Program-made: the position numbers and the translations under genes | NCBI RefSeq assembly: GCF_040436345.1 | Contig: NC_133216.1 | Coordinates: 3,252,533-3,316,532 of the forward strand | Origin: Pagrus major | Lineage: Eukaryota; Chordata; Actinopteri; Spariformes; Sparidae | Direction: 5' to 3' | DNA length: 64,000 nt | In this document: positions 1 through 64,000 of the stretch, piece by piece | Layout: each line of letters opens with the position of its first letter | Position numbering within the stretch: the first letter of the stretch is position 1 | The notes under the pieces: generated by a model | What the model was told of the DNA's origin: nothing | Database searches by the model: none | Seen by the model: the letters and a program-made list of their open reading frames with translations, nothing else

Positions 1-718
1 GAATGTACAGATATTAATCCATTTTTTTTCACTTTTATTTTACACATTAATATACAGAACAATAATAAAACACTTACAGGGAGCTGACTTCTTCTTTAAT
101 CACTGACAATAACACCTAAATATTGAGCCATTAAATCTTCACGTATAAGTGTGAATGTGTGTGTGAGTCTGATCATGTCTTTGTGTGCGTTTGTTCGTCT
201 GTCTGATGAGCGATGATGTAAAATTTTACCGAACCTGAAGTGTATTTAACTAAAATTACGTTTCATGATGGTTTCTACACTTGAACTGAGCTCAGTGAGT
301 CTGTGTGCACGAACGTCGTAAAATAAAAGTAAGTTGAATGTTAGAAACAAAAATTCTAATTTTGCCTTTTTAAGATCGTGTTGATGAAATTTTAACGACT
401 CCAGTTTTGGCAGCAATAAAAGCAGATATACTTTATTTACGCCTCCGTGCTGTTTACAACCCTGATGCGGTAATTTTAGTTTCACTCTGTTATTTTACAC
501 GTCACAACGCTTAATTGGGGGCATTCTGCGTAACGAGACGGCTACTTTTTAGGAAAGTAAATGATCTGAATTCTTCTTCCAACACAGCCAATAAGACCCG
601 GTGTGTGCGTTTTGTATTGTTCATTCCAGAATGCCACACTCGTAACTGTGTTTGCACAAGTGTGGGTTTCCTGAGTGTGTTGCGTTTCATCTGCCTGACA
701 CTTTATTTTGTGTGTCAG
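1..718. other. No coding exon recognised; probably intron of the cep295-like gene
   Basis: No exon with convincing splice sites and family similarity is seen on either strand. The first exon I can assign begins near 719, after a pyrimidine-rich tract ending in CAG. Since the protein is clearly incomplete at its N-terminus, this stretch is most simply an intron of the same gene, whose earlier exons lie left of the window. Confidence 0.4.
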
Positions 719-3700
719 TCTGCACACAGGCCTCGTGATTCTGACTGCCTCTCCTCCACCACCATCTCCACCGGCAGCTACATCACCACCGATCCTGAGC
801 AAATCCCTGGTGAGGGACAGCACGAGTGTGTTTTGTTAGGTACGGTGGTTTTGTCGTCATTTGTGCTTTTTTGAATCTTGTGGCGTTAACAACAGAAACA
901 TCAGAAAAGTTGCCTGTTCAGCTTCACGTGTGAGAGAATCTGATATAAACAACATGACATCTTTCTTCTCTCACTTCATCAGATAAATCCTCTCCCCTCG
1001 ATCGTTTGGAACAAAGACGAGCGGCAGGTTTACTCGACGCCTCCTCCTCTTCGTCCGGTCAAAGCTTCAGTGTCGAGGACAGCTCGGCTGCAGTTCATCC
1101 TGCCGTTAACGTCGAGTCTCTGTTTAATGAAAGCAGCATCCAGCAGATTATAGACAGATACACAAGAGAGCTGAATTTCTCCCTCAGCACCACTGGGAAA
1201 ACCACAGGTACACATACTGGACATTTATTACAGTGATGCCTCTTTATTTTAGATGGCATCTGTGCAAACACCTTTTTTAAGTGGGATAGTACAAGTTACT
1301 TGACTGTAACAGTGTTTGCTTTAGTTTAAACAGGCCTTGCTCGCTCGTTGCACATAAATCAGTGTTTTTATTCCAGAAGACTTTTTTACAATGTCAGTTC
1401 AGTGTCTTATTTCCCTTGTTGTTGTTCTGCAGACAGGCGGGGCTCGTTTGTGGAGGAACCGGACTCTTCAGTTTCTCAGCAGTCGTTGGTTCAGGTCTCA
1501 GAGACGAGACGGGACGATGAAAACTCTGCAGTGAGTCCGACTCTTCCATCAAACACAGCAGGAGCACAGAGGAGTGATCAGGTTAGTCAATCTCAATCAT
1601 ATTAAATCAATCACTATAAATTACTCAAGCATCTTTTTCTGCACTATGTTTTGGACAAACCGTATGCCTATATGAAAATATCTGTGATAGGCCAATATCA
1701 GTCAGTTTGTTAGTATATTATTTGTTACCCAGCATTCACTCGATGTTTTGTCCGTTGCTGCAGGAATGGGACGATACAGACGATCCGATCCTGGAGCACT
1801 TCTCAGGCGAGGACCAATCACTTCAGGACTCTTTCCGACCTCTGATTGGCCAGCTGACAGACCAGTCCTCCTGTCTGGCTGCTGACCACAGGGACTCGGC
1901 CATGGAGCAGCTGGTCGGTCAACCGTCGGCTCACTCGTCTGTGATTGGTCAGCTACCAGGTGTGCCGGTTCCCTCAGTGAGCCTGGATCAAGGCGGATGG
2001 GATTCCACTCTGAGTCGGATGATTGGTCGACTCTCCCATCAGTCCGGCTCGCATTGGCTGAGCGGTGGGCAGGACTTTTACGCGGGTCAGCTGATGGGTC
2101 AGATGGTGTCGGAGCGGTCGGCCTCGTGGTTGGACGGAGAGCCGGAGGAGAGCCGGATGAGGCCGCTGGTTGGGGAGCTGGATGAGTCTGCAGGTCAGCA
2201 CAGTGGGAGCTCAGGTAAAAGGATTGTTTGAGTTATCGGAAATGTGCAGTAAAGTATTAAAGGGGCAGTTTGTGAGATTCAAGATTCTGTCTTTTACCAA
2301 ACTAAGATGAGTTTAATTACCTCGTTAAGCCGTCATAAAACACAATAACTAAATAAAACTCACCAACACAGTCTTGGTTTCCACAATCTCCTCTGTTTTG
2401 GTCCAAATAAATCCTCAGTTCACAGAGTAAGATGTGAAAATATTCAACCATTTTGAGACGCTCGTACACTTTTTGAAAATGTAGAAATGAAGCTTGTGAG
2501 TTAATCATCTAATCTGCTGTTTGTAGGTGACAGAACTCGTGTGGCTCTCGGTGTTTCAACTGAATCCAGTGTGCCGTCGTATCCAGCGTTGCCTCCTGAA
2601 GCCTCGTCACACAGCGCCTCTGTTCCAGATGTGAATCCACATCCACAGGACCAGACTGTGCAGAACCAGACCAGTCCAACAGACCTGGGCCCAGAGAGGA
2701 CTGAAGGTGGGTGTATCAGACGGAGTATATCATCATCATCATCATGCACAACACGTTCAATCTATGGTCTCAGTTTGTAGCCACGGTCATTTAAAAGTTT
2801 GCACATTATGTTTCATGTGTGACCTCATTTTCAGTGTTTCCAGGCTCCGACTCGTTCCACCCTCTACTGGCTGAGGTCACCCACAATGAGACTGCAGACC
2901 CCTCCATGACCTTTCACCTGCCCGAACACAATGTGCCTGAATCTCCTGAAGGACAGCGAGCCGGCAGTGTTTCCTCGCCTTCTGTTGAGTCTGAACCGTC
3001 ACCCGAGTGCCTGAGAGCAGAGCAGCCGTCCAGCTGTGTGACGACTTCCCCCGCCTTAGATCAGTCTTTGATCCAGCTCATCACCTCCCAGAACCATCCT
3101 CACGATGTGGAGCTAACAGCTCTGAGTCTGTCCAATCTATCCGTGTGTGATGATGCGCCTGCAGCGAGCGTGTCGCAGCCAGAGGAGCCTTTCAGTGAGT
3201 CTGAGCAGAGTTTAAACCTGAGGAGTGATGTTCCTCCGTCAGAGAAGATGATGGTAAGATCATGTTTTCTTGTTCAACTTTGAAAAAAACATCTTTCAGA
3301 CATTAATTTAAGAGCACTTTGCTCTTTCATGCTACAGCTGCTTGTTGTTACTAAGAGAAGAAGAATGTCAGATTATTTTGGGAAACAACATCTTTGTTGT
3401 GAAAACTTGTGTGTTCAGGAAGCTGCCGGTGTGAAGGGGATCCTGGAGCAGTCAGATATAACGTTAGTGAGCCTGACGGACACGACGCTGCCGGACCAAG
3501 AGACGACCGTCACTGATGAAGACGAGCTTCAGGAAGACAAACATCCAGATGGAGCGAGGGAGGAAGGACAGGAAGGCAAAGAGACTGAGGTGATTATACA
3601 GCTTTCAACATTTTGACTTCAGCAGCAGATGTCTCCTGATCTCTGAGCACAAACCTTTTCTTCTTTAGGGATCAGAGTCTGCGTTAACGGATGAGACTCC

Positions 3701-5350
3701 AGAGGGAAAGAACCAAACACAGCCAGGTAAAATCACACAACACTTACAGACTGTTTGTTTGGTTCAGTTACAATCAGAGGTTTTATTGTATTTCGTCTCC
3801 ACAACATTTGTTAAAAAATATGCAGATTGGTGCCTTCATGCTTTCCCTCCCTTCATTCAGTGACGCTGCTGGAGATTCAGTGGGTTTCTGACGGAGGCCT
3901 GCAGGAGGTTTTCCAGCAGAAGCGCAGAGCTCTGATCCAGAGATCATCTCACAGGATGAAGGAAATCAAAGCCAAAAGAGCTCTTTCCAAGACTCCACCT
4001 GAGGTCAGAGCTCCATCTGAAGCCAGAGAGAAGTCTAAAGACTCGCAACCAGTCAGCTGTAAGTCGAAGTCCAAGTCAGAGCCTCAACATAAGACCAAGT
4101 CAAAGGGAGGACAGGCCGAGCAGAACCAAACGACTGAGACATCTGGACTCATCAAGCAGAAAAAGCCCCAGCTGCCCCCTCCAGGTATTTAACACTTTGA
4201 TTCAACTACACTTCATTTGTATTCTGGGGGGCAAGACAGAGAAACTTCACTATAATAGCGTGAATGTCAACTCTGATGAGCTTTCGTGAAACTGCGTCAC
4301 ACAAAATCCTCGCTCGAGTTTTTAATATTTTCAAATCGCGCAAATGTGTCGATGCCACAAATGTTTGTGTGTTTGCATCATTTGCATCGCCCGGAGCAAA
4401 TAAATGAGAATCCATCTGTGAAATGGAGAATTTTTTTTTTTTGTTTGTTTTTCTTCAGAATTTTTTTTGTGTGAAACCGCTTGGAGAAAATTATGATTTA
4501 TTTATTTATTTTTTTTAATTTCCCCTCCTGGAATTTTTTTTTTTTTTCACGCATGAAGGAAAAAAAAAATTCCCGCTTGGTTCCACACATATTTTTTTTT
4601 AATTTTTTTTTTTAATTCGCAAATGGAAAAGAAATGCGGGAAAAACTATCCTGGCAAAAAACTTTTTCCCACCAGTTCTTGAGTCATAAAAACAGAAAAT
4701 AATTTAGATCAGACTGAGAAAACGGATCATTTGGAAAAAATAAAAATGTAATTTTGCCCCTCAGGGCCTCCGTAAATAAGTGCAGCATAATATGGGATAT
4801 TTTTCTGACCCCAGTTAATATTCTGTGCTTTGTATTTTATTGGGTGACTCAAGTAAATGCTGCACTTCATCACGTTTCTTCTTCTTTTTTTTTTTTTTAA
4901 AAGAATGAATTTTTATTTTTAATTCCAGATGCATTATCCAGAAAATTCACTCCAAAATGTCCCGTAAAACTTGTTTGCCAATATTTATCATCATGACATT
5001 CAAATAGCTCTGTGCTGTACACTGTTGTGTACTGTTGTCTTTATTTAACAAAATAATTTTTCAGGAGAATTTTTTTCTTTTCCCAGTAGATAAAAATCAT
5101 ATGTAAAATGCAGTGAAAGAAAAAAAATTCAGGAGAAAAAAACATTTTTCACTGTTTCACACGAGGGGAAAAACAAAAAGTACCTTTTTTTTAATCTCAA
5201 CAAAAAAAATGTTCCTCCTGAAAATGTTTATTTTCCCAAACTTGTCTTTTCCCAGGAGAAAAAGAAAAAAAATTGTGTGAAACCAAGCGTTTTTTTTTTC
5301 TTTTCTTTTTTCTCCAGTAGATTTTTTTTGTGTGCAATGGTGACAGAAAA

Positions 5351-5386
<36 letters not shown>

Positions 5387-8266
5387 CAGGAGAAAAATAC
5401 ATTTTTCACTCCATTTCACACGAGGGGACTTTTTTTTAAAAAAAATTTTTTTAATTATTATTCTCAACCACAACAAGAGTTTCAGTGTTTTTTTTTTCTC
5501 CACCCAGTTACACGCATGAAGAAAACTTTTTTTTTTTTTTTTCATTTGGTTGAAAACATGCAAAAAAATCATTCTGAATTTATTTATTTTCATGTGTGGG
5601 GAAAAAATGAGGGAACTAAAAAAATAAAAGAAATCGTATAAAATGCAGCAAAAGAAACTTCAACAACAAAAAAATACATTTTATTCCAAACAAAAAAAAA
5701 CTTTCCTCCTGAAATTGTTTATTTTCCCAATCTTATTTTCCCAGGAGAAAAATAAACTTTTTTTTTTTTTTTTTAAAGTAAGGAATTTAAAAGATTATCC
5801 CGCACAACTTTTCTCCACCAGTTCCCAAGTCACAAATTCGAATTATTAATTTTTTTATTCTCAGTTCCAGATGCATGATCCAAAAACTTTACTCCAAAAT
5901 GTCACATAAAACTTGTTTGGCAATAACTTTTTCCGTCATGATCAAATAGCTCTGTGCTGTAAAATAATAATTTTTCAGAGAAGCCCCCCCCCCCCCCCCC
6001 CCCCCCATGTGTGGAACAAATTTTTATTTTTTATTTTTATTTTTTTTCCCCAGGAGAAAAAATGTTTTACAACAAAAGAAAAAAAAATCACTTGGTTTCA
6101 CACATTACAGTTAGAGAAAAAAAAAATTCAGGAGAAAAAGACATTTTTCACTCCATTTCACACATGAGGGGACTTCTTTTAAAAGATAAATTATTCTCAA
6201 CAACAAAAAAAGTGTTTGTTTTTTTTTTCCATCAAGTTACGCATGGAGAACATTTTTTTTTTTCACTTGGTTGAAAACTTGGAAAAAATTAATTCGTTTT
6301 TTTTTTTTTTTTTTCACAAATCTTCACAGATGGGGCGAGAAAATTGGGGAACTAAAAATAAATGAAATCGTGTAAAATGTAGTGCAGGAAAGTTTTTTTC
6401 ATGACACGACACGAGTGTGAAAACAAAAAATAAATTTATTCTCAAAAGACATTTCCTTCTGGAAAATGTTGGGGTTTTTTTTTCTCCTAAACTTGTTTTC
6501 CCAAGGAAACTTTTTTTTTTTTTTTTGAAGGAACTAAAAAGAAAATCCTGGCAAAACATTTTCCATCAGTTCCCAAGTCGTGAATGATTTTTTATTTTTA
6601 GAAATATATTTTTATTCTGAATTCCAGATGCATACTCCAGAAACCTTTTTTTTTCAAAATGTCCAATAAAACTTGTTTGCAAACTTTTGCCAATATTTTT
6701 TTTCTATCATGACACCAAATAGCTCTGTGGTGTACACTGTTCTGTCTTTCTTGAACAAAATAATAATTTTTCAGATAATTTTATCCCCCCCATGTGTGGA
6801 ACAATTTTTTATTTTTATTTTTTTTCCCCAGGAGAAAAAATGTTTTACAACAAAAGAAGAAAAAATCACTTGGTTTCACACATTACAATGACAGACAAAC
6901 TTTTTTTTTTTTCAGGAGAAAAATATATTTTTCACTTCATTTAAAAAAAAAAAAAAAAACAAATTATTTTTTTCCAAGTTTTCAACCAAGTGAAAAAAAA
7001 AATGTTCTCCATGCGTAACTGGATGAAAAAAAAAAAAAACACTTTTATTGTTGTTGAGAATATTTTTTCATTTTTTAAAAGAAGTCCCCTCATGTGTGAA
7101 ATGAAGTGAAAAATATATTTTTCTCCTGAAAAAAACATGAGGGGACTTCTTTTAAAAAATGAAAAAATATTCTCAACAACAAAAAAAGTTTTTTTTTTTT
7201 TTTTTTTTTCATCCAGTTACGCATGGAGAACTTTTTTTTTTTTTCACTTGGTTGAAAACTTGGAAAAAATGAATTCCTTTTTTTTTTTTTCACGAATCTT
7301 CACAGATGGGATGAGAAAATTGGGGAACTAAAAATAAATGAAATCGTGTAAAATGTAGTACAGGAAAGTTTTTTCATGACACGACACGAGTGTGAAAACA
7401 AAAAATAAATTTATTCTCAACAAAAAAAAAATTCTGAAATTTTTTTTTTTCTAAACTTTTTTCCCCAGGAGAAAAAGGATTTACTGTACTGTGTTGTCTT
7501 TCTTTTACAAAATCGTTTTTCAGGAGACTTTTTTTTTTTTTTTTCCCTCGTGTGAAGTCGAGTGGAGAAAAACATTTTTATTTTTCCCCCATGAGATAAA
7601 ATCTTGTGTAAAAAGCAGCGAAAGAAACAGTTTTCAGGAGAAAAATACATTTTCACTCTTTTTCCACACGAGGGGGAAAACAACAATATATTTATTCTAA
7701 ACAAAAAAGAATAAATAATTTTCCTCCTGAAGAAAATGTTTTGTTTTTCTTCTGTTTCCTCAGTGAGAGATTCCAGACTGAAGAAGGTGGATGAGATGAA
7801 GATCTGCACACCGGAGCAAAGAAAACTTGATGTTTCTGAGATGCACCAGAGAACTCAGAGGTAACATTATATTATCTTTTAGCCTTTTACACTGTTGTTT
7901 TTCATCCACGAGAGGGTGATTTTTGCAGGGTTGAACCCAAAACGTGATAATTTGCATTACATATCCAAGATGTGGGATTCATAGAACAAAATGGTTTAAA
8001 TAATCTGCGTGCAGACTGTACGAGCAGCTGGAGGAGGTGAAGCATCAGAGAGCCGTCAGGAGCCGACAGGAAGCTTCTGCAAAAAACAGACTGAAGGCCA
8101 AAGAGTTCCACAAGGTGAGACACCTGAAAACACCTGAAATATACGTTTGTAAACACAATATGCTGCTTTTAGGACTGAAGTCGTCTGAATCTGAGTTAAT
8201 TTAGGAATATTTTTCTCTTCACAGAAAACGTTACAGAAACTTCGTGCCAAGCAGACGCTGCAGTGA
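719..8266 (+). CDS. cep295: cep295-like centrosomal ALMS-motif protein, 3' part (12 exons, 5' end outside window)
   Basis: Exons read at 719-809, 983-1207, 1433-1581, 1764-2214, 2527-2706, 2835-3253, 3419-3589, 3669-3726, 3861-4184, 7764-7860, 8015-8114 and 8225-8266. All junctions are GT-AG and phases agree, giving 768 residues plus TGA. The N-terminus is missing. The first exon could instead start at 730, where a second AG keeps frame. Most of the protein is acidic and low in complexity. The last ~185 residues, from VTLLEIQWVSDGGLQEVF onward, are basic and helical (RLYEQLEEVKHQRAVRSRQE, then AKEFHKKTLQKLRAKQ). This matches the C-terminal ALMS motif shared by CEP295 and ALMS1. CEP295 is preferred because the recalled human CEP295 tail is closely similar. 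Known role of CEP295: centriole-to-centrosome conversion and centriole elongation. ALMS1 is the main alternative. Confidence 0.68.
5353..5386 (+). repeat. Poly-T run (34 bp)
   Basis: Uninterrupted T homopolymer inside the cep295 intron array; the reading frames through it are artefacts of low complexity. Confidence 0.95.
5984..6006 (+). repeat. Poly-C run (23 bp)
   Basis: Uninterrupted C homopolymer in otherwise A/T-rich DNA. The third array unit has only a short C run at the equivalent place (about 6785), so the tract has expanded in one copy. Length may be unreliable in sequencing. Confidence 0.95.
6955..7275. repeat. Near-perfect inverted repeat (hairpin) centred near 7130
   Basis: The left arm (about 6960-7130) reads, on the opposite strand, as the right arm (about 7136-7275). 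Shared landmarks in reverse order are CTCCATGCGTAACTGGATG versus CATCCAGTTACGCATGGAG, GTTGTTGAGAATA versus TATTCTCAACAAC, and AAGTCCCCTCATG versus CATGAGGGGACTT. The arms are about 140 bp with an almost absent loop. Confidence 0.85.
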
Positions 8267-8330
8267 TCGACTGAATGTGTTCTAGTTGTACTTTTGTAAA
8301 AATTTAAGTTATTTTTGTAGAGTTTTTATC

Positions 8331-8336
8331 AATAAA
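8331..8336 (+). promoter_or_regulatory. cep295: Polyadenylation signal of the cep295-like gene
   Basis: Canonical AATAAA 65 bases past the TGA, followed by a T-rich stretch. It implies a very short 3' UTR. Confidence 0.75.
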
Positions 8337-8434
8337 GCATTTTAAGTAATTTAAATCAACTTTTTGCACTCAAGTTTTATCATCAAAGGAAATGACGACA
8401 GGTTACTGAGGAGATTTCAAATCATTCAACACGT

Positions 8435-8440
8435 TTTAAT
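8435..8440 (-). promoter_or_regulatory. ech1: Candidate polyadenylation signal of ech1
   Basis: ATTAAA on the minus strand, about 285 bases past the ech1 stop. It would leave the ends of the two converging transcripts separate but within roughly 100 bp of each other. No canonical AATAAA was noticed between here and the stop. Confidence 0.4.
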
Positions 8441-8723
8441 GAGAAAACATTCATGAAGTCACTGAAATAAATCCACAACAAACATATTACAGTCTGAAAG
8501 ACGTCACCTCTGATCATGGATGACTTTGAATTCTTTAGTTTAGTAGAAAATTGTAGTATCCTGTTATCAGAGCGCTGTTTCTGAGCCTGCTTCAGGTCTT
8601 TGGAAACAAATCTAAGATGGATCATCTTCCCTCTTTATACTTCCTACAGTGGTTTCAAGCTGTTTAAAAAAAGGCCACAGTGGAGTTTTACAATGGCAGC
8701 TTATGTCTGAACCTTAGTGAGGT

Positions 8724-11392
8724 CTAAAGTTTGGAGAAAACGATCGACTTGGGACTCTTCTTCTCCATGGAGGCCTGAGCTGACTTCATCACGTCTGCAG
8801 TCTGCAGCATGCTCATGTTCCAGGTCGCCTGGAGGAGGATGAACAAGGTGGAGAAGGAGATCAGTGGTGACTCAACTGGGAAAGAAAGGCAGCTTCATGG
8901 TGATGCTGTGTTTTAAGGTTGTTACCATGTAGTCCAGCCCCTCTGCCACACTGTGGTCTCTGGAGTAGACGAGGTTGATTTTGGTGCCCTGAACAGCGAC
9001 GGGGCTGCGACCGGCGATCTCCCCGGCCATCTCCAAAGCTCCGGCCAACATGGCCTCCTTATCTGCAAACACTCGGCTGGAGAGGAAGTCAGGGAGTGAA
9101 TTATTTAGGACTGAAAATCTGTGTTTATTACGATGTTCAGATGATTAAATCTATTAGGTATGTTTGCACCACTGAAAGGTTTGTTTTACTGTTACACAAA
9201 TGTCTAAAAGGATAAATAACTTTGTTAAAAATTGTCAGAATCTAAGAATCTAATCCGTTGATCCTCGAGTCCATGTGGACGCTGGTGCCAAATTTGAAGA
9301 AATTTGTTCGCGAGAAAGTGACGGACGGACGGACAACATAAAAACAACACTGCACGTTCTTGTAGTTGTGATTCTGGAAGGTGTAGTTGAGACGATCAGT
9401 TTATCAATAAAAGTTGTTTTCAGTTGATTACTTTCTGTCTACAGGTGACAACATATCTTTAGCACAGGTTCAGTTAAAACACCTGTGAGTGTGATTCTAC
9501 GTAACGATGAGACGATTGATCACCTGACCAGTCCGCTGCTCTTGGCCTCATCAGCATACATCTTCCTGGCAGTCAGAGCCAACTCGTTCACCAGGCTGGA
9601 GGAGCGAAGGAGAGTTTACAACAACATGGACTCGTTACAAATATAAAAAGTTTGAAACATACAACTTTAAAGCGACAGGAGTTGTTTTGTTGTTTTAGTG
9701 GTTATCTGATGTTTTGTGTCACTTTAACAACACTACATCGCCTGTGACTTCATCAGTTAGCAGAGACGTTGTCCTCCCACTCAGACTCTCTATGAATGAT
9801 TATAATCAGCTGTTTACCTGCGGCTGCCGATGACTTTAGGAAGTCTCTGCAGAGTTCCAACATCTGCTGCCAGTCCGATATCGACTTCCTGTGAAGACGA
9901 CCGGAGAGACTTCATCAGCATCACAACACCACCTACATGATTTCATCACCTGCGTCCTTCAATACAGAACGATTCAATAAACTGTCTGCTTGAAGTCTTT
10001 TCTGTAAAATATGAACTGTTTATTTATGCTTTATTAATAAAAATGTCAGTCCATTGTTCCTATTTTTATATCAATAAAATCTGTCTTGATATTATTTATT
10101 TTTTTATAATTAAACACCAGAATGAGAATGATGACGGATACAGTTATCATTCAAAGTGTTTGTTTGTTTTATGCAGATAATGTTTTTAAAAATGTGACTC
10201 AATACATCAGTAGTAAAACATAAATATAAATCCTTTCTTTTACTTTCATTTAGTGGATAAGACTCATATAATAAATGAAATAAAAAATTTTTGGTCTTAA
10301 TTTTATTTTGTGAGAAAATTACGTTTCTGAAAAAATTCTGAAAAAGATATTGTTCCAAGAATTTTTTATTTTTGCGAGAAAAAATAAATTTTCTGAAAAA
10401 AATCTTTTTCTGAGAAAATTTTTTTTCTGTAAATTTAAATTTTTCTGAGAAAAATTATTTTTTCTCTCACAAAAGTAAACTTCTCAGAAAAAAGTTTTTC
10501 TCTGAAAAATAAAAATAATTCAAATTTCAATTTCAAAATTCTATTTTAAAATATTAGAAAATTTTACATTTTATTTTTGTGAGAAAAATAAAAATTCTGA
10601 GAAAGATTTTATTCTCAGAAAAAAATCAATTTTGTTTTTCTGAGAAAAATTTTTTTTCTCAGAAAATTATTTTTTGTCACAAAAATAAATATTTCTTGCA
10701 AAAATTAATTTCTGAGCGAAAAATTCAATTTTCTGAAATTTTTCTCACAAAATTTTTCTTCTCACAAATTTTTTTTTTCTTCTAACAAAAATAAAATTTT
10801 TCTGAGAAAGTTTAAATTTTTCTATAAAGAAATGATATTTTGTTTTTTTCTCATCACATTTCCAACTCAGTGAAATGAGACGCAGGTGTACGTACGTACC
10901 TTCACCTGGAACCAGGCGTCCTGCGTACACAGACGAATGTCACAGGCTGTGATCAGATCAACACCTGCAACAGAGAACAACATCCACAGTGAACTTGCTA
11001 CTCCAATGACACTGAGTAGAGTGCATACCTCTGCAAAAACACTCCCCTTATGTACTCACTCATAGATACTAACCACCTAAATCCGCCTGATTTTTTCATC
11101 AAGCATTAATCCCTGAGTAATTCATGAAAATGTTGAAAAATGCCGTCTCGTTTTGTTAAAGAAAGTGAGAAAAGAGTTTTGGATAATGATCGTTTATCCA
11201 TCAATGATCGTTCAGGATGTTGACGGGTTTTGTTCTGATTATCTGAAGTTAACCTGCTCTGGTTAGCTGTGCAGCATCTGTAACCATGGTGATCTACTCC
11301 CTACGTGACACCAGAAAACCAAAGTTAAGCCCAGAGACAGCTGGCGTACCCACTAGAACTAGAATACAGAACCCTGGTTTTAAACTTTAGTC

Positions 11393-11423
<31 letters not shown>

Positions 11424-13751
11424 GACGATGGCCTACCTCCTCCAACACAGGCTCCATGGATGGCCACCACCACAGGCTTCGGACACTACAAGGAGAAAAG
11501 AAATCATCATAAAATCACAGGAAATTCCGGCTTCCATCTTTGTCGGCGTGATAACCACTCTTCAGGTCCGACCTTCTCGATGACGGAGAACGTCTCTTGG
11601 TACTTGGCGATTATTTTTCTCAGGTTCCAGGAAGTTCTGGCCATGTCGTCACCCTCTGGTTGGAGGACGTCGCTGGCCATGTCCATCAGGTCGATACCTG
11701 GACGGTAACACAACACAGAGTGAATAAAAACTTTCCTATGAAGACGGCGTCATTAAAACGTGTAAAGAGTCAAACACCTACCAGCTGTGAAGGTCTTCCC
11801 TGCTCCAGAAACCACCACCACTCTGCAGTCTGGGTCTCCTGCGATCGCATTAAAGCAATCCACCATCTCACTGGAGACAGATGAAGACAATGTGAGAACA
11901 GCATGTAAAGATAATGTTCCTGGCAGCTCAGACCAACGATTGATTATTAATGTAACCAGGTTCGTGCCTCCAGAAGGCTTTGTTCATGGCGTTGCGTTTC
12001 TCAGGACGGTTGAGCTCCACATGTGTGATGAACTCTGCTGGCTGACTGATGGCCAGCGAGGTGTACGGAGAGTCGGCACCGGCTGAAGACGACATGGCTC
12101 TGACCGCGACCTGACCGGGCAGCCACAACCCTCGGTCTGAGAGCCGAGACACAGAGCGATAAAAATGAGTCCAGTGAGTAAAAGTGAGATTTACAATGAG
12201 AATTCTGACGAGGTTAAATATTTCTGCGAAAAAAAAATGTTCTGAGAAAATAACATCTGTGAAAAAATGACACTTTTCTGAGAATTTTAAATTTTTCTGA
12301 GAAAATTTGATTTTGTAAGAAAATGTTCTCTTTGTCAGAATTTTTATTTAACTGAGAAAATACATGTATATATATTTTTTGAGAAAATTATTTTTTTGAG
12401 AAAATTATTTTTTCTGAGAAAATAATTTTTTTTGAGAAAATTAGATTTTTCAGAGAAATGTTTTCCATGCCGTGAGGGAAAAACATTCACATGGGAAGAA
12501 AAAAAATATCATATATATAATAACATATTATAAGGGACACAGAAAGATTATCCTGGCATAACTTTTTCTGCCCAGGAGAAAAAAAAATTCCAGGAAGTGA
12601 AAAAAAATCTGATGTATGAAAATTTGAAATTAAATTTTTGTGAGAAAATTAGAATTTTCTGAAAAAAAAAATCATTTTATGTGAGAAAATTATATTTTTC
12701 TAAGAACTTTTCATTATTCTTAGAAAACTATATTTTTCTGAGAAAATGTTATTTTACTGAAAAAACTCCTGAGAAAATCTTTTTTTTTTTTTTTTCTGAG
12801 AAAATCTTTTTTTCTGAGAAACATGTTGATGAAGGTTCTCAGTCGTCCGGGTCAGGGTCATTCGAGGTGCTGTATCGTGGACAACTGGACGTGTTTCAGT
12901 TTCTTGAAGACGTTTCACGTCTCATCCAAGAGGCTTCAGTTCTGACTGACTGGAGGAGCTGCAGGCTGTTAAACTCTGTGTGGGAGTGTCCTCACAGAGT
13001 CGTTAAGAGTTTTTGAAATTCTACTCATATGAGAACTTTTTCTGTGTTCTGAGTTTTTTTAAATTTTTCTGAATTTTTGTAGTGTAATTTTTTCAAGAAA
13101 GTGCAATTTTCTGAGAAAATTTGATTTCTGAAAAAAATGATATTTTTCTGAGAACATTTTAAGAGAAAATGGATCACCACAATAAAATAAATAAAAATAA
13201 AATAAAATAAAATATAAAATAAAAAATGAAATAAAATAAAATAAACAAACTTTACTTGCCCCTCAGGGCTTCCGTAACAATGAGAGACAGGATGCAATAA
13301 AGTTTTAAAAATAAAGATTGACTTTGTTTACTCGGGTGAGAAAACGCCACAAATGATTTCACACATGAAACAAAACAGAAATCTCTCCTGAGGAAAGAAA
13401 ATACCACTTGGTTTAACAGATGAAGACCAGACTTAGAAAATGGACCAAACTATTGATCTTTAAATCGATGCGTGTGACTTTGAGGCCAACACACAACCTC
13501 TCCCACACAGGCTACATGCTGCATGACACTGCAGCTGCACTGGTGACCTTTCACCCACATCACACTTTAAAGCTTCAGTTCAGTAAATCATTTACAAACT
13601 GTCGGGAGTCAACAGACCTGACAACATCTACACATCCAACATCCTGTTTACTCCGAAGATTTGTGCGTTTTAAGACATGTGAAGCAGCAAACACACACAA
13701 ACACGTCCACTTACATGTCGACAGAGCTGACCTGGAAACGGCTGATAGCAT
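8724..13751 (-). CDS. ech1: ech1, delta(3,5)-delta(2,4)-dienoyl-CoA isomerase, complete (10 coding exons)
   Basis: Exons in transcript order: 13715-13751, 11968-12136, 11782-11870, 11573-11697, 11437-11485, 10900-10964, 9818-9888, 9524-9595, 8926-9076, 8724-8828; 933 nt, 310 residues. Human ECH1 is about 328 residues. The enzyme belongs to the crotonase fold and shifts double bonds in dienoyl-CoAs during beta-oxidation of unsaturated fatty acids. Family landmarks include HVELNRPEKRNAMNKAFW, SGAGKTFTAG, IDLMDMASD and HGACVGGGVDL. The three acidic catalytic residues known in the rat enzyme align with D159, E179 and D187 (in GGGVDL, VKEVD and LAADVG). The C-terminus is SKL, a type 1 peroxisomal signal. 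The N-terminus (MLSAVSRSALSTYRGLWLPG) is basic and hydroxylated, like a mitochondrial presequence, so dual targeting is likely. The start was chosen because its 37-nt exon has a GTAAGT donor and restores the frame at the next acceptor. Confidence 0.95.
9225..9350. repeat. Dispersed fish repeat fragment in an ech1 intron
   Basis: Contains TGGTGCCAAATTTGAAGAAA followed by GACGGACGGACGGACAAC. I recognise this combination as the tail of a widespread teleost interspersed repeat. The family name cannot be assigned from sequence alone. Confidence 0.55.
10280..10855. repeat. ech1: TTTTCTGAGAAAA palindrome-like array in an ech1 intron
   Basis: A/T-rich tract built from irregular copies of TTTTCTGAGAAAA and TTTTCTCAGAAAA. 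These are near-palindromic and each other's reverse complement, so the tract can pair with itself at many registers. It ends just before the exon at 10900-10964. Related copies fill ech1 intron 1. Confidence 0.8.
11393..11430 (+). repeat. (ATG/GAT)n trinucleotide repeat
   Basis: Imperfect GAT trinucleotide run ending only a few bases past the splice donor of the ech1 exon at 11437-11485 (minus strand). It therefore sits at the start of that intron. Confidence 0.85.
11871..11967 (-). other. ech1: ech1 intron 2, GC-AG type (97 bp)
   Basis: The conserved peptide NKAFW-x-EMVDCFN can only be joined by using the donor AG|GCACGA and the acceptor CTCCAG|TGAGATGG. No GT in the neighbourhood keeps the frame. 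The donor matches the known GC-AG preference for A at +3 and G at +5. The junction codon becomes AGT (Ser) where human ECH1 has Arg. Confidence 0.7.
12137..13714 (-). repeat. ech1: ech1 intron 1, packed with repeats
   Basis: About 12220-12825 and 13020-13165 are more of the TTTTCTGAGAAAA-type array. About 13180-13250 is an (AAAAT)-like stretch. At 12540-12570 and 13255-13450 lie motifs shared with the cep295 intron array: TATCCTGGCA, CCCCTCAGGGC(T/C)TCCGTAA and an AGACTTAGAAAATGGA-like segment. No coding exon is seen inside. Confidence 0.8.
12824..13016. repeat. Dispersed repeat containing GTTGATGAAGGTTCTCAGTC
   Basis: The block runs through GTTTCTTGAAGACGTTTCAC and CTCATCCAAGAGGCTTCAGT, a combination I recognise as common in fish genomes. 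It interrupts the A/T-rich array of ech1 intron 1. A shorter copy of the same 5' part occurs at about 23193-23270. Confidence 0.65.
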
Positions 13752-14735
13752 CTCCTCCTTCTGATCGAGTCAGAGTCCAAACTGTTCCCAGATCAATAAA
13801 TCTGCAGCCACCAGAGACACGACCCACTCCTCCTCCAGTCAGCTGCTAGCTAACGTTAGCCTGGAGCTAGCTAACACACAGCTAGCTCAACAATAACAAA
13901 CGTCTCTGGTGGAGAAATTAACTGGTTTCACGCCAGAAAACACACAAAGAAGCGGAGTTAAGTGACGTTGCAGGCGTCATCCCACCAAACATTACTGTGA
14001 GTTATAAAAAGAAAGTTTAATTAACCCCTCACTGACTAGTTTAGCTTAGCTTAGCTTAGCTCGTCCTCGGTAAACAGCCTGTACGGTGGCCGGCGGGGCT
14101 CAAACTCCAGAGCCAAAAGTCATATGTTGTATGCTGAAGTTCACATTTTGTTTATAAAGGTAGAAAATGCTAAGATATTATTACATTATATTTATGGAAA
14201 CAGGTTCATATCTTTTCTTTCTTTCTTTCCTGTTTTAAAAAGACTATTTATATTATAAACTATGTTAAAGCGATTACATCCAGTTGCAGTTCTCTCTCTT
14301 CTCCACCAGAGGGCGGCAGAGCTCCGTTTGTTGTTTCCGCGAGTTTTATCGAACAAAACATTAATTTATCACCTTTTCTTACTTTTTATACAATATAACG
14401 TCTCGTTTCACATTTATAATCCAGATAATACTCATTTTGTTAAAAGTAGAAGCTACATTTCTCTGTCGGACAGTAAACAACACCGCGACACGTCTTGGAT
14501 TCCTATTGGACTAGAGTGCGTCACGTGAGCACAAAGCGGCGTGTAGTTTTTGTTATTTTGTTTATAAAAAACACACATTTTGCTGCCACGTTCAGCTCTT
14601 TACTCACCTTCACCGTGTTCAGTTTAACCGTGTTTCTTTCTAATCGAGTGAAATTGTTTCTGACGCAGAAAATCAAACCGTCACTGATGGTTCTGGTTCC
14701 GTGAGTGACTCCTGTGCGTCTGACGTCATGACGCC
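13752..14735. promoter_or_regulatory. ech1 5' UTR/promoter region and upstream region of the U2 gene
   Basis: ech1 (minus) and the U2 gene (plus) diverge from this stretch. No TATA box is evident for ech1. Features seen are repeated AGCTAGC/TAGCTAAC motifs at 13850-13890 and a short TTAGC tandem at 14040-14060. A CACGTG E-box lies at 14522-14527. I could not confidently place the snRNA proximal sequence element expected about 55 bases before U2, nor an octamer enhancer. Confidence 0.4.
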
Positions 14736-14923
14736 ATCGCTTCTCGGCCTTTTGGCTAAAATCAAGTGTAGTATCTGTTCTTATCAGTTTAATATCTGAT
14801 ACGTCCCCTACCCGGGGACCATATATTAAATTGATTTTTGGAGCAGGGAGATGGAATAGGGGCTTGCTCCGTCCACTCCACGCATCGACCCGGTATTGCA
14901 GAACCTCCAGGACCGGTGCACCC
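14736..14923 (+). ncRNA. U2 small nuclear RNA
   Basis: A full-length (188 nt) U2 homologue from ATCGCTTCTCGGCCTTTTGG to CGGTGCACCC. The branch-point recognition segment GTGTAGTATCTGTTC is intact, as is the Sm site GATTTTTGGA. U2 pairs with the branch site of major-class introns and is the core RNA of the U2 snRNP. Compared with the recalled human sequence, stem IIa carries paired changes (GTCCCC...GGGGAC instead of GTCCTC...GAGGAC), which keep the helix. An A replaces G at position 25, and one pair in stem IV (GGTATTGCAGAACC) is weakened. An snRNA-type 3' box follows. It may be a working gene or a slightly diverged copy; the upstream promoter element was not confirmed. Confidence 0.93.
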
Positions 14924-14933
14924 CCCTCTCAAT

Positions 14934-14947
14934 GTTTAAAGAAACAA
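14934..14947 (+). terminator. snRNA 3' box of the U2 gene
   Basis: GTTTAAAGAAACAA lies 10 bases past the mature 3' end. It matches the vertebrate snRNA 3'-box pattern GTTTN(0-3)AAARNNAGA closely enough to expect Integrator-dependent 3' processing. Confidence 0.65.
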
Positions 14948-16290
14948 TTAAACATCCTAAATATAAATCTGATGGACACAAATACATCCTATTTTGATGT
15001 CGCGTGTGAAAAATATCCCAATTAACATCGATAAAGCACAAGAATGGTTACGAGTATCAGCAAATAAGATGATGATTAGTTTGATGATTTGTTTTTCTGT
15101 TTTTTATTTTATTTATTCAGAAAGAGCCACTGCTGTTGTCTAGTCAAGTCTAGAGTCACTTTTGCAGTACAAAATATTTAGTTTGTTTGATACTGATGAC
15201 CTCAAATCCTCAAAATTGCAGTGTTAATGCTGTTTCTTTTATAAATTGCAGTCGGGGAATAAAAAGACCCACAATAATTATTCTACTGTGTCCGGTCTCC
15301 TCATTTATGACCTGGCCACACTTGTTTACAACAAATGCAATCTCTGCTGTTGTATTTTGTTATTTTTCAATTCAAGTTCAGTAAATCACACTTAGTGCTT
15401 CACTTTGAATATGAAAGTTTAAAATAAATGTGTGATTTTAGTACCCTCTAAGGTTACAAGGTGACCGATTTGGTGTAAATAACAACTATATTAATACAGG
15501 GGTCTACCAAGCCCAGGGGGCCACAGGTCTAGAGGGGCCAGGAGCCCCAAAACATTTGTGGCATGTGAGCAAGGATGGATTACTGAATGAGCCTACCGGG
15601 CCCAAGAGGTCAAGGGGCCCTGAAGCCCAAGTCGTTGCGTGAAGTAACTACCTCAATAAGTTATAAAGCAAAAGGCCATGAATCTGAACGAATTTAGGTT
15701 TTTGCCCTTCTCCAGCTGGCCATCCCAAAAATGCACCAGAATACAGGAAATCACATCTACCAAATTCAGAATTTTCTTTCATTCAAATAAGGTAGGGGGG
15801 GTCCTTATGCATCTGTGCCCAGGAGGACAGTAGTTCATAATCCGTCACTGTATTAATACAATTTATAATGTAACATTATAGTGTGACATTTGTGTCAATA
15901 ATTGTCAAACACAGGTGACTCCGCGGTGGTGGGAGGGGGGCCCCAAATCAAATTCTGCTTAGGGCCCCCAAAACGCCTGGGCCGGCACTGCCGGGTCTTA
16001 AGCACCAGTCTGCGATAGACCCAATAGGACGTCAGTGGTAAAGTAACTGCCATACATGTACATGTAGGCTTTTTTATTACAGATCACAGAGACAATTTAT
16101 TTATAACGTTGAAATGTTGAAGAAACAAATTTTATTTATGTAAAAGTTTAAATGACAATGAAAACACTTTTTTTTTTTACCAGGACGGCTGAAAAAAGGC
16201 CACAGACTGAGGATGATAGAGACACTAAGCAGAAAAAGGCTAAATTCAAAAGGACGACACATGAAACTCAACTTTTAAATTGATTTTTTT
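14948..16290. other. Intergenic region between U2 and hnrnpl
   Basis: No gene is recognised. Most of 15498-15995 is an interspersed repeat, listed separately. The rest is A/T-rich without clear structure. Confidence 0.6.
15498..15995. repeat. Interspersed repeat with GGGCCC-rich ends
   Basis: Contains GGATTACTGAATGAGCCTAC, CGGGCCCAAGAGGTCAAGGG and an end segment CTTAGGGCCCCCAAAACGCC followed by TGGGCCGGCACTG. I recognise these as parts of a repeat found throughout fish genomes. No coding capacity is left. Confidence 0.6.
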
Positions 16291-16296
16291 TTTATT
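16291..16296 (-). promoter_or_regulatory. hnrnpl: Candidate polyadenylation signal of hnrnpl
   Basis: AATAAA on the minus strand, about 510 bases past the hnrnpl stop. Other AATAAA copies occur further on, for example near 16096-16101, so the real end is uncertain. Confidence 0.4.
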
Positions 16297-16808
16297 TTCT
16301 TAGAACAAAACAACTCTCCATCTGCACATCAGACACGGAAACACAGAACTGAATAAGTAGCAATTAAAATAACACAAAAAAAGAAACAAAAGTGAGCTAT
16401 AATAAAAAGTTCCAAAAGACAAATCTTTTACAAAACCATGTTGTCCACGGCCGCTGAACCACCTGAGCATAAAACCAACTCTGTCAAATACGCTTTCTCA
16501 CATGTCAGGTTACTGTAGAAGCATAATACAAAAAGTAAAAAGGACAACTTATATTGAAGACACACGTACTGATACTCTATAAACCACATCTGGGGCATAA
16601 ATATCAAAACTTTAAATTCATTTAAACCTGATTAATATACCAAATATGAGGAGTTTGCACTTCAATCGTAATGTGACATTATTTCACAGTATTCAGGTGT
16701 TTGTGAATATACTTTCCCCCCCGGGCGTGTTACAAGCCGTCATGGTCAGAGTACAAGTGAACATGGGAATGGTGGACCATCTTCTTCTTCTTGGCTACGA
16801 GGCTGCGC

Positions 16809-19800
16809 TCAGTTGGCGTGCTGAACGGTGGAGAAGCACAGTTTGAGGGTGTACGGGTACGGACCGGCTGGAAACGGAGAGAGAATTAAAAATTTAGGCG
16901 ACGATCGACACCACCAGCCTCAAAGTTCTGAAACAACACACCGGCACAAACCTTTTTTCTGTCTGAAACCCTGCTCAGCACCACAGAGGCTTAGGGGAAC
17001 AACCTCAGACATGTTACCTGCGTTTTTCATCTGGTAGTGGTTCATCATGGCCAGAGCCTCCATGGCATCATTGATGGACTCCCACTCTAACAGCCCTGAA
17101 GCGCTGCGGTCACTGGGAGCGGCGCCGCCTGGTGGTCAGAGTCAGAGTTACAACACCTTCCAGATACAGAAATATCACTGCAGGCAGTTTTGTGCTGGTT
17201 TAAATGTTTTGGTTTTTGTTGCCACATTTCATTTGATGGATATAAACTTTGATTTTCTCCAAGTTCAGTGGCTTTAAAGAGAATCGCAGCAGCTTACTCT
17301 TTCCTGTGAACATTTTGACGTTGACGGGGCACTTGATACCGATCTCCTCACAAATCTGTGGACAGAACAACATCTATTATTTACTGCAGGCAGGTGAAAC
17401 TTATTTTGTGACTTTTTAAACAAGGAAATTAATTTATTAATAAAGACAACGTGGTGAACGCAGTGAGACGTTCCACAGACCTGAGAGAAAACCTCTGGCG
17501 TGACGTCGGGCTGGGCGTTGAAGAAGTGCAACACGTTGCTTGGGTGCTGGATGCGGTTCTTGGCCGCCTGTTCTGGGGAGGTGAACCGGTTGTTCCTGGA
17601 GCCGTGGAAGTCTTTGAAACTACTTGTGCCGTCCTCCAGCTCGTAGCACTGACCGGGTACGATGGCTTGCTGCTTGGACACACTGCAGGGACGGAGGATT
17701 GTTATTTTAATTAAGAGTGCTGTACTGGTGTAGCTAATACTTTCCTCCTTATTTAGCTGCTTGGTACAACAACACTAATTTGTCTCAAGGCTTCAGTAGT
17801 CTTAATATGTCCGAGGCATCCGACTCTACAGCATAGTTTACATGTTCTGGGTAACAGAAGAGCTTCAGGGCCAGAGGGGTGAACTCACCACACATTCATT
17901 CTCTGTCCGAAGAGAAAGTTGTTGTTGAGGTGACTGATGGCTCGATCCACTGCATAGCAGTCTCCCATCTCCACCATGGCTGCCCCGGGCTTACTCTTCA
18001 TGAACTTCACCTGCAGGACGAGATGAAAGACAGGATGAACAAGTTTCCTTCAACACAGCGCCGCCCTGCTCTTAATTTGTCAACACAACTTCTTTGATTG
18101 AAGATAATGTGTGTGTGTGTTTTGGATACAATACATATTTTACACTTCCAAAATAGAGCAAAGCAGCAATTTATTCCAGACACATTATCAGTGTATAAAC
18201 CTTTTGTTCTTGGCTCAATGTTTCTTGTTTTAAAGATTATTTTTGGGCTTTGAGCCTTTATTTTTAAATCGGACAGCGAGGAGTCAGAAGATTGTGTCAT
18301 TTCATCTTTGAGGTTAAATAATAAAGAGATTAAAAACTACTATTTTAAGTGCAGCCTTTTATCAAAGAATGACGGATCCAGCTCACAACAAAAATAGATA
18401 CGCTTTAAATAATGAATTTGACATGTCGGCCCTTAAATAGAGAATAAAAAGCAAAGTCCCGACTGTCTCTGAGGATACGTCTCCCCTCGGTGCCGAGACC
18501 TGGAAACAATTTGTTTCTTCTGCATGTGTATTTTTATCTTCTCTTTCAACAAGAGGAGGAAACAAACCTATTTCATGTCTTTGTGGGAAACATTGTGCGT
18601 TTTCTCTGCAGATATTGAGTTTATTTTTTTATCTGGTGAAGACCTTTCAGCTTGAAATGTTTCCCTTCACAGCAGAAACAGACACATCCACCGTCAGATA
18701 CTGACCCGCTCCACGTTTCCATAGAGACAGAAGATATTGAAGACACGGTCGGCGTTCATCTTGGTCGGGTCCAGTCCGTACAACATGACGACTGGAGACT
18801 CAGCGTGGCCGCCGTACTCTCCAGGAGGAGGGGGAGGAGGTCCGTAGCCCGGCCCGTAGCTTCTTCCGCCACGTCCTCTCATCGGTGGACCCATGCGGCG
18901 ACCCTCATAGGGCGGAGATCCATAGCTCTCGTCATAGCCATGGTAACCGCCACCTGAAGGACGAGGCAGAGAGACGACGGTGAGAGGACAGAAAATAAAC
19001 CAGTAATCCACCAAGGTCGGGTCAAGAGAAGCATTTTTCTGGAAAACGTCGTCACTGACTGGAGAAAAAGGTTTCGTCCCAATAAAAAAAATAAATACAG
19101 CACATGAAGCGTCCTAGTTGTCATCACAGCACCGCTTAACTGCCACTGTGTGGAGGACCGATTATAAACTTTGATCAACATCTATCCCCAAAATATCAAG
19201 TTTAATTACCCCACAGACTTCAGGTAATAAAAGGCATCTTTTTAAAAAGGAAAGATAAGCACAGTTTTTTCTTTCCATGTGTATGTTCCAGTGTTTGTTC
19301 TGGTTCCTCGGGGGTGTGACATCCTTACCGTACTCTGGAGGGTGGTCGCCCAGCAGAGCAGGCTGTCTCTGACGCTTGTTGGGGTTGGCATTCACATCCT
19401 CTATGAGATCGGGAAGACAAAACAGGAGAAGAAAGGCAGAGAGAAACAGAAAGAGCCAAATAAATATGACGGGATGCTGGAGCATTTCACACATGGCATC
19501 ATGGTTAACTGACATTTGGATGAGATTTTAGATAAATAGATCAATTATTTGTCAGGATAACTTTCAATCAATTAGTACTTGAGACGGACGCATGCATTTC
19601 AAGATTGATTCATCTTGCCTGTAAGAGTCATTACAGACATAAAAACACCCCCCACAGTACACTCCAGGCAGGTCACAACAATCAAACCAAGCAGCTGAAA
19701 TAATCAGATCATCTTTGTCTGTAGGAATTAGATTAAGGAAATGGGAAGGGAGGTGTGGGGATGTAATAAATGGCAAGACTGATATGAGATTCAATAGAAA

Positions 19801-22800
19801 TTTCCCTAAACCACAAATCAAATCCCTTTAAATCAGAAAACATCCACAATAATAAACTTTTAGCACTTAAAGTGAAACAGGTGGGACATGGCAAACATGA
19901 GGTGGATGCTAATGATCTAGGAGGTGAAAAAAGGGACATCAAGACAGAGTCACTCTAGATAAGCATCACAAATGGCTAAATTTAAAAATAAAGTTTGTAC
20001 GCTCACACACACCTGCATTGCTCCCATTGCCATCTGCATCACCATCTGTACAGGTACACAATAATCATACACAATCAGAACGGAAGCCAGGTTAATCAAA
20101 AGGTACATTTTCCTCCCAGTTTAACCCAGTTAAATGTCAGGAGAGTGCAGTAAAACCCACTCATGACAAAGCTGTCTGGACTATGAAATGCGGATGGCTT
20201 GGTACCTCTGCAGGTGACCAACCAGGCTCATGCAGATTGTAATTTGTCAACCAAAATAAAAAAAGGCAGCTTGTAAATTTTGGACACCAGCAGCCACTGA
20301 GGCTCTCCTGGCTTCACAGGTATGTGACGCTTTGGATCACCCACATCATACATGAATTAATATGAAGTTCACAACCTTTTCTCCAGATTAAATCATGATT
20401 CAGTTCCCCAAAAGAAACTATCACACAGGTCCAGGGAACCACACATAACAGATTCATGATGGCCGTAAAGTGCCAACAGAGGGAGCGACAAGACAAAGCG
20501 AACACAGTAAGTTTGAGTGACATTAGAAATGCAGCCCCCTGACAGAACCACAACCATCACCCTCCTCCAGAAAGAGAAAGATTAAGCCTGTATGAGGAAA
20601 CAAAAACAAATCGAGTCATGTCAGTCTTGTGTGGCGATGTTGGGTGCTGGGCGTTGGAGTCATGTGGTGCTGTGCAGTTATGTCCCCCCAGAGGAGGCTC
20701 TCGATTTACTTACTGCATGCTTACAAACAGTGGGAGGAAGATATTTGCTGCAGTAGATCCACCACTCTCCACTCATTTCATTTCATCCAATACTCTTATC
20801 CATTTCCTCTTTTGGGGGAAACAACTCTCCACCTCAGGATCGATTCCTGGTTTTATCAAACGCCCATTGGAGGGTTGGTCCGTCCTTTTTGTTCCTTTTT
20901 GGAAAAGTCCGCTTAGCGCCCACTGGTAGGCCTTGAGGCTGCCATAGAGAACATTTCAGTTGGGAAGCTGGCTCCTCTTAGCCGCAAATTGCCAAACCTG
21001 CATCACATGGAAGGCGTTACACAGGTTCTAGAGACTTTAAAATGTTAAGAAAAAAAACTGCACTCAAAAAAAAAAAAGGGATAGCTTAACAGGGATGCAT
21101 GTAGTAAGAAAATCAGAGGAGGGAAAAGATGAGGAGATGAGGAGAAAGAGCAAGAGAGAGAAGCTGATTTCCATGTGGGAGGAAACACATAAAACCAAAA
21201 ATGGGCCTGAATGGGCTCTGAGTGTGCTTGATGGTGTTGTCAGCAGTGTCTTCATCAGTTGTCTTGTGTTGGACTCCAATGTGACGGGGGTGTGATTCAT
21301 CTATTGGATCAGTCGGTACAGCGTCGGCAAGTGCGCCGCTCGAGTGTGTTGTTTTCATGTCAACAAACGTGACGAGCAATGCGGCCCCACATACAGGAAG
21401 GGCCGAGGCTTTTAAAAAATGTGATCTCGGTCGACTGGATAGTATCAGTGTGCATCAGCTGCTGTGCTGACAGATGTCTGTCACTACCGTCTGATTGGGT
21501 GGATGCTGTGTCTTCTCTGGTATCAGTCTCCATTTGGGATTGTCGGTGCAAGCTTTGGCCTGCTTCAATGTGTCATCGCTTGTGTCTCGACATGAAAGGG
21601 AGAAGGGGGGGAGGGACCAAGTGTAGCTCAGTGCCCAAAACTCCCCGCCCTCGAGAAGTGTGCGTTGTCTTCATGGCTCTTGTGCTGGGATGCAGAGATG
21701 AGGAGTGAGTGGGAAATCAGTCCTACATCGTCATGTTGAGTGGGTGGTGGTGGTGGTGGTGGGGTCTTGTCGTTTGTCCCCTTGTGTCTCAGGGGACGTT
21801 TGGCCCTCTGTATGAAAGTGGTTGTGTCCTCACTGAAGATACTTGAGGTGGTGGTTGCTGAGTGGGGATGTTGTCAGCATGTATCTGCCTCTCCCTTTTA
21901 GCACATGTTCCTGTGCATGTTTGTTCTGACTCGCTGAGATCACAGATTTATTAGGAGAAGATAAGAGTTACATGATGTTGCACATGGCCCGTTTACTGAT
22001 GCTGGTCAATGCCTCCGTTCTCACGCAAATCACAGTTACCATCTGTCTGACAGCATAACAAAATACTTTGGCTGCTCTGATTGGGACTCGGTATACTGTC
22101 GAGTCTTTGTTAGGATTTTCCAGTTGTCAAAGTTAAATAAAACAACCAACGGGAGAAGCCGACAGTGGAAAAGACCAGGATCAGTCTTGGTGGCAAGGAA
22201 ATGTGTCTCTGCCTCAGTCAGAGTATCTGCACAGTACCCCAGGGGATCTCAAAAACTCTGCAGATTTACAGGTGTGGTAAGAAAGGCAGGAACAGGAAAC
22301 ACTGGTGAGAAGATACAACAAGTTTTACGTCTTCACTACTGAAATATGTAGATGTGACTCTTATGAGGTTATTAAAAAAACACACCTGTCACTGTCTTAC
22401 ATTGAGACAACAGCACTCTTATCTTCTGTCTCGGGGCTGTAATCAACAAAACTCGTCTGCCTGGTAGGCTTGTTGAAGTAGTTAGTTACAGTTGTCAATC
22501 TCTGTTCGGGTATACTCCCATTATATTTCCTGACCACACCGTCGTTCTGCTTTTTAAACAATCAAAACTTAACTCAGACGATGGACCCTGACATGGTGGA
22601 TGTGGCATCAAACTGACCAGAAAAAGCTTCTTCTTGGCAATATTTTGCACTTGAAGCCAATGCTATAAGGGAATCTGATCATCTCTAAGCTACTCTTAAC
22701 GCCAGACATACTTGAACCACTGACTTGAAAATTTGGGAGACAATGCCAGTGCCTCTGCGGCTTCTCAAACTATATTCACAGGACACAGCCTAAATGTTTA

Positions 22801-25800
22801 AGTGTGTGCATAAAATTAAGCTATCCAACAAAAAATGTAGTAAACAGTTTGGCTCATCAACACTGACAGGAAAAGACTCCTGTCCTGCAGCTGGGCTTTT
22901 AATGGGTTCCTGCAATTCTCACCACACAGCAGAGCTCAATACTTTTGTCTTCAAAATATTTTGCTGGAATTGTTCATTCTATATTTCTGATGCCGACTAG
23001 TCTTTACGGTTAAACTGCTATGGGCTATTTAACCTGAGTATTATTTCACATTAAGCCCCTGGTTTTCCATAACGCCTGCATACGATCCCTGATCATGGTG
23101 TGTACTGACAAATGTTAAGAGGTTTTAAGACACAAAACAACACCTTCAGTCATAATGCCACAAAAGTTCTTCCAAAAATACCATATTAATTTATGTTGAT
23201 GAAGGTTCTCAGTCATCCAGGTCATGATAAATCTAAGTGCTGTACTGTAGGCAACTGCACTTGTAGACTTAGTATACTGGCCACAATTTAAAATGTGTCT
23301 ATGTAGCAGCATTATCAATGAAAGGTGTTGACTCCAGCACTTTAATAGCCTGCTTGCTGAAACTCCTCACAGTGGCAGTAAGGGTGATTAACAGTATCAG
23401 GCTTCTAAGCTACAAAGCGTGTGTGGCGCTCAGAAAATGCTCAGGATGTGTGAAGGTGTGTGAGGTTTTACCTGGTCCTCCTAGGTTTGGGTTTGTGTAG
23501 TCCCAAGTGTCTTGGTCATTCTTGAACACATTCAGACGGGTGGGCTGAAGAAAAACAAATCATATGAATACAAGCTGGCTGACAAAAATTACACAGCTGT
23601 TCATACGTTTATTTGCTTTAAGTTAAAACACAAGCAGCAGTGGTGTTCTAGATAAATACACAAAGTATACACAGTATAGTTTGTTCAGCCTTTTCTCCAA
23701 CAATAAAGTGAGGCTGCGTTCAGTACAGATGAAAAAATAATAGTCATTTACTCAATTAAAATAAAAAGGTATTGACTGTGTCGTGTTCTGCAGTTGTACC
23801 TTTGCATACTCGATCTTCAGTGTGCAGCAGCCAGAGTAGATGTCGGCACCGTTGAGGGAAGCCTTGGCCCGCTGGGCACTTTGCACGGAGTCAAATGTAA
23901 TGACAGGGTTAAGGAAAAGACAGGAAGTGTAGAAGTGCTGGGTAATCTTAATGACGGTAATAACATGGAACCAAGGCCACGAAAGAAGGAAAACCGTCAC
24001 ACCTAAACAATGCTCTGTTGTTCCTAGTTCCTCTGAGTACACAGGGACATGTCCTATGTTTCTAGAGCATTGTGTCTAACAGGTTTTATAGCCTTGTCAA
24101 ACTACACCATCCATCATTACGTTCCCAGTTAGAACTTGAACCTCTTCCAGCAGTTCATGTTGTTTTTGTCTGGTAGCGGCGATGCCCTAATAGTCAACAG
24201 AAGAAAAGGATATTCAACCATGGCCTGGACGCCGTTCTTCCTGAAGATGACAATTCTCTGGACAGGCCCACAGTTGTTGCAGATAGTGTAGAGGACATCC
24301 TGTTAAACCGAAAACAAATCATAATCAACGGACCGTTTAATGTGCAAACAATGGCAGCAGTATAAAGACGTTCTCCTCATTTAGTTTGCTGTGTATACAT
24401 CTACAATAAGAAATGCTGTGTATCGTTAAGCTCTGGATTGTGGGCCGCACAAAACAAGACATGTCAAGGTGTGACTTTGCTCTATGATGTGTGCACTTTA
24501 AAGCGTTTTCTGACACACACGGCTGAATAATTCATTGAGAAAATAATCTATGACAGCCTACAGTATAAAGCAGCAAATCATGCCAGTCTTGTTGGAGATA
24601 TGATGCCAAATTCTGCCCAACTAGGCAACATCTTTAACACAGTATCTCTTGCATCAAACTCAAGAAGAGCAGTAGATTAACAAATCACAAGCCAAAATTA
24701 AAAACATTAGCATATATTTTCCACTTCCAAACAGGCCTCCGTTTACCACCAACATCTCAAAAAGCAGCCCAATACAAATTAACTGTCTCCACTAATCTGT
24801 GTGAATTAAACCAAATCATAAAATGAGGTGAAACTCCACACATCAAGTAAAAAGACAGACAGTGACATAAGTGTTTGTATTTACCGTGGTGATGGGGTAG
24901 ATGGGGTTCATGATGGTGAGCAGGAGAACATTGTTAACACTTCTGGAGTCATCAGAGTCTCCCGGCCTGGAGATCTTCTGGCTAGTGGAGTAGTTGATAA
25001 AGGCTGGGTGGCCGGCGATGTAAACTTGGTTGTCTGCGGCGTAGGTTACAGCTGTGGATGATCCGTTCATGTCTTCGTACTCCACCAGTGCCTGACGCTT
25101 TTTGGGCATCACCACCACGTAGCTAAAGACAAACGCAAGTATAGGGTTAGATGATGTGAAATCAACAAGAGCACGTATGCGGGAAGGTAATTTACTCTGG
25201 GTAACAGGCAACAAAGTGTCTTTCTCTGTTATTTTCCTCTACCTGATTGCTCCAAATTCTTGCAAGGCCTCCACAAGGTCGGCCTCTGTGACACCGTCCA
25301 CCAGACCCCGGACGTGGACAACCACAGAGGGAAGGGTCTTGTGTGGATCCTCATATCCCTGTCGAAGAAAACATGAAATCAGCGAACATTTTCAGTGTGG
25401 ACATTTTTTAACCCACGTGTGGCACTAGAGTTATACCGATTCCGATACCAGGATTGCAAATGCCGCCTATAATACCGAGTACGTGAGTAATTTAGAAATG
25501 GGCCACTTCCCAGGTAGCCTCGTTAGCTCTGCTTAGCGTTACACATCAGAAACCAATACTTCTAACCACAGGAAGTCTCACTGCTGCACCTGGCAACTAC
25601 TGATTTTGGAGCAGCAAAGAAGAAGCTGCTGTTATAAATATAATAAAATAGATAATAAAAGATGTTAAATGGCAATAATTATCTGCAAGTTTAACCTGAA
25701 CCACAGCAATCGTACCACACCAGGACAGGGTTGGTGGTACTGGTATCGGATCGGTACTCTGTATCGGCCGATACCCAAAGCCCAGGTATCTAAATCGGTA

Positions 25801-26791
25801 TCGGGACTTCTGTTGCAGTCTTTCTGGCCATTTCTTGCAATTTAAAAAATATTTAACTAACCTGCAGTGGCGCAAACTAGCACACAAATGAGAAATGTAT
25901 AATTATATGCGTGTTTATTATCTCGTGTAGACGGATTATTGATGTAAGGGGATTTATTCGGTGGCCTTATTAGCATCTGACCACGGATAAGAGATGGAAA
26001 TTACTTTCAGATCCATTTTTAATGAACGAGCATCGTCCCTGCTATATAAAACTACTAAAGACAGAACAAGGAAAGCAACAGACTTTACACGTTATTTGCT
26101 CAAATCACTGGGAGAGAAAACAGCCAGTAGGTATCGTTGGGTCATGCTAACTAATGCTAACACTCATTAACCTCAGGTTACTTGGTGCAGTTGGGGGAAG
26201 GGATGATTGATTGCTGTAGTAAGTGTATCGTTTAGTTAAAAGGGTTTAACTAAAAAAGCTTTTCTACAAATCTTAAAAGGAGTGTTGGTATAGTCAAGCC
26301 AGCATGTAAAATAAGCGAGTAATTTGAAGCACAGCCCCGATCACAATCTGTAGCTCGCAGCTAGCATACGGCTAACGTTACCGGTACTAGAACAAAGCCA
26401 CGCTCAGGCGAGGCCCGGCCGGGGAAACCGCCCTCAACCCATCCCGGTCCGGCTGCACAGCACAGGTACGAGTGCGGGTTATGTTCCGGGAGGTGTCCGT
26501 GTTTCCCCTCGCACGTATAACACGCAATGATTAACACGCAAAGCCCGTGAAAAGGAGACAAACATGGATGTAGCATGACCTGTGACGCGTCGTGACATTT
26601 TTTCCTCCCAACGGCGCATCTGAATGAATCAAACTCGACCGAGAACACTGTGACCGCGTTTGTTGTGTAACCTAAACTAATCTCCGGGGCGGCTCGCACC
26701 GAAAACAACTCACCGTGGCCATTCCGTCGGTTTTCTGTCGTTTCGTTGCCCTGCCGTCTTCGCTGTAGTAACGGCTCGCTGCGGTAGCCAT
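16809..26791 (-). CDS. hnrnpl: hnrnpl, heterogeneous nuclear ribonucleoprotein L, complete (14 coding exons)
   Basis: Exons in order: 26714-26791, 25243-25358, 24885-25122, 24214-24299, 23800-23896, 23472-23544, 20013-20045, 19329-19400, 18706-18953, 17889-18010, 17481-17682, 17298-17355, 17018-17128, 16809-16867. The total is 1593 nt, 530 residues (519 without the 33-nt exon). There are four RRMs: RRM1 ~37-112 (VVVHVRGLVDG...YVVVMPKKRQALVEYED), RRM2 ~128-206 (RSVNNVLLLTIMNPIYPITT...), RRM3 ~318-393 (SPVVMLYGLDPTKMNADRVF...) and RRM4 ~430-530, ending in STVQHAN. A Gly/Pro/Tyr-rich linker with PPPPPPGEYGG precedes RRM3; this separates it from HNRNPLL. The acidic/glycine-rich N-terminus of mammals is much shorter here. 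The known role is nuclear binding of CA-rich RNA to control splicing and poly(A) use. The ATG chosen is the first, giving MATAASRYYSEDGRATKRQK. One intron is U12-type. Confidence 0.97.
20013..20045 (-). other. hnrnpl: 33-nt in-frame microexon of hnrnpl
   Basis: Acceptor TGTACAG and donor GTGTGTG bound 33 nt that enter and leave in phase 1 and encode DGDADGNGSNA. Skipping it leaves the frame intact, so it is a natural cassette. It inserts an acidic, glycine-rich peptide in the linker before NPNKRQRQPALLGDHPPEYG, the position where human HNRNPL has GDPGS. Confidence 0.7.
20046..23471 (-). other. hnrnpl: hnrnpl intron 6 (3.4 kb), CA-rich on the transcribed strand in part
   Basis: This is the longest intron of the gene. 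About 21200-21900 is rich in GTG/GTT on the plus strand, hence CA-rich in the RNA, including a (GTG)n run near 21745-21765. CA-rich RNA is the known hnRNP L target, and human HNRNPL carries a self-regulated poison exon in the corresponding intron. I could not fix exon borders here by eye. The short repeat copy at 23193-23270 also lies in this intron. Confidence 0.35.
23193..23270. repeat. Second copy of the GTTGATGAAGGTTCTCAGTC repeat
   Basis: Shares TGTTGATGAAGGTTCTCAGT and the following TC(A/G)TCC(A/G)GGTCA with the copy at 12824, then diverges. It is a truncated dispersed repeat. Confidence 0.65.
23897..24213 (-). other. hnrnpl: U12-type AT-AC intron in hnrnpl (317 bp)
   Basis: The 5' splice site on the minus strand is ATATCCTTT (24205-24213), a full match to the U12 consensus. 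The branch-point element is TTCCTTAAC (23908-23916), again a full match, and the intron ends in AC at 23897-23898 about 11 bases later. Joining ATGGTTGA to ATTTGACTCC gives M-V-E-F-D-S, exactly the conserved RRM2 peptide. No GT-AG choice restores that frame. Confidence 0.95.
25431..25810. repeat. MITE-like element with inverted CCGAT-CCGATACC ends
   Basis: The left end TATACCGATTCCGATACCAG and the right end reading GGTATCTAAATCGGTATCGG are imperfect inverted copies. GGTACTGGTATCGGATCGGTA lies internally. It sits in hnrnpl intron 1 and has no coding capacity. Confidence 0.6.
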
Positions 26792-26990
26792 GTTGTCCCG
26801 GTTAAAAAGGATGGTGGTAGTGACGAGCAACTGAAATGGACGGAAAAGTCAAGAAAAACGAGGCTCGCGTGGCCACGCCCCGTACAGCGGCACCGCGCGC
26901 CGCGATAGGCTCAGCTGGCTGTCGATCAATTTGTGCTCGAGTTACAGCCAATAGGAGAGCAGGAAACGTAATAGGCTCTACCTCGCTGTA
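26792..26990 (-). promoter_or_regulatory. hnrnpl: hnrnpl 5' UTR and promoter region
   Basis: A GC-rich stretch directly upstream of the ATG, with CpG-rich sequence at 26865-26910 and a CCAAT box (26948-26952, plus orientation). No TATA box is seen, as usual for housekeeping splicing-factor genes. The transcription start cannot be fixed from sequence. Confidence 0.5.
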
Positions 26991-28159
26991 AAAGTAGTTC
27001 ACCAGGAATGTACACAAACATCTGAGGCCATTTTTATATGAGAAATCTTTATTTTTAAATATATAAATGTATCTAAAGTAGAGTTGACTAGTTGATTTCT
27101 TTACTTTCTACACCCGTAATTTAAAATGTATTCTCTTTTAAGAAATAAAGTAATGATAATGGGAATTGAATCCAGTCTAACACCATTAATTAAGAAGAAA
27201 ACCCCCCAAAAAACATACATTATATGTTATATTATAAAATACAACATTGAAAAACATTTAGTTAAGTTTCACAAAAAGCTATAAAGGAAGAAAAAAAACA
27301 ATTAGGCGAGTCAGAAATAAAGCGAGACCACTGAGGTTATGTTGAAGAGGTTTATTCAAAAATAAAACTGCCACTGTCTTACCATATAAGCCAGGGACAG
27401 AACAAAACTGTTAAAGCAGCCCTTACAGAAATCAAACTGAAGCACTGTTTATTTTAAAAATCAGAGGTCACAGGAACAAAATCCAAAAAATCAACACGTG
27501 GAAAACTCTATTCAGCACACAGTGAAGCCGATCGGGTTTGTAAAAAGGGCAGTGCAGTACAGAAACAACAAACAGTAGGAATGTGACATATTTAAAGGCA
27601 TGCGGGCCAGCAAATATCTCTTTATGCCATCATTAAACAGCAAATCAAATTGGAGAGCAATACAAAATAATACATTTTCAGATTCTCAATAGGGAAAAAT
27701 ATTTCAAGGGTCAGACATTTGAGCTTAGAGAATAAAAGTTCTTCAATGCAATGTCCTCCCCCTCAAGTACTGCACCACCTGGTCTGTCTTCTACTGCAAT
27801 TTACTGTACCAACTGCCCAAATCACTGCTAAAAAGTCCAACATTCGGTTTTACCTTAACATAGGAGCTGCTTCTTACACATGCTACACGACTTCTGAGAA
27901 GAGAGATAACCTATGCAGCAGCGGTGACAATTAAAACAATCTATCAAATGTAAACTGATTCACGTCTGCTTTACTGAATAGATCTGAGGCTGCAGAGACT
28001 ACAATCCTGGGAGGAAAATCAAACTTAAAAAACTGGGACTAGACAGACAAGTACAAAAACAGCTGCTGTAGGGCTGTAAAAGCAGACAGGGTGCAGGGGT
28101 TGAGGGTCTGTCTGTGGGGGAGAGCGGTATGGGGGGGGGGGACTAATAGTCTTCTTCAC
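26991..28159. other. hnrnpl upstream spacer and srsf7 3' UTR
   Basis: 27351 to 28159 is probably the srsf7 3' UTR, about 800 nt on the minus strand. 26991-27350 is A/T-rich with nothing recognised. The two minus-strand genes are head-to-tail with only a few hundred bases between them. Confidence 0.5.
27351..27356 (-). promoter_or_regulatory. srsf7: Polyadenylation signal of srsf7
   Basis: AATAAA on the minus strand about 800 bases past the stop codon. It is followed on that strand by GT/T-rich sequence (AACATAACCTCAGTGGTCTC). Confidence 0.6.
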
Positions 28160-31100
28160 TCAGTCGTCCGCTGGCGTACCGCTTCGGTTCGGACTTGCTG
28201 AACGGGAACGACTGAAACAGAAACAGAGGGGTGTTAGCTCGCCACAGGGGAGGATGGAAGAATGATCAGAGAAATAAAATCCCACATCCCAACATCAACA
28301 CAGTGCACAACTTGTTTTTCATGACTGGATGGTCGCTGATATTTAACTATCTGCAACCTCTTTGACAAAAGGTTCATCTGAAGGGCCACAGGTTATTTAG
28401 TATCCGCCTTTAAGCGTTTTATTTGTCTAATGGTGTGTTCAGACCAAATGCAAAGCAAATTTCTGTTTATTTGCGCAACTCATTTGAGTGAGTATTCGCC
28501 CCAAACACAACAACTGGTGAAGCCATGACACATGGAAACGCTTTGTTGAAATTTATACATTTAAATTTGCGTCATTAGACCTGAATAGACGTGAATACAG
28601 CTCTATTCAGGTCTTTGCATCGACTTTGAATGTAATCTAGACATGCAAAAAATTTGGTTTGCACTCTGCCTGAGGACACCATATAGTAATTACACTTGGT
28701 ATTTCTGAGACATAACTCTAGGGTCTAAAGCTGAATACATAGTTGGAGTCTCCAGGGCAAACACACCCTTTTAAATAAATCACTCAACTCCCTGACAGGA
28801 TGACTCCTGCTAAGAGGAGGAATTTACACTCATCCTTTGATATCTACAAACACAAAGGGAGGGGGGCGGCACAAACAGATGAAAACTGTTTCTATATTAT
28901 GAAAGCCGCCATTATTACTGGAGCTGGTTCACTAATATAAATACTATAATGGTAAAGCTGCTTAAAATGGTAATGATGTTGCAACATGTATGGCACAGGA
29001 AGAAAAAACACCTGACAAAGCCTCTGCAGAGATTTCAGCCCATTAATATTCATGTTGCCTTCCTCCCTTACACTCACTCAATCACCCAAACACTCACACA
29101 TGCAACCACACATTTGTACTGAGCATGCTTGTTAAAATTCTCAACATTTAGCTCTACAATCCCCAGTTTTCCAGACTACATCAAGCCTGTGCATTTTCTT
29201 TCACCATGAACATGAGCTTGTCAGGGGGTTTGATTTTTTGTTACCTTTGGAGACAGTGGCAGAAACAACAAGTACAGAGAAGCGAAGGATGAAAGGACTG
29301 AAGGACGGATGACTACAACTTGGAGAGACACTGCGCTGGGAGGCTCTTGAAGACTGATCTCTCGTCAGCTCTCTTTCTCTCACTTTCAGAAGCTAAGACA
29401 GAGGCCGAAGAACTCTGGTAGGTAGGGGGATCTGGTAGGTAGGTAATGGATTTAAAAAGGTAGTGGTCGAACTCTGATCTGTGTGGATCAGCCCTCTGGT
29501 AGATCTGAAGGCTGGCTGGCTCTAGTAGAACAACTCTATGTGTGCATGGGCTGATCTCGTCTGAGCGTGTGCGTCGGTTGAACAGACGGTCACCCATTCA
29601 CTGTGGGGAGGGGTCGGTCGGTAGGTCGACCTCTTTCTCGCTGTCTAACACCAGATGCAGGCGAAGGCTGATCTCAGGTCAGCGCTTAGTCACCCTCCCG
29701 CAGGACGTACACACCGCCAGCTGGCAGACCCTGGGCCTGGGATCAGCTGCGGTGTCAGTGCAGTGCTCAGCTCCCACCACACGCTTTAAAGAAAATATGA
29801 AAAATAAACAAAACTGTGCTGCAAAGATTCTTAAGTCACACCAATGGTGTCGTTTTGTCTGATCTCAACCAATCATTATCTGAAGAGTTTGTCTGATCTA
29901 GCCAAATTCAGGATAGGGAATTCAAATTTAAGAGAAAATTAAAAACATTAACAATTCTAAATCTTTACTTAACACTCAATGTCAATCCAGTAAATGAAAA
30001 TTTCTCTCTTCCTCTGTCAGCCTAAATTCATTTATTCAGAATAGAGCTACATGTAGGGTGGGTGAGATCACAGGAAGGCAGAGGATATAGGTGCCTCTTG
30101 CTAGTTTTAGCTGCTATGAGTCTGAACAGTTTACAGGCTGAGCGGAGACGGTCTCTCATGTGCTCTCTTTTCAAGACCAACTAGGACTTTGAAGAGTTTG
30201 AAAAGGGAGCACAAGAGAGAGGGTCTAATCTTTCACCTTATACTATATATCCCTACATGAGACAGAGGGTCCAAGTCACTGTCTACCCCTCCCCCTCCAC
30301 TGCTGGCCATCAGAGGAGGCAGAGGATGTGGCTGAAGATGTAGATCTCTCTATGTCGAGGCGGTAGAGGGGTCTCGCCGGTCATCAGTCTCACCATCATG
30401 CGTAGGTTGTTCAGCGGCAGCATGATGATCCCGGGTGGAAGGAGGGTCTATTCAAATCATCCCCTGCCTAGGATGGAGCACCTAGCTCTGGCTAATGAGA
30501 AAAACATAACTGGCCCTCTCTTGGAACGCTGTGACCTGAACTATGATCTCCAAAATCTATAAACTTAAGTGTATCTTCCTACTGAGGTGTGGGTGTTACA
30601 TACATCTAGAATGTCTTGGTAGAAACACTGACATCTGGCAGGACTAAGCTCTTTCTAAGCTCTAGAAATTTATTAGACAAACCTATACCCTGTTTCAGTG
30701 AATGAGAAATATCTAGACTGAGGGTTTACCTGTTCCTCTTGTGATTGGCAGACTTAGACCGTGAGCGGGATCGGGAGACAGAGCGGCCTCTGGGCACTGA
30801 GCCAGATCGAGACCGAGATCTGGAGCGACTGGAGGAAAGAGAAAAAAAAGAACAAAATCCCCCCACAATAAACAATTGTAGGATGCATCTAAAATCATGC
30901 TTCTGAAGATGTGCTGTAAATATCTTTGCAAACCTAAGCAGAGAAGGGCATTATGGGTCGTAAGGAGCAGACGCACTGAATGTGTTCGCCAACATGCAGC
31001 CCGCAGAATTATTATTCTAGCCCAAGGCTTAAGTCACTATCCAAAATTTGGATTTAAAGAGCTAAATGATCCAGGGATTAACTGGATTATTGCCTTTTGT

Positions 31101-32566
31101 AACCATGAAAAAAAAGAGTTGACAGCAAGCCAATCCCAATTATTTTCTGCCTGTCAGCATCACAGAGCAAAACAATTTTACGTTGGATGTCTCAATGTGT
31201 TTCGGATACAAGCTGTTATTTGAAAAACTGCAGTTCACACAGTTCGTACCTTCTCACTGGAGTCCTGGACTTGGAGCGTGCAGGGGAGCCAGACCTAATA
31301 TCACAGGAAATAAATCAGGTTTAATTACAGCTATGACAGGAACGATGAACAGCTGAGGGCTGACGACCAGAGTGAGGCCGAGAACATCACTGTACATGTA
31401 CTTAATTGATTCCTGAGGGAGGAAATACATCATCTCTCTCGCCCTGTCAGATTCTACTGCAGAACTGGAATAACAAGACCCTGATGAGGAGCGGCCACAC
31501 CGCTTGCTAACAGTACATTAGCACAAGAATGAAGGAACCGTTAGTGATACTTCAACAAGCCGTTGTCTTACCTGCTCCTGCGTCTGGAATATGATGGAGA
31601 TCGGCGACGGCTCCTGAGAAAGAACACAAGAGTCACAAAAAGGACAACCCTTTACAGGACAGCACTTTAATAAACAACCCACCAGAACAAGAATTTCCTG
31701 TTAATATGTCATTGGGTGTGTCTGTGTGTCAATGTTGACGTACCGGCTGTGGCTACGGCTGCGTGAGCGAGAACGATAGCGGCGTCCACGAGACCTGGAC
31801 CTAGAGCGAGATCGGGACCTAGAGCGAGACCTGAAAGGAGAGAAAGACACGTTTACCACCTTTTGTCTTTCTGCTTCGAAGGCAGCTGAAGAATATCTAC
31901 AGACATGGAAAAAAGCATAATAGCAGCCATGCAAAGACAGACTACATTCCCTCACCTGCTGCCGCGACGACCTCCTCTCTTGCTAAAGCGGTAGCAGTCA
32001 TAGGCATAGTGGCCCCGGTCCCCACACTGGTAACACCGGTCATTGGGGTCAAACTGGCGCCGGCTAGGGCGGCCACGGCCCTTCCTGGAGAGGCCTGTTG
32101 ACATCTCTACGCGAACACGGGAACCACAAAGAACCCTGAGGAGAAGACAAGTCAGCAAGAGAGGCCAAAGACAGCTGTAATTCCTGTAACGGTCTTCGTG
32201 TAGGCTGCAAGGATCTAAAAAGTGGGTCTTCTTGGATTAAAGCGCTAAACATAAGGGCAAAAAATTGTTGTAGATTACAAAATTAATTTGTGGGTAATTT
32301 TTGTTAAAGCTTGCTGAAATCCGACAGTAATATGTTACAACTCACTTTCCATCCATGCCTTTCACAGCATCTTCTGCATCTCTGGGATCCTCAAACTCCA
32401 CAAAGGCAAACCCGGGAGGGTTCCTGGCCACCCAGACGCTCCTCAGCGGGCCGTAATAACTGAACGCTCGCTCCAGCTCCCCCTTGGCGGCACCATTGCC
32501 CAAGTCGCCCACGTACACTTTACAATCAGTGGCCCGAGACGAACTACGGGACGAGTAGTATGACAT
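28160..32566 (-). CDS. srsf7: srsf7, serine/arginine-rich splicing factor 7 (9G8), complete (7 coding exons)
   Basis: Exons in order: 32346-32566, 31956-32135, 31744-31830, 31572-31613, 31250-31294, 30730-30828, 28160-28211; 726 nt, 241 residues (human 238). The RRM covers about 16-85, with RNP2 VYVGDL (17-22) and RNP1 GFAFVEFE (52-59). It is followed by a CCHC zinc knuckle, CX2CX4HX4C (C108, C111, H116, C121), which among small SR proteins marks SRSF7. The RS domain runs from about 134 to the end and closes with [21 protein letters not shown]7 acts in exon recognition, 3'-end choice and mRNA export. The ATG at 32566 begins [20 protein letters not shown]. It is preceded by an acceptor at 32577, so a non-coding first exon lies upstream. 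The four middle RS exons are all multiples of three in phase 2. Confidence 0.96.
28212..30729 (-). other. srsf7: Last intron of srsf7 (2.5 kb)
   Basis: All other coding introns of the gene are 125 to about 420 bp; this one is far longer. It includes a dispersed repeat at about 28430-28675. The stretch 29380-30470 is comparatively complex DNA that I cannot assign. An alternative last exon or poison exon could be hidden here, but no border is supported. Confidence 0.5.
28430..28675. repeat. Dispersed repeat starting ATGGTGTGTTCAGACCAAAT
   Basis: The left end GGTGTGTTCAGACCAAATGC and a degenerate right end (GCAAAAAATTTGGTTTGCAC) resemble the inverted ends of a non-autonomous DNA element common in fish. 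The interior is non-coding. Confidence 0.5.
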
Positions 32567-33538
32567 CTCTTCTTGCCTGTTGGGAGAAGAGGAAATTGTT
32601 TATACATTAGAAACAGAAAATACATCCGTACACACATACAGGGGATGTTATGTAAAAATGTTCTCTTCTGCCAATCGGGCCCATAGTTAATTTAAGTCTT
32701 AATATTGCTGTTTAACAAAATTCAAGAGCAAATACCTTAATTTTAAACAAAACAGACAAAATAAGGCAGAATCTAAATGGGCAAATAAACCCCTTGTTCA
32801 TGAGGAATGTTATTAAATCTGGACGAAGCAATTATGTTGTTTCTCGTCTGGTTTTCACAGAATAAAGAGGATGTGACAGATATTCCTGGACTACCTGTTT
32901 AACTCCTCTTCCCTCCGCCATTTTTATTTTTTATTTACGATGCCATTTCTCCAAAGATACCTACAGTAAACTCAAGCACTCACATGAAGATCCACTGTAG
33001 CTGCTGATTTCAGATTTATTTCCAGGATATTATTCCTTCCAGTACTGTAAAGTAAGTCAAAGCTTGTAGTTAGAAAAAAACAACACAGTCTCCGGAGCTG
33101 GTGGAGATTCTGGAGGAGCCCGGTGGACCATCAGCACCAGAGCATCTCGTTAGCTAACTCGTTAGCTTGTAGCTAAACAGGTGCAGCAGCGTCACGGAGG
33201 TCCTGCGGCTCGTTAGCCCGCCAAACACTAGCTGCCTCCTCCGTCCAGCTCGTTTATGTCCTAATAATAGCGACCTTTCAAGCACAAAGCAGCTGTTTCG
33301 TGAATATTCACCACCACGGCCGACTTTTAATATCTGAGTTATTCAAGTCGTAGCCACAAAACCGTTAGTGTGGTTATTTATTAACAGCACGTGTTGTCAT
33401 CAACTAGCGGCACATCGGGAGTTACATCCGATCATCGTGATTAATGTGTATGAAAGTTAATATCTGCTGAGCAAACACCGCTGAAGAGTGGTTGGTTTTA
33501 ATTAAACAGATCAGTCCGTGTTACATAATTTACGCTAC

Positions 33539-33800
33539 CTGCGGTCGAGAGGCTCATGGGGGCGGCCATTTCTAACTCGACGCTACCTACGCCCCCGTTA
33601 AATAGTCATTTAGTGAATTATTTCTCAGAGGTAACAACTCAAAATCAAATACAGAACATGCGTTTGGTGTTTACGTCCAACTGTAATTGGTTAAACCGGG
33701 GAATTAGCCGAAGGCCCCGCTCTCCGCCTGCTCATAAACAATGGCGCTTGCACGCGTTAGCTACCTTCTTCCGCTGCTCCGATGATTTGTGGTTCCGCTC
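33539..33800 (-). promoter_or_regulatory. srsf7: srsf7 non-coding first exon and promoter
   Basis: CGCAG|GTAGCG at 33539 is a good minus-strand donor pairing with the acceptor at 32577 (CCCAACAG|GC). The intron would be about 960 bp. A YY1-like element, AAATGGCCGCC on the minus strand (about 33561-33571), lies just upstream, with GC-rich, TATA-less sequence beyond. The start site is not determined. Confidence 0.5.
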
Positions 33801-35424
33801 CGAGCACAGATGAGACCCGACCGCCTCCGGGACCGGCCTCAGCTGGGGTTCGATCCGGTCACTGCTACTCTCGCAGAATTACTTAGCTAGGTAGACACTC
33901 TTGCGAATAGTAAAGCGTCTCCCTCGGCTCGGCACAGGTTGACCCGGTTAACCACCAGCGACGAGATCCAACCTCACGACCCAACACGTCACTTCCGCAT
34001 CTGCGCACTGGGACTCAAATAGCGCAGCAGCAGCGAGATGAGTTTCCGGTGAAGATGAAAATAAAAGACTCTTAATTTTTCATTTCCAGCTTCTCTAGAG
34101 ACAAATAACATTTATTATGATCCTCAGAAATAAGAAATACAATAATGAAATCACTCCAATTCTTTTTTGGGTTTAATTTTATTTAGTATGAGTTTATTTA
34201 TTTATTTATTCTGTCCTTTGTGTTTTTTTTTTGTTTTGTTTAATACAACATTTACATTTACACTGTAATTCAATTGTCAATCTTGTATAATAGTAAGATG
34301 TTTATATTTGTCTTCTCTTAAACTCAGATTGTGAATGACATTTTCAATAAAAGAATTAATAACACAAATTAGATGAAATTCAATTTAAATATTTTTCCTG
34401 TAGCCACAGCTAGAAACAACAACACCACATTCTCCAATGAGAATAAACCAGATATTCATATTAATCATCTGTATGAATCTACCATTTATTATTAAATAGT
34501 ATGAATCAATGCACCATGTAATGGATCTCCACAAAAAAGTATTTTCACTGCAATCAGTAATCAGGAGGTGTAACGCATAACACTCAACTAAAAATAAGGG
34601 TCAGTGCACACATTATAGTGTACTGTCACTTACAGTAAATACTTCTAATGCACGGTGTGATCAAGCTGAGACAGTCTGTGATCTCTGAAGGGCAGTAAAC
34701 AGCTTCAGGGCTTCAGTTGTCTGATAACAAAATGTACATTAATACAGATAATCAGTATCACTCCTGCATTTTCTCCATTGATGAATGTGGACTTGTTTGT
34801 AAATGTGATGACCACGATCTAATTTAAAATGATCGTTTCATGATTATTTCTAATTCATTTGTGACTGTTTAAGTTTAAAAGTACCCAGTAAACATGTATG
34901 AATTTTCCCTAAAAGTTCTTTCTTGGTTATATTTTTTTGCAGTGTTCTGTGTAACACAGAGTTCCCGTGAGGTTTAATGTTTCTCATAGTGGCTCAGCTC
35001 TGTACGTCTAGATAATATTTTACATGAAAAACTGTGCAAATCTGAACATGCTCACTATTCAGAACTGATTGAAATAATTGTTCATCACGTGTTAAATGAG
35101 ACATTCCTACAACAACTTACATTGAAGTCTTGTGCAAATTTGAATTATATTGTTCTAGATGGTTTTGGAAATTATTTTGCTGTAACGCATCGATGAAACA
35201 CAGAGATATCTACAAATAGAGGACCTGCTCCCTCTATAAAACACAACAATTCTTAGTTTCAGGTGATTATACACCAATGAAAACATAATCATTAATATTA
35301 TTATCCTACACGCCGGACTTTCAAGATTTCTTGCTGAAAGTCAGAAGAATGATGTCCTGATCTTTGTTTTTACTTTGGATCCTTCTCAAACTCCTGCTCG
35401 TCCAATGTGCTATTTATTGTACTT

Positions 35425-35590
35425 TTCCCTTTTTTTTGGCCTTCATGGCTTTATTGACAGGACAGCTCACAGAGGTGAAACGGGATGAGAGGGGAGCGAC
35501 ATGCAGCAAAGGGCCACAGGTTAGACTCAAACCCTGGGCTGCTGCAGCGAGGACAGGGCCTCTGTGAATGGGACGTGCGCTGAGCTACTG
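35425..35590 (-). repeat. tRNA-derived SINE-like fragment
   Basis: On the minus strand a B-box-like GGTTTGAGTCTAACC lies within a segment that ends GCATGTCGCTCCCCT. The family is shared with 53945-54100 (ATTGACAG, CAGAGGTGAA, GACATGCA/CACATGCA, CAAACCTG). This layout is common among fish SINEs. Confidence 0.55.
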
Positions 35591-36094
35591 TACTTCTTCA
35601 AAAAGTTGCCTCTTAGACTGCAGAGTTATTATTTACCTGCAAAATGCCTCAATGGTCTGTTGTCTCATACTCCGTCCATGTTGGGTTTGACCGCTGTTTG
35701 CTCATTCAGAGATGAAATAAAGACTCAGACACGTTTCTCCTTGAAAATAAATAAACTATATTCCAATAAGGTCAACTTCACTTGATCAAAGACCTTCATT
35801 TTCTTTCGGTAACACATTACACCTCATGCCGTTTTCTCAAAAACAAATTGCCATTTTTTTTTTCTAAGAATTTTTTTTCTGCATTTCATAAAAAAACTTA
35901 AATATCATCTTCAGTTAATAATTTATTACAGTATTGAATAAATGTATATGTCTATCACAAGATATTGTAGTAACTCAGTCATTATTTCCCTACAAAGGTT
36001 CAGGCAGAGAGAGACATTTTCATCATCACAGGAACAAAACTTCACAGAGAGACACACTGAAGAGCAAGACCTGGGAGGCAGCTAATGGGAGGAG

Positions 36095-36172
36095 GAGAAA
36101 GAAGAAGAAGAAGAGCTAGAAGAGCAAGAAGAAGAAGAGCAAGAAGAAGAAGAAGAAGTAGTAGGAGAAGAA
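36095..36172 (+). repeat. (GAA)n-like purine tract
   Basis: Imperfect AGAAGA repeat. Reading frames through it encode only poly-Arg/Glu or poly-Ser runs and are not genes. Confidence 0.85.
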
Positions 36173-36330
36173 GAACACTTACACAGACACAGAAATATCA
36201 TACACCAACAAACAAAAGGGTGAGCTGGGATGTAGCTCATTGCAGACATGACACAACAGAGCACGCTCTCTTTTCACAGCTTCTGAAGGTAACTTAACAA
36301 ATAAGCAGTACACACTGAATCCATGAATGC

Positions 36331-36359
36331 TGTGTGTGTGTGTGTGTGTGTGTGTGTGT
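36331..36359 (+). repeat. (GT)n microsatellite
   Basis: Pure GT dinucleotide run of about 29 bp. Confidence 0.9.
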
Positions 36360-37892
36360 CTTCAGTTTATCAGTATGGAGTCGTGGTTGTGTCTGTGTGA
36401 GCCGCTTGCTTATTTTATTTCACAGAGAGCCTCTGATGTTTGGGATTTCGAACTGTGGGGAGTCGACCTGATAAAATATGGCGTCCATCACAGTAGACCA
36501 TGCTGCTAACACATGTACACGGGGATTCATCATGCATCTGCAGAGGAACACGGAGGGGAAGCAAACACAGACACACACGGGGGGAGGGAGGGAGGGAGGG
36601 AGGGGCGGGTGAGGAGGAGAGGCTGGATGGGGGGAGGCATCACATCTAGCTACAGAACAGCAAAGGCCGAAGCCAGACAGTTAGTACAGAAGTTCATGGA
36701 AACATGGAACATTGTCCGGACATTGTAGACAGTTCTGTTTGCGGGCGTTGAGCCACATCTGCTGGGACGACGCTGGGCGTGCTGGGTACATAATCCGAGC
36801 TGATCCATCCTGTACCCGCTGGTGCTGATCATTTTTTACCCAGTCAGAGATTACACAAGAGTTCAGTAGACCTGTGTGTGTGTGTGTTTTGTGTGTGTGT
36901 GATGTGTAATCTTGGTCCCACCTGGTGTGTAGTGAGTCGACTTAACAGTTAAACTCCTGTTATAACCTCACACGCCACCGACCTGCCTCACAGCCACCAT
37001 TAATATCTACATATTAGCTCAAGACGACCCGAGACTGACAATTATACTGGCAATGTTCCTCACTGTTTCGTCATGTAAACATGCTACTTACACTCAAAAA
37101 CTCCTCCTTCAAGAGAAACCGAATGAAGAAATGTACGTTGGCAGAGGGTTACAACAAACACTGGAGCAGAAAAAAGGTGTGAGCCGACCTCTCGTCGAAG
37201 CTTCTAAAGAAATCAGATGTGTTTTGCTTCTTTTCTGTTCTGTATTGCACATTGAAACCACACTCCTTGAACTAAACTCCTCGCTGCTCGCCTCAAGGAC
37301 CTGCGGCACAGCTTATCCATAGATAAATAATCCTCTTGTAAATAAATAAATATCTAAATAAATCATCTTATGAGAAGAAATATACATAAGTAACACAGAC
37401 AACGAACGAGTCAGCAGACGACGTGCTTCAGTAAATCAGATGGTGGTTATGTTGGGTTATGATACACTACGCTGTTCGAGCAGTTTTCGAAGGGGAGCGT
37501 CCTCACTGTGGAAAATATATCAAAATCTAATCCGCTAAATTTAATCTACAACTACCAACTCTACTGATACTGTTCTAAACATCGTTTAGAAGTACAAAAA
37601 AATCTACCTCGGCTATATCTGCAAGGAAAAGATACAAAATCGCTTTTAGAAAGTTTACAAAGTATAGTTAGAGACGGGTTAACTAATCCAATCTATCTGA
37701 TATCACCGTGTTGATAACAAATTCCACTTGTATAGCACTTATCAGAGTACAATGTCCTCACAGATATATATATATATATTTAATGTGACTGATATTAGGC
37801 AGTGAATATAATTAACGTTGACTGTGATCATAAACTTTTTATCATGTAGAAAAGGATGCTGGACTCTTGATGCTTCTAAGCTCGGCTAAATG

Positions 37893-38968
37893 TTAAGAGG
37901 ACAGTTCACCCCACAAATCAAAAACACATATTCTTCCTCTCACCTGTAGTGTTATTTATTGAGTTTTGGAGATATCAGCTGTAGATTATCTGTCTTCTCT
38001 ACTGAATAATGGAACTAGATGAAACTCGGCTTGTGGCCATAATCCCAAAAACTGAACAATCATGACGCGGTACGATAATCCACAGACCTTGTTGTGAGCA
38101 TGTAGGAGCCATTAAACGTATCACGGTGCAGAAGGAAATGTTCATCCACTCACGGTTCGAGAGGCTGGAGACATTAATGAGCTGTGACGTTGGCTCGCTC
38201 AGTGGTGATGGATGTGATACGGCTGTTGGGTGTAGTTTGGTAGAAAGAAAGTAGTTCCTACTACGCCCGTCTCCATATTACTACACAAGTATCGTGGCCT
38301 AAAGAAGTCATGATAACAACATCGTTGTGGTAAAATTATAATGTTATCTGTCAAATTCATCCCTAATATTCAACTTATTGTGTGTTTGTCTCTTTTTTGG
38401 CAAATAAAGGAGAGTTTGTAACCACAACTGTACAAAATGAACAATTACACTTCATTAATTTTGATGTTTTATGGCGGGTGGCAACCAGTGTTAACGTGAA
38501 TTACTAATACCTACTATGACAAAGCGAAGACCGACATTACATATGTGTATTTTTAACATGATATCAATGTTTCATTTTTAGATATCATGGTTATCGTCAC
38601 TTTCGGTATATCGCAACACCCCTAGTTCCCACATGAAACTGGTCCCAACAAGGTCTGTGGATTAAAAAAGAAACTCAACATGCTTCATCCATTTCACGTG
38701 GAGTTGACATCCTGTCCCGCACATGGATTAAGGCAACAAATGTTTTTTTAAATGACTAAAACATGGTGTTGAAACGTAGTTATTTAATAAAGGTCTGTGG
38801 ATTATGTTGAGTAACTGGGCTGTGTTTTCTGGAAAGAGACGTTGATGTTGTAATGGAGTGAAGGCAGACAGCTCTACAGCTGATATCTCCAAAACAATCT
38901 AGATAAACAGCACTACAGCTAAGAGGGAAAATGGGTATTGTTGATTTGGCTGCGGACTGTCCCTTTAA
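37893..38968. mobile_element. TTAA-flanked element with long imperfect inverted arms (about 1.07 kb)
   Basis: TTAA at 37893-37896 and again at 38965-38968 bound the element. The left end AGGACAGTTCACCCC and the right end read in reverse (AGGGACAGTCCGCAGCC) are inverted copies. The arms continue inward for about 350 bp, sharing TTTTGGAGATATCAGCTGTAG and ATAATCCACAGACCTTGTTG, with the right arm partly duplicated. The interior (about 38285-38630) looks like a second repeat ending GGTATATCGCAACACCCCTA. The TTAA duplication fits Kolobok or piggyBac superfamilies. There is no transposase, so it is non-autonomous. Confidence 0.8.
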
Positions 38969-41462
38969 CTTTATCATCATACTACACTGTTGCACACTGC
39001 TCGCTACATTTGCTGTGACATTTCTTCATGCACTGATGTTTCAGCTTCACGACTTCCTCAATGCTGGAAGTCTTTAAACCTGAAACGTCTGTGTGTGAAC
39101 GTCACAGCCAGTCAGAGGTTGTCTGCTGCAGTTCGATGTTCTCACTGGTCTGCAGCTCTCTAGTTTTGGTTTAGTAGTTTCAGTAGCTTGTGAAAATTTT
39201 TACTTCATGTTCCAACTCTGCCATGCAATACTGAGCAGCACATACATGCCGTGATGGGCAGAGTTTTCTAAAGCGTTTTCCACTGAAAAAAGCCGATGCC
39301 ATGAAACTATGGTACTGTGATTTAACCCGATAATGACACTGCTGCTCCTCTACAGAGTTCCTGTCAGCTGTCTGCAAAGCCCAGCACTGTCGGCTGTCGG
39401 CCTGCAGACTGTAAACACAGCCTGGAGAACATAGACCTTAGTTATTTTAAACAATGTGCAGACTTTCCGTTAAAAAAATGGGAAGTCATTTTTTTAGCAT
39501 GTCTGGTGCTTATATTGTGCTCTAAGCACAGACGATCAGGCAGGAACAGATCACAACGATCGCTTCCCACAGGACAGAAACACGATGTGGTGTTTCCACC
39601 TGGATCCAGTGTTACATTAGAACTGCAGACAGCTCATAGTTTCCTCCTATTGCACACCACCAGTTCGTTTAACTACAGAATAAAGAAAAACACAGCACAG
39701 TGTGTTTTAGTTACATCAGATAAAGTGCAGCCTGCACAGTTTGTACAGCTGAAAGCATCAATACTAGAGTTTTACTTGAGACTTTGTTCGTAAGGCATTG
39801 TACGGGTGCTGTCTTGAAGCGTCGGTGTGGTTTAGACGAGCATCCTGCATCCTAATTGTGCAGATTAAGATCTTGTGTGTCCTAATCAAAATGCAGAAAG
39901 TTTTGTTAATTTTTCTAAATGATTTAAACAGAATTTTCTGTCTTTGAAAGTGAACTAACACTGTAAAAAGTCTTCTTCATCAGTCCATGCATGTTTGTCT
40001 GACCGTGCTGCTGCTGCCACTAACAGTAATGGATTAGTCTGTCAGGATACATGCCACAGTAATGGATTAGTCTTGTCACTACCCACAATGACACAGCTAT
40101 GACTGACTGTCGCTCAGTGTCTGCACTCAGATCTCAGTCCTTGTGTTTGGATTACACTCCACACAGCGGGTGAGTGTGAGCACACATTTGGTCCTTCTGA
40201 GGAGGAAAATGTCCTTTTTGTTCCTCCGCTGGATCAAACACGTCTCCTCCGTCCTGTCTGCTGTACGCAGGAAGATTTAACATCCAGAACCGGCTGAGTT
40301 CACTGAGCAGACGCACAAATGCAGGGATGTAATTTACAGGTGGATTTTCCCTTTAACATAGTTTATATGTGGTTTATGTGTAGATGTTTCTGGCTATACA
40401 TGCAGAAATAATCCCTAATGATATACAAAGCTCTGTCAGAGGGGATTTTGGGGAGATATGGCTCTTTAAAAACTTCTCTCCTCTTTTATTTTCACCTGCC
40501 GTTCGTTCATTTGTTCGGTCAGCTGAGACTTTAGTCATCACTTTTCTAATGTTTGGGAATCTGTTCTAGTCTTTGCCTGAATTTTAAAAACATTGAAGCT
40601 TTTCTGGCAGAAGAAGCATAAACAAACTGCAGTAATTTGGCTTTCTGTGGGGATCATTTTTTTGCACCCTCTCTGACTTTGTAGGCGTCCTCGTCTGCCT
40701 ACTGAAAACACTTCACTCTATGTACACTGGATTTGACTATTTACAGCGCGTGTGGAGAACCGCCTTCTATACAGTGTATTAGACAAGCTTCACCACCTGA
40801 TGAGAACCTCCTGGAGTAAACAAACTTAATGTAATTGTTATTGTAAACATTCCACTCTTTTTTTCACACAGGGCTCCACCTCGTTGTGAAGAAACATGAA
40901 GCTGTACCAGAGGAGAGGTGGCAGGGACAAACAAAGATGTTCCTTGGATCGATGTTGTCCAGCGTGCACAGGTTTCTGTTGCTTCTTCCTCTCTATCAGT
41001 GGATGTGATGTCACAGGACAGCTCCTCCAATCAAATCCCAACCCACCTGACTTTAAATCAACTCGAGTGGCGGACCCGACCCTCTTTTCAAAGATAACGA
41101 CTTCTCAATCACTTTTTGTCTCTCTCCATCTTCTCTCTGCTAACTCTGCTGAAATAAACCTTTTGTATTCACATCTCTCGCCCCTCACAAACACTTCCTC
41201 TTGCCCTTCATCATGTCTGTAACTGTGCGTGTCTGTTTATGGTCTGTTTCCACATGCGTACATATAAAGTGTGTGTGTGAACATGTATCTGAAGTATTTT
41301 TAACATCCCTGCATCGAAGACCAGGACACCTCCAGGCTGCAGCGGATGCTTGAAAAGATGAATCTTGTTTCATGTCAAACTGTGGGCCAAATGGACTTAG
41401 TGTCAAAGTAAATGTGTGTGTTGCTGTGCAGTATTCTTCCACAGCTTTCGTCATCTCCCGTT

Positions 41463-44400
41463 TTAAAAGCCGGGGATGTGGCAGTAGGCCTCCAGGCTGG
41501 AGAAGAGGATGTAGAGGAACCACAGACCCAGGAACAGCAGGGTGGTGAGGAGGCGGGAGACCCTAGGCCCGCCGAGCTCTCCGCCAATGGAGGGCCGGCG
41601 TCTGAACAGGAGCACGGCCATGGCGATGAAAGCAAAGATGGTGAAGAGTGTGACGGAGAAGGCCAGCGAGCCCGGGTCCACCTTGAACTCCTTTCCTTTA
41701 ACTCTCCAGTAGATGGCGGCCACCGACCACGCCACGCCGATCCCCAGGAACACGTTCACAGCGTTGCTACCGGTCACGTTACCAACGGACGCATCGGCAT
41801 GCTGGTCCTGCATGGCGGCTACTTTACTGGCAAAAGTGTCTGGGATGAGAGAAAGAGAGAGAGAGTAAATCATCATCATCACACAACCAGAGGAAGCCTC
41901 ACTGTCAGGGATGGATTCAGTCTTAAATCAGCTAAATTCAGGACTGCATGCCAAAAATCACTGACATGAGCAGGTGAAGCAAAGCACCTTGACCCGAGCT
42001 GTCCATTCAACCCGAGGCGTCCATTCAAAGTGACCCTGAATATTTATTTTCCAAAGTCAAGCATACGACTACAAAAGACACAAAATGACACAAGAGACGC
42101 AATGGTACAACACAGACGCATAAAAAGCGGACAAAAAATTAATATGAGGAGACACAATAGTACACAAAGAGACACAAAAGTACCACAAAGTGACACAAAA
42201 GTACTACAAAGAGACACAAAAGTACCACAGTGAGATGTAAAAGTACCACAAAGAGACAGATAATACTACAAAGAGACACAAAAGTACCACAAAGAGACAC
42301 AATAGTACTACAAAGAGACACCAAAGTTCCACAAAGAGACACAAAAGTACTACAAAGAGACACAAAAGTACCACAAAGAGACACAAAAGTTCCACAAAGA
42401 GACACAAAAGTTCCACAAAGAGACAAAAAAATACCACAGACACCAAAAAGGATTTACACTAAAAACACACTGGTGAAACTTTCCTCTGCACATTCTTTCA
42501 TACTTCAGGAGAGCGGTCGGATGCAGAGCAGACGTCACACTGACACTTTTGCAGGAACAAGTCTCGGGTCTGCAGGAACTCTGATGTGACCAGATGTTCT
42601 CCCCTGAGCTTAAACTGGCCCAACAAGAGATACTGTGGCAGGTTGAACAGCAGGTAGGCCCACTTCTGTTTGCTTACAGGGTATTTGAGGATTCCTCCTT
42701 CACACCCTCACATGTGTTGTTCACCAGAGAAACTTCTTCTCATGTTAATGTTCATTTAAATCTGACTGAATGGATTCTGAATATCTTGACAAACAGGTTC
42801 CAGTCTGCCAGCGTTGATGGTGTGAATCCTCTGGGTTTGTTCTTTCTGTGTGATTTATTCTCCTGAATGCTTAAATCAGATTAATAAAAGATTGGATTTG
42901 TGATTATCGGGATTATCAGGACAAAGACTTCACTCACCTGGAATAGAAGTTCCCAGAGCCACGAACACCACGGCGGTCACGGTGTCCCGCAGCCTCACGG
43001 TGCAGCCGAAGTGTGACGCCAGATCTCCGATGACGGCGGTGAGGAGGCCGATGACGCTGATGGAGACTAAGAAACAGGCCCAGCCGTTCCAGTACTCTGT
43101 GGGCGGGACGCAGGCGAACAGAACCTTCCAGAAGACGGTGACGAAATGCATGACGTAGTCGTAACAAGACGGAAGGCGCTCCTCGCGACCCTCCTCATCG
43201 TCATCGCCGTCACCTGAGGGGAGAGAAACAGGAGGAACATCAGACGACATCATGGAGACCGTAAGTTCAAGAGTTGCATTTAGAGGTGTCACGAGTTTGG
43301 TTTAACATCTTTGTCTCAGTGCTGACGGCCATGACACTGTTCCACCATGAAGTCTTGATTTTTAAAGATTAACAGATCATCATTGAAACATTTTTCTTCA
43401 TTCTTATCTTATCTTATCTTATCCTATCTTTATCCTCCAGGCCTTTAAAAAATACCGTGTGTGTCAATATGCTGTCGAAAAAGAAGAGAGAGCAGGAAAC
43501 CACAGCTGGTACCGGAGTGTCGATACTGCAGACAATAACACAGTTTCATATATTCAGAACTGACGTGTCAATATTCTGTGCAATGGCAATAAAGTTTGAA
43601 TCTATTATACTGAAGACACGAGACAGAGCTGTGTGTCGTCCTCCAGTCACCTGTCAGTATGAAGCACACACCTGTGCCTTATCCACAGACACTTTCCACA
43701 TCGTCTCTGCTGCTTTGTGCCTTTGTTTTCCAGCCTCCTCTACCAGAACCAGAACCAGAACCAGAACTCTAATCTGCAGTTCAATGTTTGTCCTTGTTGC
43801 CTCACACTCAAACACCTGCACAGCCGAGCCACAGTGGAGTCATTTCTGCCTGTAGTGAACTGGTTTGTCCACTAGATGGTGACGTTGAATAACAAATCTG
43901 AAACCCATCGTGGACATCACGCACTGGATCTTGGTGCATAATTGATAATCTCTAATTCTGTGACATAACGTGACTCACATGTTGTTTGTTTGAGCTACAT
44001 AAGCAGAGCTGAGTCAGTACGATGACATTCACTGAAAGACTGAAGTCCTTTACAACCACTTTATGAGCTTTATCGACTCAAAGGACAAATATACACCAAG
44101 TTACACGAGGCTCAGATGGTTTGTTGCCCTTCAGCGAGTCATAAGCTGTGGTTGTTATTTATTATTGGACTGCTGTACATTCAGGGGCGTGGGCTCGGCT
44201 TCAGAGGTGGAGGGATCACAATGTTTATACCTGAAACTTGATGATATAATGTCGTATGTTTTAGGTTAATATTGACTGAAATACAAAGCATGAGCAGTGT
44301 CTGTAAGTTTTCCTTGAACAACCTTTACCTTGTGTTTCCTCCAAAAAACCCTTCAGTAATTAACTGTAAACTTCTCAGAGAGGCGACAGACGCAGGAGAC

Positions 44401-45062
44401 CTTTCTGCTCCTCCACCTCTCAGAGTAAAGACACGTCTGGAGCTCAGACAGTTGATGTAAACTGGTATTAATTTATTTAACTCCATGTTCTCATCTTCAA
44501 AAACATTTTTTTTACCATTTTAATTAGGACAGCTGACGTTCAGTGTGAACCCAGAGACCGCAGAGACCTGGTTCAATACCGGTCCAGACAACTTAACAAC
44601 TTCCATATAAATTAGTGGAAGCTACAGTTTACACTGCACTAACAACAATCCTGCAAAGTATGTCACACTGTGAGGAGGGTTTCAGGCCTCGTTTCAGATC
44701 CAATCAGGCACTGTGGTGATTAGCGCCGGGTCGTGCTGCAGAATGGGACGACACAACTGGGAAGGAATCATCGTTAAGTCTGCCTGCAGAGCGCCTGGTT
44801 TCCAGCTCCCGGCTCGCGGTGTGGGAGCGACAAATCTTCCAGAGAGTCTTTTTCCATCCACAACAAGTTTGCAGAGTATTTTCCCCCCAACAACTCCAAC
44901 CAAAACTGTCTGGATGGATAAATAACTCTGCAGGTAAGAGGAAACATTTGGGGATTTTGTAATTTGGGGTGAACTGTCCCTTTATAAGTAATTTGTGAAA
45001 GTTAATTACACTTACAGCAGTTGTTGTGAGTGTCTCCTCGTGACAGCTGTTTGTTTACTCCA

Positions 45063-45121
<59 letters not shown>

Positions 45122-48100
45122 GAGCTCACCTGCACTGACAGTGACCGCCTCCACAAACTGTTCCCTCCAGGAGTGCGTGCCGATCACCAGCGCCAAGTTG
45201 GTCTTCTTAATGAGCTTGTCGACGGTGCTCTGCCAATCAGAAGCACACAGCACACTTCATTAGTAACCAATTAGAGCACAGAGGACAGGTAGACAGAGTC
45301 GCTCAGGTGGGACGGAGCTCGTTAGCCACCATCAGACTGGTTTCCTGTGGAGGAATCTGGAAAACTCACCAAAATCTGAAGTTAGAGATAAAATCTGTAA
45401 TATTTCTGCATTTAAATGTATAAAAACGACTCGACCTCTGTTGCCAGGTGTTTATAATTCTGTCACGTTTTGTCAGCACGATAGCGTCACAACGGTGAAA
45501 GATGCAGCCGTGAAGCTTTACAGGTGTGTAGCTGAGGTCAAAATGAAGGTGGAGGTCGAAGTCGGGTGTGGTCTGATGTCATAATGTCGTCAGCAATGGG
45601 TCAAAAAGTGAACATGGTGACGGATGTCTGGCTGGTGTTTAGGAATGTCGTCATGATATTCACGATACCCGGAAGGAAGTCCGCGAACAAGACAGCAGTT
45701 AAACATCTGGAGGGTCGAGGGTTACAATGATACCGTCTGTTATCACTGAGGGGACGAGGTCACACAGACTGCAGGTAGATAACAATATTTCACACCTACA
45801 CGCACCGATCACCTCTTTTGCTTGCAAACTCCTACAGAAATGATTTTAAACATTGTAATAAACACAGAACGGTAACTTCAGCGTGACGTCTCACCGGATC
45901 AAACTAAGTAAGGAACGAGTCACCTTCACAGAGGAGGCATTAAAAGTGTGTCAGCGTTCACAGCTTTCAGAAGATTTTCTCTCTGCACAACAATGTCAAC
46001 TCGCTGGGAACAAACAGACACCTGAATAAGAAATAATTTATAGTGTTGTTCTGGTGAGGCCAAGGGCGAGATATATCTTGTCTTATTTTCTCGTCTTTGT
46101 TTCGGTCGTTGTCACATTTAAAGTAGATTCATCATCTGCTTCGTGTTTACCTGGGACAGTTAATGATGACTTATACGGTATCGTTGTATTTCTAAGAGCA
46201 GAGACACCTTTTCTGTTTGCTGTGATGTTTGTTCAGCAGATATCAAGCAGAATACATAATACAGGCCTCAGAGACCGCCACGAGGCATATTTGCGATGGC
46301 TCCATTTCTGCGAATGTTCAGGAACTAAATGTGTCAGACTGTTTGTTATCACCACACTGTGAGCTATATTGTGATTATGGACATACAGGCAACAACACAA
46401 TAGATTTAATAATAGATAAAGCTCACAGTGTAAGTAACCCAACACACAAACAAAGAGGTTTTCTTCCCCTCCTGTTACACCTGCTCTCTGCAGCCGGCCT
46501 CATTTCCTGCTTTATTTGCAGAGGATTTGATTTCCCATCCGTCGAGAAGCCTGCGATCATTTTCAGTACGATAAAGCTCCGGTTGTGTTGGACTTGTGTT
46601 TAAGCTGCTTCAGTAGAGACAACAGGGTCTTTACATCAGTAATAAAAACATCTGCTTGTCTGCAGCTGCACTGAAGGACAAACTTCACACATCGTTGCTC
46701 TCCTGTTCATTTATTCGCTCACACAGAGCCTCACATTGATCTCCTGTGTACTAAATGCCAATCACACTTAATCACATTATATACCAAGACTTTGTCCTCA
46801 CTAACCACAAATCATATGAGACAGGAGCCATTATCTTCATGTCCAACAGAGTCAGCTGACTTTGTACTCAAACACAGGGCGAGAATATTGACTTTCAGTG
46901 GACTGTGTTCGGAGTGACGGGCTCTCGTTTGTCTGTTTTGTTGATGTTGTTTGTTTGGTTCTCATTTCTCCCCTCCTGTAATGAATTGATCCACGTGTCT
47001 GTTGGTTATTAACTGGCTGAAAGTGAGGCGATGTTTGATTTGTTGTCTTGAATTTTGAATTTAGGGAAAGTCTAAGAGAGCACAAGAAGGCTCTCACACA
47101 CCAAATTAATAATTTCACACATATTTAAACTGACAATAGACACTTTTTTTGCTTTAGCTTCTCAGTCTGGAGTAAATACTGACGTCACAGTGTAAAAATG
47201 ACTCTATGAACCTCACTTTCACTCTGCTTTTAGCCCACCGGGCTCCATTTCTCCCAGAAAACGAAGGACGAATCACAGCACAAAGGAAGCGTGTCTGCCG
47301 TTGTGCAACCCAAACACAAAGAGGCACTGGTTCCCCCGGTCCTTATCCTCAGGTACCGGTGGAACCACGGCTGCAGCTGCCATCGAGGACACTGAGGTCA
47401 TGTCCTCCGTCATTGCTCCTGGGTATTTGGGTGTTTTAGTAACCTGGAGGGAGTTTTGGACTCTACGATGGCTATTTTACAGGCTGAGTCCAGACGTAAT
47501 ACATTTAATTTAACCCAAAAAATAAACAAAGAATTGATAAGTGTTAATTTAACGGTTGAGAAAATTCTCTTATGTCGTATAATTAATTAAAATGAATTGA
47601 AAAACCCACAGGATTATTTGAAAATGCATTGTCACAATGCTGGAAATAGTTTTTATTCTTAGCTCGCAAAAATTAAATGTTTGTAAAAGAGATTGTTGGG
47701 AAATAAAAGGTACAGAAAATACTGGAAACTGGAAGGTTACAGGAATAAATACACTGTTTTTAAAAATCCAATTAATAAAAGAATTAAGACTTTTTGTCTG
47801 TAAGATGGAAACTCTACACCGCAGAAGAAGAAAAACCTGCTGATGGAGGAGGAAAAGAAGGTGAATAGAAACCGAAGGTAAACAAGAGTGAACGGACGGC
47901 GTTCACTCGATGGAGAGCGCTCAGGTGTTGATATGTGTCTCCTCGCACCACTGGGACTTTCTACGAGCTCAGTAAGAAACAAAACCTGCCGACTTATTAA
48001 TACAACCGAATGTTTAACTCGGGTGGATCAGGGATTCAAGTCAAACGGGGATTGTGAAGGTTGTCTTTGCGACATCGGCACCCAAAGTGACACCACCGGG

Positions 48101-50482
48101 GAGCCTCGTCTGTTCCTGCTCTCATGTAACTTAAACTAAAGGCTGCTTACTGTGAGAAAAACACAAGACAAGACTCTGGTGTTATTTACTGTGTGTTGGA
48201 GTGAATTTAATGATTTCTGGGCTTTTAAAACTTGTGAACAACTCGCTGCTTTAATTACATACATGAGTGCTGACGATAAGAATGGATTCAATCATCTATG
48301 CTGCATTTCATACAGACTCCGGGCTGTAAAACACCACTTCTCCCAACACTGCATACGATTTAGTTCACAGGAAGTCGACCACACATGAAGGAACTGAAAC
48401 GTTTCCTCAATCAGGAATCCATCATTTTAATTTTCTTAAGAGTAATTAAAACAGATGGATCGGCAGCGTAGCATCCTTCTGTGTGTTGGACGATTAGTGA
48501 ATTGAGATTTGTCGCTTTTTGCCAGTAAAGAAAATAATGTTAATGCTTGGAGTGGCAGGCGATCGGTACCGGCAGATACACATTCACAATTTGGATTTTC
48601 TCGCAGTCCGCTTCCTCTCGTGTTGCTCTTCACGCGCAGATGAAGCTCGGCCTGAAGTGCAGACGTGCAGCAGCTCGTGTCTGCCATGAGAGTTTGAATT
48701 TCTGCATGCCTCGAGCTCGCTGCTGTATCGAGGGGCAACTCGTGCATTGTCAATAATTCAAAACCCGTATTAGACCGGCCCGCTGAGAGAGTTATGACCT
48801 CGGTTCACTGGTGTGAAGAAGAGAGTGAAAGTGGATTATATAACACAGAACAGAAATGCATCCTTCTGCCCAGTACTCCAAGTATCAAGAGTCCACATTC
48901 CTGTTCTGGTTTTTGGGCTTCGGGAGAGAAATGTTTAATATTTCTCGAAGTCTCACATTAAGGAAGTTATTCCCACAGCTCTGCTGCTTTTTTATCTTTA
49001 TTAATTTAAACTGCAATAAAATGATCTGGTAATAAACCTTGAGATGGTGGGATCGCGTCAATAAATCATTAGTCTGACTCATCGGATGTAGGCTGTTGGT
49101 AAAAAGCCTGCTGTTGTCTATTTCTGTCATAAATTTATAAAAACTAGATGCCAAATGCAAAAAGACGATGAGACAGAGAGAGAGAGCAACGAGAAGAAGT
49201 TCTCCAGGTTTACTTCCTGGTTTTGAGGCAGACAGATTTTTAAATTGCTTTTCGAGGCTTGAGGAAAGAAACAAATATTAAAACCACAGTGAATCAAAAA
49301 TTCATAATAGAGTAATAATTAAACTTGTTTGCAGTGAGTGTTTGCGAGTGGCCACGAGGCAAAATCGGAAGCAAGGCGAAGCAGCACGGCCGCATCCAGG
49401 TCTGAATCCGTCCTTCTGCTATCTGCATGTTACTGTTTTTTTTTGAGTCCCTGTCTCATTGGGTGGTGGCCTGAAGGTGAGAGGAGTGAGCTTGTGACCG
49501 GAGGGTTGCTGGTTCAAATCGAGCGTAGTACTGAGCAGTTTCCAGGTGTGAATGTGATCATGGCGCTCCTGAGACAGAGAGCATCCCTGTCACTGAAGTC
49601 TCCCTGGATATCTTACTGTTTCTTGTGCCGACAAGACGATTGTGATTGTTTTAAACACACACTAATTTCTGCATCTCTCAATCAAATCAAGAACCGTGGG
49701 ATTATGGGAGTTGTTGTCTTCATTCTCAAACGACATGATGAACATGAATCTGACGTGACTCAGGCAGAGGGAGAGCAGATTTATTCACGATACGTTAACT
49801 GTCTGACTCTCTGAGTATAGCGACAGGAGACCAAATGAAACTCATCGTTACCTCGAGAAAACGGATTTCTCTGATGTTGGAACATTGTTGGAAACATTTG
49901 TGATAAAGAAGCATGACTCAACAAGACATTTAACAAACGTCTAGTGTTACATACTATATCTTTAAAGAAATGCAAAAAAGCCAGAGCACTTTCTTTCCAC
50001 CTGTACCAGAATGATGCAGTCTGCAGCCAGACTGAAGTCAGCAACACATTATTTAGCTGCCACTTCCAACCGGGAGCAGCAAGACACAAAGAGTGGGAGC
50101 TGTTCTTCCAGAGGAAATCTCAGAAGGAAAGTAAATAAATGAGTTGTGCACCTTGAACTCATACGACTCCTCGATGACCACCTCCAGCCGGCTGTGCTCT
50201 CCCAGAATGGGCTTCCCCATCTCAGCTATCCTCCGAGCCTCCTCCTCCTCAGAGCTCATCTGGCCCTCCGCCCCCTCTGTGGGAAGAAGGGAGGAAGGAG
50301 AGAGGGAGGGAGGAAGGAGAGGGAGGGAGGAGGAAGTGAAGGAAACAATGAGGACACCAGCAGCGAGTGTGGAGAGAAACTAAAATGTCACAGATATTTC
50401 CAGTTCTACCTCCATCAATTATAGATCGTGAGTCAGCATTTTATTTCGAGCTGCGCTACATCACCTGTGTGCATCAACGCAT

Positions 50483-50535
<53 letters not shown>

Positions 50536-51806
50536 CTCACACAGCGTGGGAGAGGGACATGAGAAGATGACAGATGGACGATGTGTGTGTGTGTGTGTGT
50601 GAGGAAGCAGAAAAACAACAACACAGCGACACAGAAAGATTAGAGAGGTGGATCTACAGAGACGAACGAGGGAGGAAAGTTTCTTCCAAACTGTTGACGC
50701 TCGCTCGGTTTTGCTGCTGAACTGAGACAGAAGTGATTCTGCTGCAGGTGAACGTACGATGAGCTGATGAACTGTTGAGCTACGATGTGAACAAGCTGTG
50801 AGCAGGAGAGGACAACAGGGAGGCGAGTATGTCGTCAGCAGGAGCATTACGCTGACTTGCCGGTTTATTTTTTGTCTTTGCACAATGAAAAGAGGACTTT
50901 GGGGTTTATAATTAGACAATTAACCAATTACAAAAAAGAAAATTGCCCATCATAATTTCCAAGAGCCAAAGGTAACGTCTTCATACGACTGTTTCTATCC
51001 TACCAGCCCGTCCTCTTCATTCAGGAAACTGCTGGTTGTGTTGAGTTTGAAACCAGGATGTTGATCCTACCAACCATCCCGAAGATATTCAGTTCTTCAC
51101 ACTGTTTGTCCTTTTTTGCTTAATAAACTACATAAAACTTCCCTCCTCCTGTTTTGAGGCATATTTAAACATTCTCTGATGTGTGTCTGACATGGTTTTA
51201 GCAGAAAAAAGGGATATTTTCCACATTAAAATCCTTAAAATGTCGCTTATTTCTTCTCCCTGCGTAAAAATATCCAGTTTAATTTTAACTGCTGGACACA
51301 GGATTTCTCCTTCTTCACTGTAAAGCCCATTCCTCTTCTTCTTCTTCTTCTTCTTCTTCTTCTTCTTCTTCTTCTTCTTCTTCTTCTTCTCTGTGAAGCC
51401 ACCTGCTGTATCAGAGTTTGTAAATGCAGCGGTCGTTAAGTCAATCAGTGGCTTCATATCATTGGCTAAAATTGAGATATCGGTAAATGCTGCATGCCAC
51501 CGCTTCTTCTTCTGTCTGACAAAAAAAAGAAAGAAGTTTTGTTGTCCTGGTTTGAATAAAACAAAGACAGACGTGGTGAAGTAACCAACTCTTCTCACAA
51601 AGCCTCTCATTGTTTCCCTCTTGATAACATCGATCCACTCGTGAGTCTTTTTCTTCCCGAGCTTTCAGTCAGAGAACAACCAGCAATTTACACTGAGAAG
51701 GAATTAACAGCGAGTGTGTTTCATGTCTGCTGTAAGTGGCTTTTTCTCATTTGTCCCTTCTGCTCAGGAGTGAGAGGGGAGGACGACACAAAGACCGGGA
51801 GGTAAG

Positions 51807-51881
<75 letters not shown>

Positions 51882-54800
51882 CGTGTGTGTGAGGAGCAGG
51901 CAGATGATAGCCCTCCCTCTCTTCAAAGGCGGCCCGTGTCTAATTACGAGAAGACTGTAAGAGTGAAGCAGCGTTCGGCAGCCGTCCCTGCAGGATTCAC
52001 TGACACTATTTCAAGATGTCATAAACACAGAAACAAACATCTTCCAGCTCCTGCTGCTGCTGCGACAGTCGAGTGAAGGGAACGAGACACCACCTTCAGG
52101 TCGTTCAGCGTGGTGATGTGTCATCACCTGCCGCAGGGCCTCCACTTGATCTTTTAGCCTCTAAACTCTGTCGTGGCTTCGTCTCACCAGCAAGTCATTT
52201 TCAGGTTAAAGCTGATCGGTTGTTCATCTTCATCTTCATCAGACAAAAGCATGTGATGGATGAAGTCTTCTTCTGAAGGTAAATAAACTATTGAAAAACC
52301 CTCCTGGATTAGCTTGTGTTGTCACAAAGCTGAAAACCTTTTACTTTCATACTTCAAGTTCATTTTGCTGACAATGCTCAACATCACTTTTACTCAGACA
52401 AGGTTTTAAATGCAGGGCTTTTACTTGTAATGGAGAATTTTTGCAGTGTGGTAAAAGGATCTGGATATTTCTTTCCCCACTAGACATCTGTGACCTGAGT
52501 ACACATGGAAAATTAATAATTCAATCTTCTTCACTGGGCACTGAGGCAGAGATAAAGCATCCTGCAGATTTGATACTGCACTCAGCTGTTGCCGTTTGGA
52601 AAAAGAAACTGTTTCTCTTTTGTATATTCAGATTATTCACAAGCTCAGAGGTGACTTCCTGTTTAAAGCTGATTTCAGCTCAAATCACCTGTCAGTTAGC
52701 AGGCAGACGGTGCTGCTCTCGTTTGAAGGATGACCCGATTTTGGTCTGAAATGTATTTGCATTAAGTTCTGTCCCAGTGCGACAGAACTTAATGCTGTGC
52801 TATTTAAAAAATCAATGAAAGACATCCCAGAATCAGTGCTTACTTCAGTCTTTCGCAACACACCCTCTTGTCATAAAACCACAGAAGTACCAGTCCTTTG
52901 TCGTACAACCACAGTTTGCTTAGATTCAGGAACTAAAACTACTTTATGTTTAGGAAAATATTCTGGTTGAGTCAAAATATGTACGTTAACATAACCACTG
53001 ACTTTTGGTTTCACACTGGACATGAACTCAACCACCCACCACATCCTCCTCCTCGCTACGCGGACTTTGTCGCACTTGCCTGACTTCCTCCTTTGCTGCT
53101 GTAATAATGACTACAGCCACTAGAGGTCGCTGGCTAACAAGAAACCTAAATATGGGACGTAATAAGCTGCTTTCACACCTAAATGGTATTTTTTTCTGAT
53201 GAGGGCAGGCTGGTATTTCTTCTGCTCACTCTTAAATCTGCACGATATGATAAAAATATCACATATCACATCTGGAGAACAAAACTTGTAGGTCAGGACG
53301 TCTCTGCAGAACCACAGTACTTCATTATGATGCTGTTTGTCATATTTTAATTTATTCAAAATTGCAGCCTCTGTGATTTGGATATTGCACTTGGATATAT
53401 TGCAGGTTCAATGTTTTCAAGTCCCATTTGCTCTCTGTTTGCCTCCTACACACAAGCCTATATACCATGATATATAACGATAAAGCACAGCCACTGCAGA
53501 CTCCACGTGGTCGTCTTATAAGGCCCCAGACACGGTGATATATCTGCATCAGCACACAGTGACAAGCCCAGAGTGGAGCGCCAACTCATTTGTAAGCATT
53601 TATCTCCAAACTGTTGTATTGTGCCGTGCAGAGCCTCACAGAGGCCGGTTCTGCTGTGATCCAAATGTAAACAGACAAAACACCCATCACCCCACCAAGC
53701 AGGGCTGAAAGAGATGCCAGAACCATGAGCCAGGTCATTACAGCGTGCTGCACAGTCAACAATGTCCTGGACAGAAAAAAACCTGAGCGGCTGCAGGAGA
53801 AAGAAACTGTGGCGTCTGTTCAAATCTGCTCAGATGTGCTGATAATTACATTTTTATATTCAAACTAATCATAATATGTCTCCGCCCGTAATGAGTGTCT
53901 CCTCTGGGGTACATTGGATACGAATTTCAAATGAATGCAGCTTTTTTTTTTAAAGCTAAGCTAATTTCCGCCTTTAATTGACAGTGAGCTGCAGAGGTGA
54001 ACAGGTACTGGGGCAGAGAGATCACATGCAACACAGGTCGTAAACCGGAGTCAAACCTGTGACGTTGCAGTCACGTGGCTTGTACTTTTACTACACTAGC
54101 AAGGTGCTTTAATGCACTTTTAAACATGAAGAGAAAATGGCATGAAATGACATAAACTGGCATAATTTCCAAGCTTTGGGCTTCAAGATCCATTTAAACG
54201 GATTTGAAATCTCATTGGCTGCATGATGCGTCCGTCATCCGGAGGTTGGCCCGTAAGTGGCTCAGGAGAGAGGGGAGGGAACCAGGAGTGGGTGTCCTGT
54301 CTATGAAAGCACTCGTTGGCTGTTTCAGGCCACAGGGCGGGCGTAGAAGCTCCTAACTGGTCAAATGAGGTGTCAATCAATAGGTCAGAGGTCGGCAGAC
54401 GTCCTGTGTAACTCCGTAATACAGTTTAATGGTGTTTTACTTACTATTAGTGGAGTTTTGGACTCAATATTTTACTGAAATGGATCTAGTGGACATGTGG
54501 GAATAAGAGAAGACAGCTTTTGTTGGATTTTGTCATCGCTAAGTTGTCCAAGGTTCGTACACGCTTGTTTGTGGGCTAGTTTGTTTTATGGTTCGTTGAT
54601 TGTAGCTGCCTGATGTGCTTTTTCTTTTTCACAAACAGAATCAATGAGAATCTGCGCCTCTAAACTCAAATTGAGGCATTAGCTGTGTGTTTGTGTTGTT
54701 TGGCGAACTAGCCGACGGCCCACAGTTCTGTAGAACAAATAATTAATTGACGAATCAAGAAAACAACTGTAAGATTAACCGATAATGAAAACAATCATTA

Positions 54801-56376
54801 GCTGCAGCTTAACTCAGATTTCCTGACAGATCAAATCACACTCAGATCTCCAGTTTCACACAGAAGGAATGATCAGACGGTCTTACCTTGGTTGAGCAGC
54901 AGAGCTGTGAAGGAGAACAGAGGAGGAGGAGTTCAGTACAGATCACATAATATACATAATATATAATAATAGCACACTGATGCAATCAAAGGCTCGTTCT
55001 AATAATACATCAAACTTCACTCTGCGTTCAGATGAAACTCACACAGAGTTGTTAGAAAGAGGCTTCACTGTACGACTCTTTGTTCGCTCGCTCCACCTGT
55101 CAGCTCGCTCCACATACAAACACTTCATCACTCTGCTGTTTATACCATTAACAAAAACCTCCTCGATCTCACATCCACTGTGAGGCGGCTTCTACTACAG
55201 TGTTTCTGCTAACAACACGCTGCAGCAGCCGTCTGACTTCTAAGAAAATCTTCTCAAATTTAAATGAATCCTCGTCTCTCTCTCTCGCTGAGGATCTCAA
55301 AGTCAGGAAGCGACTCAGTCCTCCTCGTGTTGCTGTTGTTGTTGTTGTTGTTGTCGAGACAGGTGATAGATGACTCGATGGGTCCCTCAGCGTGTGTGTA
55401 GTTGTGTGTGTGTGTCTTTGTGTCTAATAGAAGAAGGAGCTCTATTGATCCCTGTGGGTAAAGTGGGTCACTGACGCAGCTAAGAAACTAAAGACAAAGA
55501 GCTCAGAAACAAAACAATGCAGCAGTCTGGATTACTTGGATACTTGGAAAGTTTAACTAACCGTGTAAAAAGCTGCTGTTCACATTTATAACACCATCAT
55601 TCATATTGTTAATATTGTATTACATGTTGAAGCTGTTATATCTTACAGGAGTGTGAGTTTTGATGTAAATTGCAGCAACTGCAGCCCAGTATTACGGCAG
55701 CTTGTGAAATAGTGACCACATTTAAAAAGATGTCCGCACCGAGAGCGATCACGACTACGATAACGATGTGAGCGTCCGCTCTGATGAACGATAACGCTCT
55801 GTGAGCAGCTGTGTCTGCAGCTGAGGAAGATGGATACTGATGAACTGTTGCTGTTTATTGTTCAGAGAAGCTAATAAAGAAAAACCCACAGCAGGATGTG
55901 ACTTTACGACATCATTACAGACGCACCTGAGATTCCTCTCTTCAGCCAGCGAGGCTCCTCCAGCACGATGTAGAAGTTTTCATGTTTTTCATATTCTTCA
56001 TCATCAATTATCCTCACCTGGAACGTCTGACTGCAACCACACACACACACACAAACATGCACGCATGCACGCACGCACACACGCACACAGAAAGAGAGAG
56101 AGGGAGAATTTTGAAAAACTGAGCAACTATTTCTGCAAAAAAACACAATCTCATGTTTAGGGGAACGTCACACACACATAAACATGCTGACAGTGACACA
56201 CACACACACACTGACAGTGACACACACACACACACACACACACACACTGACAGTAACACACACACAAATGAGGGAAAGCATTTCATCAATAAGTAACGTA
56301 TCGCTTGCTCGCAGGGCCTTCACCGCAGGTCGTCCTAGTTATCGACGTGCAGGTCCTGCAAACCTCAAGGCCCGTG

Positions 56377-56456
<80 letters not shown>

Positions 56457-59400
56457 GTCTCCCTCCTGTTGAGTCTGATGAGGACCCACTGCTGTGTAAA
56501 TCAGAGTAGGAGGCAGCGAGAGGACGGAGGATCAATAAGTCAGGAGCAGATAGTAAAGTAAAAGAATAATTGGGAGGATAATAATAATAATTGGGTCTGA
56601 GAGGACGGATCAGGTGATGGATGATCACACGGTTCTGAAATATACTGATGATATAAACTGTATGACCAAGATCTTCAAAAGAAAAGAATCTCAGAAAGTT
56701 TCCACGGGAGAAGTTGGAGTAACAACACAGAGGAGAAAACGAGCCACAAAAGAAAAGTGGCTCTTATGCAGCATGACGTCGGCCATTTGCGAGGTCTGAG
56801 GAACGATGGCTCGGTATTAGAGGAGAGGAAGTGATAATGACGAGGCCTGTTAATGTCTCTGAGGACCGCCGGACTGTAATGTCACTATGGAAACCAACTC
56901 AGCGAGGACAATCAGACGCGGAGGGAGAGAAAGAGAAAGGGAAAGATGAAGAGAAAGGTATGGACAGAGTGAAGCCGAGGACTAAAGATAAAAGCAGGAT
57001 ACTGACAGAGAGAACGAAGAAATGATGTGTGAAGCAGGAGGAAGGTCAAGAAGAAAAGAGGAAGCAGAAGAGGGAGGAAAAGTGAGAAAGTGCAGACAGA
57101 GAGGAGCTGAAGAGCAGTGAAGTAAAAAAAAATTGAAAGAGGATGGAAAAGATGGAGCTGGACAGATATGATCGATGGTCCGTCACCCTGACTGGAGAGC
57201 AATGTGGCGTGAAAATGACAGAAATGAAGGGTGGAGGTGATCAGAGGAGGTGAAGACGAGCAGAGAGAGCGATGATAAAGCATCAGGACAGGAGAGTTAC
57301 TGCAGGAAGATCTGGGTGACAACAAGGCTGACTTGACAAGGCACTTTAGTATTTACATGTGTTGTATTTATCCAGGAAAATCCCACCATCTCTAGAAAAC
57401 AGAAGTGTGAGCTCAAGTCGGCCGGCCAGTTGTTCCTTTTCTGTCCTGTAGGTGGCGCATGTTGACATACTAATCTGACAACGACCACACCTTCTCTATT
57501 TCTGCAGCCGAGTAAGTTACTTTCAAAATGTAATCCATTACATATACTGGTTGCTTTCATTTGAAAGTAATAAGTTACTTTACAATAGAGAATGTAGAGT
57601 TACATGTTACTGATTTCACTATTTTTTGCGTTACTTTCACCTACGGCTGCACGATATGGTCAAAAAGTGACATTGCGGTTGACTTGACAGATATTGCGAT
57701 TGTGATATAATTCACTTAGTCATATTGCGATTTGGATTATTTTGGGATTAATCGTGCGGCCCTACTTTCACCTCATCCTGATTATGATGAATCCAGTTTC
57801 TAAGCAAAGCAAGATGGCAGTGTGGAGCCAAAAACCACCAGCAGCCACAGCTCCTGGTTCCTGACAGAAGGAGACAGATGTGAACCAACAGGTCCAGTTC
57901 CCAGCAGAGGTCTTTACTGTGATTCGACATGAAGTGTTGTGGTGCCAAAGAGGAGTCAAACTGAGGGAGCGTCCTCACAGACAAAGACACAGAGGTTAAA
58001 GTGCTCTGAGTTAAAGCACTCAGACTGGAACTGCAGTCACAGCTTTTTTCGATCTGGAGGCTTGTCAGTGCATCATCATGTAACTGGATGTTGGACAGAC
58101 GGGGCGGAGAAGGCAGAGGGAGGAGGCTTGTGGCTGTAAATGAGGTGAAAAAGACGACAGCGTTGTTCATCCGGCAGCAGAAACGTTCCAGCTGTTTGGT
58201 GTGACGAGGGCGACACGCTGACTGGACATCATTAACCAACGGAAGAACAAACTCCCTCTTAAGAGCAGAAAATATAACGTTTTTCACACTGAGATGCATC
58301 AGCTCACACGTCCCGTCTCACCTCATTCAGGTTCGTGTCAGCCAGTGAAGCTGCCAGTTGACATCAGATTACAGCTGCTGGGATCGATATCACACAGCAA
58401 ACAGTCACATCGAGTTTGTCACACGTGCTGTCAGTCATAGTCGGTGTCAGGCGCGTTTAAAGAACTAATCATCTGATATATTCCAGTTATAATTTGCTTT
58501 ACTAAACTTGAACTAATAAACAATCAACTACTAAGAAATTGCTACTTCCTGTACGAACAACAACCAGTTTAAGAATGAAAGGTGTCCTTTATTGACGACG
58601 TAGAACATATTCACGTGGCGGCCATTTTCCTCTGATGTCACGCTCCTGGTGGAAGCTCAAGTGTTGTAATGAAAAGGTCAACGTCGGATCAACAGCTGAC
58701 ACCAAATGACACAGGCCCATCACAGATATATCGGTATCGGTGTGTACGTTGTTTTTAATGATGCAAGTAAAAGATACTTGGGGTAATTTCTTATAATGAA
58801 GTTTATGGTTTCAGTGCACTGATTGGACCATAAAGTTTATTGTTAAACTGGAAACCAGTCAGCCTCCATGACTCATCGATGTCACAAGTGTTTGATGCAA
58901 AATGTTCTTTTATTGGGCGAAATATCGAAAAAATCGATATCAAATTCTTTCAGTCGGCCCAAATAATTGCATATCGGTCGGGCTCTAATATACATACATG
59001 TAAATATGTTTATAATTTACTTTTATTTGTACTTAAGTTAATGTAATATCTATATAGATACTTTAAGACCTTTACTGTTTGTATGAGTGACTTTCACTGT
59101 TACTAAAGTAATATTTTAGCATATCATCTTTACTTTTACTCAAGTATGACTTTTTTACAACACTGCTTATGTTATGAAATGTGTTGTTTTACTCTGAATA
59201 TGACCCGACGTCCCTCCAGATTCTCACTATCTATTGACTTTTGTGTTGCTGATCAGTTATAGAGAGGGGATATGATAACGATGAATATGGTCTATTGTAG
59301 GTGTCAGCCGAGATAAGAGTGTACAGTCACACTACGGACATCCATTTAATAGTTGTTGAAATATTTCATTTTGGACTAAAGTGGTGGAGCGATGGACTGA

Positions 59401-60396
59401 ACGGCCAACAGAGACACATTGCCAGGTCACATATCACAAACATGAATCTTCAGTTCAAGTTTTACTTTGCAGTTTTATCCACAGATCGTCCTGACAGACG
59501 CTCATTAAGGAAAAGACGATTTAACAGAGGCGTCAGTCCTTTTTTTTCAGCTATAAGCTCATTACACACAACACACTGCCAAGAAAAATAAGGTCACAAA
59601 CAAACAAGAGACAAACAAACTCTCTTAGAGAGGATTCAACATGAGCGTGCTCGGCCTCCTCTAAACTCAGCCTTGATGAATAATGGAGAGGATTGTTGTC
59701 TGGGAAGCTCAAGGGTGACGAGGGAGAGTGTGATGGAAGACATAACTCAAAGAGGTGAGGAGGAGACACGAGATGAGACGAGAGGCCAGGCGAAACAAGG
59801 AAGAGGGCGAAGACGAGAACAGAAACTTCCCTCTGATGCTTCTTTCTCTTTCTACAGACAAACTCCCAAAACTCTGAGGGAGGAAGAGGTTAAATCACAT
59901 CATCTGTTTGTTGGCATTTCCTTCGCCAGAGAGGAGTTTCTGAAAACATAACTCTGTAGATGTCAAACACCGTCACAGGGATAAACTGCATGAAACAAAC
60001 TATGATGTTCAGTTTGACTCACGTTGTCTGATCGTTGGTGAACTCCAGCTCTCCTCTGGCGTCCTCGTAGTCGTCTCCGGCCTTGGCGGTGCCGGACTCG
60101 GTGTGGTACGGCAGGATGACGGTGCCGCGGGCGCCGGAGTTACGCACCACCGTGACCTCCATGGTGCCCACGCTCTCGCTCACGCGCACCATGCGCTCGC
60201 TGAACGTGAAGATTCCGGCGTGGTCGTCGTCCAGGATGGTCACCGTGGCAACCAGAGGCTCGACCAGGCGAGCTTTGGGGGCGGCGCCGACTTCGTCGCT
60301 CTCGAACATCCCCTCGGCGTCGCCGACACGCAGGTTCAGCAGGCGCACGAAGAAGTGCTCGTCCTCCTCGAATATGTCGTCGTCGATGATGCCGAC
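41463..60396 (-). CDS. slc8a2: slc8a2, sodium/calcium exchanger NCX2, 3' half (7 exons; 5' part outside window)
   Basis: Exons in order: 60023-60396, 55927-56030, 54887-54904, 50152-50276, 45130-45229, 42938-43213, 41463-41839. The total is 1374 nt, 457 residues plus TAA; full-length NCX2 is about 920. The fragment begins inside the first calcium-binding domain at VGIIDDDIFEEDEHF, where D and E residues are known Ca2+ ligands, and includes ATVTILDDDHAGIF. It continues through CBD2 and TVDKLIKKTNLALVIGTHSW. It ends with the C-terminal membrane segments, carrying the alpha-2 repeat (GTSIPDTFASKVAA...NVTGSNAVNVFLG) and EAYCHIPGF. PRWLKRGISALLLNQ, EEEEARRIAEMGKP and VIGTHSW fit NCX2 better than NCX1 or NCX3. 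The product exchanges 3 Na+ for 1 Ca2+ across the plasma membrane, chiefly in neurons. YWNGWACF is NCX1-like, so slc8a1 or slc8a4 remain minor alternatives. Confidence 0.92.
42150..42430. repeat. 21-bp minisatellite in the last slc8a2 intron
   Basis: About 13 copies of a unit like CACAAAGAGACACAAAAGTAC, varying mainly at AGTACC/AGTACT/AGTTCC. The unit is a multiple of three, so several frames stay open across it. Those frames are not genes. Confidence 0.9.
43402..43432 (+). repeat. (TTATC)n pentanucleotide repeat
   Basis: TCTTATCTTATCTTATCTTA followed by imperfect TATC copies. Confidence 0.85.
44950..44985. repeat. Isolated terminal copy of the TTAA-element family
   Basis: ATTTGGGGTGAACTGTCCCT followed by TTATAA is the reverse complement of the left end at 37897 (AGGACAGTTCACCCCACAAAT). 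The partner end is not recognisable, so this is a decayed or truncated copy. Confidence 0.6.
45065..45118 (+). repeat. (CA)n microsatellite beside an slc8a2 splice donor
   Basis: Pure CA run of about 54 bp, ending some 12 bases from the exon at 45130-45229. In the minus-strand transcript it reads as (UG)n just after the 5' splice site. Confidence 0.95.
49465..49610 (+). repeat. tRNA-derived SINE fragment
   Basis: An A-box-like TGGCCTGAAGG (49467-49477) and a B-box-like GGTTCAAATCG (49511-49521) are spaced as in tRNA promoters. GCTTGTGACCGGAGGGTTGC, common to fish SINE heads, lies between them. The body after 49525 is diverged. Confidence 0.6.
50485..50534 (+). repeat. (GT)n microsatellite
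   Basis: Pure GT run of about 50 bp; a shorter GT run follows at about 50582-50602. Confidence 0.95.
51334..51391 (+). repeat. (TTC)n trinucleotide repeat
   Basis: Near-pure CTT/TTC run of about 58 bp. The minus-strand frame through it gives poly-lysine and is not a gene. Confidence 0.95.
51809..51891 (+). repeat. (GT)n microsatellite, longest in the window
   Basis: About 83 bp of GT with two GC interruptions near the 3' end. Confidence 0.95.
53945..54100 (-). repeat. Second copy of the 35425-35590 SINE-like family
   Basis: Shares the order TTGACAG - CAGAGGTGAA - GGGGCAGAGAG - CACATGCAACA - CAAACCTG with the copy at 35425, at lower identity. Its ends are not resolved. Confidence 0.5.
54887..54904 (-). 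other. slc8a2: 18-nt microexon of slc8a2
   Basis: Acceptor TTCACAG and donor GTAAGA bound CTCTGCTGCTCAACCAAG. Entering and leaving in phase 1, it supplies ALLLNQ between RWLKRGIS and EGAEGQMSSEEE, matching the NCX2 peptide ISALLLNQ. It is multiple-of-three and could be skipped without a frameshift. Confidence 0.85.
56182..56454 (+). repeat. Two (CA)n microsatellites with a CTGACAGT-interrupted block
   Basis: 56182-56268 is (CA)n interrupted by CTGACAGT(G/A)A at about 20-40 bp intervals. 56379-56454 is a pure CA run of about 76 bp. Both lie just upstream of the slc8a2 exon at 55927-56030 on the transcribed strand, where they read as (UG)n. Confidence 0.95.
57633..57771. mobile_element. hAT-type MITE with 8-bp target duplication (element 57641-57763)
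   Basis: ACTTTCAC occurs at 57633-57640 and 57764-57771. The 123-bp element between them has inverted ends: CTACGGCTGCACGAT on the left, AGGGCCGCACGATTAAT on the right read in reverse. An 8-bp duplication and GG(C/T)-GCACGAT ends fit the hAT superfamily. It is non-coding. Confidence 0.88.
58715..58990. repeat. Decayed MITE ending ATATCGGTCGGGCTCTA
   Basis: The right end GCATATCGGTCGGGCTCTA is a well-known-looking fish element terminus. The left end (CAGATATATCGGTATCGG) is a weak inverted match. No target duplication was found. Confidence 0.5.
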
Positions 60397-63300
60397 CTGG
60401 AGACGCACAGAGAGACACGGACAACAAAATGAGCGTCTGTACGTGGGTTTTTAATGAGGAGATGAAAATGCATATGAAAAACTTCCAGAAGGGTCAACGA
60501 CAGGCGTTTGTGATGATTACTTATTTATATCTTGGCGTACCTGATAAACTCACTTCTTATTATGCAGAATTGTTAACAGAGGCTCTGTAGGAGCCTTTCA
60601 GGACCTGAGTACTGAATGTTTTTACACAAGAAGACAGATTTTGATGTGAGCTGCAGCTTCATTTTATGTCCTGAATGTAAAGTGAGGTGATGTAAACTCT
60701 CTCTGGATGCTTGAGTGTAGCGTTGTGTGCGTCTGGACGTCTGTTCTGAATATTGAGAGCAACAGCCGGCACATAAACAGAGGCTCCGGTTACAAGAGAT
60801 CATTATCATCCGATCATGACGACGCATTTTAACTGACAGGTGGGCGCTCCCAAATCAGATTATGTTGGCATTGTAATCTAATGCTCCGGACCAATGAGAC
60901 CTCTGATGTGCTCAGACTTCAACATATTCTGGATGGAGTCCAGCAGAAGAAGAAGATGATGAAATAATGTGATTACTTTCAGCAGATCAGTAATCTCTGT
61001 AAACCTTTTGGTCCGTATGGAACTGATTTTGTGGTGGAAGCAAGTTGTGAAGATTTGGAGCAACATTCATAATGCCGGGGATCAGACTACACGATATTCA
61101 TGTCGTCCACGATGGTCACCATGTCAGATGAAGCCAATCGCAGCGGCATAAATTCATGCCTTGACTTGGCAGCACTACGACGAGTATGACTGTTGTGAAC
61201 AAAACAAAGTTGATTAGTTGGCCACCAGGGGTCACCCTGTTTAGACATAGGAGTTATTGGGGGTACTCCTCTTCCCCTACTCAGGTTAAAGGTAACTTCC
61301 GGTTGTACTGGAACGCCGCTTCCCTATGTACAAGTGTATGCCCACTCGTGTGCTGCAGATAAAGTTCGTTTGCTCTCTACAGTTCGCGTGATTCTTCTTC
61401 TTTTTATGTGCAAGTTACCACAATGACCACGACCAATCACCGCTCACGACCCTCTGCGAGTTCACAGGTCATCGGGGAGGCGGGACAGGAAAGCGCTGTG
61501 TCTGATGACAAACAGAGAAACCGAAGAGGACGGTATGGACTGTCTGTCCTTCAGAGACAACTTGAGGTAAGTTAACGACGTGTACGTGTCAAAAGCATCT
61601 TCATCGTCACCATGTTTACATATTCTATGGTCAACGTCCAGGATCACGTCGTAGGAGACGTCAAACTACGTAGGAAGATACAAAAAAGTCTAACATGCTA
61701 ATCTTTTCGTCGGGGTGTCGTGAAACATCCCAGGTACCTCATCGCTGTTCTTCAGTTATGTTACGCTACACGTCCGTTCTTCGCTCCTGATGATCATAGT
61801 CGGGCCCGACGCTGGAGAGATGTCAGCACCGACCAAATCATGTGAAAATCTGCCTGAATTTGTGTCATCTGATCCCAGCACACCTGTTACATAGTTAACT
61901 GGCAATATAACTGCAAACCAAAGCTTTGATAAAGATAAAGTGATTCTGATTCCATCACACCAGCATCATGTGCTTTGTTTGGTCCGACAGTGACTCTGCA
62001 TCACTCTCTGTTAGAGGTGTAATCGACTGTCTCACCTCTCTGACGGATGAGGTCAGTCTGCTGACTTATGATGCAGCTCAGACCTCAGAGAAGATGTGCA
62101 GCGACGGTTGATTTAACTCTCATCTCACACACAACCCTCCACACTCTGCAACCTTGAAGAGGAAAAAGTTTGGGTACTCACCCCGAGGCATTACACGCTC
62201 TCAGGGATTCAGTCGGACTCGATGGTCAAGCTTGAGATTTTTATTTTGTAAAACACAGCTGAATTATTAATGTGGATGAAAAAGTTAAACAAAACTTTGA
62301 GCAGTTTTTCTCTGACATCTGAAAACTTTAAAGGTTCCCACACAACGTGACCATTTTCAGGCTTGTACATTTATTTTTAGTGTTTAAATGCTTTAATGTA
62401 ATATTTTTCTCATACTGTCCACTGCTGCAGCTCCTCTATTCGCCCTCTGTCTGAACACTGACGCCGCCCATCGTGCCTCCACATCAGCGCTGCCTAGCGG
62501 AGATTGTATAGTTGTGACATCACAACCTCACAGAAGTGATTTCTCCGTTTTGATACTTTCTATCTTAATAAAGAGTGAGAATAACGTCTTGTCAAATCAA
62601 GCTGGGAACCCGTATATATTATGTTTTCCATGTTTTAAAATAAGTCCCCAGCTACTTCAGTTGTTCGAGGGTGAGGAGATAAAGACTGAATTCTCTTTTT
62701 TGGGTGAACTTTTCCTTTAATCCATATGATATTACTGTTCTGACAATCACATTTTCTTTAAGACTTTATATTGAAATAGTTTGATGATCGGTGCATCACA
62801 GACACAAATGTACGATCTGTTGCGTATCATTTGCCTTCATGTTTTTAGATTTGAGTAACCGTCCTCACTGTGATGATCTTTATGATCTTGTGACTGGATG
62901 ATCTTCCTTTTCATCTCTGTGTTGCAGATTCATTCTGTGATTTGAATGTCTCCTTTTTGATATTACGACTCTTCATCACAAACATCGGAGAGCGTCGACC
63001 TCTTCTCGTTCTGCAGGTGAGGCGACATCGAGGTTTCATTGGTTTCTGCTCGTTTTCTTGCACAGCGATCGATGAAATCCTCTGTAAGCTGTTGAAACGG
63101 CTGACAGTGACCTTTGTGATGTGCTCACTCGGTGTTTCTCCGTCCGTTCACTCACAGCGGATTGGCTAATTTAACCTGTCCGTCTGCTCCATGTCCCGCC
63201 CCCTCAGGCGATTGCATCACTCTCCTCTCATCCGTCCCTTTTGATCTCTCATCAAACCTTAAATCTGACGAGAGATTACCTCGTCTTTACGCTCAAATCA

Positions 63301-64000
63301 TCCTATATGCCTTTCATTCACACGGCACAGCGCGCTTTAAGAAGGCGATATTCTTGGTTTCTGTCTTCCAGAATCATAAAAATCTTTACAGTGTTGTTTG
63401 ATCCCGAGTTTCAGATCGTGGAGACAAAAGTTTGGGAATGTCTGTGATCAAAGACTAAACTTTGAAGCAGCTCACTTCCTTCCTCCTTTTCAGATTAAAC
63501 TCAGAATTAGATGTTACAGTGATCAGGATGAATCTTTTGAAGTGCTGGATGTTGAGAGGCAGCAATATAAGCTGTGATTTACTGTTTTCATTTAATTATG
63601 TGCTCAAAAATAATCAGGCAGTTATTACTGCACTTTTTCTAAATGTTATGGGATTACCTTTTCATTATTTTGCTTTTGTTGAGTATTTAAAACAACACAG
63701 ATGTTTGTCAAAATCAAAAACAGCACTGATGAAGTCGACACACTTCATCAGTGAGGTAACAAGCCGACTGCTGACAGCTACTTCACTCCATCAGATGTGA
63801 GAACGTTCTCGCTCTACATGCTGTTTCCACGCCATAAGTCACTTAGATTCAAAAACATGTGAAAATAAAGTCCAGGTTTAGTTCCCCTTTAACAAAACAG
63901 TTAAACACTGGTTAGAGCAGTCCAAAGGGTGAGAAAGAAAAATGATACGGAGACAAATAGATTCAGAACGGTTAAATGAAATGAGTTAGAAATACTAAAA
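60397..64000 (-). other. slc8a2: Intron of slc8a2 reaching the right edge
   Basis: No exon of the exchanger N-terminal half (signal sequence, first membrane cluster, alpha-1 repeat) is recognisable here on the minus strand, so those exons lie beyond the window. Apart from a solo LTR the stretch holds no feature I can name. Confidence 0.6.
61186..61427. mobile_element. Solo LTR with 5-bp target duplication (LTR 61191-61422)
   Basis: ATGAC flanks both sides (61186-61190 and 61423-61427). The 232-bp body starts TGTTGTGAAC and ends GTTACCACA, the TG...CA pattern of LTRs. It contains a GATAAAGTTCGTTTGCTCTC segment resembling an LTR polyadenylation region. No internal coding region is present, consistent with LTR-LTR recombination. 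Confidence 0.85.

Follow-up and report, generated by a model that had tools for sequence, protein, structure and literature searches.

The window, by which the whole 64-kb stretch of DNA analyzed is meant, carries the gene hnrnpl on its minus strand. An ech1-like gene and the 3' end of hnrnpl flank a full-length U2 snRNA gene (window 14736-14926, plus strand; RF00004, 179.9 bits). The Sm site and the branch-recognition sequence of the U2 snRNA gene appear intact, and its conserved 5' part shows one change, GCTAAAATCAAG for GCTAAGATCAAG. The ech1-like exon near hnrnpl was named by reading, and this single exon scores far below the full-length cut-off of its family; ech1 presumably neighbors HNRNPL in human as well. 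Exons of an srsf7-like gene, encoding an SR protein with a CCHC zinc knuckle and likewise named by reading, are found near hnrnpl at 31700-32236 on the minus strand. As human SRSF7 lies near HNRNPLL and not near HNRNPL, the srsf7-like exons next to hnrnpl would fit an old duplicated block. Further along the window, exons of a sodium/calcium exchanger (TIGR00845; 42930-43301 and 60019-60450, minus strand), about 17 kb apart, were read as one slc8-type gene; taken singly, they score far below the full-length cut-off of the family.

The hnrnpl exons were located by protein search, their boundaries were then set on the DNA, and exon 1 was placed by reading. The resulting model (Table 1) encodes 519 residues from start to stop, with no stop codon in between. 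Exons 2-13 encode a product that matched the family TIGR01649 hnRNP-L_PTB with 616.5 bits (cut-off 287.4) over residues 10-491 of 493 and showed 78% identity over 503 aligned positions to the human protein. The donors of the 11 introns other than intron 4 match the major consensus MAG/GTRAGT at 6 to 8 of 9 positions. By far the longest intron is intron 6 (19401-23471, minus strand, 4071 nt), which, judged from its position, probably corresponds to the intron containing poison exon 6A; the ACACA density of intron 6, 3.7 per kb, is not raised. An enrichment of CA-rich binding sites was also considered for intron 4 and rejected, the ACACA density of 3.2 per kb not being raised in comparison with the other introns, which range from 0 to 10.1 per kb (10 of 11 scored; intron A was left out and intron K was taken with an earlier acceptor).

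Table 1. Coordinates of hnrnpl and of the elements of its intron 4 in the window
Feature	Position	Strand	Description
hnrnpl coding region	16809..26791	-	13 coding exons, 519 aa, 12 introns: 11 GT-AG, 1 AT-AC
Coding exon 4	24214..24299	-	First part of RRM2, ends ...ATG GTT GA
U12-type AT-AC intron (intron 4)	23897..24213	-	317 nt, phase 2, in RRM2 of hnrnpl, between coding exons 4 and 5; first base 24213, last base 23897
5' splice site ATATCCTTT	24205..24213	-	9/9 to the U12 consensus
In-frame stop codon met on intron retention	24129..24131	-	
Branch element TTCCTTAAC	23908..23916	-	9/9 to the U12 consensus; starts 297 nt into the intron, at 23916; followed by the last 11 nt of the intron, terminal AC included
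3' splice site, terminal AC (CATTAC)	23897..23898	-	
Coding exon 5	23800..23896	-	Second part of RRM2, begins A TTT GAC TCC

The peptide read across RRM2 from the join 24214/23896 shares 60 of its 61 residues with the hnRNP L chains PDB 7evr and 2mqm, which we take to be human hnRNP L and rat Hnrnpl, respectively. The sole mismatch affects residue 9, well away from the junction within codon 29. The bit scores of RRM2 were 124.4 for 7evr (hnRNP L) and 124.2 for 2mqm (Hnrnpl), compared to 99.8 and 99.5 for the hnRNP L-like chains 7evs and 2e5i; at the level of these alignments, RRM2 of the host gene is nearer to hnRNP L than to hnRNP L-like. An exhaustive trial of donor and acceptor cuts within 24299-23800, requiring an intron no shorter than 20 nt, yielded the 61-aa peptide in three adjacent junction registers, AT-AC, TA-CA, and AT-AT. 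None of them is GT-AG or GC-AG, and recognized ends occur in the AT-AC register only. Because the product compared in this trial was the spliced product of the window itself, the independent support for the junction is the identity of 60 of 61 residues to 7evr and 2mqm. The first-pass annotation, made from the letters alone, had placed the intron in RRM2 of hnrnpl and had claimed that a single choice yields the conserved peptide MVEFDSVQ. The placement agrees with the family match and with the identity to the hnRNP L chains, and the second claim holds among registers with recognized ends, where AT-AC alone restores the peptide.

U12-type introns have the 5' site consensus RTATCCTTT, the branch consensus TTCCTTRAC, and a short distance of about 10-15 nt between the branch and the 3' site. 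Intron 4 of hnrnpl starts with ATATCCTTT and ends with CTTTTCCTTAACCCTGTCATTAC, and the presumed branch A is 12 nt from the last intron base. The intron thus has the 5' site, the branch element, the branch distance, and the terminal AT...AC of the U12-type AT-AC class, and its 5' site agrees with the major consensus MAG/GTRAGT at 2 of 9 positions. Re-reading of the minus strand reproduced the coordinates, motifs, and spacing previously assigned to the AT-AC intron, and also the match to the minor-spliceosome consensus asserted for every position, with 9 of 9 for both motifs and the AC 11 nt after the branch element. On both strands of the 64-kb window, RTATCCTTT with 0 mismatches and perfect TTCCTTRAC each gave a single match, namely, the 5' site and the branch element of intron 4. 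No second U12 candidate was found in the window among motif pairs with at most 1 mismatch in total and 40-5000 nt apart, since all five such pairs include at least one motif of hnrnpl intron 4.

The weight of these motifs was judged with a loose joint pattern (RTATCCTT, a spacer of 40-3000, TTCCTTRAC, and then YAC or YAG), which matched once in the window, at hnrnpl intron 4. In dinucleotide shuffles of the window, the loose pattern gave 25 matches in 300 shuffles (0.083 per window), and the strict form with ATATCCTTT, TTCCTTAAC, and AC gave 3 matches in 300. By itself, a U12 motif pair in 64 kb is only moderately surprising. The strength of the evidence comes from the pair being located exactly at the junction that the protein demands, for which a probability of about 3e-9 was estimated by treating bases as independent and allowing 3 registers and 7 branch offsets. 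Pattern searches were also extended beyond the window. In viral contigs, 10 stretches matched, with 0 relatives among them. In genome contigs, 97 stretches matched and two were reported as relatives (L001 and L002); both were dropped as chance, since each covers 30 codons on the strand opposite a long open frame of a bacterial record. The search of the own genome gave 3 matches with a pattern the spacer of which was too short to include hnrnpl intron 4.

Taken together, intron 4 is very likely a conventional U12-type (minor) AT-AC intron that interrupts RRM2 of hnrnpl in a vertebrate, by its gene content probably a teleost. The chance that a pseudogene or a chance alignment was mistaken for a real intron is negligible, given the open model of 519 aa over 13 exons, the 616.5-bit match to TIGR01649, and the 60/61 identity across the junction. 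Excision of the AT-AC intron by the major spliceosome is highly improbable. A U2-dependent AT-AC subclass does exist (Wu and Krainer 1997 and related work, as cited in the available part of PMC6717393), so the dinucleotide ends alone are not decisive, but ATATCCTTT and TTCCTTAAC are both perfect U12 motifs and the 5' site shares only the 2 of 9 positions with the major consensus. Major-type joins in place of the AT-AC junction were sought under three limits: the donor had to lie 60 nt or more into the frame of exon 4, the intron to span no fewer than 60 nt, and the acceptor to precede the end of exon 5 by 20 nt or more. This gave 44 in-frame, stop-free joins of exons 4 and 5 (20 GT-AG and 24 GC-AG), and all were rejected as alternatives: their products lack RRM2 residues, carry others in their place, or include residues read from the intron, and none contains the conserved peptide. 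We consider it quite unlikely that intron 4 belongs to a shifted or nested twintron of the kind reported for HNRPLL, in which a U2-type GT-AG intron would compete with the U12 intron for one location and yield an RRM2 variant or a stop-containing by-product. According to the accessible text of PMC3564746, the U12 and U2 variants of HNRPLL are 537 and 536 residues long and differ slightly in an RRM. In hnrnpl, a donor at 24198 combined with an acceptor ending at 23879 would shorten the product by exactly 1 aa, YPFLL replacing FDSVQS. However, the donor of this join, TCT/GTTGAC, fits the major consensus at only 2 of 9 positions, the acceptor is without a clear pyrimidine tract, and one 1-aa match among 44 possible joins is weak. 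In a scan of GT sites at 24260-23850, the best value reached was 6/9, at 24120, 24002, and 23964 inside intron 4, equal to the weakest true donors of the gene, but all three sites are past the in-frame stop at 24131-24129, so a full-length protein from them is impossible and only a non-productive product could result. The geometry differs as well, for a 2021 review places the U2 intron of HNRNPLL inside its U12 intron, not shifted against it (PMC8329584, in excerpt). On sequence grounds, a matching twintron in hnrnpl would be a weak lead. The 3' half of intron 4 is open in the exon 5 frame for about 60 codons (window 23752-24075, minus strand), and an upstream major 3' site could therefore extend RRM2 in frame.

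Read as a minor AT-AC intron, intron 4 would be expected to undergo U12-dependent splicing, with a possible effect on expression. In minor splicing, the 5' site and the branch element are recognized jointly by U11 and U12, U6atac replaces U11, and the branch A attacks the 5' site. For intron 4, the U11 and U12 snRNPs would together recognize ATATCCTTT and TTCCTTAAC, U6atac would then occupy the 5' site instead of U11, the branch A, some 12 nt short of the last intron base, would attack this site, and the join of 24214 to 23896 would restore MVEFDSVQ. Retention of the intron adds 27 intron-coded residues and places a stop at the 28th codon, with 8 introns downstream. Failed or slow removal would thus leave a transcript with an in-frame stop upstream of 8 introns, for which nuclear retention or nonsense-mediated decay would be expected, and minor-spliceosome activity could cap hnrnpl output. 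As the premature stop has 8 introns downstream, a rate-limiting role of intron 4 is plausible. That slow minor splicing of intron 4 acts as a switch setting the hnRNP L level beside the poison-exon autoregulation is nevertheless regarded as possible but doubtful. It would agree with the general model in which U12 introns are spliced slowly and may limit expression (Patel et al. 2002, as cited in the part of PMC3584512 available), with U6atac being limiting for many minor-intron genes (excerpt of PMC3728624), and with the premature stop that would arise on retention. On the other side, the accessible part of a survey suggests that minor introns may have evolved largely through neutral processes (PMC10639083), and hnRNP L is already autoregulated by poison exon 6A (partial text of PMC7547044). 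If minor splicing does limit hnRNP L, some of the altered alternative splicing in minor-spliceosome disease could arise indirectly, via hnRNP L/LL targets.

A wider scenario would have hnrnpl and hnrnpll share an ancestral U12-type intron in RRM2 that predates their duplication, with the supply of hnRNP L/LL reading out minor-spliceosome activity, changes in U6atac or U12 spreading to many major-type alternative splicing events, and a weak competing major site adding the RRM2 variant (YPFLL for FDSVQS) in some tissues. As a joint proposal, it appears rather unlikely.

A U12-type intron in a splicing-related gene is not new in kind. HNRPLL, NCBP2, and ESRP1 are such genes with reported U12-type introns in the available text of PMC3564746. 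No statement on HNRNPL as a minor-intron gene was found in the open-text literature, which was represented mainly by titles and the starts of abstracts, supplementary gene tables and intron databases lying outside the search; for this reason the negative is not evidence of novelty, and the HNRNPL intron may well be already listed in such tables or databases. HNRPLL, a paralogous splicing-regulator gene, resembles hnrnpl in having a U12-type intron, its splice variants differing in an RRM. It is listed among 18 human genes with a twintron, in all of which the ancestral intron is U12-type (Janice et al. 2013, PMC3564746, in part). The U12-type intron of HNRPLL leads one to expect a U12 intron in hnrnpl, too, if the intron is older than the duplication. 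The two genes differ in that HNRPLL has a reported U2-type alternative, whereas the evidence for one in hnrnpl is weak.

Among the splicing factors considered here, control by a minor AT-AC intron is best documented for SRSF10, as far as the accessible text of PMC7244321 goes. As in hnrnpl, the host gene encodes a splicing factor and has an AT-AC U12-type intron, the removal of which is required for the SRSF10 coding mRNA; in contrast to hnrnpl, SRSF10 has been shown to contain an enhancer in exon 3 and a major 5' site that competes with the minor one. Poison exon 6A offers a likeness of another sort, the hnRNP L level being controlled by splicing of its own pre-mRNA (PMC7547044, in part), but it acts at another intron than the AT-AC intron. 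Among minor introns in general, the AT-AC subtype makes up about 22% in human (PMC6717393, partial text). Intron 4 of hnrnpl is like generic vertebrate AT-AC U12-type introns in its termini, 5' site, branch element, and spacing, and is set apart from them in sequence solely by both motifs being perfect. It is one more clear example from a gene for a splicing factor and leaves the picture of minor introns unchanged.
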